From positions 1 through 24,846 of the IMG/VR virus record IMGVR_UViG_3300046163_000023: a DNA stretch of 24,846 bases. One strand, given 5' to 3'. Under the pieces are notes generated by a model, which was given only the letters and a program-made list of their open reading frames with translations, had not been told where the DNA came from and did no database searches. Made by a program: the position numbers and the translations under genes. Shown here piece after piece: positions 1 through 24,846 of this stretch (within the stretch, counting starts at the first letter, position 1; every line of letters starts with the position of its first letter). This DNA is from a virus.

Positions 1-221
1 AAGTTAAACGTACAAACTTGTGTACTTGGAGAATAGCAGCCAAAATATGGTGCTGCTGGTCCAAAGATATGTTTACGTTCATAATGTAATGGTACATTTA
101 CACCAATCTCATTAGATATGTACTGGTGTGCTTCCATTAGACACCTAGCAAATAGCTTGTCTTCTTGTGTGTATGCATAGATACCATTAACTTGATCTTT
201 TCTAATTCGTTTTTTTGCCAT
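1..221 (-). CDS. N-terminal part of HExxH metallopeptidase (gene continues at 24846)
   Basis: The leftward frame opens at the ATG at 219-221 and reads 73 codons plus two bases to the window edge with no stop. It begins MAKKRIRKDQVNG and ends TQVCTFN. The two leftover bases plus base 24846 complete a TTC codon, and the frame then continues without a break to the stop at 24555-24557. Joined, this gives 170 residues, with HELRH at about 91-95 in the distal part. The piece here is the N-terminal, pre-catalytic half. A 35-bp promoter-like repeat lies 27 bases upstream (249-283). The leader before the ATG is A/T-rich with no Shine-Dalgarno. The joined reading depends on the sequence being circular. 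Confidence 0.8.
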   Translation of the reverse strand, partial: MAKKRIRKDQVNGIYAYTQEDKLFARCLMEAHQYISNEIGVNVPLHYERKHIFGPAAPYFGCYSPSTQVCTFN

Positions 222-248
222 TTTGTATAGTTTAGCTGATTATTATAG

Positions 249-300
249 TACTAATATACCACAAATATTTGACATAAAAAAATCTGGAGTGACTTTTTTT
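249..300 (-). promoter_or_regulatory. Leftward promoter-like repeat, copy 1
   Basis: Bases 249-283 are identical to 24499-24533, and the run ACTTTTTTT at 292-300 recurs at exactly the same offset (24542-24550). On the minus strand the order is an A-tract, a T-tract, TGTCAAATATTTGTGG, then TATATTAG. TATATT (258-253) is a plausible -10 box. AATATTTG is one base off the Bacteroidota -7 consensus TAnnTTTG. CAAATATTTG (262-271) is a perfect 10-bp palindrome and could be an operator. It sits 27 bases from the metallopeptidase start at 221. Which box is the true -10 cannot be decided by eye. Confidence 0.7.
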
Positions 301-328
301 TAAAACTTTTGCCAATTCCGTTGCAACA

Positions 329-342
329 TATATTTAATTATA
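329..342 (+). promoter_or_regulatory. Late-promoter-like TATATTTAAT box before head genes
   Basis: TATATTTAATTATA lies about 40 bases before the scaffold-like gene. The TATATTTAAT core is shared with the boxes at 2991, 5237, 12673 and 20396, each before a structural gene. It resembles the T4 late promoter TATAAATA in being a lone -10-type element, since no -33 TTTG was seen at the usual spacing. This copy is the most divergent after the core. Confidence 0.55.
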
Positions 343-361
343 TAGGAAATGGTTCCTATAT
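340..361 (+). promoter_or_regulatory. 9-bp perfect hairpin in the head-operon leader
   Basis: ATATAGGAA (340-348) and TTCCTATAT (353-361) are perfect inverted repeats around the tetraloop ATGG. The hairpin directly follows the TATATTTAAT box, so in the transcript it would lie at or near the 5' end of the scaffold and capsid mRNA. It could act as a stabilising 5' stem-loop. As DNA, it could be an operator for a dimeric repressor. Confidence 0.6.
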
Positions 362-382
362 CTAAAAATAAACCTATTAATT

Positions 383-979
383 ATGAATGTAAATGACGTA
401 ATTGGCAAGTTGAAAGTAATGCTTTCATCTGGTGAGGTTGTTGAAACAGTGGAAACTAAAATGGCTGAGGCTACTTTAGTTGATGGTACTGAAGTATACA
501 CTGAAGGTGAGTTAGAAACAGGAGCAATCTTGTTTGTACGCGCTGGCGAAGGTGTATCTGAAGATCCATTTGCTCCAGCTGGGCTTCATGAAACAACTGA
601 TGGGTTATTAATTACTGTCGGCGAGAACGGCGAGATCTCTTCTATCGAAGAAGCAGCAGCGGAAGTTGAAGCAGAAAAGAAAGAAGAAGAAGTAGAGATC
701 GCAATGGAAGAAGACGAGGAAGTTAAAGTTGAAGTTAAAGAAAAAGACTTTGATATGGACGAACTAGTTGAAGCTATTGTTGAGATCGTAAAACCTCAAG
801 GCGAAGTAATTGAAGAACTCAAAAAAGAATTAGAGCTCTTGAAAGAGAGATTTAACAAAGTAGCTGGTGAACCTGCTGCTAAACCCGTGCGTAACACTTT
901 CTCTGAAAACAAAAAAACCAGAGATGAAATGTTTGCACAAAGAATGGATGCATTAGCATCTATTAGAAAAAACAAATAA
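383..979 (+). CDS. Acidic capsid scaffold-like protein
   Basis: This is a 198-residue, strongly acidic protein directly upstream of the major capsid gene, the usual place of a scaffold. Residues 1-90 look like a small beta-rich module with a DGT-EVYTEGEL-GAILFV pattern and a second ITVGENGEISSIEE strand pair. Residues 90-155 are Glu/Lys-rich and probably form a helix or coiled coil. The C-terminus is basic (RMDALASIRKNK), as expected for a segment that contacts capsid protein. The N-terminal module resembles one often seen in Bacteroidota phage head proteins. A decoration or internal head protein is possible. The leader is A/T-rich with no Shine-Dalgarno. The XkdF-type protease (22340-23950) lies only about 1.3 kb upstream on the circular map. 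Confidence 0.6.
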   Translation: MNVNDVIGKLKVMLSSGEVVETVETKMAEATLVDGTEVYTEGELETGAILFVRAGEGVSEDPFAPAGLHETTDGLLITVGENGEISSIEEAAAEVEAEKKEEEVEIAMEEDEEVKVEVKEKDFDMDELVEAIVEIVKPQGEVIEELKKELELLKERFNKVAGEPAAKPVRNTFSENKKTRDEMFAQRMDALASIRKNK

Positions 980-1001
980 TTTAAAAAAAAGTATTAAAAT
1001 C

Positions 1002-1901
1002 ATGGCATACGGATTTGACATTACTGCATTACCAGCCTACACTGACCAAGAGTCATTGGGGTTGATTTCACGTGTAGTATTAAAAACGGATCTACTAGAT
1101 TACGTAGATTTGAGAAGCGGGTTCACTAGTGGAGTGAGCTCTATTAACTTGGTTGATGCAGACCTACCTGTATCAGCATTATCTTGTGGTTGGTCTTCAG
1201 ACGGTGAAGTAACCTACACGCAAGTAAACGTAACAATTGAAAGTCTCCAAAGTAAAACGGAGATGTGCGTTGAAGATTTGAGAAGTGTATACCAATCAGC
1301 ATTTATGAATGCAGGTACTGGTAACGATTTCATTCCTTTCGAGGAAGTTATTTCACAATCATACTCTGACAAATTGAGAAAGTACAACGAAGGTTTCTTG
1401 ATCAATGGTTTCGGAACTACTCTTGGTTTGAAAGGACAGATTACATCTGCAAACGGAGCTAACCTACAAGGTGGTACTCCAGCTGCATGGGATGCAACAA
1501 ATGCATTTGGTCAAGCTTTAGACTTGTATGATGCAATTGACGAAGCAGTTAAAGACAGAGATGACCTAATCATGGTTGTTTCTCCTGATGCATACAGAGC
1601 ATTAGTTAGATCTTTAGTAGCTCAAAACCTTTATCACTTTGACTCAGTTGAAGGTAACGATATCGTTATTCTTCCTGGTACAAATGTAACAGTTATCAAA
1701 TCTTCTGGTTTGGTTGGTTCTGACTACAAATTTGCAGGTCCAGGTAAAATGATCCTTGCTGCTACGGGATTGACAGATGAGCTAGACAGCTTCCGTTTCT
1801 TCTATGACGAAGCAGCTGATGTAATGAAGTTTAGAGCAGCCTGGAGACTAGGTGTCGGTGTTGGTGAAGTGAACTTGTTCGCTACTAACGACATGGCGTA
1901 A
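1002..1901 (+). CDS. Major capsid protein, probable HK97 fold
   Basis: This 299-residue protein sits between the scaffold-like gene and the tail-tube candidate. It forms the head shell. By eye it has the pattern of Bacteroidota-phage HK97-type capsids: an N-terminal arm, a P-domain-like helix with MVVSPDAYRALVRSLV (about 191-206), strands around VILPGTNVTVIKSSGL, and the typical ending FFYDEAADVMKFRAAWRLGVGVGEVNLFATND (split here only by description: residues about 266-297). It is shorter than full-length HK97 gp5 because it lacks the delta domain, which fits a separate scaffold. It starts after an A-rich leader 22 bases downstream of the previous gene and is probably co-transcribed from the 329 box. 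Confidence 0.75.
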   Translation: MAYGFDITALPAYTDQESLGLISRVVLKTDLLDYVDLRSGFTSGVSSINLVDADLPVSALSCGWSSDGEVTYTQVNVTIESLQSKTEMCVEDLRSVYQSAFMNAGTGNDFIPFEEVISQSYSDKLRKYNEGFLINGFGTTLGLKGQITSANGANLQGGTPAAWDATNAFGQALDLYDAIDEAVKDRDDLIMVVSPDAYRALVRSLVAQNLYHFDSVEGNDIVILPGTNVTVIKSSGLVGSDYKFAGPGKMILAATGLTDELDSFRFFYDEAADVMKFRAAWRLGVGVGEVNLFATNDMA

Positions 1902-1942
1902 ATTAACCGTGCTTTGGCACACTAAAAAAAACACAAAGAATT

Positions 1943-2461
1943 ATGGCTTGTAGTAACATCGTAGCTAATCTCGTGAAAGATTGCAATACCAATCAAGGCG
2001 GCATAGACACTATCTATATCGCGAATGGTCCCGTACAGTCAATTACTGAAACTAGCGGCAACGTGACTGCCATCACAGTAGGTGGTAGCGCTTTAGGGCC
2101 ATCGGATTTCTTTGAGTTCCAAACGCCTAGACAGACCTCAAATCTGAATAGCACAATCACAGTATCACAAGAAAATGGTACTGCTACTTTCGATCAACAA
2201 CTCACTATGGTGTTCAACAAAATGAACACTGATATGAGAAACCAATTACTACTATTGGCTGAAGCAACTGATTTAGTTATCATTGCTAAAGACAACAACG
2301 GAGTATTTTGGTCTGTAGGTTTAGAAAGAGGCGGTTACATGATCTCTGGTACTGCTGCAAGTGGTGTAGCATACGCAGATGCTAACCAAATGCAAATTAT
2401 TGTAGGCGGAATGGAAGCTCATCCGATGTACACAGTGGATTCATCAATCGTTGAAGCATAA
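1943..2461 (+). CDS. Probable major tail tube protein
   Basis: This 172-residue protein follows the capsid gene and is the last gene before a terminator. It opens MACSNIVANLVKDCNTNQGG, a start common to small structural proteins of Bacteroidota siphophages. It is rich in beta-forming segments (ITETSGNVTAITVGG, STITVSQENGTATF) and has a helix around residues 85-105. Its size and fold pattern match tail-tube proteins of the lambda gpV type. A head-tail joining or decoration protein is the main alternative. It would be among the most abundant virion proteins if the call is right. The function is inferred from composition and position, not from a search. Confidence 0.5.
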   Translation: MACSNIVANLVKDCNTNQGGIDTIYIANGPVQSITETSGNVTAITVGGSALGPSDFFEFQTPRQTSNLNSTITVSQENGTATFDQQLTMVFNKMNTDMRNQLLLLAEATDLVIIAKDNNGVFWSVGLERGGYMISGTAASGVAYADANQMQIIVGGMEAHPMYTVDSSIVEA

Positions 2462-2490
2462 TAGCTGAGATTGTCCACATATATAACAAG

Positions 2491-2519
2491 AAAAGGCTGT
2501 CGCGAGACGGCCTTTTTTT
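2491..2519. terminator. Bidirectional intrinsic terminator
   Basis: GGCTGTC and GACGGCC pair (one G-U) around a GCGA loop, flanked by AAAA on the left and seven T on the right. It lies between the converging tail-tube gene (ends 2461) and the leftward gene ending at 2518, so it can serve both strands. Confidence 0.85.
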
Positions 2520-2988
2520 ATATTACCCTTTTTCTAGTTTTAGTCCAATAACTGCGTGGTATAAATTTAGATTGTTTCCATCTCAAATTACCATCACCTA
2601 ATTTACCACATAATTGGCGTTTACCTTCCATAATTAGTAGGCCAGGAGGATATGCTGACTCTAGAGATGAGTCTGGTTGCGTTAACTGTTCTTGGGTTTG
2701 GTATTTTATATCTGGTTCTATTTGTAGCTCAAACGCTGCCTGGTACATTCCATCTAGGAGTAGTCTAATTCTATCAGGATTCCACGGACCTATTAGGCTA
2801 GCATCTAGATCTCTAGTTACAGGTTTATCTAATATACCTCCATAGACCCATAACTCATAATCAGACCAGTCCATTTGTTTTACTTGATCTAACCATTTGA
2901 TGAATCTTGCGTCATCGAGACTGGCAATAGGTAGAAATTTGTCGCATTTTAGTACCATAGTATATGTATCAGATTCAACTTTGAGCAT
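2518..2988 (-). CDS. Candidate pol-beta-type nucleotidyltransferase
   Basis: This leftward gene of 156 residues is set between rightward structural genes. I chose the ATG at 2986-2988 because its leader is A/T-rich; the longer frame to 3063 would overlap the next gene. Residues about 50-70 read VYGGILDKPVTRDLDASLIG, a GG followed eight residues later by DLD. A strand EPDIKYQ follows about 32 residues on. GG-x8-DxD plus a later acidic strand is the metal-binding layout of the pol-beta nucleotidyltransferase superfamily. The C-terminus contains PGLLIMEGKRQLCG and RSYWTKTRKRVI, rich in basic residues that could bind nucleic acid. The substrate is unknown. Host takeover or tRNA modification are possibilities only. 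A host-type -7 box (TAACTTTG, 3019-3012) lies upstream. Confidence 0.5.
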   Translation of the reverse strand: MLKVESDTYTMVLKCDKFLPIASLDDARFIKWLDQVKQMDWSDYELWVYGGILDKPVTRDLDASLIGPWNPDRIRLLLDGMYQAAFELQIEPDIKYQTQEQLTQPDSSLESAYPPGLLIMEGKRQLCGKLGDGNLRWKQSKFIPRSYWTKTRKRVI

Positions 2989-2990
2989 TT

Positions 2991-3006
2991 TTATATTTAA
3001 TAGTAT
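2991..3006 (+). promoter_or_regulatory. Late-promoter-like box in a 36-base divergent gap
   Basis: TTATATTTAATAGTAT matches the core of the boxes at 5237, 12673 and 20396. Here it sits 18 bases from the start codon at 3025, not directly against it. This argues that the motif is a transcription signal and not simply a translation leader. The gap also holds the leader of the leftward gene starting at 2988. Confidence 0.6.
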
Positions 3007-3011
3007 AGAAA

Positions 3012-3019
3012 CAAAGTTA
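3012..3019 (-). promoter_or_regulatory. Possible host-type -7 box for the leftward gene
   Basis: On the minus strand, TAACTTTG matches the Bacteroidota -7 consensus TAnnTTTG exactly and lies 23 bases before the ATG of the leftward gene at 2988. A TTTG exists further upstream, but the spacing is longer than the usual 19-21 bases, so the -33 element is not convincing. Confidence 0.3.
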
Positions 3020-3024
3020 ATATA

Positions 3025-3390
3025 ATGACGCTGTACGTTGATACACCTATACAAACAATACACGTAAATCTACCTAATTTAGATGCAGGTGGATGGGTAT
3101 TTGATTTGACTAGCCAATACTCACATGAGACACAGGAATGTCCTGCAACGCTCATATCTACGAATGATAGATATAGTACATTAACTGTACAATTTCCTGC
3201 TGGGTTTGAAGATGAGCACAAGAATGGTATTTACTATTACTCTTTACGAGATGGCGATCTAGAACCCATAACATATGGATTGGTTAAAATAATAACACAA
3301 CCAGGAGGTGATATAGGTACTACTACATTTAACGCTGGAGCAGAAACAGAGGAAAGAGTAGCAGATGTATTTTATAGACCAAATTACTAA
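3025..3390 (+). CDS. Small structural protein, beta-rich
   Basis: This 121-residue protein precedes the portal gene by eight bases. It is composed of beta-forming segments, with NGIYYYSLRD (about 70-79) and ITYGLVKIITQPGG (about 85-98) the clearest. This pattern recalls small Ig-like or BppU-N-like virion proteins that sit before the portal in Bacteroidota phages. It carries no enzymatic motif. It begins a transcription unit (box at 2991) with portal and connector, so a role in the head-tail interface or in decorating the head is likely. The exact function is unknown. Confidence 0.5.
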   Translation: MTLYVDTPIQTIHVNLPNLDAGGWVFDLTSQYSHETQECPATLISTNDRYSTLTVQFPAGFEDEHKNGIYYYSLRDGDLEPITYGLVKIITQPGGDIGTTTFNAGAETEERVADVFYRPNY

Positions 3391-3398
3391 ATAATAAT

Positions 3399-4571
3399 AT
3401 GGAAGAACAAAACAATTTATATTCTATTACTGGCTCAGAGTTTAGCGCAATACACCTACCAGTAATTAAAGAAGTTAGAGGCAAAGATTATATGTCATTT
3501 GGACAAGATAACTTGTTTCCACAAACTCTAATTGACCTATACGATAACTCAGCAATGCACCATACTTGTGTTGATGCAATTACTGAAGGTATTTTAGGTG
3601 AAGGCCTTGAAACAATTGGAGACGAATATATTAATAGTCAAGGTGAAACTATTGATGACATTTTTGAAAAAATTACATTAGACTATGCGCTTTTCCAAGG
3701 CTATGCACTCAATATCATCTGGAATAAAGAAGGTTCTGCCATTGCTGAAATCTATCATCTCCCTTTTGCAAATGTTAGATCAGGTAAAAGAGACGAAGAC
3801 GATCAAGTCAATGAGTACATGTATTCGTCGAATTGGACAAACCTTCGTAAATACCCTTTTGAAACCTATTCGTGCTTTGATGCAACCAATAACAAAGGAG
3901 ACAATGCGTCTCAAATTTATTATTGTTTTAACTATACTCCTGGTAATGAGGTTTATCCATTACCTAGTTACGTTGGTGCGCTAAACGATATAAATCTAGA
4001 TCATAGAATTTCTGTATTTCATAATAGTAATATTTCAAATGGATTACAACCTTCTATGATGATCAAGATGAACAATGGTATTCCAACACCAGAAGGTCAA
4101 AGAGAAATCTACAGAACTATTGAGGAAACCTTTTCAGGTGAAAATAATAGCGGTCGTTTCTTTTTAACATTCTCAGATGGTCCAGAAAGAGCAATGGAAG
4201 TACAAACCATAGATGCTGCAAATGATGATTACTATATACAACTTGAGAATAGAATTTCAAGTAGAATCCTAACTGCACATAGAATTACTTCACCTTTATT
4301 ACTTGGTATTAAAGATGCAAGTGGATTTAGTAACAATGCTGATGAGATTGCAGTAGCATATGCACACTTTGAAGGTACAGTAATTGAACCAAAAAGAAAG
4401 AAGATTGCAAGTACATTTGGATATATTTTGAAGTTAGCTGGTTACAATGTTAAACTTCAAGTTAAACCAAATAGATTATTATCAATGAATGAGGTGTCTG
4501 ATCAGCCTGGTAATATAGCACAAGATGCACCAAACACTAGAGACACACAGGCATACCCAGACGAAATATAA
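3399..4571 (+). CDS. Portal protein
   Basis: This 390-residue portal forms the dodecameric DNA channel at one head vertex and docks the terminase. Recognisable parts are the N-terminal SFGQDNLFPQTLIDLYDNSAMH region (about 32-53), the central LQPSMMIKMNNGIPTPEGQ segment (about 216-234), the FSGENNSGRFFLTFSDG turn (about 245-261), and the ITAHRITSP-like stretch that here reads ILTAHRITSPLLLGI (about 291-305), followed by GFSNNADEIAVAYAHFEGTVI. These are conserved in HK97-type portals. The length is slightly short, typical for Bacteroidota phages. It lies between a small structural gene and the connector, and on this map it is 7-8 kb from the terminase, which is unusual. Confidence 0.85.
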   Translation: MEEQNNLYSITGSEFSAIHLPVIKEVRGKDYMSFGQDNLFPQTLIDLYDNSAMHHTCVDAITEGILGEGLETIGDEYINSQGETIDDIFEKITLDYALFQGYALNIIWNKEGSAIAEIYHLPFANVRSGKRDEDDQVNEYMYSSNWTNLRKYPFETYSCFDATNNKGDNASQIYYCFNYTPGNEVYPLPSYVGALNDINLDHRISVFHNSNISNGLQPSMMIKMNNGIPTPEGQREIYRTIEETFSGENNSGRFFLTFSDGPERAMEVQTIDAANDDYYIQLENRISSRILTAHRITSPLLLGIKDASGFSNNADEIAVAYAHFEGTVIEPKRKKIASTFGYILKLAGYNVKLQVKPNRLLSMNEVSDQPGNIAQDAPNTRDTQAYPDEI

Positions 4572-4581
4572 ATAAACACCA

Positions 4582-5175
4582 ATGGCAGATACTGTATTAT
4601 TAGTTAGTGAGCAAAGGATGAAGCAATGGACTGCTTTGGACAACAATATTCGTATTGATGTCTTGACGCCATCCATCCTCAATGCCCAAAACGTGTACAC
4701 ACAACAAATTTTAGGAACACGTTTCTACGATAGATTAAAACAAGGTGTAATAAATGATGACCTAACTGCAAATGAATCAGCATTTCTAAAAGACTATGTT
4801 GGTCCATCTTTAATGCAATATGCGTTATATCTTTTATTACCTAATCTAAAATATAAATTAGCAGAAAAGGGTATCTTGAATGGTACTTCAGAAGAGACTG
4901 CAGCAACGGGACTGGATGAAATGAAATATCTGAGACAAGCTGCAATAGAACTGGCACAGTTTTATGATGAAAGAATGGTGGATTATTTAAAAGATAATCC
5001 AGGTATGTTCCCTGAATACACTAATCCTGGTACAGATGGTATGATGCCAGATAAAGGCACAGCATATCAAAATCAATTAGTAACTAAAATTCCAATCAGA
5101 CCAAATGAAAAAGACCTCTGGATCTACGCAGACTGTGGGACAGACTGCGATCCCGACTGTAGCAGCTGTAACTAA
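4582..5175 (+). CDS. Head-tail connector (adaptor-like, DUF6712-type)
   Basis: This 197-residue protein directly follows the portal. It is mostly helical: INAQNVYTQQILGTRFYDRL-like segment at about 33-52, then a helix LMQYALYLLLPNLKYKLAEKGI at about 74-95, then a long helix QAAIELAQFYDERMVDYL. This is the pattern of the small connector proteins that sit under the portal, here resembling the DUF6712 family of Bacteroidota phages. The C-terminus is unusual: it ends in a Cys/Asp cluster, CGTDCDPDCSSCN (four Cys in the last 13 residues), which could bind a metal or crosslink. It closes the unit that begins at 3025. Confidence 0.65.
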   Translation: MADTVLLVSEQRMKQWTALDNNIRIDVLTPSILNAQNVYTQQILGTRFYDRLKQGVINDDLTANESAFLKDYVGPSLMQYALYLLLPNLKYKLAEKGILNGTSEETAATGLDEMKYLRQAAIELAQFYDERMVDYLKDNPGMFPEYTNPGTDGMMPDKGTAYQNQLVTKIPIRPNEKDLWIYADCGTDCDPDCSSCN

Positions 5176-5236
5176 AGCTACTGAAGGGAATATAAAAAAA
5201 TTGAAATATCTTCTTGCTCGTCAGAAAGATAAATAA

Positions 5237-5252
5237 TTATATTTAATAATAT
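5237..5252 (+). promoter_or_regulatory. Late-promoter-like box abutting a start codon
   Basis: Bases 5235-5254 read AATTATATTTAATAATATGG, where ATGG is the start of the 5251 gene. The same 20 bases (A/G at one place) occur at 12671 and 20394, each ending in the start codon. If transcription starts just after the box, the message would have almost no leader. Confidence 0.65.
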
Positions 5253-5688
5253 GGTAAATGTACAACAAGAATATGTCGAGTGTGCTTCAGGTGGACTAGT
5301 AACAGAAACTGTAAATGGTAACTGGTTACAAGCATATTGTGAATTTCTAGGTATTACAGAACCAAGTAACTCTAGTTGGTTACAGGCTTTGTGTGAACAC
5401 TTTGGCATTACTCAACCACTTTATGGTAGTTGGACAATAGCTTTAGCTAACTATTATGGTATAACACAACCAGGAGAATATGGTACTTGGTGGAATGCTA
5501 TTCAAGATACAGTATGTACTACACCACCAGTAACTGGATGTGAATGGGGAAGTGCTCAAGCAACATTTGGTCAAGACTCTAGAATTTGGTCTTCGACTTC
5601 ACCATGTACAATACCACCAACTAATGAAAATTGGGAGGTAGTTACCAGAAACTGGGAAGTAGAACCAGATAACTGGGAAGCAATATAA
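5251..5688 (+). CDS. Trp-repeat virion-associated protein
   Basis: This 145-residue protein has no enzymatic motif. Residues 22-90 are four tandem repeats of about 18 residues of the form GNWLQAYCEFLGITEP, with Trp at 25, 43, 61 and 80 and a GIT(E/Q)P end in the first three; the fourth is degraded (VCTTPP). Each repeat looks like a short helix and turn, so the block may form a small solenoid. The C-terminal 20 residues carry NWE three times at exact seven-residue spacing (Trp 128, 135, 142). The gene starts directly on a TATATTTAAT box and precedes the two fibre genes, so it may be a small fibre-base or head-associated protein. The repeat style is known from Bacteroidota phages; the function is not. 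Confidence 0.55.
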   Translation: MVNVQQEYVECASGGLVTETVNGNWLQAYCEFLGITEPSNSSWLQALCEHFGITQPLYGSWTIALANYYGITQPGEYGTWWNAIQDTVCTTPPVTGCEWGSAQATFGQDSRIWSSTSPCTIPPTNENWEVVTRNWEVEPDNWEAI

Positions 5689-5707
5689 ACAATAATTAAA
5701 AAACAAT

Positions 5708-6523
5708 ATGGCTCAATTAACAGGAAACCCAATTAAAGATTCATATCTTGGTTTAATAAAAACCACAGATAATGCAGCAATTGGTGCAACAGAAAAACAA
5801 ATTACAGATGGTGCAGGTAACAATGTACCATTAACAGTAGGTACTGCAGGTGTATCATTTACTGGCGATGCAGACTTTTCAGCAGCTACAGTAACTGGTT
5901 TACCAGCTTCAGAAGTAGATGTACCTAATATCGCTAACGGTGAACTGACTCGCTCGGTTAGTGGTTACAATGCAGACACCTATTGGTCAGCATGTACTTT
6001 AACAGTAGGTCGACCATCGCTCAATTTTCCAACAATTGATCAAGGTGCAGACCAATTACTACTAGTGCCTTTTAATATTACTAGTAGATTTACTGTAACT
6101 ACTCTTGGTATTCCAATGCAAGTTTTAGCTAATGATACAATTCATGTAGCTATTTTTGAATTAGATGACTCAGATGGTGGACCAGGTACTAGAGTAGTTT
6201 ATGAAACTGCTTCAGTTACTACTGCCGATAACGAAACATGGTACGCATTAACTCTAACTAATACATGGACACCAGATGAAGGTAAACAATACTGGATTGG
6301 TGCATTCTCTGAATTAGGCGCTAGTTCAGGTGCTGGTTTTTCATACCTCAGTGGTGAAGCTGATACATTTCAAAGATTCACGACTACTAACAATAATTCT
6401 TTATCCTTTATTTTACCTTTAAATACACTGTATTATGGTACAGGTGGCACAATGCCAACAGATCTTTCTGGTACAACTATGGGTGGTTCTAGAGATGAGA
6501 GATTATTCATAGCTTGGAAATAA
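5708..6523 (+). CDS. Phage fibre with shared N-terminal anchor (paralogue A)
   Basis: This 271-residue protein has two parts. Residues 1-65 (motifs LIKTTDNAAIGATEK, ITDGAGNN, SAATVTGLP) match residues 1-65 of the next gene, so this is probably a common virion-attachment domain. Residues about 85-271 are different: a beta-rich, jelly-roll-like segment with FPTIDQGADQLLLVPF, FTVTTLGIPMQV, HVAIFELDDSDGGPGTRVVYE and QYWIGAFSEL, the pattern of carbohydrate-binding or host-recognition domains. The role is therefore probably a head or tail fibre that contacts the cell surface. It is followed at 20 bases by its paralogue and is co-transcribed with it. Confidence 0.6.
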   Translation: MAQLTGNPIKDSYLGLIKTTDNAAIGATEKQITDGAGNNVPLTVGTAGVSFTGDADFSAATVTGLPASEVDVPNIANGELTRSVSGYNADTYWSACTLTVGRPSLNFPTIDQGADQLLLVPFNITSRFTVTTLGIPMQVLANDTIHVAIFELDDSDGGPGTRVVYETASVTTADNETWYALTLTNTWTPDEGKQYWIGAFSELGASSGAGFSYLSGEADTFQRFTTTNNNSLSFILPLNTLYYGTGGTMPTDLSGTTMGGSRDERLFIAWK

Positions 6524-6542
6524 TAATAAATAAAAAATTAAT

Positions 6543-7778
6543 ATGGCTTCATTACAAAATAAACAAATAGATCAGTCATATCCTGGTCTAATAAAAACAA
6601 ATGACGAAGCGGCACTAGGTGCTACTGAAAAGGTCATTCAAGATGGTGCAGGTAACAACTCTACATTGAGTATGGGTACTGCATCAGCATCATTCTCAGG
6701 CACACTGGATCTATCTGGTGCGACTGTAACTGGTATAGCTGATACAACATATGATTTAGCTTCAGCTCAAAATGGGGCTAATGCAGACGTTACTTTAACT
6801 GGTTCAGATGCAACTACAGATACTATTACTTTAGCAGCTGGTACTAACATTACATTAACAGACAATGGTTCAAATCAAATTACTATTGATGCTGCTGGTG
6901 GTGGTGGCGCTGCAGGTTTAGAGAGTGGTTCTGGTGCTGATTCTATGCAATCAGCTGCAAGTTTAACTACTAACGCAGCTTCAGCTTCAGCTAATGACAC
7001 TATTGCTATTGGTAATGGTGCATCTGCTACATCTGGTAGTAATATTGCTATTGGTGAGAATGCTAGTGCTGCTGGTGATGACTTCTTTGATAGAGTTAAC
7101 ATTGCTATAGGTAAAAACACAGTAGCTAGCAACGAAAGAAGTATCGCTATTGGTTTAGGAACTGATGCAACAGGAGCTAGAGCTATTGCAATGGGTGAAG
7201 ATGCTCAAGCTACTGGAGGTGGTGACATTGCAATTGGTCAACAAGCAAATGCTAGTCTTGGTAGTTCTGTTGCTATTGGTAAAGGTGCTAATGCAGATGA
7301 AAGAGCTACAGCTATAGGAGTTGATGCTAATGCAGACTCTAAAGAGTCAATCGCAATAGGTGATGGAGCTGATGCAACCTCATTAAAATCAATTGCTATT
7401 GGAGATAATACAACTGTATCTGGTACTTGGGGTGTAGCTATAGGTAAAGACGCCGTAGCTTCAGGAGAACAAGCTGTTTGTTTAGGTGGTAATACTGATG
7501 CAACTGCATCATTATCTTTAGCTGCTGGATATAACGCACAAGCTACTGCATTAGGAGCTGTTGCTTTAGGATTGGATACAGATGCTACCGCTGAAGGTGC
7601 TTCAGCTATAGGAAAAGGTGTACAAGCAACTACTGTTAATACTGCAACTGTAAATCTATTTCAAATTGCTGGATATGCATCAATGAGCTTTGCAGATGAT
7701 ACTGCAGCTGCTGCAGGTGGTATACCTCTAGGTGGTGTATACCATACATCAGGTGCATTAAAGATTAGAATTGCATAG
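6543..7778 (+). CDS. Phage fibre with YadA-head-like repeats (paralogue B)
   Basis: This 411-residue protein shares its first about 65 residues (LIKTNDEAALGATEK, IQDGAGNN, SGATVTGIA) with the preceding gene. Residues about 153-365 are a run of degenerate 14-17-residue repeats of the form SIAIGxxAxA(S/T)G, which is the left-handed beta-roll signature of trimeric autotransporter heads such as YadA. In a phage this implies a trimeric, rod-like adhesive fibre. The C-terminal about 45 residues (FQIAGYASMSF ... HTSGALKIRIA) form a small cap. It is the last gene before the terminator at 7830. The anchor/tip split between the two fibres is clear in the sequence; which virion structure they sit on is inferred. 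Confidence 0.7.
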   Translation: MASLQNKQIDQSYPGLIKTNDEAALGATEKVIQDGAGNNSTLSMGTASASFSGTLDLSGATVTGIADTTYDLASAQNGANADVTLTGSDATTDTITLAAGTNITLTDNGSNQITIDAAGGGGAAGLESGSGADSMQSAASLTTNAASASANDTIAIGNGASATSGSNIAIGENASAAGDDFFDRVNIAIGKNTVASNERSIAIGLGTDATGARAIAMGEDAQATGGGDIAIGQQANASLGSSVAIGKGANADERATAIGVDANADSKESIAIGDGADATSLKSIAIGDNTTVSGTWGVAIGKDAVASGEQAVCLGGNTDATASLSLAAGYNAQATALGAVALGLDTDATAEGASAIGKGVQATTVNTATVNLFQIAGYASMSFADDTAAAAGGIPLGGVYHTSGALKIRIA

Positions 7779-7829
7779 ATATATAAAAGGTAGACTGATA
7801 GCTGCGCTGCTATAAAGTTTATTTAGGCC

Positions 7830-7863
7830 GAAAGGGTATCAGAAATGGTACCCTTTCTTTTTG
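7830..7863 (+). terminator. Intrinsic terminator after fibre genes
   Basis: GAAAGGGTA (7830-7838) and TACCCTTTC (7849-7857) form a perfect 9-bp stem with a 10-base loop, followed by a T run. It ends the 5251-7778 unit. Its T run overlaps the promoter-like sequence at 7861. Confidence 0.9.
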
Positions 7864-7890
7864 AAACAATTTAAAAGATAGATATATAAA
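7861..7890 (+). promoter_or_regulatory. Promoter-like TTGAAACA-N15-ATATAAA, copy 1
   Basis: TTGAAACA (7861-7868) and ATATAAA (7884-7890) are separated by 15 bases. The same two blocks with the same spacing recur at 8062-8091 upstream of the initiator gene. TTTG (7860-7863) to TATA (7883) is 19 bases, close to Bacteroidota -33/-7 spacing. A start a few bases after 7890 would coincide with the first stem of the candidate ncRNA. Confidence 0.55.
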
Positions 7891-8046
7891 CTGTATCAAC
7901 CGTTTTCTTTTTGGTACCAATCACGATTTTGCCATTTTGATCAGGTACCTATTCTTCTAGTTGATTTTTTTGTTTAGGTTGATATAGCTGAGTTAATTCT
8001 ACTCTCAGCAAGGGCGGAGTTTATCGTATTCTTCGCCCTTTTTTCT
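7891..8046 (+). ncRNA. Candidate structured noncoding RNA
   Basis: No open frame was seen here, but the stretch folds well by eye. P1: CTGTATCAACC (7891-7901) pairs with GGTTGATATAG (7977-7987), 11 bp with one G-U. P2 inside it: GGTACC (7913-7918) with GGTACC (7944-7949), extended by ATCA (7920-7923) with TGAT (7938-7941). P3: GCTGAG (7987-7992) with CTCAGC (8004-8009). P4: the terminator at 8010-8046. Only G7987 is contested between P1 and P3. A promoter-like pair ends at 7890, just before P1. So promoter, folded body and terminator are in register for an RNA of about 155 bases. An alternative pairing exists, as GTTGAT also occurs at 7960-7965. The function is unknown; priming or replication control, antitermination or packaging are possible. 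Confidence 0.5.
8010..8046 (+). terminator. Intrinsic terminator before the initiator operon
   Basis: AAGGGCG (8010-8016) pairs with CGCCCTT (8034-8040). The stem is extended by GAG (8017-8019) with CTT (8031-8033), including one G-U, and is followed by six T. Because the fibre operon already ends at 7830-7863, a second terminator 150 bases on suggests that a separate transcript ends here. Confidence 0.85.
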
Positions 8047-8061
8047 GTCTTGACTTTTTTC

Positions 8062-8091
8062 TTGAAACATATTGATATATAGAAATATAAA
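8062..8091 (+). promoter_or_regulatory. Promoter-like TTGAAACA-N15-ATATAAA, copy 2
   Basis: The two blocks and the spacing are identical to 7861-7890. It is the only promoter-like sequence I see before the replication and packaging genes, and it lacks the TATATTTAAT box used before structural genes, so it may be an early or middle promoter read by host RNA polymerase. A TTGACT at 8050-8055 is an alternative -35 element. Confidence 0.55.
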
Positions 8092-8102
8092 GAACAAACA
8101 AA

Positions 8103-8168
8103 ATGGCAATTAAATATAAAAATACGAATTATGAAACGACAATTTTCGAAAGGCTTTATAGCTATTGA
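8103..8168 (+). CDS. Possible 21-residue leader peptide
   Basis: An ATG at 8103 opens a 21-codon frame (MAIKYKNTNYETTIFERLYS plus Y) that overlaps the start of the initiator gene in another frame. It follows an A-rich leader (AAAGAACAAACAAAATGG), a better Bacteroidota start context than that of many genes here, and it lies close to the expected transcript 5' end. It could be a translated upstream frame that tunes initiator synthesis. It could equally be chance in an AT-rich region. Confidence 0.25.
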   Translation: MAIKYKNTNYETTIFERLYSY

Positions 8169-8646
8169 TCAGAGATTATACGACTCTGATTTAGACATTT
8201 ACCACATTAACATTATTTCTTGGATTCTCTCGTATCAAGTACAAGAGCAACCTTTCTTTATGAGTAAAGCAGCACTTGCTGATAAATTCAAGTGCGCTAA
8301 AAGAACTATATACAGAAGATTCGAATATCTTGAGTCATATGGTATCCTAGTTAGAGGTGAAAAATACAAGAAAATGTACAAATATCAGGTTAATATTCAT
8401 AGACTCAATAGGTACCTGTCAGGCACCTATCTTGAAAAACAGGTGCCAGAGAGTCACTCATCTTCTAAAACAGGTGCCTCAGAGTCACCCTATAATACTA
8501 GTACTAATAAAACTAGTTCTAATAAAACTAGTTTTAGAGATGAAGATGATTTTAAATCATCATCTTCATCTAAACCCAAAGCTAAACCTAAAGTGGACGT
8601 TAACAGTCCAGAATTCCATAAATTTCTAAATGATTTAGATATTTAG
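8131..8646 (+). CDS. Winged-helix replication initiator-like protein
   Basis: This 171-residue protein is probably the phage DNA-replication initiator. Residues about 20-95 form a winged helix: IIDW-type opening here ISWILSYQ (about 29-36), FFMSKAALADKFKCAKRTIYRRFEYLESYGIL (about 42-73, helix-turn-helix) and a wing RGEKYKKMYKYQVN. The remainder is low-complexity (three NKTSS-like five-residue repeats, a Ser run, a Lys/Pro stretch) and ends with the short acidic helix HKFLNDLDI, which could contact a host helicase or loader. The middle of the gene carries four AGGTRCC boxes, a tandem 15-bp AT-rich repeat and a large inverted repeat, as in the lambda O gene with its internal origin. It heads the operon. 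A plain transcription regulator is the alternative. Confidence 0.65.
   Translation: MKRQFSKGFIAIDQRLYDSDLDIYHINIISWILSYQVQEQPFFMSKAALADKFKCAKRTIYRRFEYLESYGILVRGEKYKKMYKYQVNIHRLNRYLSGTYLEKQVPESHSSSKTGASESPYNTSTNKTSSNKTSFRDEDDFKSSSSSKPKAKPKVDVNSPEFHKFLNDLDI
8504..8533 (+). repeat. Tandem 15-bp AT-rich repeat
   Basis: Two perfect adjacent copies of CTAATAAAACTAGTT lie here, with a partial copy at 8489-8503 matching at 11 of 15 bases. In frame they encode five-residue repeats (NTSTN, KTSSN, KTSF). Position and composition suit a DNA-unwinding element. Confidence 0.85.
8539..8570. repeat. 12-bp perfect inverted repeat in coding DNA
   Basis: GATGAAGATGAT (8539-8550) and ATCATCTTCATC (8559-8570) are separated by TTTAAATC. 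In the protein this is the EDDFKSSSSS region, so codon choice gives a strong hairpin in a low-complexity segment. Confidence 0.85.
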
Positions 8647-8706
8647 GGCTAAAAGAAACAAAATAAACAAGATACATATAATAACTAAATTAAACAATTA
8701 AACATT

Positions 8707-8850
8707 ATGATACCAAAAGGAAGAACAAGGTTAACTACCCAAGAAAGACAAAGAATACTAAAGTTACGTTTAGATGGCTTTAGTCTACAGCAAATAGCTG
8801 AACAAACAAACAGATCGATAACTTCAGTTAAACGTGTAGTTTACGCATAA
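8707..8850 (+). CDS. Small helix-turn-helix protein
   Basis: This 47-residue protein has the start MIPKGRTRLTTQERQRILKL. Residues about 11-45 read as a helix-turn-helix of the Hin/resolvase or sigma region 4 kind: a first helix QERQRILKLRLDG, then FSLQQIAEQTNRSITSVKRVV with the two DNA-binding helices separated by the turn after QT. It has no catalytic domain and so is a stand-alone DNA-binding peptide. It lies 60 bases after the initiator gene and 19 before the next one, and is probably co-transcribed. A regulator of this operon is a reasonable guess. Confidence 0.65.
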   Translation: MIPKGRTRLTTQERQRILKLRLDGFSLQQIAEQTNRSITSVKRVVYA

Positions 8851-8869
8851 CTAAAAAAAACAATTCAAA

Positions 8870-9217
8870 ATGGCAAACAAGATATTTGATAAAAATTATT
8901 CAAACCAGAGTTTAACTATACCTACATCAATATGGAATGATACTAAAATCCATGGTATAGCTAAAATTATTTTAACTCTAATTAAAGCATTTACCAATCA
9001 AGGTAGTAAAACATGTTATGCTTTAACGTTACAAACTGCAAGAATGTGTCATACACATGAAAAGGATATTAAATACAATATGCAGAAGTTACATGAAGCT
9101 GGACACATTAAACTGTTTAAAGATCCAGATTCGCCTACTGGTTGGTCAATCGAGTATACATATAAAGATATTAAACCATCAGCACCAGACTCATCTGGTA
9201 CGTCAGGATTATTCTAG
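8870..9217 (+). CDS. Winged-helix DNA-binding protein
   Basis: This 115-residue protein has a pattern like that of the 8131 product: a strand near SLTIPTSIWND (about 14-24), a helix GIAKIILTLIKAFTNQ (about 29-44), ALTLQTARMCHTHEKDIKYNMQKLHEAGHIKL as the helix-turn-helix and following helix (about 51-82), and a wing with SPTGWSIEYTYK. The C-terminus is short and disordered (APDSSGTSG). No nuclease or ATPase motif is present. It may be a second replication-organising protein or a helicase-loader-like factor. I cannot tell it from a transcription regulator. Confidence 0.5.
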   Translation: MANKIFDKNYSNQSLTIPTSIWNDTKIHGIAKIILTLIKAFTNQGSKTCYALTLQTARMCHTHEKDIKYNMQKLHEAGHIKLFKDPDSPTGWSIEYTYKDIKPSAPDSSGTSGLF

Positions 9218-9228
9218 ATATATACACT

Positions 9229-9717
9229 ATGAACAAACCAGCACCATTACGAGTTAAAGTACCCTACTGGGCAAAAGATATTGAAGATCAAGGTATACTT
9301 TGTTTAGTAGCCTTTATGTATAAAATATCAGAAAAGTATGGTTATGATACCTATACTATAACTAAAAAAGACGTCAACATGATGGTTGGTACCAGAGTTG
9401 GCAAGACATTAAAAGAATTACATGATAGAGCACCTATACTCAAGTTTTGGTTAAACCTACAATGGACTACATTACATTTTTTACAAGTAAACCTAAAGGT
9501 ATACAGACGTAATTGGAATGAAGAAAACAAAAGTTCAGAGTGGGTTACTATTGAAGATGAAAGAACCATTAGAGTATGGTGTTATATTTTAGGTGCATGG
9601 AGGCATCATCTAATAACAGATGATCCTTTTAAATCATCCATAAAAGCAGCAATGCATAATAATGACCAAAAGTTATTTCAATACTGCGATTATGATGCCA
9701 CTGGCAGAAAAGGTTAA
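9229..9717 (+). CDS. Unknown protein of the replication block
   Basis: This 162-residue protein is not recognised. It begins MNKPAPLRVKVPYWAKD and has a helix EDQGILCLVAFMYKISEKYGYD (about 18-39). ITKKDVNMMVGTRVGKTLKELHDRAPIL (about 44-71) could be a third helix-turn-helix or a winged domain. The rest is rich in Trp and basic residues (VYRRNWNEENKSSEW, VWCYILGAWRHHL), which may bind nucleic acid. It starts 11 bases after the previous gene, and its TAA overlaps the next ATG by one base (TAATG), so translation is probably coupled. Confidence 0.45.
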   Translation: MNKPAPLRVKVPYWAKDIEDQGILCLVAFMYKISEKYGYDTYTITKKDVNMMVGTRVGKTLKELHDRAPILKFWLNLQWTTLHFLQVNLKVYRRNWNEENKSSEWVTIEDERTIRVWCYILGAWRHHLITDDPFKSSIKAAMHNNDQKLFQYCDYDATGRKG

Positions 9718-9959
9718 TGAAGAAGAAACGACAGTATACCAAAGTACTAGCACTCTACTTTGGAGATGATGAACAGCTTCGAGCTGATTATCGTGACCTA
9801 ATGCTTGAAAGGTATTTAGATGAGACTAATGATGACCTATGGGAAGCCCTAGGTCTTCTGCGTTGGAGGCTGCAGCTTGCAGAAAAGCAAGAGCAGTTTG
9901 AAGAGTGCGCAATAATAAAAGATATTTTAGAAGAGTTTGAACACATTCCTAGAGACTAA
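9717..9959 (+). CDS. Small protein with a UVR-motif-like C-terminus
   Basis: This 80-residue, highly charged protein starts in a TAATG overlap with the previous gene. Residues about 50-75 (RWRLQLAEKQEQFEECAIIKDILEEFE) resemble the UVR helical hairpin found in UvrB, UvrC and McsA-type proteins, which mediates protein-protein contact. The N-terminal half (LALYFGDDEQLRADYRDLMLERYLD) is predicted helical. It may be a small adaptor. The similarity is by eye and could be simply a charged helical pair. Confidence 0.4.
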   Translation: MKKKRQYTKVLALYFGDDEQLRADYRDLMLERYLDETNDDLWEALGLLRWRLQLAEKQEQFEECAIIKDILEEFEHIPRD

Positions 9960-10494
9960 TTATGAAGAGATAATGTTAATGTCAAAGAAGATCTGTAAAT
10001 CAAATGCAGGTTGGGAAGATGTAGCGCATTTCTGTATTATTAAATTTACTGAACATGAAAGAGCAGAAGAACTAATTGGATTGGGTCAAGCTATGAAGTT
10101 TCTTTCTGGTATGATCTATCGTAGCTTCTGGTCTAACACTAGCCAATACTATACATTATATCATCAAAAAGGCAAGTTCTCACCAGTGAGCACCATATAT
10201 GACGAGGCAATGCCTGAAGCCCAAGAGTATGATTATGAAGAAGACCTAACAATAGAAGCCATACTTGGTATCATAGAGGATATGAAACACACTGAAGGTG
10301 AAGGTGGTAACAGAGATAAAAAGCTTTGGGAAATAGCAACCTATCTAGAACAGTGGGTTCAAACACCTAATTATTCAGAATTGAGTAGGGTCTCAAAGAT
10401 ACCAAGAACTACTATATCACATGGTGTAGAAGAGGCTATTCAATATATACGACAACAACTAAAACAAAACAATATAAATTATGGAGATAATTGA
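9937..10494 (+). CDS. Sigma-factor-like protein (candidate late sigma)
   Basis: This protein is up to 185 residues from a TTG at 9937; ATG at 9973 or 9979 would give about 173 or 171. The first part (NYEEIMLMSKKICKSNAGWEDVAHFCIIKFTEHE, then FLSGMIYRSFWSNTSQYYTLYH, about 8-90) has the helix pattern of sigma region 2. After an acidic linker (YDEAMPEAQEYDYEEDLT), the C-terminal part (PNYSELSRVSKIPRTTISHGVEEAIQYIRQQL, about 144-176) is a helix-turn-helix resembling region 4. Small, split, divergent sigma proteins of this type include T4 gp55, which reads a bare -10-type late box. The TATATTTAAT boxes here are similar bare boxes. A DNA-binding protein unrelated to transcription is possible. The gene overlaps both neighbours. 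Confidence 0.55.
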   Translation: MNTFLETNYEEIMLMSKKICKSNAGWEDVAHFCIIKFTEHERAEELIGLGQAMKFLSGMIYRSFWSNTSQYYTLYHQKGKFSPVSTIYDEAMPEAQEYDYEEDLTIEAILGIIEDMKHTEGEGGNRDKKLWEIATYLEQWVQTPNYSELSRVSKIPRTTISHGVEEAIQYIRQQLKQNNINYGDN

Positions 10495-10708
10495 AATACT
10501 AGGTATGGCAGCATTTGGCCATTTAGCAGCTGATTTCTTGAGCCAGTTTGATAGACTACCAGACAAACCACTAAAGTGTAATCAATGCCTCACCTTTTGG
10601 TTGAGTATTGGCCCATTCATTTTAGAACATGGCTGGTTGGGTTTACCAATGGCAGGTGTAGCAGCTATCGTATCAGAATTAATATATAAAGCCTTGATTA
10701 GATTATGA
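10481..10708 (+). CDS. Small membrane protein with CxxC
   Basis: This 75-residue protein probably lies in the inner membrane. It has a first hydrophobic segment (IIEILGMAAFGHLAADFL, about 3-20), a short polar loop LPDKPLKCNQCLTFW with a CxxC pair (about 26-40), a second hydrophobic segment (LSIGPFILEHGWLGLPMAGVAAIVSELI, about 41-68) and a basic end. The KPLKCxxCLTFW motif is seen in small membrane proteins of phages and bacteria. It overlaps the previous gene by 14 bases. The position among replication genes does not support a simple holin role, but that remains possible. Confidence 0.5.
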   Translation: MEIIEILGMAAFGHLAADFLSQFDRLPDKPLKCNQCLTFWLSIGPFILEHGWLGLPMAGVAAIVSELIYKALIRL

Positions 10709-10938
10709 AAATAAAAGAACTCAAGCCACACCAAATGGCGTGGATTCAAGAGAATGAGATTATATTTAGAATCTCTTTACGTTTAACACAAGAAAAACTC
10801 GTGTATCTGTTTAACATCTACAACTCTATTACTGGAGAAAACAAACCTGTTACTAGTTGTGGTAGGTGTGTAGAAGGGGTTAAAAAACAGGTATGGGGTC
10901 AATTCCAAAAACAACAAAACCAAGATGAAACAGTTTAA
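10705..10938 (+). CDS. Small Cys-motif protein
   Basis: This 77-residue protein starts in an ATGA overlap with the membrane protein. It has a helical first half (KELKPHQMAWIQENEIIFRISLRLTQEKLVYLFNIYNSITG) and then KPVTSCGRCVEGVKKQVWGQF, with one CxxC (about residues 52-55). This arrangement recurs in small Bacteroidota phage proteins of unknown role. With only one CxxC in the chain, any zinc site would need a dimer or extra ligands. Its C-terminus overlaps the next small gene. Confidence 0.45.
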   Translation: MKIKELKPHQMAWIQENEIIFRISLRLTQEKLVYLFNIYNSITGENKPVTSCGRCVEGVKKQVWGQFQKQQNQDETV

Positions 10939-11089
10939 CATTTATCGTACCAAAGGGGGTAGACTCTCACTCAAACCAAATGGTGAACCAGTCTATGTAA
11001 TTAGAGCCAAAACCCAAGCTATGGCCAAAGAGGTGCTCGCGCACCTCAAACAACTTGAAAAAAACAGACAAGACAATGAGCAGATTTAA
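10925..11089 (+). CDS. 54-residue basic protein
   Basis: This short frame, MKQFNIYRTKGGRLSLKPNG to its TAA at 11087-11089, starts inside the end of the previous gene and overlaps the small terminase gene by 14 bases. It closes an otherwise empty gap, has a protein-like composition (a basic beta start, then the helix AKTQAMAKEVLAHLKQLEKN) and so is probably real. A 7-bp inverted repeat with a TCGC loop (GAGGTGC 11030-11036, GCACCTC 11041-11047) lies in it. The function is unknown. Confidence 0.55.
   Translation: MKQFNIYRTKGGRLSLKPNGEPVYVIRAKTQAMAKEVLAHLKQLEKNRQDNEQI
11030..11047. repeat. Inverted repeat upstream of the small terminase
   Basis: GAGGTGC and GCACCTC surround TCGC, 29 bases before the terminase small-subunit ATG. 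The AGGTGC half-sites resemble the AGGTGCC boxes in the initiator gene, so it may be a binding site for the initiator or the small terminase. A coincidence in coding DNA is possible. Confidence 0.4.
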
Positions 11090-11429
11090 AGGAGGAGATG
11101 AAAACATCAACCGTAATGGTAGACCTAAAGGTAGTAAAAACAAAGCTACTAAACATATTAGAGAAGCCTATCAAAAACTAACAGAAGACAATCTAGATAA
11201 CATGTCAATCTGGTTAGCACAGATAGCTGCAGAAGATCCAGCAAAAGCCATGGATACAATGATTAGGTTATCAGAGTATATTCTACCAAAACTAGCTAGA
11301 ACTGAAATGACAGGTCAAGATGGTGATGATCTATTCAAGAACATTAGATTTGAATTTGGACCTGGTGTTAATTCAGAAGACAGAGATCAAAGCATAGACG
11401 AAGACTTCGATATTAACTCTATTATTTAA
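11076..11429 (+). CDS. Terminase small subunit
   Basis: This is a 117-residue protein from the ATG at 11076. A longer frame from a TTG at 11055 exists, but the ATG is a better start and keeps only a short overlap with the previous gene. The N-terminus reads MSRFKGGDENINRNGRPKGS, a GRPKGSKNK element found at the start of many small terminase and DUF5681-like proteins, probably DNA-contacting. It is followed by helices IREAYQKLTEDNLDNMSIWLAQIAAED and KAMDTMIRLSEYILPKLARTEM (about 33-88) and an acidic tail. Its TAA overlaps the next ATG by one base (TAATG), coupling it to the large subunit. It would recognise the packaging site and load the large subunit. Confidence 0.75.
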   Translation: MSRFKGGDENINRNGRPKGSKNKATKHIREAYQKLTEDNLDNMSIWLAQIAAEDPAKAMDTMIRLSEYILPKLARTEMTGQDGDDLFKNIRFEFGPGVNSEDRDQSIDEDFDINSII

Positions 11430-12655
11430 TGCAGTACACTGGGTTTACACCACATCCCAAGCAAAGGCTGATGGTCCAAACCATAATCCAGTCTGAGGCC
11501 AAATACCATGTAGCATGTGTTGGCCGTCAGTTTGGTAAATCTTTAATGGCTATTAATCTCAGTCTATACTGGATGATTAATGATGGGCCATGTAAAGTCT
11601 TGTGGGTAGCGCCAGTCTATTCGATGACATCAAAAGTACAGAAAGAAATCATGCAGGCCATCGGCGCATCAGGCATTGTTAAATCTTGTAACTATTCAGA
11701 AAACAATATAACTCTAAAGAATGGTTCAGAAATTATATTCAGATCAGCAGAGAAGTATGATAACATTCGTGGTTTAACAATGGATTATGGTATACTAGAT
11801 GAGGCTGCCTTTATGAAAGACGAAGCATGGAAAGAGGCTATACGTCCAGTATTTATGGTTCGCGGCAAAAAGGTTTGTATAGTTAGCACGCCTAAAGGCA
11901 AGAACTGGTTCTATGACATCTTCCAGTTAGCCCAGTCAGCAGACTATGGACAATACGCATCATATACTGGTAGTTCATACGATACACCCTACATCTCACG
12001 AGAAGAGATCGAGGATGCTAAACGTACACTACCACCAAATGTATTCGATCAAGAGTATCTAGCCAAATTTATAGACAGTGGTGGTGAGGTCTTCTCAAAC
12101 CTAGATAAAAACCTATTCGAACGATACCCAAGCCCCCGAGGTAGAGTGTTCTGTGGTATTGACCTAGGTAAACAAGAAGACTTCACCGTTGCCACTTTTA
12201 TGGACTCAGAGGGTAATGTGATTGACATCTATCGTGCCAATGCCCAAGAGTGGACCACAATGGTCAATGAGATAATGCAAAAGGTTAGGAAGTATAACGC
12301 CACAGTAATGGTTGAGGTCAACTCTATTGGTGATGTTATCTTTGAGCAAATCAAGAAGCAGTGGCAAGATACACACCCATTTGTAACTACTAACAAGTCA
12401 AAGAATGAAATCATAGAAGGACTCATACTTGATATGAATGAGACCAACATTATGATACCAAGTAAAGAGCTGTTTCCGTGGCTTCTGAGCGAACTTGAAG
12501 TATTTACGTATGAATACAATCCAAAAACTAGATCGATCAGGTATGGACACCCCACAGGTCTCCATGATGATACTGTTATTTCGCTAGCGATAGTTAACTA
12601 TAATCGTAAACAAAGAAGACACGTGGGCCAATACGCCTACATCGGGCGCAGATAA
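11429..12655 (+). CDS. Terminase large subunit
   Basis: This 408-residue ATP-driven DNA packaging motor and headful or site-specific nuclease docks on the portal. The N-terminal ATPase has Walker A GRQFGKS (about 32-38) and Walker B YGILDEAAF with Asp124 and Glu125. STPKGKNWF (about 153-161) is the coupling motif. The RNase-H-like nuclease follows, with the first acid in CGIDLGKQEDFT (Asp about 245), the second in VEVNSIGD (Glu about 296) and the last in LHDDTVISLAIV (Asp about 380-381). All key residues are present, so the enzyme should be active. The length is normal for the compact Bacteroidota-phage type. Confidence 0.93.
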   Translation: MQYTGFTPHPKQRLMVQTIIQSEAKYHVACVGRQFGKSLMAINLSLYWMINDGPCKVLWVAPVYSMTSKVQKEIMQAIGASGIVKSCNYSENNITLKNGSEIIFRSAEKYDNIRGLTMDYGILDEAAFMKDEAWKEAIRPVFMVRGKKVCIVSTPKGKNWFYDIFQLAQSADYGQYASYTGSSYDTPYISREEIEDAKRTLPPNVFDQEYLAKFIDSGGEVFSNLDKNLFERYPSPRGRVFCGIDLGKQEDFTVATFMDSEGNVIDIYRANAQEWTTMVNEIMQKVRKYNATVMVEVNSIGDVIFEQIKKQWQDTHPFVTTNKSKNEIIEGLILDMNETNIMIPSKELFPWLLSELEVFTYEYNPKTRSIRYGHPTGLHDDTVISLAIVNYNRKQRRHVGQYAYIGRR

Positions 12656-12672
12656 TTCAGGTTTAAATCAAA

Positions 12673-12688
12673 TTATATTTAATAGTAT
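12673..12688 (+). promoter_or_regulatory. Late-promoter-like box before the tail genes
   Basis: Bases 12671-12690 match those at 5235-5254 and 20394-20413 except for one A/G, and end in the ATGG of the 12687 gene. It marks the border between the terminase gene and the tail module. Confidence 0.65.
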
Positions 12689-13349
12689 GGAGATAATAGT
12701 GAATGGCATAGAATACCAGTTTGATGACAGATTGACCATAGATCAATGGAAGTCTGTGATGCAATATGATTTTACCATTGCAGCCAATTGGCCAACTATT
12801 ATAGAACTGATAACTGGTGTACCTAAATCTATTCTAGTCCGAGCTAACAAGGACACACTAGAACTTGGTGCTGCCATTATAGTTAATATGTGTAATCAGA
12901 GACGTCAGGTCAAGATAACTCCAATGGATCAGTTAACCTTTGGTGATTTTGTAGATCTAGACAGTATGATAGCAATGGGTACTGAGAAACACCTAGACAC
13001 AATGGCTGAACTACTCACATCAACCAAATGGGCTGACGAAGCACTATGGGCAGTAGAACAGTGGACCAACTACAGAATGTGGATCTTTAGACAATACGCA
13101 GGCTTGTTTGGTTTAGATGACGTGGATGAACCAACTGAAGACGATGCGGCGCCAATCAATAAAGATGCAGTAGCTAGAAACTGGTATAAAATCATAGTAG
13201 ATCTAGCTAATGATGACATACTAAAACTGGATCTGATAACAGAGCAGCCACTGATTAAAACACTCAACTTTATGGCACTCAGAAAAGAACGTCAGTTAGA
13301 AGAGAACATGAAGATAATAGAACAAAACGCAAAATTACAAAAGAGATAA
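12687..13349 (+). CDS. Possible tail assembly chaperone
   Basis: This 220-residue protein starts directly on a TATATTTAAT box. The N-terminus (MEIIVNGIEYQFDDRLTIDQ, W21) is a short beta hairpin followed by helices. QLTFGDFVDLDSMIA (about 83-97) is a motif common in phage tail assembly and head-tail proteins, and the rest is helical with an acidic linker (DDVDEPTEDDAAP, about 141-153). Tail chaperones usually lie just before the tape measure, but here the tape measure is 7 kb away. I saw no slippery frameshift site of the gpG/GT kind at the end of the gene. An alternative is another tail morphogenesis factor. Confidence 0.4.
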   Translation: MEIIVNGIEYQFDDRLTIDQWKSVMQYDFTIAANWPTIIELITGVPKSILVRANKDTLELGAAIIVNMCNQRRQVKITPMDQLTFGDFVDLDSMIAMGTEKHLDTMAELLTSTKWADEALWAVEQWTNYRMWIFRQYAGLFGLDDVDEPTEDDAAPINKDAVARNWYKIIVDLANDDILKLDLITEQPLIKTLNFMALRKERQLEENMKIIEQNAKLQKR

Positions 13350-13350
13350 T

Positions 13351-13812
13351 ATGTTTACATACAAAGAAATAGTAGACCTTTTCAAGGCAGCAGCGTTGAA
13401 CCACCTAATGATTCAAGACTTTGGTTATGGTGCACTCTCAGACATCAAGACTCGCAATGAGTCCAATGAAGGTGATGAAGAGGTCAACTATCCATATGCT
13501 TTCCTAAACCCTACTGTACACAATAGAAATCAGAGTACAGTAACCTATCAGTTTAACCTGATCATGATGGACATGGCTCGCGAAGAAGAAGGCACCAAGT
13601 ATGATAACTTTCTACAGATACAATCAGACTGTCAACAATACATTGATGATATGATAGCTAATCTGTGGAACACTACTACTAAACCAGATATTCAGTTAAC
13701 TGTAACCTATACACCATTTGTAGAGAGATTCCAAGATGAGGTGGCAGGTATGACAGCCCAATTGAGTATTGTAGTACCAATCCAAATAAATGACTGTATA
13801 GCACCCTACTAA
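13351..13812 (+). CDS. Probable tail terminator / tail completion protein
   Basis: This 153-residue protein lies between the chaperone candidate and an HK97 gp10-like gene. It has the alpha/beta pattern of tail terminators of the lambda gpU type: an N-terminal helix (EIVDLFKAAALNHLMIQDFG), YPYAFLNP (about 48-55), strands TVTYQFNLIMMDMA, a helix NFLQIQSDCQQYIDDMIANLW and the final strands TPFVERFQDEVAGMTAQLSIVVPIQINDC. Such proteins cap the tail tube and bind the connector. Its TAA overlaps the next ATG by one base. Confidence 0.5.
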   Translation: MFTYKEIVDLFKAAALNHLMIQDFGYGALSDIKTRNESNEGDEEVNYPYAFLNPTVHNRNQSTVTYQFNLIMMDMAREEEGTKYDNFLQIQSDCQQYIDDMIANLWNTTTKPDIQLTVTYTPFVERFQDEVAGMTAQLSIVVPIQINDCIAPY

Positions 13813-14279
13813 TGACACTCGATGACCTAGAAAGACAATTAGATCAGGCAACTAACGAGATCCTGAACATTACACCAATCCTCACAGAGATTGGCAATGA
13901 GCTGACTAATGAGTTGCGTATGGCTGCACCAGAGAAGACAGGTGCACTCAAATCTAGTATTGCAGTAGAAATAACGCCTGACTCTTTATTAGTTAGTATG
14001 AAAGACTATGGTGCGTACCAAAACTACGGTGTAGCAGGTACTGATAACCAGACTTCTCAAGATGATGTAGAAGAAGGCATATCATTGAGACCACGTGAGA
14101 ACGCAGCACGATACTCATTTGAATATGGAGTCATTAGTAGTTCAAGTGGTTTACCATATGCAGTTAGACGTAGTATAGGAGAACGAGGTCTCGATAAAAA
14201 GAGCTGGTTCTCAGTAAAAGATCTAACCTACCAAGTTAAAACCAGATTACAACAAAGAATAAACCAAGCATTCGAATAA
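13812..14279 (+). CDS. HK97 gp10-like tail/head-tail joining protein
   Basis: This 155-residue protein has the family layout of HK97 gp10-like proteins: an N-terminal amphipathic helix (ATNEILNITPILTEIGNELTNELRMAA), the APEKTGALKSSI signature (about 39-50; family APxxTGxLxxSI) and then YGAYQNYGVAG (about 66-76). The insert after it (TSQDDVEEGISLRPRENAARY) is somewhat longer than usual. The C-terminus is a helix (SVKDLTYQVKTRLQQRINQAF). These proteins join the connector and tail in siphoviruses. It starts in a TAATG overlap. Confidence 0.7.
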   Translation: MTLDDLERQLDQATNEILNITPILTEIGNELTNELRMAAPEKTGALKSSIAVEITPDSLLVSMKDYGAYQNYGVAGTDNQTSQDDVEEGISLRPRENAARYSFEYGVISSSSGLPYAVRRSIGERGLDKKSWFSVKDLTYQVKTRLQQRINQAFE

Positions 14280-14281
14280 TT

Positions 14282-15745
14282 ATGCCAACAACAATCAGTA
14301 TATCACAAGGACCTAATACAGTATTTGACATGGCCTATGGGCCTAACCCAATTACTTTGAATGGGATTACTACCAGCGAAGACAAATATGTACTCAGAGT
14401 ATATCCTATTTCATCAGCCACTCCAGTCGCTGATATTAGACAAACACCAAATCAATATGCTAAAGCTATTTTTGATTTACAGAACATATTACAAGCACAT
14501 GTCTCTCCACCACCAGATGACATAGACTCATTAGGTGTTGGACCAGGTGCTGGAAACTCTGCACACAACACAGCTGCTGAGTCATTTACATACACACTCA
14601 GAGTTGGTTATGAACAGAATGGAGAGGTGACTATGATGTCATCAGGCTATGGACCATTTACAGTATTTGGTGGGTCTAAACAATACTATGAGGTGCCATT
14701 TAACACCAACTATTACCAATCACAGGTTAGTGGTGGTGTAGGTGCAAATTGTTTAACAGTCAACAGAGTAGGTCATGCACTAACAGATGTTAAATGGTTA
14801 ACAGGTCCTGCTGACACTGGAGATCAAATCAATGGTAACTTGCCTGGCCAATCAAATGTGTTTACAATTAACCAAAACATCGCTACACGTAATGTTTATA
14901 GAGATGATCTAACCACTGTTAGTTGGTTTCAAGAGTTAGACAGAATAGATGGAGCACCATATCCAGCACGTGGTATCGAAGCTTGGAAGATCTTGTTCTT
15001 TGATGCTGATGGTATGAAAATAGGTTCAACTAAAATTATACCTAATACCACACAGTTTGGCGCTGGACCTAATGCTAACATAGGTAACTCATTTGGTATA
15101 CCATCTACACTGATGGCTGTTACATTGGCTACAGGACCATACAATATGCCAGGCTCACATCAAGTGCCAGCAACATGTCATCATTACTATGTGATACCAG
15201 TTGGTTGGACTTGTCTAAACGATGCTCAGCAGTGTGATCCACAAACACAAACAGAGATAGATTGTGAAGACCTGCTACAAGCACAAAGATTCAATATTAT
15301 TGATGACAAGTGTAATGACTTTGAACACTTTCAGTTCTCATGGTACAACTCACTAGGATTTAAAGACTACTTTACATTTACCAAGAGAGTAGATCACATG
15401 ACCAAGACTAAACACAATAACTTCCTCAAAGAGGCAGCTGATTACAATGCTCAAACATGGGATGTTAGCCAAGAGGCTCGAGGCTACACCACATACAGTG
15501 CCAAGATACAGGATGAGTACTCAGTAACATCAGACTATATGAATGATGATCAAGCCAAGCTGTTACAAACCATGTTCCAATCAGCAGATGTCAAGGTTAG
15601 AATGGCTGACCAAGATCCACTCCAATGGAAGCCGATAAATATACTCAGTACTACTTGGAACGAGAAGACTAACAGAAAGGACAAACTATTCCAATACACT
15701 GTGAGGTTTAAAATAGCCCATAATCTAAAAGCGCAAAGAGGATAA
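14282..15745 (+). CDS. Minor tail / distal-tail-like structural protein
   Basis: This 487-residue protein lies directly before the giant tail protein, one base apart. The first 180 residues are rich in Gly, Pro and Tyr and in beta strands. A Cys cluster occurs at about 312-330 (C-LNDAQQC-DPQTQTEIDC). The C-terminal third (FQFSWYNSLGFKDYFTF, about 349-365, and FQYTVRFKIAHN near the end) has the pattern of distal-tail proteins in Bacteroidota phages. I see no peptidase motif. It probably forms part of the tail tip that links the tube to the receptor-binding proteins. Confidence 0.5.
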   Translation: MPTTISISQGPNTVFDMAYGPNPITLNGITTSEDKYVLRVYPISSATPVADIRQTPNQYAKAIFDLQNILQAHVSPPPDDIDSLGVGPGAGNSAHNTAAESFTYTLRVGYEQNGEVTMMSSGYGPFTVFGGSKQYYEVPFNTNYYQSQVSGGVGANCLTVNRVGHALTDVKWLTGPADTGDQINGNLPGQSNVFTINQNIATRNVYRDDLTTVSWFQELDRIDGAPYPARGIEAWKILFFDADGMKIGSTKIIPNTTQFGAGPNANIGNSFGIPSTLMAVTLATGPYNMPGSHQVPATCHHYYVIPVGWTCLNDAQQCDPQTQTEIDCEDLLQAQRFNIIDDKCNDFEHFQFSWYNSLGFKDYFTFTKRVDHMTKTKHNNFLKEAADYNAQTWDVSQEARGYTTYSAKIQDEYSVTSDYMNDDQAKLLQTMFQSADVKVRMADQDPLQWKPINILSTTWNEKTNRKDKLFQYTVRFKIAHNLKAQRG

Positions 15746-15746
15746 T

Positions 15747-18700
15747 ATGATACAACTAAAGGTCTACCCAACACCAGAGAAACGAACAGCAGATCAATTA
15801 TTTATTGATCTGTATGATACACAACCAATTAAACTAACGTTGAGTATTGAAGACATCACAGATGCTGATGCTACTTCGGTGTTCTCTCGTACGTTTAAAG
15901 TGCCAGCAACCAGACACAACAATCTGTTCTTTGAGAATGCATTTGAAGTGAATGGTGTTGACTATGACGTTACTATTAAAAAACCAGCAGAGATACTAGT
16001 AGATGGTGCTGAGTTTAGACAAGGGCATATTAGATTACAAAAGATCTTTATTAATGATGACCAAGACAAGACAGATTACGAGCTCTTGTTTTTAGGTGAG
16101 ACTAGAGACTTCTCTACTGTAATTGGTGATGCTACACTTTGTCAGTTGGTAATGGAAGATCTAAAAGCATACGATCAAAATGGAGTGGCTCGTAACCCAA
16201 ATGCAGGTGATGTTAGACAATCATGGCAAGCATATCCTGAAAATGCATCAGTAGATGCTAATGGCTTTCCTGATGCAGGCTTCTCTGATGGTAATGTAAT
16301 ATTCCCACTGATAGATCATGGTAACACATATGATGAAGAGGGCGCTGTCCAAGGACCACAGATGGTAATTGGTGGTAATGACGTCAACTCATTTACAAAA
16401 TCAGGCTATGCAATGCCAACCTCGCGTCTAAAACCAATGATTAGAGCCAAGAGAATATGGGATCAAATCTTTCAAGATGCAGGTTACACATATAGCTCAG
16501 ACTTTATAGAGTCACCAAGATTCCATCAAATGTATGTGTCAGCCTTTGGTAATCAAGCAGACATTGGCTACTCAACACAATCAAGTGGTGAGAATCTCAT
16601 GAATGCAGAGTATACTGATCAAGGCCAAAACCCACAACACATGGGTGATTATCTGTATTTACCTGATAACATCTATGATCCAGGTGGTAACTTTACTGTA
16701 GGTAACTTGGGTATGGGATCATATTATACATGTGGTGCCACTGCTGTTGGTGGTGATGCCAATGTTAAATACAGAATGACAGCACAGGCCTTTGTGTTTG
16801 CAGAAAGAGAGGTCTCATGTCCTGGTTTTTGTACTGAACCAGTTACAGCTAGACTAGAATTATTTAACATCTCAACAGGTCAAGTTCTAAAATCAAGTCA
16901 ATTTGGTTACAATCAACAAGTTGGTTTTACCTTTGATACTGAATTAGACAATATTACTATTAACTCTGGTTCAAACCTAGCAATTAGAGTAGAACCATAT
17001 GGTGGTACTGATTATGATCAAGTATATGATATTAGATGGCAAGTACAAGAAGCACCAGGTGTGCTCTTGCCTTCAACAGATCTAGCATGTGACTACAAAC
17101 AAATAGACTACATCAAAGACGTCCTAAAGATGTTTAGATTAGTCTTGGCGCCAGATCGTAATAATGCTAATAACTTTATTGTAGAACCATGGCAAACATA
17201 CATTAACTCTGGTGATCTACATGACTGGTCACATAAACTAGTCAAAAACAAAGATGTAGTCCTAGAGCCACTCTTTAATACACAATCAGAAGAAATAGAG
17301 TACTCATTCCAAGATGATGAAGACTATGTTAATGTCTATCACCAAGAACAGTACAAACATCCATATGGTTGGTTAAAGTTTGATTCACAAAATGAATTAC
17401 TAAAAGGCACTAGAAAGATAGAGACTATAGAAATAGCGCCAACGCCAATGGCCACTATTAGAGAGTCTAGTGTTAATACAAACCACAGTTCGCCAGGTTG
17501 GATATTTCCACAGTTGTATTCTAACGAGTCAGAAGACTCAGGTAACCAACATCTACCTATAGTACCTAAAACTAGATTTCTATTCTATAACGGTCTAGTA
17601 GATATACCTCAACCTGGAGGTGGAAACCTAGGTTGGTGGATGGCTAACGATGCCACATCACCACACTATGATTATCCATTAATGTCTTCGTTTGAGAATT
17701 GGCCACAAACTCAAGATGGTTTAAATCTAAATTGGGCAAATGATGTTAACTATTGGGCACAGACAGCACAAACAAGCATCTTTGATACGCCAGGTCTAAC
17801 ACTCTATTCAGAGTATTGGTCAAGATATATCAATTCACTCTATGGTAAATTTAGTAGACGTATGACTGCCTACTTTGTACTCAACAATGTAGACCTACAA
17901 GAGTTATCATTTGATGATACTATTTTTGTTAATGGTAAATATTGGAGACCTGAAAAAATAATTGATGTTAACATTGGAGAACGTACAGAAGTTAAAGTAC
18001 AACTAATTAGTGCCAATGACTTTGTACCATCAGTGTACATAGATCAACCACTAACCAACTTCTCTGTTACTAGTACAGATGAATTATGTGGCTGTGATGG
18101 TATTATCTCAGTTAGTACAGATGGTGCAACACCATTCTCATGGACGCTCAGCCCATCTGGATTGACTGGCACTGCAGAGACTACTGGTGGTAATCCACAA
18201 CAGTTTGATATTGAAGGCATTTGTGAAGGTAGTTACACTCTAGAAGTGGTAGATGATTTAGGTAGATCTAACCAACAAAACATTACTGTTAATGGTAGTG
18301 CAAATCCACCATTGAGTGCAACTTGGACCCAAACAGACGACACTAGTTGTGGTACTTCAAATGCATGTACTGGTTCAATCACAGTTACCCCGGCGGGAGG
18401 TAGTGGTGGTAACTACGAAGTACAATGGACTGATGATGAAACAGGAGCTACCAGAACAGGTTTGTGTGGTGGACAATCATATACATTCAGAATAGAAGAT
18501 GGTGCGACCAGCTGTCTCTCAGACACATACACTGTTGAAGTGCTTTGTGGTAGTCCAGTAACTATTCATAAATTGGCTAAACACATTAACTGTCAGGCTA
18601 GTTCATCTGAGTTCTACTATGCACAATACGATCAGAGTCTAGCTATAGGTACTACAGTAGATCTAGTAGAATTACCAGGCTGTTACTATGTTATTGGTTA

Positions 18701-20378
18701 TGAACAGTCTTTCCAATTATACACTATTGAAAACACATATCCTGATTGTGCTACGTGTGCGGGTGTTACACCTCCTCAAAAGTTTAAATTAGAAGCATGT
18801 CCAACTAGAAGTACAGATCAACCACCTGTTAAATGGTTATCGGCTGCAGACAATCCTAATCTAACACTTGGTCAAGTAGTTAATGTAACTGGTGATAGTA
18901 TATGTTATGAGGTAACAGCACTAGCATATAATAATAATGCAGTAGACACACTAGCAGCTGCGTATGATACATGTACAGAATGTCAACAAGATCAAATTAA
19001 CAAGTATACAGTAGTTAACTGTTCTGGCTTTGATTCAAATGCAGTAATTCAAAACTCAGCTAGAGCTAGTTCAGATCCTGATCCATCTGGTGTAATCGTA
19101 GCTATGAATCCACCATCATTTGATGAAAATAACTGGTTCCATTCTGGAGTAGAAGCATGTTATCCAAATGATGGTTATTATGTTCCAACTGGTACGGGTT
19201 TATCCATCACATGGTCTGGTACTGCAACACTAGAACAAAATCCTAATGAAAATGTCCCTGCGCCTCCGAAAGTACGTATATTAGATTATGACTCTGCACA
19301 ATGTAACATTACAGGTGTAGCAACTATAATAGAACCCGAAGAAGGCTACACATGGCCATCAGAGTACACTTCAAGACCATTTCAGTACTTGTTAACATAT
19401 AACTTCGAAGCTACATCTGCAACCACTTCAGAAGCTGGAGTCTTCTTGTTGATAGAAAACCAACCAGGTGAAGAACAACGTGTTTATTGGGGTGATAATG
19501 TAATTAATGTTAATGATGCCTCAGCTCCACAATTATATATGGCAGCTGAAGGTCAATTGACTATTGGTTCTGTAGTTAACATTCAGGGTCAAGCAGGTTG
19601 TTTCGAAGTAACAGGTGTAGCAAGTCCAAACGTATCTGCTAGTTACGTATATGATACTGATGGTGGTGTTTATGAATCATGTGCAACATGTACTGGTACT
19701 ATACCTCAACAGACATGTCATCAATTTAACGCTGTGCCATTTGCTGGTGCAGAGGTCACATATGTATATGATAATGGTCAAGGACCAGCTACATATATTG
19801 AAATCGTTCAAGCAGGTGGATCATTCACATTCTGTGCATTTGCCAACTCAGTCCACTATACTGGCATTGGTACTTTGAGTACAGATAATGTAATATGTTT
19901 CCCATTTACAGATCCAGTAACAGGCGATGTAGGTACAACATGTGATACAGCTGCAACACCTACTAAATACTGTTATGAGATAACTGCTACTGCACTATCA
20001 GGTTTTTCATCAGCAGCATTTAATTGGTTTGAAGATAATGTATTCCACGAACAAAAACTCAGAATTGGTAACTCACTAGATATTTGTGCCGATGAAGGTA
20101 CAGTACAAGTTGTCTATGGTTCAGGTACTATAACTGGAGGTACTGAAGCATGTAGTTCAAGTGCAGATTGCCAACCTAATTGTAACACATACGCATATGA
20201 AGGTCCTCAACAAGAACTCTCACTTCTATTTATTGACTGTGATGGTAACAGAGGATTCTTTCCAAATGTTTATGATGCTACTGTTAACGAACCAGACAAT
20301 GTTATACCTGCTTGTATTGCAATTATATCAGGTGGTACAGCTGCACCATTCTTGACACCATACGCATTGTGTACATAA
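15747..20378 (+). CDS. Giant tail-tip protein with SprB-like and Cys repeats
   Basis: This 1543-residue protein is the largest in the window. Residues 1-140 (SVFSRTFKVPATRHNNLFFENAF, then DVTIKKPAEILVDGAEFRQGHIRLQKIF: two stretches at about 46-68 and 77-104) match the hub or Tal-type start of Bacteroidota-phage tail proteins. Residues about 769-850 and 855-935 are two SprB-like beta domains (GATPFSWTLSPSG, ICEGSYTLEVVDDLGRS). Then come three Cys repeats of about 60 residues (about 940-1005, 1012-1081, 1260-1316), each ending in Cxx-C after CYxVxG, and two further repeated domains (about 1324-1390, 1409-1488). A unique segment lies at about 1082-1260. The role is inferred as tail tip and receptor binding. 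No cell-wall hydrolase motif was seen. Confidence 0.7.
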   Translation: MIQLKVYPTPEKRTADQLFIDLYDTQPIKLTLSIEDITDADATSVFSRTFKVPATRHNNLFFENAFEVNGVDYDVTIKKPAEILVDGAEFRQGHIRLQKIFINDDQDKTDYELLFLGETRDFSTVIGDATLCQLVMEDLKAYDQNGVARNPNAGDVRQSWQAYPENASVDANGFPDAGFSDGNVIFPLIDHGNTYDEEGAVQGPQMVIGGNDVNSFTKSGYAMPTSRLKPMIRAKRIWDQIFQDAGYTYSSDFIESPRFHQMYVSAFGNQADIGYSTQSSGENLMNAEYTDQGQNPQHMGDYLYLPDNIYDPGGNFTVGNLGMGSYYTCGATAVGGDANVKYRMTAQAFVFAEREVSCPGFCTEPVTARLELFNISTGQVLKSSQFGYNQQVGFTFDTELDNITINSGSNLAIRVEPYGGTDYDQVYDIRWQVQEAPGVLLPSTDLACDYKQIDYIKDVLKMFRLVLAPDRNNANNFIVEPWQTYINSGDLHDWSHKLVKNKDVVLEPLFNTQSEEIEYSFQDDEDYVNVYHQEQYKHPYGWLKFDSQNELLKGTRKIETIEIAPTPMATIRESSVNTNHSSPGWIFPQLYSNESEDSGNQHLPIVPKTRFLFYNGLVDIPQPGGGNLGWWMANDATSPHYDYPLMSSFENWPQTQDGLNLNWANDVNYWAQTAQTSIFDTPGLTLYSEYWSRYINSLYGKFSRRMTAYFVLNNVDLQELSFDDTIFVNGKYWRPEKIIDVNIGERTEVKVQLISANDFVPSVYIDQPLTNFSVTSTDELCGCDGIISVSTDGATPFSWTLSPSGLTGTAETTGGNPQQFDIEGICEGSYTLEVVDDLGRSNQQNITVNGSANPPLSATWTQTDDTSCGTSNACTGSITVTPAGGSGGNYEVQWTDDETGATRTGLCGGQSYTFRIEDGATSCLSDTYTVEVLCGSPVTIHKLAKHINCQASSSEFYYAQYDQSLAIGTTVDLVELPGCYYVIGYEQSFQLYTIENTYPDCATCAGVTPPQKFKLEACPTRSTDQPPVKWLSAADNPNLTLGQVVNVTGDSICYEVTALAYNNNAVDTLAAAYDTCTECQQDQINKYTVVNCSGFDSNAVIQNSARASSDPDPSGVIVAMNPPSFDENNWFHSGVEACYPNDGYYVPTGTGLSITWSGTATLEQNPNENVPAPPKVRILDYDSAQCNITGVATIIEPEEGYTWPSEYTSRPFQYLLTYNFEATSATTSEAGVFLLIENQPGEEQRVYWGDNVINVNDASAPQLYMAAEGQLTIGSVVNIQGQAGCFEVTGVASPNVSASYVYDTDGGVYESCATCTGTIPQQTCHQFNAVPFAGAEVTYVYDNGQGPATYIEIVQAGGSFTFCAFANSVHYTGIGTLSTDNVICFPFTDPVTGDVGTTCDTAATPTKYCYEITATALSGFSSAAFNWFEDNVFHEQKLRIGNSLDICADEGTVQVVYGSGTITGGTEACSSSADCQPNCNTYAYEGPQQELSLLFIDCDGNRGFFPNVYDATVNEPDNVIPACIAIISGGTAAPFLTPYALCT

Positions 20379-20395
20379 TTCAACAGATAGATAAA

Positions 20396-20411
20396 TTATA
20401 TTTAATAATAT
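20396..20411 (+). promoter_or_regulatory. Late-promoter-like box before the tape measure gene
   Basis: TTATATTTAATAATAT precedes the ATGG at 20410 in the same register as at 5251. It starts the unit of tape measure, protease and membrane protein. Confidence 0.65.
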
Positions 20412-22338
20412 GGCAGAGGATACAGTAGATATTAGTTTTAAAGTTAACGGAGTTGAGACAGCAGTTAAATCTGTTGACGAATTAAAGAACGCTGTTAATG
20501 ATTTAGAGTCAGCAGAGAAGTCAGCTGAGAAACAACAGGGTTTCTTTAGTAAAAAGCTTGATGACTTTAAAAACACCATCAAAGAGTTTGGTGCATCTTT
20601 TAAAGATCTCAAAGGTGGCTTTGCTACTATGAGTAAAGGCCTCACCTCAGTGGCTAAAGGGTTTGGTTTATCTGGTAAAGCAGCTAATATATTTGGTAAA
20701 ACTACCTCAGCAGCCATCGCAGCAACTGGTATTGGATTACTAATACCATTAATTATTTCATTAGTCAATTACTTTACAAACCTAGAAGGTGGTGCTAAAG
20801 CACTCAAAAAAGTAATGGCAGGTTTAGGTGCTATTGTTAGTAATGTTGGTAAAGCCCTCAAACTTTTAGTTAGTGGTGATTTCGCAGGTGCATTTAACAC
20901 TTTAAAAGATTCAGTTAACGAGGCTACTGGAGCAGTTGACAGTCTATTTGATGCAGAAAAGAAGTTAGCAAATCTACGTAAAAGAACTATTGTAGAGAAT
21001 GCCAAACTAAATCAAGAGATAGAAGCACAAAAGAAAATCCTTGAAGATACTACTCTTTCATTAGATGATCGTATCGCTGCACTAGATGAGGTTACAGCAG
21101 CTACCAAGCAGTTAGCACAGAATCAGATTGAAGAAACTAACCTAGCATTACAAGCTGCGCAGGCACAGCTCACATTAACTAATAACTATGAAGAGCGTAG
21201 AGCTAAACAACAAGAGATAGCAGAGTTACAAGCCCAGTTGATCGAACAACAAACATCACTTGCTAATATTGAGTATGATGCAGAAAAAGTTGGTAGAGAA
21301 ATTAGAACTCAAGCTGCTGAAGAACGTAAAGCAGCTGCTGAAGAAAGACTAGCACAAGAGCAATCAGTTATCGAACAGTTACAAGCCTTGAGAATAGAGG
21401 CTATTGAAGATGAGTTAGAACAGTCATTAGCTTCATTTGATGCTATGCAAGCCAAAGCCATGGAAGAGTTAGAGGCTAACAAAGCAACTCAAGAACAAAA
21501 ATTAGAAGCTGAAAGACTTTTCGCTGAACAGCGTCAAGCTATTATAGATGAATTTGATGAAGCTGCAAAAGCTAAACAAGATGAAGAAGATGCAGCAGCA
21601 GAAGAAAAGAGACAATCAGATCTGGAAGCTCTGAGTGTATACCTTGAAGAAGCCAGACTTGCCAAGATAGACGATGCATTCCTACTTGCACAAGAAGAGT
21701 TACGTATCGCAGAAGAAAAAGCCCTTGCAGAACTAGATTTACTAGGTGCTACTGAAGAACAGAAGCAAGCTGTACGTGAAATGTATGCTGCTAAAAACAA
21801 GAAGCTAGAACAAGATAACGCCAAGTTTAAACGTAAACTGGATAAAGATGAAAAGGATGCAGCATTACAAACAGCATCGAGTGCATTCTCAGCCATAGCC
21901 TCAATTATGGGTGAGCAAAGTGCTGCTGGAAAAGCTGCGGCAGTCGCTGCTGCCACTATCAATACATATCAAGCAGCTACTAATGCCTTGGCAAATACAC
22001 CTGCACCTCCTCCATTCCCACAGATTGCAGCTGGTGTAGCTATTGCATCTGGTTTAATGAATGTTAAAAAGATCTTGACTACTAAAACACCAGGACCTTC
22101 AGGTGGAGCAGGAGGCAGTGGTGGAGGTTCAATACCTTCTGCACCGTCTGCACCAACCTTTGATCCTGCATTAGCACTAGCAGGCGCTTCAGCAGGTCAA
22201 GAAGCTGATAACGTTCTAACACTTGGAGAACAAACTGGTTCATCAGGTGCCAATGTAGTTAGAGCATATGTTGTCTCAGATGAAATGACTACGCAACAAG
22301 AAAGAGATGCAAAAATAAACGATTTAGCGAGATTGTAA
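20410..22338 (+). CDS. Tape measure protein
   Basis: This 642-residue protein is helical throughout. Residues about 1-90 are charged helices. A hydrophobic segment TTSAAIAATGIGLLIPLIISLV (written in two parts: TTSAAIAATG then IGLLIPLIISLV, about 97-118) is typical of tape measures and may insert in the host membrane. Residues about 165-490 are a long Glu/Lys/Ala/Gln coiled coil. Then come AAGKAAAVAAATINTYQAA (about 513-531), a conserved tape-measure-like segment, and a Gly/Pro-rich stretch. By the usual rule of about 1.5 angstrom per residue the tail would be near 95 nm. It acts as the length ruler inside the tail tube. It follows the tail-tip protein, not the chaperone, an order opposite to lambda. 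Confidence 0.8.
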   Translation: MAEDTVDISFKVNGVETAVKSVDELKNAVNDLESAEKSAEKQQGFFSKKLDDFKNTIKEFGASFKDLKGGFATMSKGLTSVAKGFGLSGKAANIFGKTTSAAIAATGIGLLIPLIISLVNYFTNLEGGAKALKKVMAGLGAIVSNVGKALKLLVSGDFAGAFNTLKDSVNEATGAVDSLFDAEKKLANLRKRTIVENAKLNQEIEAQKKILEDTTLSLDDRIAALDEVTAATKQLAQNQIEETNLALQAAQAQLTLTNNYEERRAKQQEIAELQAQLIEQQTSLANIEYDAEKVGREIRTQAAEERKAAAEERLAQEQSVIEQLQALRIEAIEDELEQSLASFDAMQAKAMEELEANKATQEQKLEAERLFAEQRQAIIDEFDEAAKAKQDEEDAAAEEKRQSDLEALSVYLEEARLAKIDDAFLLAQEELRIAEEKALAELDLLGATEEQKQAVREMYAAKNKKLEQDNAKFKRKLDKDEKDAALQTASSAFSAIASIMGEQSAAGKAAAVAAATINTYQAATNALANTPAPPPFPQIAAGVAIASGLMNVKKILTTKTPGPSGGAGGSGGGSIPSAPSAPTFDPALALAGASAGQEADNVLTLGEQTGSSGANVVRAYVVSDEMTTQQERDAKINDLARL

Positions 22339-22339
22339 T

Positions 22340-23950
22340 ATGAATAAAATTGTAGAATTATTAATAGATTGGGATAACTTGGACATTGAAGATCTAGGTG
22401 TTTCTATCATGAGTTTAGTAGAAGAACCAGCAATAGGTATAGCATGGCAAAAGTTTGCAGCACAGAAGTTTGTTTCTGTGAATCCTGGTGAGTCTGAAGA
22501 GGACTATATAGCTAGATGTATTCCAGTACTAATCGAAGAAGGCTTTGACCAAGATCAAGCTGCAGCCATTTGTTATGGCTCATATGAAGAGGCATTCCTA
22601 CCAGAAAATCCATGTCAATCAGGTTATGTTGCATATGGTACTAAAATCAAAGATGGTAGAGAAGTACCTAATTGTGTTCCTGTTACAGCTGAAATGGAAT
22701 TTGAATCATACACTGATTATCCAGAAGCAGCAAGAAACAATGCAAAGAGAGCCATTGAATGGAAAGAAGAGAATGGTAGTGATTGCGGCACCCAGGTTGG
22801 CTGGACAAGAGCAAGACAGTTAGCAGATGGTAAACCCATCTCAGAAGAGACCATAGCACGTATGGCTTCATTTGCTAGACATGAACAACATAAAGATGTA
22901 CCATATTCAGAAGGCTGTGGAGGCATTATGTGGGATGCTTGGGGTGGTTCAGCTGGTGTTAACTGGGCACAATCTAAATTAACAGAGATTAGAGCTAGTA
23001 GATTCTCAGGATATACTGATGAACATCTAGATAAAATAGAAGCTCTAGTAAAGCAATCAGATTTTGGTCGTGTATTCGATCCTAAAACCACATCATATGT
23101 AGATATGTCAAAGGACCAGTTTGCTACTGAAGAAGAGGTAATCCAAGGTATTGGTGCTTTAAATGACTTGTTGAGATCAGATACTGAAGATGATAACTCA
23201 AGATTTCTATTTAGATATGATCAAGGCAGATCATTACCTAGTGGGAGTGAATCTAGACGCTTCTGTCGAATTCTAATGAGTGCTAACAAGTATTTTACTC
23301 TAGAAGAAATTGATCAGATGTCAACAGAACCATTACAACCAGATATGGGTCCAGGTGGTACTAACACCTATGACATTCTAAAATATAAAGGCGGTGTTAA
23401 TTGTCGCCATCGATGGTTACAATATCGTCAATACGATGCTAATGGTAGAACAGTAGTTGCAGAATTAGGTCCAGCTACCATAAACAGAGAAGCTGGTCAA
23501 ATTGCATCTAGTTCTAATAATTGGTGGAGAATGTCTAAATCAAATCAATGGCACTTCTCAGAAGATGAGCAAATGGTAGTTACAGGTCCAGCAATGGTTC
23601 CTAATATGATGATACCAAGATATGACAAAGATGGTAATATGTTTCATGTTTACTTCTCACAAGACACAGTTAAAAAGATAGCTAGAAAGTTTTTAGAAGA
23701 AAACAAGCAACACAATACAGATATTAATCATGATGATGCAGTAACTACAGAGAACACACTGCTTGAGTCCTGGATTGTCGAAGATCCTGACATGGATAAA
23801 TCTAAAACATTAGGTTTTGACGTTCCTAAATCTACATGGATGGTATCATACAAAATTAACAACCAAGAAACTTGGGATCAAATCAAAGAGGGTAAACTCA
23901 ATGGTTTTAGTATCACAGGTCAATTCATAGAATCTAATACTAAATCATGA
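22340..23950 (+). CDS. Multidomain XkdF-type prohead protease
   Basis: This 536-residue protein is a fusion. Residues about 50-80 (EEDYIARCIPVLIEEGF, DQAAAICYGSYEE) and about 91-114 (CQSGYVAYGTKIKDGREVPN) are small Cys-containing modules. Residues about 125-215 (YPEAARNNAKRAIEWKEENG, RARQLADGKPISEETIARMA, GIMWDAWGGSAGVNWA) match a module common in phage proteases. Residues about 265-375 (RFLFRYDQG, RRFCRILMSANKYFTLEEI, YKGGVNCRHRWLQY) resemble the C-terminal part of Mu-F-type minor head proteins. The C-terminal about 410-536 is the XkdF-like serine protease: NHDDAVTTENTLLESW (His about 464) and GFSITG (Ser about 524). It probably cleaves scaffold and capsid during maturation. On the circular map it lies about 1.3 kb upstream of the scaffold. 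Confidence 0.7.
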   Translation: MNKIVELLIDWDNLDIEDLGVSIMSLVEEPAIGIAWQKFAAQKFVSVNPGESEEDYIARCIPVLIEEGFDQDQAAAICYGSYEEAFLPENPCQSGYVAYGTKIKDGREVPNCVPVTAEMEFESYTDYPEAARNNAKRAIEWKEENGSDCGTQVGWTRARQLADGKPISEETIARMASFARHEQHKDVPYSEGCGGIMWDAWGGSAGVNWAQSKLTEIRASRFSGYTDEHLDKIEALVKQSDFGRVFDPKTTSYVDMSKDQFATEEEVIQGIGALNDLLRSDTEDDNSRFLFRYDQGRSLPSGSESRRFCRILMSANKYFTLEEIDQMSTEPLQPDMGPGGTNTYDILKYKGGVNCRHRWLQYRQYDANGRTVVAELGPATINREAGQIASSSNNWWRMSKSNQWHFSEDEQMVVTGPAMVPNMMIPRYDKDGNMFHVYFSQDTVKKIARKFLEENKQHNTDINHDDAVTTENTLLESWIVEDPDMDKSKTLGFDVPKSTWMVSYKINNQETWDQIKEGKLNGFSITGQFIESNTKS

Positions 23951-24117
23951 ACGAGATCAAAGACTCTATCGCTAACGTAACTACTATTGCAGGTGCAGGT
24001 TCTGCAATTATGAACTGGAATGAAGTACTAACAGGTATTCTAATTGTAACGGGTATTGTACTAAACATTCAGCGTATAATGGCACAAAAGAAGCGCCAAA
24101 AGAAAGAAGAGGACTAA
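23947..24117 (+). CDS. Small one-helix membrane protein, holin candidate
   Basis: This 56-residue protein starts in an ATGA overlap with the protease gene. A polar N-terminus (MNEIKDSIANVTT) is followed by hydrophobic stretches (IAGAGSAIM and VLTGILIVTGIVLN, about 14-40) and a strongly basic C-terminus (QRIMAQKKRQKKEED). One or two membrane spans with a positive tail is the pattern of small holins and spanin-like proteins. It is the last gene of the rightward late unit, a usual place for lysis genes, but no endolysin is next to it. Confidence 0.5.
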   Translation: MNEIKDSIANVTTIAGAGSAIMNWNEVLTGILIVTGIVLNIQRIMAQKKRQKKEED

Positions 24118-24130
24118 CGTCCTCTCTTTA
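24108..24130. terminator. Bidirectional terminator overlapping the stop codon
   Basis: AGAGGAC (24108-24114) and GTCCTCT (24119-24125) form a 7-bp stem whose loop TAAC contains the stop codon of the membrane-protein gene. The U-tract is TCTTT on the right, and on the minus strand TTCTTTCTTTT follows. It separates the convergent genes ending at 24117 and 24135. Confidence 0.7.
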
Positions 24131-24134
24131 CTCA

Positions 24135-24464
24135 TTATTTAAATAGTTGACTATAACAGCCATTAGATTTAGATTCTCTAATAAACCCAGTGTAACCTAA
24201 CCAATGACAAGTCCAAGCAAAGTCAGTTTGATAGAACTCAGTTGCGATCCATTTACTCAATACCTCTACGTCGTCTGATAACGTAATTGATTTTGCAAAA
24301 TAGTAAAGCTTGTCAAAGTCCCATCCTTTAGGATCTTCGTGCATCAACATGTTTTTTAGTTGAGCGCCTTCCATACCTAGATCATAGTTGTACATTCCTT
24401 TTAGTTTAGTCCACGTTAATTGTGATACTTGTTTCATTTTTGGCATTTTCATTTGATTTTTCAT
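24135..24464 (-). CDS. Unknown leftward protein
   Basis: This 109-residue protein is not recognised. It begins with a basic Met/Lys-rich stretch (MKNQMKMPKMKQVSQL), then helical segments (WTKLKGMYNYDLGMEGAQLKNMLM, about 18-41; FDKLYYFAKSITLSDDVEVLSKWIATEFYQ with a break). The C-terminal 40 residues are rich in Trp, Cys and Tyr (DFAWTCHWLGYTGFIRESKS). No signal peptide or enzymatic motif is visible. It has its own copy of the 35-bp promoter-like repeat (24499-24533) 34 bases upstream. A role in early host takeover or in lysis would fit its position, but neither is shown. Confidence 0.5.
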   Translation of the reverse strand: MKNQMKMPKMKQVSQLTWTKLKGMYNYDLGMEGAQLKNMLMHEDPKGWDFDKLYYFAKSITLSDDVEVLSKWIATEFYQTDFAWTCHWLGYTGFIRESKSNGCYSQLFK

Positions 24465-24498
24465 TTTGTTTTTGTTTTACTTTAATTAATTATTACTC

Positions 24499-24550
24499 TA
24501 CTAATATACCACAAATATTTGACATAAAAAAATATTTGAGCACTTTTTTT
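24499..24550 (-). promoter_or_regulatory. Leftward promoter-like repeat, copy 2
   Basis: This is the second copy of the element at 249-300: 35 identical bases (24499-24533) plus the A/T run at the same offset (24542-24550). It lies 34 bases from the start of the leftward gene at 24464 and just after the stop of the metallopeptidase gene (24555). The differing eight bases between the two conserved parts are presumably spacer. Confidence 0.7.
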
Positions 24551-24554
24551 CAAA

Positions 24555-24846
24555 TTATTTCGGTCTATATACTGGGAGTACTGTATTTAACTCTGCTTCA
24601 GTAAATAGACGGTGAGTCATTTCTGCATAATGTTGTTGAAAGCCACGAGCATCTATTTCCCAAGGTGCATTGATATAATCACCTTTATACTCTTCGCCTT
24701 TCCAATTACCAATGAGTTGTTTACCCCAACGCTGACGACGCTCTGTATGTCCAGCATACCAACCTTTATCGTATTGTAAAGCATGTCGCAACTCGTGTCC
24801 AATAGTTTCTAATGCACTTCGAAGTGTCTGACCATAATTAGCAGAG
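24555..24846 (-). CDS. C-terminal part of HExxH metallopeptidase (gene begins at 221)
   Basis: This leftward frame is open to the window edge and ends at TAA (24557-24555). Joined to 221-1 it gives 170 residues. HELRH (about 91-95) is the HExxH zinc site, followed by ALQYDKGWYAGH. PWEIDARGF (about 135-143) lies 40-45 residues on, where its Glu137 can be the third zinc ligand as in gluzincin-type peptidases. The segment between is basic and Trp-rich (RRQRWGKQL). Within the window alone the start seen is a TTG inside the HExxH motif, which is not biologically sensible; the real start is at 221. Possible roles are host takeover, removal of a defence protein, or lysis. The substrate is unknown. 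Confidence 0.8.
   Translation of the reverse strand, partial: SANYGQTLRSALETIGHELRHALQYDKGWYAGHTERRQRWGKQLIGNWKGEEYKGDYINAPWEIDARGFQQHYAEMTHRLFTEAELNTVLPVYRPK

Follow-up and report, generated by a model that had tools for sequence, protein, structure and literature searches.

What lies between the tail (fibre) genes and the replication-initiator gene of an uncultivated virus, in a stretch that had been predicted to encode a structured noncoding RNA, and what might such an RNA act upon? The window analyzed here is the whole IMG/VR virus record IMGVR_UViG_3300046163_000023, of 24,846 bases. Open frames on the minus strand run off both of its ends (1-221 and 24555-24845), which suggests a circular map or a circularly permuted complete genome. 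The frame at the right end (24555-24845, minus strand) holds HELRHALQYDKG, which we take to be a metallopeptidase-like HExxH motif. A DNA search of phage records with positions 6543-9717 of the window returned no similar DNA. By its portal protein the nearest isolate is Nonlabens phage P12024S, at 27% identity, and a marine Bacteroidota host is therefore likely, as judged from this sequence relationship. No match was obtained for the terminase query against genome contigs and no host genome was found, and the initiator protein query against viral contigs gave no confirmed match. A relaxed promoter scan of 16 kb of P12024S detected no clear RNA unit, only three weak pattern matches.

A predicted small RNA gene

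The coordinates of the features are collected in Table 1. Folding of 7888-8046 gives -46 kcal/mol, compared with -26.1 ± 3.25 kcal/mol for shuffled sequences (z -6.1), and none of 200 shuffles is as stable; without the terminator, the RNA retains a z of -4.4. The absence of a reading frame noted in the original prediction holds for the plus strand, where no ORF of at least 20 aa overlaps 7870-8060; four short TTG-start ORFs are present on the minus strand. The terminator said to follow the tail genes just upstream is real (7830-7857). The promoter-like pair of boxes in front of the first stem, TTGAAACA and GATATATAA, keeps the same spacing in most relatives, and the stem begins near the predicted start of transcription, as had been proposed. 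A transcript from P1 would measure about 155 nt if it ended at the intrinsic terminator. A simple sigma-70 scan of the window did not report P1, nor did a terminator scan of the window list the terminator at 8010-8045.

The internal structure agrees with the prediction in most respects. The inner GGTACC hairpin, the GCTGAG hairpin and the terminator all appear in the minimum-free-energy (MFE) structure, with 7928-7933 predicted to be unpaired in the loop of the inner hairpin. The closing stem, given previously as 11 bp (7891-7901 with 7977-7987), is present as 11 nt with 91% complementarity, and ten of its pairs are well supported; the outermost, C7891-G7987, has a probability of only 0.05. 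The suggestion that GTTGAT at 7960-7965 offers a competing pairing, and thereby a switch, failed: forcing this pairing yields -39.2 rather than -46.0 kcal/mol, a cost of 6.8 kcal/mol, and the probability of the alternative pairs is 0.0. A riboswitch or other RNA switch was rejected on this ground, as the competing structure, which was the sole alternative examined, is not of similar energy. With Rfam 15, no match in the window reached the gathering score. The best relaxed match in the window was Termite-leu on the minus strand, at 23.1 bits against a gathering score of 51, and membership in a known Rfam family was thus rejected. Taken with the architecture of the relatives described below, the fold argues for a structured noncoding RNA that possesses a promoter and a terminator of its own, and we regard it as very probable, on the letters of the genome, that 7890-8045 is an autonomous small-RNA gene.

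Table 1 Features of the junction between tail and early genes in the window
Feature	Position	Strand	Evidence or remark
Possible second unit or tail-operon 3' UTR: GATATATA box, TAGCTGCGCTGCTA hairpin, GTTTATTTAGG, tail terminator	7778..7860	+	
Promoter P1: TTGAAACA (7861-7868), spacer, GATATATAA (7881-7889)	7861..7889	+	Conserved spacing in most of 33 units
Predicted small RNA gene	7890..8045	+	Fold z, no plus-strand frame; 5' end predicted about 8 nt past the box
Closing stem, 5' arm	7892..7901	+	Pairs with 7977-7986; pair probabilities 0.87-1.0
Closing stem, 3' arm	7977..7986	+	Pair probabilities; stem at the equivalent place in relatives
Putative antisense seed TTTGCCATTTTGA, inner hairpin	7928..7940	+	Complement of 8865-8877 and (7929-7939) of 8099-8109
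Single-stranded U-rich tract (TTTTTTTGTTTAGG region), where a second contact with the early leader is predicted	7964..7977	+	Duplex prediction; word TGTTTATTT in 13 of 33 units
GCTGAG/CTCAGC hairpin (7987-7992/8004-8009)	7987..8009	+	MFE structure
Intrinsic terminator of the small RNA, AAGGGCG...CGCCCTTTTTT	8010..8045	+	Sequence and MFE
Promoter P2 of the early operon, TTGACTTTTTTC ... GATATATA	8050..8081	+	Layout shared by relatives
Putative target site 1, CAAAATGGCAA	8099..8109	+	Perfect inverted repeat of the loop, 11 nt
Replication-initiator-like HTH gene, first long early gene	8131..8646	+	PHROG 428/270, Pfam HTH_36
Putative target site 2, TCAAAATGGCAAA, at the start of the DnaD-like helicase-loader gene 8870	8865..8877	+	PHROG 186

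The unit in related phages

Relatives were collected by a terminase scan (80 loci) and, among the matches listed, by scans with the P1 or P2 promoter. Because many were chosen by these promoter scans, the frequency of P1 in them is not independent of the selection; the terminase scan and a tally anchored on P2 are more independent of it. The set used comprises 33 units, the window included. Duplicates and near-duplicates were left out (L018, L247, L225, L271, L188, L227, L288, L334, L338, L199 and L217), as were units cut short or with an unassigned leader (L180, L234, L259, L345, L354, L362 and L369). Close pairs remain among the 33 (L172/L173, L027/L284, L161/L358 and others), and less redundant sets of 14 and 25 units were also defined. 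The RNA ends, chosen by visual inspection, run slightly into the terminator in L174, L296, L106, L172, L173, L230 and L286.

The order at the junction in the relatives is tail genes, P1, some 40-140 nt of noncoding sequence, terminator, early promoter and early genes. In the P2-anchored tally, P1 occurs within 600 nt, on either strand, at 17 of 24 early-promoter sites having at least 250 nt upstream, compared with 0.015 occurrences per 610 nt in the remainder of those contigs. Among the seven sites without it, L036 and L106 have a P1 farther upstream, behind a long noncoding stretch; the boxes have diverged in L027, L284 and L216; and L004 and L290 have just 261 and 315 nt of sequence before P2. 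Between RNA gene and early promoter, L036 (300-900), L004 (1-260) and L106 (700-1250) have a long noncoding sequence containing repeated units, which possibly represents an origin.

The expectation that the stems are kept in related phages was borne out: 27 of the 33 units have a 5' helix of 6 bp or longer within 10 nt, whereas shuffles give a mean of 9.8 and a maximum of 15. MAFFT aligned the 3' arms too poorly for pair-by-pair covariation, so the conservation of the stem rests on its position and on the shuffles. The stem sequences themselves are unrelated, as in the window (TGTATCAACC/GGTTGATATA), L036 (GTATATTGAAT/ATTCAATATAT), L106 (GTAACTATTAAAT/ATTTAATAGTTAT) and L353 (GTAGATTAGT/ACTAATCTAC). 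Across the 33 units the mean fold z is -1.95, with p < 0.05 in 16, and the architecture varies between a single closed stem and hairpins in tandem. Nine of the units are encoded, in their entirety, on the opposite strand (L025, L134, L161, L358, L183, L231, L313, L353 and L216). In these phages the unit cannot be an early-operon leader or a read-through element, and a leader, attenuator or read-through role was rejected on account of these inverted units. The terminator loops of four of them (L161, L358, L134 and L353) carry GCCCATTTT or GACCATTTTG, resembling the inner loop of the window's unit; the CCATTTT motif thus shifts from one structural context to another. The inverted units, the possible second unit at 7778-7860 and the antisense match of the loop to downstream starts were all absent from the original prediction.

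Complementarity to the phage's own early leader

The loop TTGCCATTTTG (7929-7939) is the exact complement (11/11) of site 1, and the slightly longer 7928-7940 is the exact complement (13/13) of site 2; a complement of at least 13 nt to a start region occurs in 0.6% of shuffled RNAs (p = 0.006). Among 27 start regions of the window ranked by duplex z, the top three are those of 8131, 8870 and 8103 (entered as 8104). Genes 8131 and 8870 resemble replication-initiation and helicase-loader families. Site 1 contains ATG 8103, which opens a frame of 21 codons running across the start of the initiator at 8131. This frame (8103-8168, MAIKYKNTNYETTIFERLYSY), which is read in another phase than the initiator and begins at the main antisense site, is a possible translated upstream ORF.

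The antisense hypothesis arose once the loop in the window had proved a perfect complement of these start regions, and the inverted nine were examined after that. For each phage the pre-terminator RNA was scored against the translation-start region of the first early gene as a duplex-energy z relative to dinucleotide shuffles of the RNA, and its own leader was compared by permutation with swapped leaders of other phages. Leaders were assigned by simple ORF rules (a minimum ORF length of 40 aa initially and of 60 aa subsequently), except that those of L106 (1325), L142 (335), L009 (7939) and L172 (11883) were fixed by hand and those of 13 later-added units were chosen by reading the sequence. 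The leaders of L106 and L009 were set by hand after their start matches were known; L009 gives no help to the result (z 0.45).

The own leader is preferred in every set: z -1.50 for own versus -0.49 for swapped leaders among 20 units (p < 5e-5), -1.76 versus -0.33 in the less redundant 14 (p < 1e-4), -1.61 versus -0.47 in the inverted nine alone (p = 0.002) and -1.54 versus -0.41 in all 33 (p < 5e-5). The longest perfect complement is likewise longer with the own leader (9.70 versus 8.14 nt, p < 1e-5). The controls gave no signal, whether the RNA was replaced by the stretch upstream of P1 (p 0.16), by the early-gene body (p 0.97) or by its own opposite strand (p 0.71), or the target by the reversed leader (p 0.57), the early-gene body (p 0.98) or the start of a later downstream gene (p 0.64). 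The complementarity takes the form of an inverted repeat in plus-strand units and a direct repeat in inverted ones; it is lineage-specific, and the unit adjoins its target without overlap. The unit, its structure and the lineage-specific complementarity to the leader are supported by computation.

The clearest pair is that of L134, in which GTGATTTGTTTATA of the RNA matches TATAAACAAATCAC of the leader at 14 of 14 positions and TTGCAT faces ATGCAA at the start codon. Most predicted contacts between RNA and leader are A/U-rich and interrupted, and own-leader pairing is weak in at least seven relatives (L036, L173, L009, L183, L231, L025 and L284). The word TGTTTATTT occurs in 13 of the 33 units, compared with 0.8 in shuffles, and is not found in exact form in the window's own unit. 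A GCCA loop acting alone as a universal seed was rejected; exact loop-to-start matches in the relatives are mostly 8-10 nt.

The first early gene varies among the phages, being HTH initiator-like, an HNH endonuclease or without a match, so the thing controlled would be the start of the operon and not one gene; a single conserved target gene across the relatives was rejected for the same variation. In many relatives, for example L011, L012, L002, L019 and L027, an HNH endonuclease gene comes immediately after the early promoter.

Proposed mechanism and alternatives

We favor the reading, with a probability of about 0.7, that the unit encodes a trans-acting antisense RNA repressing early and replication genes. 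P1 would produce the transcript, with its 5' end protected by the stem and its 3' end formed by the intrinsic terminator. The loop or the U-rich tract would then pair with the translation-start region of the early operon, in the window at 8099-8109 and 8865-8877, and by covering start codons would lower the output of the replication initiator and of another replication gene. Such repression could exert feedback on early expression or on genome copy number. Transcription, pairing in the cell, repression, its timing and its biological role are inferred. That fast-evolving RNA immunity or copy control is the purpose, a thought raised by each lineage's RNA matching its own early leader, is a tentative and doubtful proposal. 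If it were true, the RNA of one phage would silence only early genes of the same type (RNA heteroimmunity) or would set the level of replication, and the unit would be a cassette that works in either orientation and evolves its antisense match anew, whichever gene stands first.

It is unlikely that the real targets are host mRNAs and that the leader match is secondary, arising because Bacteroidota starts look alike (A-rich, AAAATGGC). GCCA is present in 15 of 33 RNAs against a shuffle mean of 4.7, and CCAT in 21 of 33 against 11.6, as expected of RNAs antisense to common start codons. When raw duplex energy is ranked along each contig, other places surpass the leader (mean rank 0.36 of windows; 0.53 in the window phage), a middling position that weighs against the favored reading and would also suit host targets. 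The own leader nevertheless surpasses swapped leaders, and the signal is missing at the later gene start; a generic start blocker would not be matched to its lineage.

An RNA acting in cis, as a leader or attenuator in which a read-through transcript folds the RNA back onto the early leader, would fit the window, where RNA and complement share a strand and the complement follows 159 nt downstream. In 9 of the 33 units, however, the opposite orientation precludes a joint transcript and the specificity of pairing persists, and a terminator and P2 separate the RNA unit from the early leader, which makes this explanation quite improbable. Still less credit is due to a DNA feature, a replication origin or initiator operator whose repeats are protein sites: the stretch adjoins an initiator-like gene and the L036-like relatives carry their long noncoding stretch, yet the common invariant in both orientations (inverted versus direct repeat) is complementarity of the RNA, the promoter and terminator are conserved, and the GC skew lacks a clear inflection. 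A structural or packaging RNA of the pRNA kind, located here by chance, would share the closing stem of 5' and 3' arms and the conserved position; against it stand the lack of an Rfam match and the variable architecture, and we consider it highly implausible.

Relation to known antisense RNAs

Most of what is known of antisense RNAs in phages comes from a small number of temperate enterobacterial ones. The c4 RNA of P1/P7 is encoded upstream of its target on the same strand without overlap, as is the unit in the window, and is processed from a precursor of the target operon, whose promoter it shares. P22 sar and its target are transcribed from opposite DNA strands, and lambda OOP lies near replication genes and overlaps cII on the opposite strand. 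An overlapping antisense RNA of the OOP/sar type was rejected here, as unit and target lie side by side. Plasmid RNAI and CopA exert loop-seed feedback on replication, overlap their targets and are perfectly complementary to them; the RNA proposed here would be like them in loop seeds and in replication feedback, and is unlike them in overlap and in perfect complementarity.

The trans-acting antisense RNA that we favor finds its nearest known working mechanism, by analogy, in c4. The review PMC12197685 describes c4, sar, OOP and other phage RNAs, and presents c4 as a trans-acting phage RNA with loop seeds against a phage ribosome-binding region, a likeness to the arrangement predicted here. 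In the same account c4 targets an antirepressor and confers RNA heteroimmunity (PMC12197685). Unlike c4, the present unit has its own promoter and terminator, is separate from P2 and is inverted in 9 of 33 cases, and whereas the target of c4 is ant mRNA, the early genes that stand first here are of the varied kinds given above. Neither release from the target operon nor an ant target was found, and membership in the c4 kind was rejected. Sar blocks initiation of translation of a phage mRNA by pairing (PMC12197685), which for the RNA described here is predicted only, and differs in having ant as its target (PMC12197685). Lambda OOP is similar as a short phage RNA antisense to a phage mRNA, and dissimilar in acting through decay of the target by RNase III (PMC12197685).

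Searches of open-licence papers found nothing on such RNAs in Bacteroidota phages. The units would form a small-RNA family of uncultivated, probably marine Bacteroidota phages in which position is kept while sequence, fold, orientation and neighboring gene change. If the antisense reading is true, phages of this group would routinely use RNA to control early genes and replication of the genome. The co-varying pairs of RNA and leader could then serve directly to examine how antisense pairing is maintained through rapid evolution.

A possible second unit

Upstream of P1, the stretch 7778-7860 may be a second, shorter RNA unit. L231 and L353 keep the hairpin and GTTTATTTAGG without the box, so this stretch may instead be an element of the tail-operon 3' UTR.

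Follow-up and report, generated by a model that had tools for sequence, protein, structure and literature searches.

The initiator O of phage lambda forms dimers, and its minimal site is an imperfect inverted repeat of 19 bp (PMC7466680). The rep gene of pSK41 carries four Rep boxes in its central part, where the origin encodes a linker of the protein, and these boxes are bound by a DnaD-like domain at the N terminus of Rep (PMC5703833). The window in the present analysis, which is the whole stretch of 24,846 bases of a virus record, has structural genes that include those for a portal and a terminase (Pfam and PHROG scans). At positions 8410-8571, it very probably contains the replication origin of a small marine phage; this candidate origin lies within the gene for its initiator, the 8131 protein, and is predicted from the sequence to be bound by that protein. 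Lambda ori has four annotated iterons inside gene O, and the window has three inside 8131-8646. When lambda iterons (TCCCTC-AAAAC-GAGGGA) were extracted and treated alike, they had a 5-bp spacer, as do the window dyads, and the dyad AGGTACC-TGTCA-GGCACCT spans 19 bp around this spacer, as in the lambda O site. In both phages, an AT-rich stretch directly follows the iterons and is followed by an inverted repeat. A lambda-like layout had been proposed in an earlier note made from the letters of this DNA, and it held when the window was set against the lambda record and 16 relatives, with iterons, AT-rich stretch, and inverted repeat all located in the initiator gene.

The putative initiator gene (8131-8646, plus strand) encodes a product of 171 aa, which matched phage replication initiation families of PHROGs with a best E value of 3e-11, the family annotated as replication initiation O-like at 1e-7, and Pfam HTH_36 just above the cut-off. 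Fifteen winged-helix proteins from the same gene slot, that of the window included, were aligned, and an AlphaFold2 model built from this alignment predicted a confident winged helix at residues of approximately 7-100, disorder at 104-148, and a single helix at 160-168. Fold searches with the model returned the winged helix without singling out one family; the Z score was 9.2 for the DnaD N-terminal domain and weaker for the Rep initiators 4pt7 (7.6) and 5kbj (7.4), and no solved structure of lambda O was among those listed. The division into a DNA-binding N terminus and a separate C terminus, as claimed in the earlier note, was supported by this prediction. The short acidic helix that it placed at the C terminus was found as a helix that is not clearly acidic, the net charge of the last 25 residues being +1; the tails of most relatives are acidic. 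Short tails similar to FLNDLDI in the window are present in L115 (FNINDLDI) and L095 (METLDIN), and in a second slot protein of L135 (LWLKNLDI), which suggests, as far as sequence can, that they serve as protein-docking tails.

The DNA encoding the disordered linker carries three imperfect 19-bp dyads on the plus strand, the starts of which are exactly 31 bp apart and the consensus of which is AGGTRCC-N5-GKCACYY: iteron 1 at 8410-8428, the dyad given above; iteron 2 at 8441-8459 (AGGTGCC-AGAGA-GTCACTC), the weakest copy in the window; and iteron 3 at 8472-8490 (AGGTGCC-TCAGA-GTCACCC), which adjoins the AT-rich block. Four AGGTRCC boxes in two orientations had been reported here; both orientations are present, and the matches number five, at 8410(+), 8411(-), 8422(-), 8441(+), and 8472(+), representing half-sites of the three dyads and five of the nine matches in the whole window. 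The double match at 8410(+) and 8411(-) reflects the palindromic AGGTACCT. When the ORF was recoded synonymously 3000 times, AGGTRCC matches averaged 0.31, with a maximum equal to the five observed. The self-match at a lag of 31 nt is 51 nt long with a score of 27, against a maximum of 22 in 6000 synonymous recodings, and of the 25 best lagged repeats listed for the window, no other is out of frame. As 31 is not divisible by three, the reading frame differs between dyad copies (LEKQVPESHS and SKTGASESP), and a repeated peptide cannot be the source of the repeat. These comparisons of sequence show that the 31-bp repeats are under constraint at the level of the DNA.

The AT-rich block at 8491-8536 (plus strand) is the presumed DNA-unwinding element, as judged from its repeats and low duplex stability. 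The tandem 15-mer expected after the boxes is present at 8492-8506 and 8507-8521 (87% identical), and a third, closely matching stretch occupies 8522-8536. By duplex stability, the block is one of the ten weakest stretches in the window, but others are as weak, so that stability by itself proves little. Nearly the same block follows the iterons in L027, L130, L090, and L095. Inside the block, in these four phages and the window, Thr was encoded by ACT in 19 of 19 cases and Ser by AGT in 11 of 12, compared with 8 of 34 and 12 of 70, respectively, outside the block in the same five genes, the relatedness of which means that the Fisher p values exaggerate the strength of this bias. On the 3' side of the block, an inverted repeat at 8538-8571, described previously as one of 12 bp, has arms that are perfect over 13 bp (8538-8550 and 8559-8571) and a loop of 8 nt; its score was 15.0 against a maximum of 12.5 in 60 recodings, and the inverted repeat was without significance in L109, L110, L012, and L124. 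In L036 and L004, 22-bp repeats are followed by AT-rich non-coding DNA of the GGTAAATAAT type, of which only the end is covered by the locus sequence of L003, and an O-like ORF is absent from the slot sequence covered in these three phages. In L028, the GGTAAATAAT AT-rich element lies inside the initiator gene, preceded by 22-bp-phased repeats. The occurrence of this element in both coding and non-coding settings argues for a function at the DNA level.

A search of viral contigs with the 8131 protein alone returned no relative. Using the terminase and the conserved 9937 gene, we reached approximately 150 loci, the nearer of which have the same gene order. No relative was found at the DNA level among cultured phages, nor was any cultured relative with a mapped origin found. 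The closest matches in bacterial genomes include three contigs of approximately 24 kb in one Flavobacteriaceae MAG, from which a flavobacterium is a probable guess for the host, the binning of phage contigs being uncertain. Near the ends of the window contig, there is an imperfect direct repeat (221-304 and 24469-24553, 82.6% over 86 columns).

Among these relatives, the content of the slot that lies upstream of the 9229 homologue varies greatly, and in many of them it is a winged-helix gene. A winged-helix initiator gene occupies this slot in 16 related uncultivated phages, with in-gene iterons that have the 5-bp spacer and other box sequences. The pitch is 22 bp with five copies in L109, L110, L132, and L012; 23 bp in pairs in L035, L011, L097, L116, L159, L147, and L108; and 31+22 bp in L027, L130, L090, L095, and L136, the window having 31+31 bp. 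The comparison of box spacing suggested in the earlier note therefore returned a constant geometry with differing box words, and when homologous initiators were compared closely in search of relatives that had kept the protein and lost the boxes, none was box-free. At the four inner positions of the arms, 91, 73, 89, and 88% of iterons were complementary, against about 4-40% at shifted centers; these figures, from 56 iterons of 17 phages (window included) plus lambda, are descriptive, the sites having been chosen by eye after the repeat results. The repeats, their constraint as DNA, the initiator-type winged helix, and a layout common to the relatives and lambda are all shown by the sequences and their comparison.

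In the recoding test applied to the relatives (400 recodings, floor p 0.0025, in-frame repeats uncounted), out-of-frame in-gene arrays reached p 0.0025 in L109, L012, L127, L124, L092, L132, L110, L112, L115, L082, L130, L159, and L136, and also in L100. Weaker arrays (p 0.005-0.04) were obtained in L011, L147, L027, L097, L035, and L116, and dyads were visible in L090, L095, L121, L028, and L108, although the p values of these were not below 0.05. Eight control genes of the window gave no out-of-frame array in the same test. In-frame repeats were present in L002 (36 bp) and in L145 and L135 (24 bp). A cruder scan found no repeat above shuffles in 22 of 46 distinct slots, and it also missed arrays that the finer test detected. 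The slot of L161, a Flavobacteriaceae MAG contig, has no intact O-like ORF (2749-3566) and contains remnants that resemble the L108-type initiator and have several stops as well as the iteron-like GGTCAAAAAGAGCC, which may represent decay or an assembly error. Three near-perfect 35-bp repeats are located at the start of the L107 locus (1-107).

Box and recognition helix appear, from their sequences, to change together among closely similar initiators while the geometry is constant. L112, L110, L132, and L109 have closely similar proteins with the recognition-helix regions KPRNYNNIL, KSRKYFTII, SARTYCRTL, and SRNTYKRCL, and their boxes are TGCA, TGCA, TGCC, and GGCCC, respectively. In the 23-bp group, in which recognition helix and box likewise differ together, the arms are GGAC (L035), GGTC (L159), CGTC (L147), and AGTC (L108), and the opposite arm is complementary in each; dyad symmetry is kept because both arms change. 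This apparent co-variation is read from a side-by-side comparison of sequences.

The way in which the candidate origin may function is inferred by analogy with lambda at every step, from binding and dimerization through unwinding to origin activity and, above all, recruitment. Dimers of the 8131 product would bind the three dyad iterons through their winged helices and would lie on one face of the DNA, the 31-bp pitch corresponding to about three helical turns. The assembled complex may then open the adjacent block of AT-rich 15-mers, at which the host replisome would be recruited, most likely via the C-terminal tail of the initiator and/or small downstream proteins. This means of recruitment is the likeliest because the proteins scanned include no recognized P-like loader, helicase, or polymerase. 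The Pfam and PHROG scans of window proteins returned none of these apart from a weak DnaD-like match of the 8870 product, in agreement with the earlier note, which had seen neither a polymerase nor a helicase gene. The GC skew of the window has no clean turning point and is uninformative on the origin.

Three genes follow the initiator on the plus strand. Translations revealed a 47-aa helix-turn-helix ORF at 8707-8850, which is also present in L036, L003, and L004. The small DNA-binding-type protein encoded at 8870-9217 weakly matched a DnaD-like loader PHROG (phrog_186, 2.9e-5), has a C-terminal GLF tail, and is possibly an accessory replication protein; similar proteins occur in L003, L004, L036, L113, and L147. 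The endings of these proteins in the window, L003, L004, L113, and L147 (SGLF, SKLF, SLFDI, and NSLF) are reminiscent of clamp-binding tails, and some proteins of this type occur where the O-like gene is absent. The third gene, at 9229-9717, adjoins the initiator slot and encodes a conserved core protein of the phage group, which weakly resembles the RepE/Rep winged helix in fold (best Z 5.5) and has no Pfam match.

The best surviving alternative, which we nevertheless regard as improbable, is that the array is an operator: the 8131 protein would act chiefly as a repressor on a site within its own gene, and replication would start elsewhere. MarR/ArsR-type regulators are numerous among the folds similar to the 8131 model, and GGTACC sites also occur upstream at 7847, 7913, and 7944, in the leader between the structural genes and the initiator (7779-8130, plus strand). 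However, these sites fit the iteron matrix poorly and are not among its best matches, whereas the array lies approximately 280-360 nt into the ORF beside the AT-rich block and the inverted repeat. The family matches of the 8131 protein are replication initiators, and the same slot in relatives can hold initiator-like genes together with AAA+ loader-like genes, as in L007 and L025, in which an initiator-like gene and a gene for a helicase-loader-like AAA+ ATPase were assigned by eye. The pair of GGTACC sites at 7913 and 7944, which are 31 bp apart, was considered as part of the origin and dropped, neither being among the best matrix matches. The leader also contains two terminator-like elements, each a hairpin with a T-run, at about 7834-7864 and 8010-8046, and similar leaders are present in L161 and L036.

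Small terminases are often helix-turn-helix proteins with pac sites nearby or within their genes, and the array may on this ground be a packaging (pac) site of the kind that some headful phages carry within the gene for the small terminase. We consider this to be less probable still: the place of a small terminase is better fitted by the gene at 11055-11429, which lies directly upstream of the large terminase, is 56-84% identical across relatives, and has a weak DUF5681 match, while the 8131 slot, at a distance of 2.4 kb, is freely variable and has its matches in replication families. Plasmid partition sites can also contain iteron-like arrays, and a centromere-like partition or plasmid-maintenance array bound by the 8131 protein is conceivable, but very unlikely, as no ParA/ParM-type gene was recognized in the scans made and the AT-rich block and the replication-family match fit an origin better. 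The view that the repeats are simply low-complexity coding sequence, for which the predicted disorder and low complexity of the linker speak, was refuted by the recoding tests, the 31-nt repeat being out of frame and abolished by synonymous recoding and the 22-, 23-, and 31-bp arrays of the relatives also being out of frame.

An origin within the initiator gene in this group would extend the lambda-type plan to phages that infect another bacterial phylum, the hosts being inferred from MAGs. The relatives offer closely matched pairs of protein and site that differ in specificity, which makes the recognition code of the winged helix directly testable, and the recruitment of a host helicase by a phage without a recognized loader likewise becomes directly testable. 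We advance only tentatively, leaning slightly against it as a whole, the combined proposal that the initiator-origin pairs of this uncultivated flavophage lineage form a natural library, recognition helix and in-gene iterons having changed specificity jointly many times at a fixed dyad geometry, and that part of this lineage starts replication without a phage-encoded helicase loader, the C-terminal tail recruiting the host machinery directly. In the open-license papers searched, such origins were not described for phages of Bacteroidota, and the box words and spacing of the window origin were not found; Rfam gave no match.

Lambda P loads DnaB, and the P gene is adjacent to the lambda origin, whereas no P-like gene was recognized in the window. 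The iteron pitch of 31 bp lies outside the 20-24 bp of lambda, the initiator is 171 aa long against 299 aa for lambda O, and the box words differ. No homology to lambda O was detected when the 8131 alignment was compared by hhalign with one O sequence, that of lambda (probability 0.1%), but the PHROG family annotated as O-like does match the 8131 product. RepA_N proteins of the pSK41 type are matched by the window in the central boxes and the DnaD-like N-terminal domain, the similarity of fold being partly that of a generic winged helix. The C-terminal domain of pSK41 Rep consists of five helices, and this protein also contains a region that interacts with DnaG; the window protein has one predicted C-terminal helix, and no RepA_N domain was matched in the 8131 product in the Pfam scan (E<=1). 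Iteron plasmids of the Rep_3 type, such as that of RepE, also combine iterons beside an AT-rich unwinding element with a winged-helix initiator, as in the window; the same scan (E<=1) matched no Rep_3 domain in the 8131 product, and it is the neighboring 9229 protein, not the initiator, that weakly resembles RepE. Taken together, the candidate origin is built like lambda ori and probably works like it, and because of its pitch and the lack of a recognized adjacent P gene, we regard it not as a lambda ori, but as a variant of the lambda plan that also resembles the origins of pSK41-type plasmids.

Follow-up and report, generated by a model that had tools for sequence, protein, structure and literature searches.

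A putative family of ECF-type late sigma factors with a candidate bipartite promoter code in viruses that likely infect Flavobacteriaceae

The gp55 protein of phage T4, a sigma-like factor for host RNA polymerase, is not known to have a region 4, nor are T4 late promoters known to have a -35 element. The late sigma factor of Salmonella phage 7-11, SaPh711_gp47, has region 4 homology, recognizes bipartite late promoters and works with the host core polymerase; its distant relative in phage phiEco32, gp36 (phi32_gp36), has no region 4 homology and uses single-element promoters (PMC8948821). For late sigma factors or late promoters of Bacteroidota phages, flavophages included, and for gp79, our literature search found no direct precedent. 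The DNA analysed here (the window) comes from a small marine phage; its record is linear and 24,846 bases long, has a G+C content of 38% and no end repeats, and its relatives are contigs of up to about 24-26 kb. A host in the Flavobacteriaceae is likely, because two different 24 kb relatives (L198 and L199) are binned in one uncultured Flavobacteriaceae metagenome-assembled genome, FRAM18_bin221, and the nearest cultured portal proteins are those of Nonlabens phages.

Overall, we believe with good confidence that the window carries the gene for an ECF-type (group 4) late sigma factor of the phage, one that would bind host core polymerase and the promoter box and so direct late transcription, from predicted start sites, at five bipartite promoters of virion operons. 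Among known systems, phage 7-11 appears to be the best mechanistic match, and the window pair seems to obey the same rule, by which region 4 goes with a bipartite promoter. In both phages the sigma factor, a predicted one in the window, has region 4 homology, and in both, bipartite sites lie ahead of late genes. At the same time, the two proteins belong to different sequence families and the hosts to different phyla; the promoter is GTAAtg-16-aCTA in 7-11 and TTCA-N14-TATATTT[A/C] in the window, where the predicted +1 falls beside the ATG; and the function that we infer for the window protein has been demonstrated experimentally in 7-11. The phiEco32 and T4 proteins resemble it as presumptive fellow sigma-like factors for host RNA polymerase, but the window pair has both a region 4 and an upstream element.

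The open reading frame that the initial annotation placed at 9937-10494 on the + strand is intact and encodes 185 aa. The gene and its domains are as follows.

9937..10494, + strand: predicted phage sigma factor gene, 185 aa, TTG start, stop included (open reading frame, 166-locus family, phrog_1740 in 27/44 members, model and fold search)
9937..10170, + strand: predicted sigma region 2, residues 1-78, with helices at 2-19, 26-39, 52-65 and 70-76 (AlphaFold model, 5uxx_C, SigW region 2 profile alignment)
10171..10233, + strand: predicted acidic disordered linker, residues 79-99 (pLDDT <50 at 81-93)
10234..10470, + strand: predicted sigma region 4 with helix-turn-helix, residues 100-178 (2h27_D superposition)

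The choice among three start codons (TTG 9937, ATG 9973 or 9979), previously left unsettled, now falls on the first. TTG 9937 is likely the start and the two ATG codons internal, because the codon at 9937 or its equivalent is TTG in all nine close sequences (window counted), with an in-frame stop 2-5 codons 5' of it in each; because L009 has ATT in place of ATG 9973 (codon 13); and because the residues before codons 13 and 15 are conserved in the close sequences, M1, F4, L5, N8, Y9, E11 and I12 being invariant. The first twelve residues fall within the first helix of region 2 in the AlphaFold model, and the 5' part of the reading frame overlaps the end (9959) of the preceding gene. Across the wider family (n=76), the start position holds TTG in 39 cases, ATG in 20 and other codons in 17, so some relatives start elsewhere. 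The protein had also been called very short; its size is as described, but 185 aa is normal for an ECF sigma factor.

Searching IMG/VR with the protein, alignments and the terminase large subunit (TerL) as queries yielded 195 sequences, window included. A homologue is encoded in 166 of them, always in single copy and on the TerL strand, and this family of 166 loci is previously unannotated. The window protein by itself has no significant sigma match in Pfam, PHROG or PDB sequence searches, and one Pfam match, HU-CCDC81_euk_2, which overlaps the helix-turn-helix and lies below its cut-off, we take as spurious; the link to sigma factors thus comes from homologues and fold, not from single-sequence matches. 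In profile searches, phrog_1740 (RNA polymerase sigma factor) has matches in 27 of 44 diverse members, the best at 3.8e-9, and those in L060 (2-171) and L052 (2-168) span the full length. Pfam Sigma70_r4 and Sigma70_r2 each match six of the 44 homologues (best E 2e-4 and 1e-3, respectively), and a profile built from all 44 has the ECF factor SigW (5wuq) as its top PDB match (E 4.6e-4), regions 2 and 4 aligning in the same order in both. A tblastn search of 50,697 phage records with the window protein and three divergent homologues gave nothing useful, and the family profile found no homologue in Bacteroides phage BC679P1.

The same searches raise the question of a late regulator of another kind. 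Sixteen of the 44 members match phrog_79 (Q-like; best 1.3e-5) and 13 match Pfam Phage_antitermQ (PF06530; best 0.0018), as might be expected of a Q-like or ArpU/RinA-like protein acting by antitermination or at one late promoter beside the terminase genes. Regulators of the Q/ArpU/RinA kind sit just 5' of terminase genes in other phages, and the sigma gene occupies a similar position; the Pfam and PHROG matches listed for the window protein and the 44 members name no ArpU or RinA family. However, the Q-like matches listed are weak and confined to the C-terminal part (61-174, 120-191), while matches to the sigma family can run end to end, and the five promoter-like sites across the genome described below would be unexpected for antitermination from one promoter. 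We consider a regulator of this kind very unlikely.

A sigma identity is also favored by the predicted structure. The AlphaFold model (mean pLDDT 85, pTM 0.44) has two confident domains joined by the acidic disordered linker. Region 2 matches 5uxx_C in the fold search (Z 8.0, 3.0 A over 72 residues), and region 4 matches 2h27_D, E. coli sigma-E region 4 bound to -35 DNA (Z 8.9, 2.0 A over 68 of 69 residues). By title, the first 48 of the 50 listed matches among solved structures are sigma factors or sigma chains of transcription complexes, with ECF types first. In Foldseek, the flexible joint between the two domains keeps the E-values against the PDB weak (best 0.05); a search of a viral structure library gives seven matches with E <1e-3, of which one carries the name sigma-70 region 2. 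Z scores near 8-9 are not decisive alone for helical domains, and what decides sigma identity is the joint agreement of sequence profile, fold and domain order. The layout fits group 4, with no regions 1.1 and 3 and with a linker of ~20 residues between regions 2 and 4, and region 2 is conserved whole, a region-2.2-like segment included. By fold, domain order and profile, we file the window protein under the sigma-70 family, group 4 (ECF-type), as a factor that would bind polymerase. The region-2-like N-terminus, acidic linker and region-4-like helix-turn-helix first read from the sequence are borne out by profile, model and fold search, and the suggested structure prediction against sigma regions 2 and 4 recovered a sigma fold, not an unrelated one. 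Host ECF sigma factors (SigW, sigma-E, Mtb SigL) share with the window protein the predicted fold of both domains and their order; the window protein differs in being phage-borne and only ~11-16% identical to them. No anti-sigma gene was recognised beside it.

The candidate partner of this protein is a repeated DNA signal. Exact TATATTTAAT boxes occur six times in the window against 0.3 expected, a count reached in 0/100 shuffles. Since the one-mismatch count is not significant (10 against 6.6 expected), only exact or bipartite matches were used. The box is the downstream half of a longer signal, whose second element, C-A, sits 16 nt upstream, and the full motif reads T..TTCA-N14-TATATTTAATAnTAT. 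We aligned 27 non-redundant exact sites from the window and its relatives, picked regardless of upstream sequence: C stands at -16 in 27/27 and A at -15 in 25/27, positions -21, -18 and -17 are T-rich, conservation reaches 21 nt upstream of the box, and AnTATR is conserved at +10 to +15, even at sites without a start codon there. A bipartite matrix trained on relatives' sites only (those with the C), the window left out, recovers exactly five window sites at 29-33 bits, the next best scoring 2.3 and the best over 20 random sequences 9.4 bits. Among 179 unique TATATTT[AC] boxes near ORF starts, CA lies exactly 16 nt upstream of 142, compared with 3-23 at each other distance from 6 to 25 nt; the boxes were chosen by sequence and ORF position, not by CA, which makes the spacing test fair. 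These 179 lie on the sigma (sense) strand, compared with eight antisense. One exact box in the window, on the minus strand at 8109, has no second element and scores -3.9 bits, and we take it as chance.

The five sites, and the recognisable genes that mark their surroundings, are listed here in order along the window.

308..344, + strand: candidate late promoter 1, CA 313-314, box 329-338, predicted +1 341, gene start 383; 29.4 bits
2971..3007, + strand: candidate late promoter 2, CA 2976-2977, box 2992-3001, predicted +1 3004, gene start 3025; 32.9 bits
3399..4571, + strand: portal, first recognisable gene behind site 2 (phrog_11226, E 1.3e-45)
5217..5253, + strand: candidate late promoter 3, CA 5222-5223, box 5238-5247, predicted +1 5250, ATG 5251; 30.2 bits
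11429..12655, + strand: TerL, constant downstream neighbour of the sigma gene (phrog_2, E 6.8e-47, and synteny)
12653..12689, + strand: candidate late promoter 4, CA 12658-12659, box 12674-12683, predicted +1 12686, ATG 12687; 32.4 bits
20376..20412, + strand: candidate late promoter 5, CA 20381-20382, box 20397-20406, predicted +1 20409, ATG 20410; 30.0 bits
20410..22338, + strand: tape measure protein, behind site 5 (phrog_3336, E 3.4e-9)

All five lie upstream of structural operons. Site 1 would serve the gene at 383 (family unknown) and then a probable capsid gene, site 2 a small gene at 3025 and then the portal, and site 4 the neck/tail operon after TerL, which has a neck protein at 13812. 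None lies inside the sigma-TerL block: the stretch 8131-12655, with genes resembling replication-initiation factors or helicase loaders, the sigma gene and TerL, has 0 sites on the + strand, and the earlier reading that this block lacks boxes is confirmed by the absence of any + strand box between 5248 and 12673. Several relatives (e.g. L012, L019, L021) have one site between sigma and TerL, so the end of the block that holds TerL can belong to the late class.

Other features of the region deserve mention in their own right. A small ORF with HTH-like sequence (MIPKGRTRLTTQERQRILKLRLDGFSLQQIAEQTNRSITSVKRVVYA) lies at 8711-8866, inside the replication block. The genes at both window ends (minus strand, 221-300 and 24464-24545) have an identical upstream stretch of ~34 bp, TTTTTTTATGTCAAATATTTGTGGTATATTAGTA, which is probably an early promoter present in duplicate, its -7 element resembling that of the host (TATATTAG). 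The protein encoded at 22340-23950 has separate parts that match portal, head maturation protease and other profiles, which suggests a fused head protein of several domains, encoded behind the tape measure gene. In a divergent clade of the sigma family (L086-L107), another signal, CAACTA-N8..20-ACAATAG, occurs 3' of TerL, with 20 sense and 0 antisense copies, mostly ahead of the first gene after TerL.

The host -7 element offers a way to place the transcription starts. In F. johnsoniae this element, TAnnTTTG, spans -12 to -5 and has its G at -5 (PMC6847099), and that of F. psychrophilum has the same positions (PMC9723704). When the phage TATATTT[A/C] is laid on it, +1 is box base 12. The ATG begins at box base 11-18 in ~60% of bipartite sites and at 27-78 in most others, and the predicted +1 is one base ahead of the ATG at three of the five window sites. 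If this alignment holds, the late mRNAs should be nearly leaderless, which would be unusual, as 87% of predicted F. johnsoniae transcripts have a leader >10 nt (PMC6847099). An SD-like motif is absent upstream of 25/26 starts.

Such proximity to the ATG might instead mean that the box is a translation signal unconnected with the sigma-like protein. Most boxes do begin 11-18 nt ahead of an ATG, and Bacteroidota lack SD sequences (PMC6847099). Against this, a second class of sites, 2/5 in the window (54 and 33 nt), carries the same bipartite element 27-78 nt before the ATG, many genes inside operons have no box, and conservation extends 21 nt upstream of the box. We find a translation signal scarcely credible. 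The resemblance to the host element invites another explanation, that the protein is a DNA-binding activator bound at the CA element while the host primary sigma factor reads the box as its -7 element. TATATTT equals the first seven bases of host TAnnTTTG (PMC6847099), and region 4 alone could bind the upstream site. The host G at -5, however, is nearly invariant (PMC6847099), and the family's boxes have mainly A or C there; region 2 is conserved whole, down to the region-2.2-like segment; and the upstream element keeps one exact distance, in the style of a sigma promoter. We regard an activator as unlikely.

A late sigma factor remains our preferred reading, and its general course can be outlined. 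The sigma factor would be made ahead of the structural genes, from the block shared by the replication genes, sigma and TerL, and would replace the host sigma factor on host core RNA polymerase. The polymerase so equipped would go to the five promoters ahead of the virion operons, with region 4 recognising the upstream TTCA/CCAAC element and region 2 the TATATTT box. This box may be viewed as the host -7 element with its G replaced, by A here and by C in a sister clade, and this replacement, together with a shorter spacing, would separate late from host promoters. Transcription would then start ~12 nt after the first box base, for most operons at the ATG or a few bases ahead of it. The initial annotation had already cast the protein as partner of the boxes, as gp55 is for T4 late promoters. 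We retain the pairing because of the fixed bipartite form, the place and strand of the sites, their conservation in relatives, and variants that follow the sigma clade. Two points need correcting: the box makes up one half of the promoter, and T4 gp55 is a poor analogue, since region 4 and an upstream element are both present.

The variants themselves are informative. Boxes are of type TATATTTA.. in the window's clade and TATATTTCT.. in the sister clade, and the variant base is uniform in 47 of the 50 genomes with at least two boxes; the three mixed genomes (L165, L042, L009) are possibly recombinants in transition between codes. The box base changes five times on the sigma tree and eight times on the TerL tree, against a shuffled mean of 27, and four of the eight TerL-tree changes are forced by well supported branches; the variants thus track the sigma tree somewhat better than that of the neighbouring TerL. 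A boxes are paired with T73/K78 in the region 2.4 helix, C boxes in most cases with K73/S78. L036, whose sigma lies inside the C clade (100/100), nonetheless has T73/K78, and its three boxes all belong to the A type. Exceptions are L174, L176 and L177 (C boxes with T73/K78), L168 and L170 (A boxes with K73) and likewise L165. We dropped residues 73 and 78 as named specificity determinants, as other columns part the clades equally well; no residue can be named because the sigma tree shows only 3-5 changes of box state. More tentatively, and leaning somewhat against it ourselves, we put forward that sigma and boxes might be matched parts of one specificity module, which drifts between two or more codes (TATATTTA, TATATTTC) and passes from phage to phage independently of the packaging genes; the region 2.4 helix would set the code (T73/K78 versus K73/S78), and late mRNAs would be essentially leaderless.

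A cultured parallel exists in Nonlabens phage P12024S (JQ823122, L196), in which a Sigma-70 region 2 protein, P12024S_33, is encoded four genes before TerL. Upstream of its late genes stands AAAACAAA-N13/14-CGTTAATA, found five times on the + strand and 0 times on the other strand, in every case 12 nt ahead of an annotated ATG.

P12024S, 167, 3019, 5400, 23949, 25189 and 26790: late-promoter-like signal, adjoining a late-gene ATG

The case for this box rests on its bipartite form and constant ATG distance, because one-mismatch CGTTAATATA alone is only modestly enriched (11 against 5.7). Its sequence differs from that of the window's box, and the CGT box of P12024S resembles the ECF-type motif of F. 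psychrophilum (PMC9723704). The sigma family profile did not detect P12024S_33, which is tied to the window protein only through phrog_1740 (5.8e-6). The sigma-box arrangement therefore recurs with another sigma factor and another box.

Regardless of how the code is set, the locus points to a new family of phage-encoded late sigma factors, of a kind already known, with a candidate bipartite promoter code. Bacteroidota phages are common marine viruses whose late transcription is little described, and for them the analysis supplies a named protein together with its predicted promoter code and start sites, as well as two natural variants of the code and one exception. This exception, L036, with its C-clade sigma, T73/K78 and A boxes, is a natural test of the region 2.4 code, and P12024S, in culture and with a parallel sigma-box pair, makes the idea testable now. 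As an annotation rule, the bipartite motif would mark late operons in 24-26 kb flavophage contigs, while the code variation and the predicted near-leaderless starts are the points of specialist interest.
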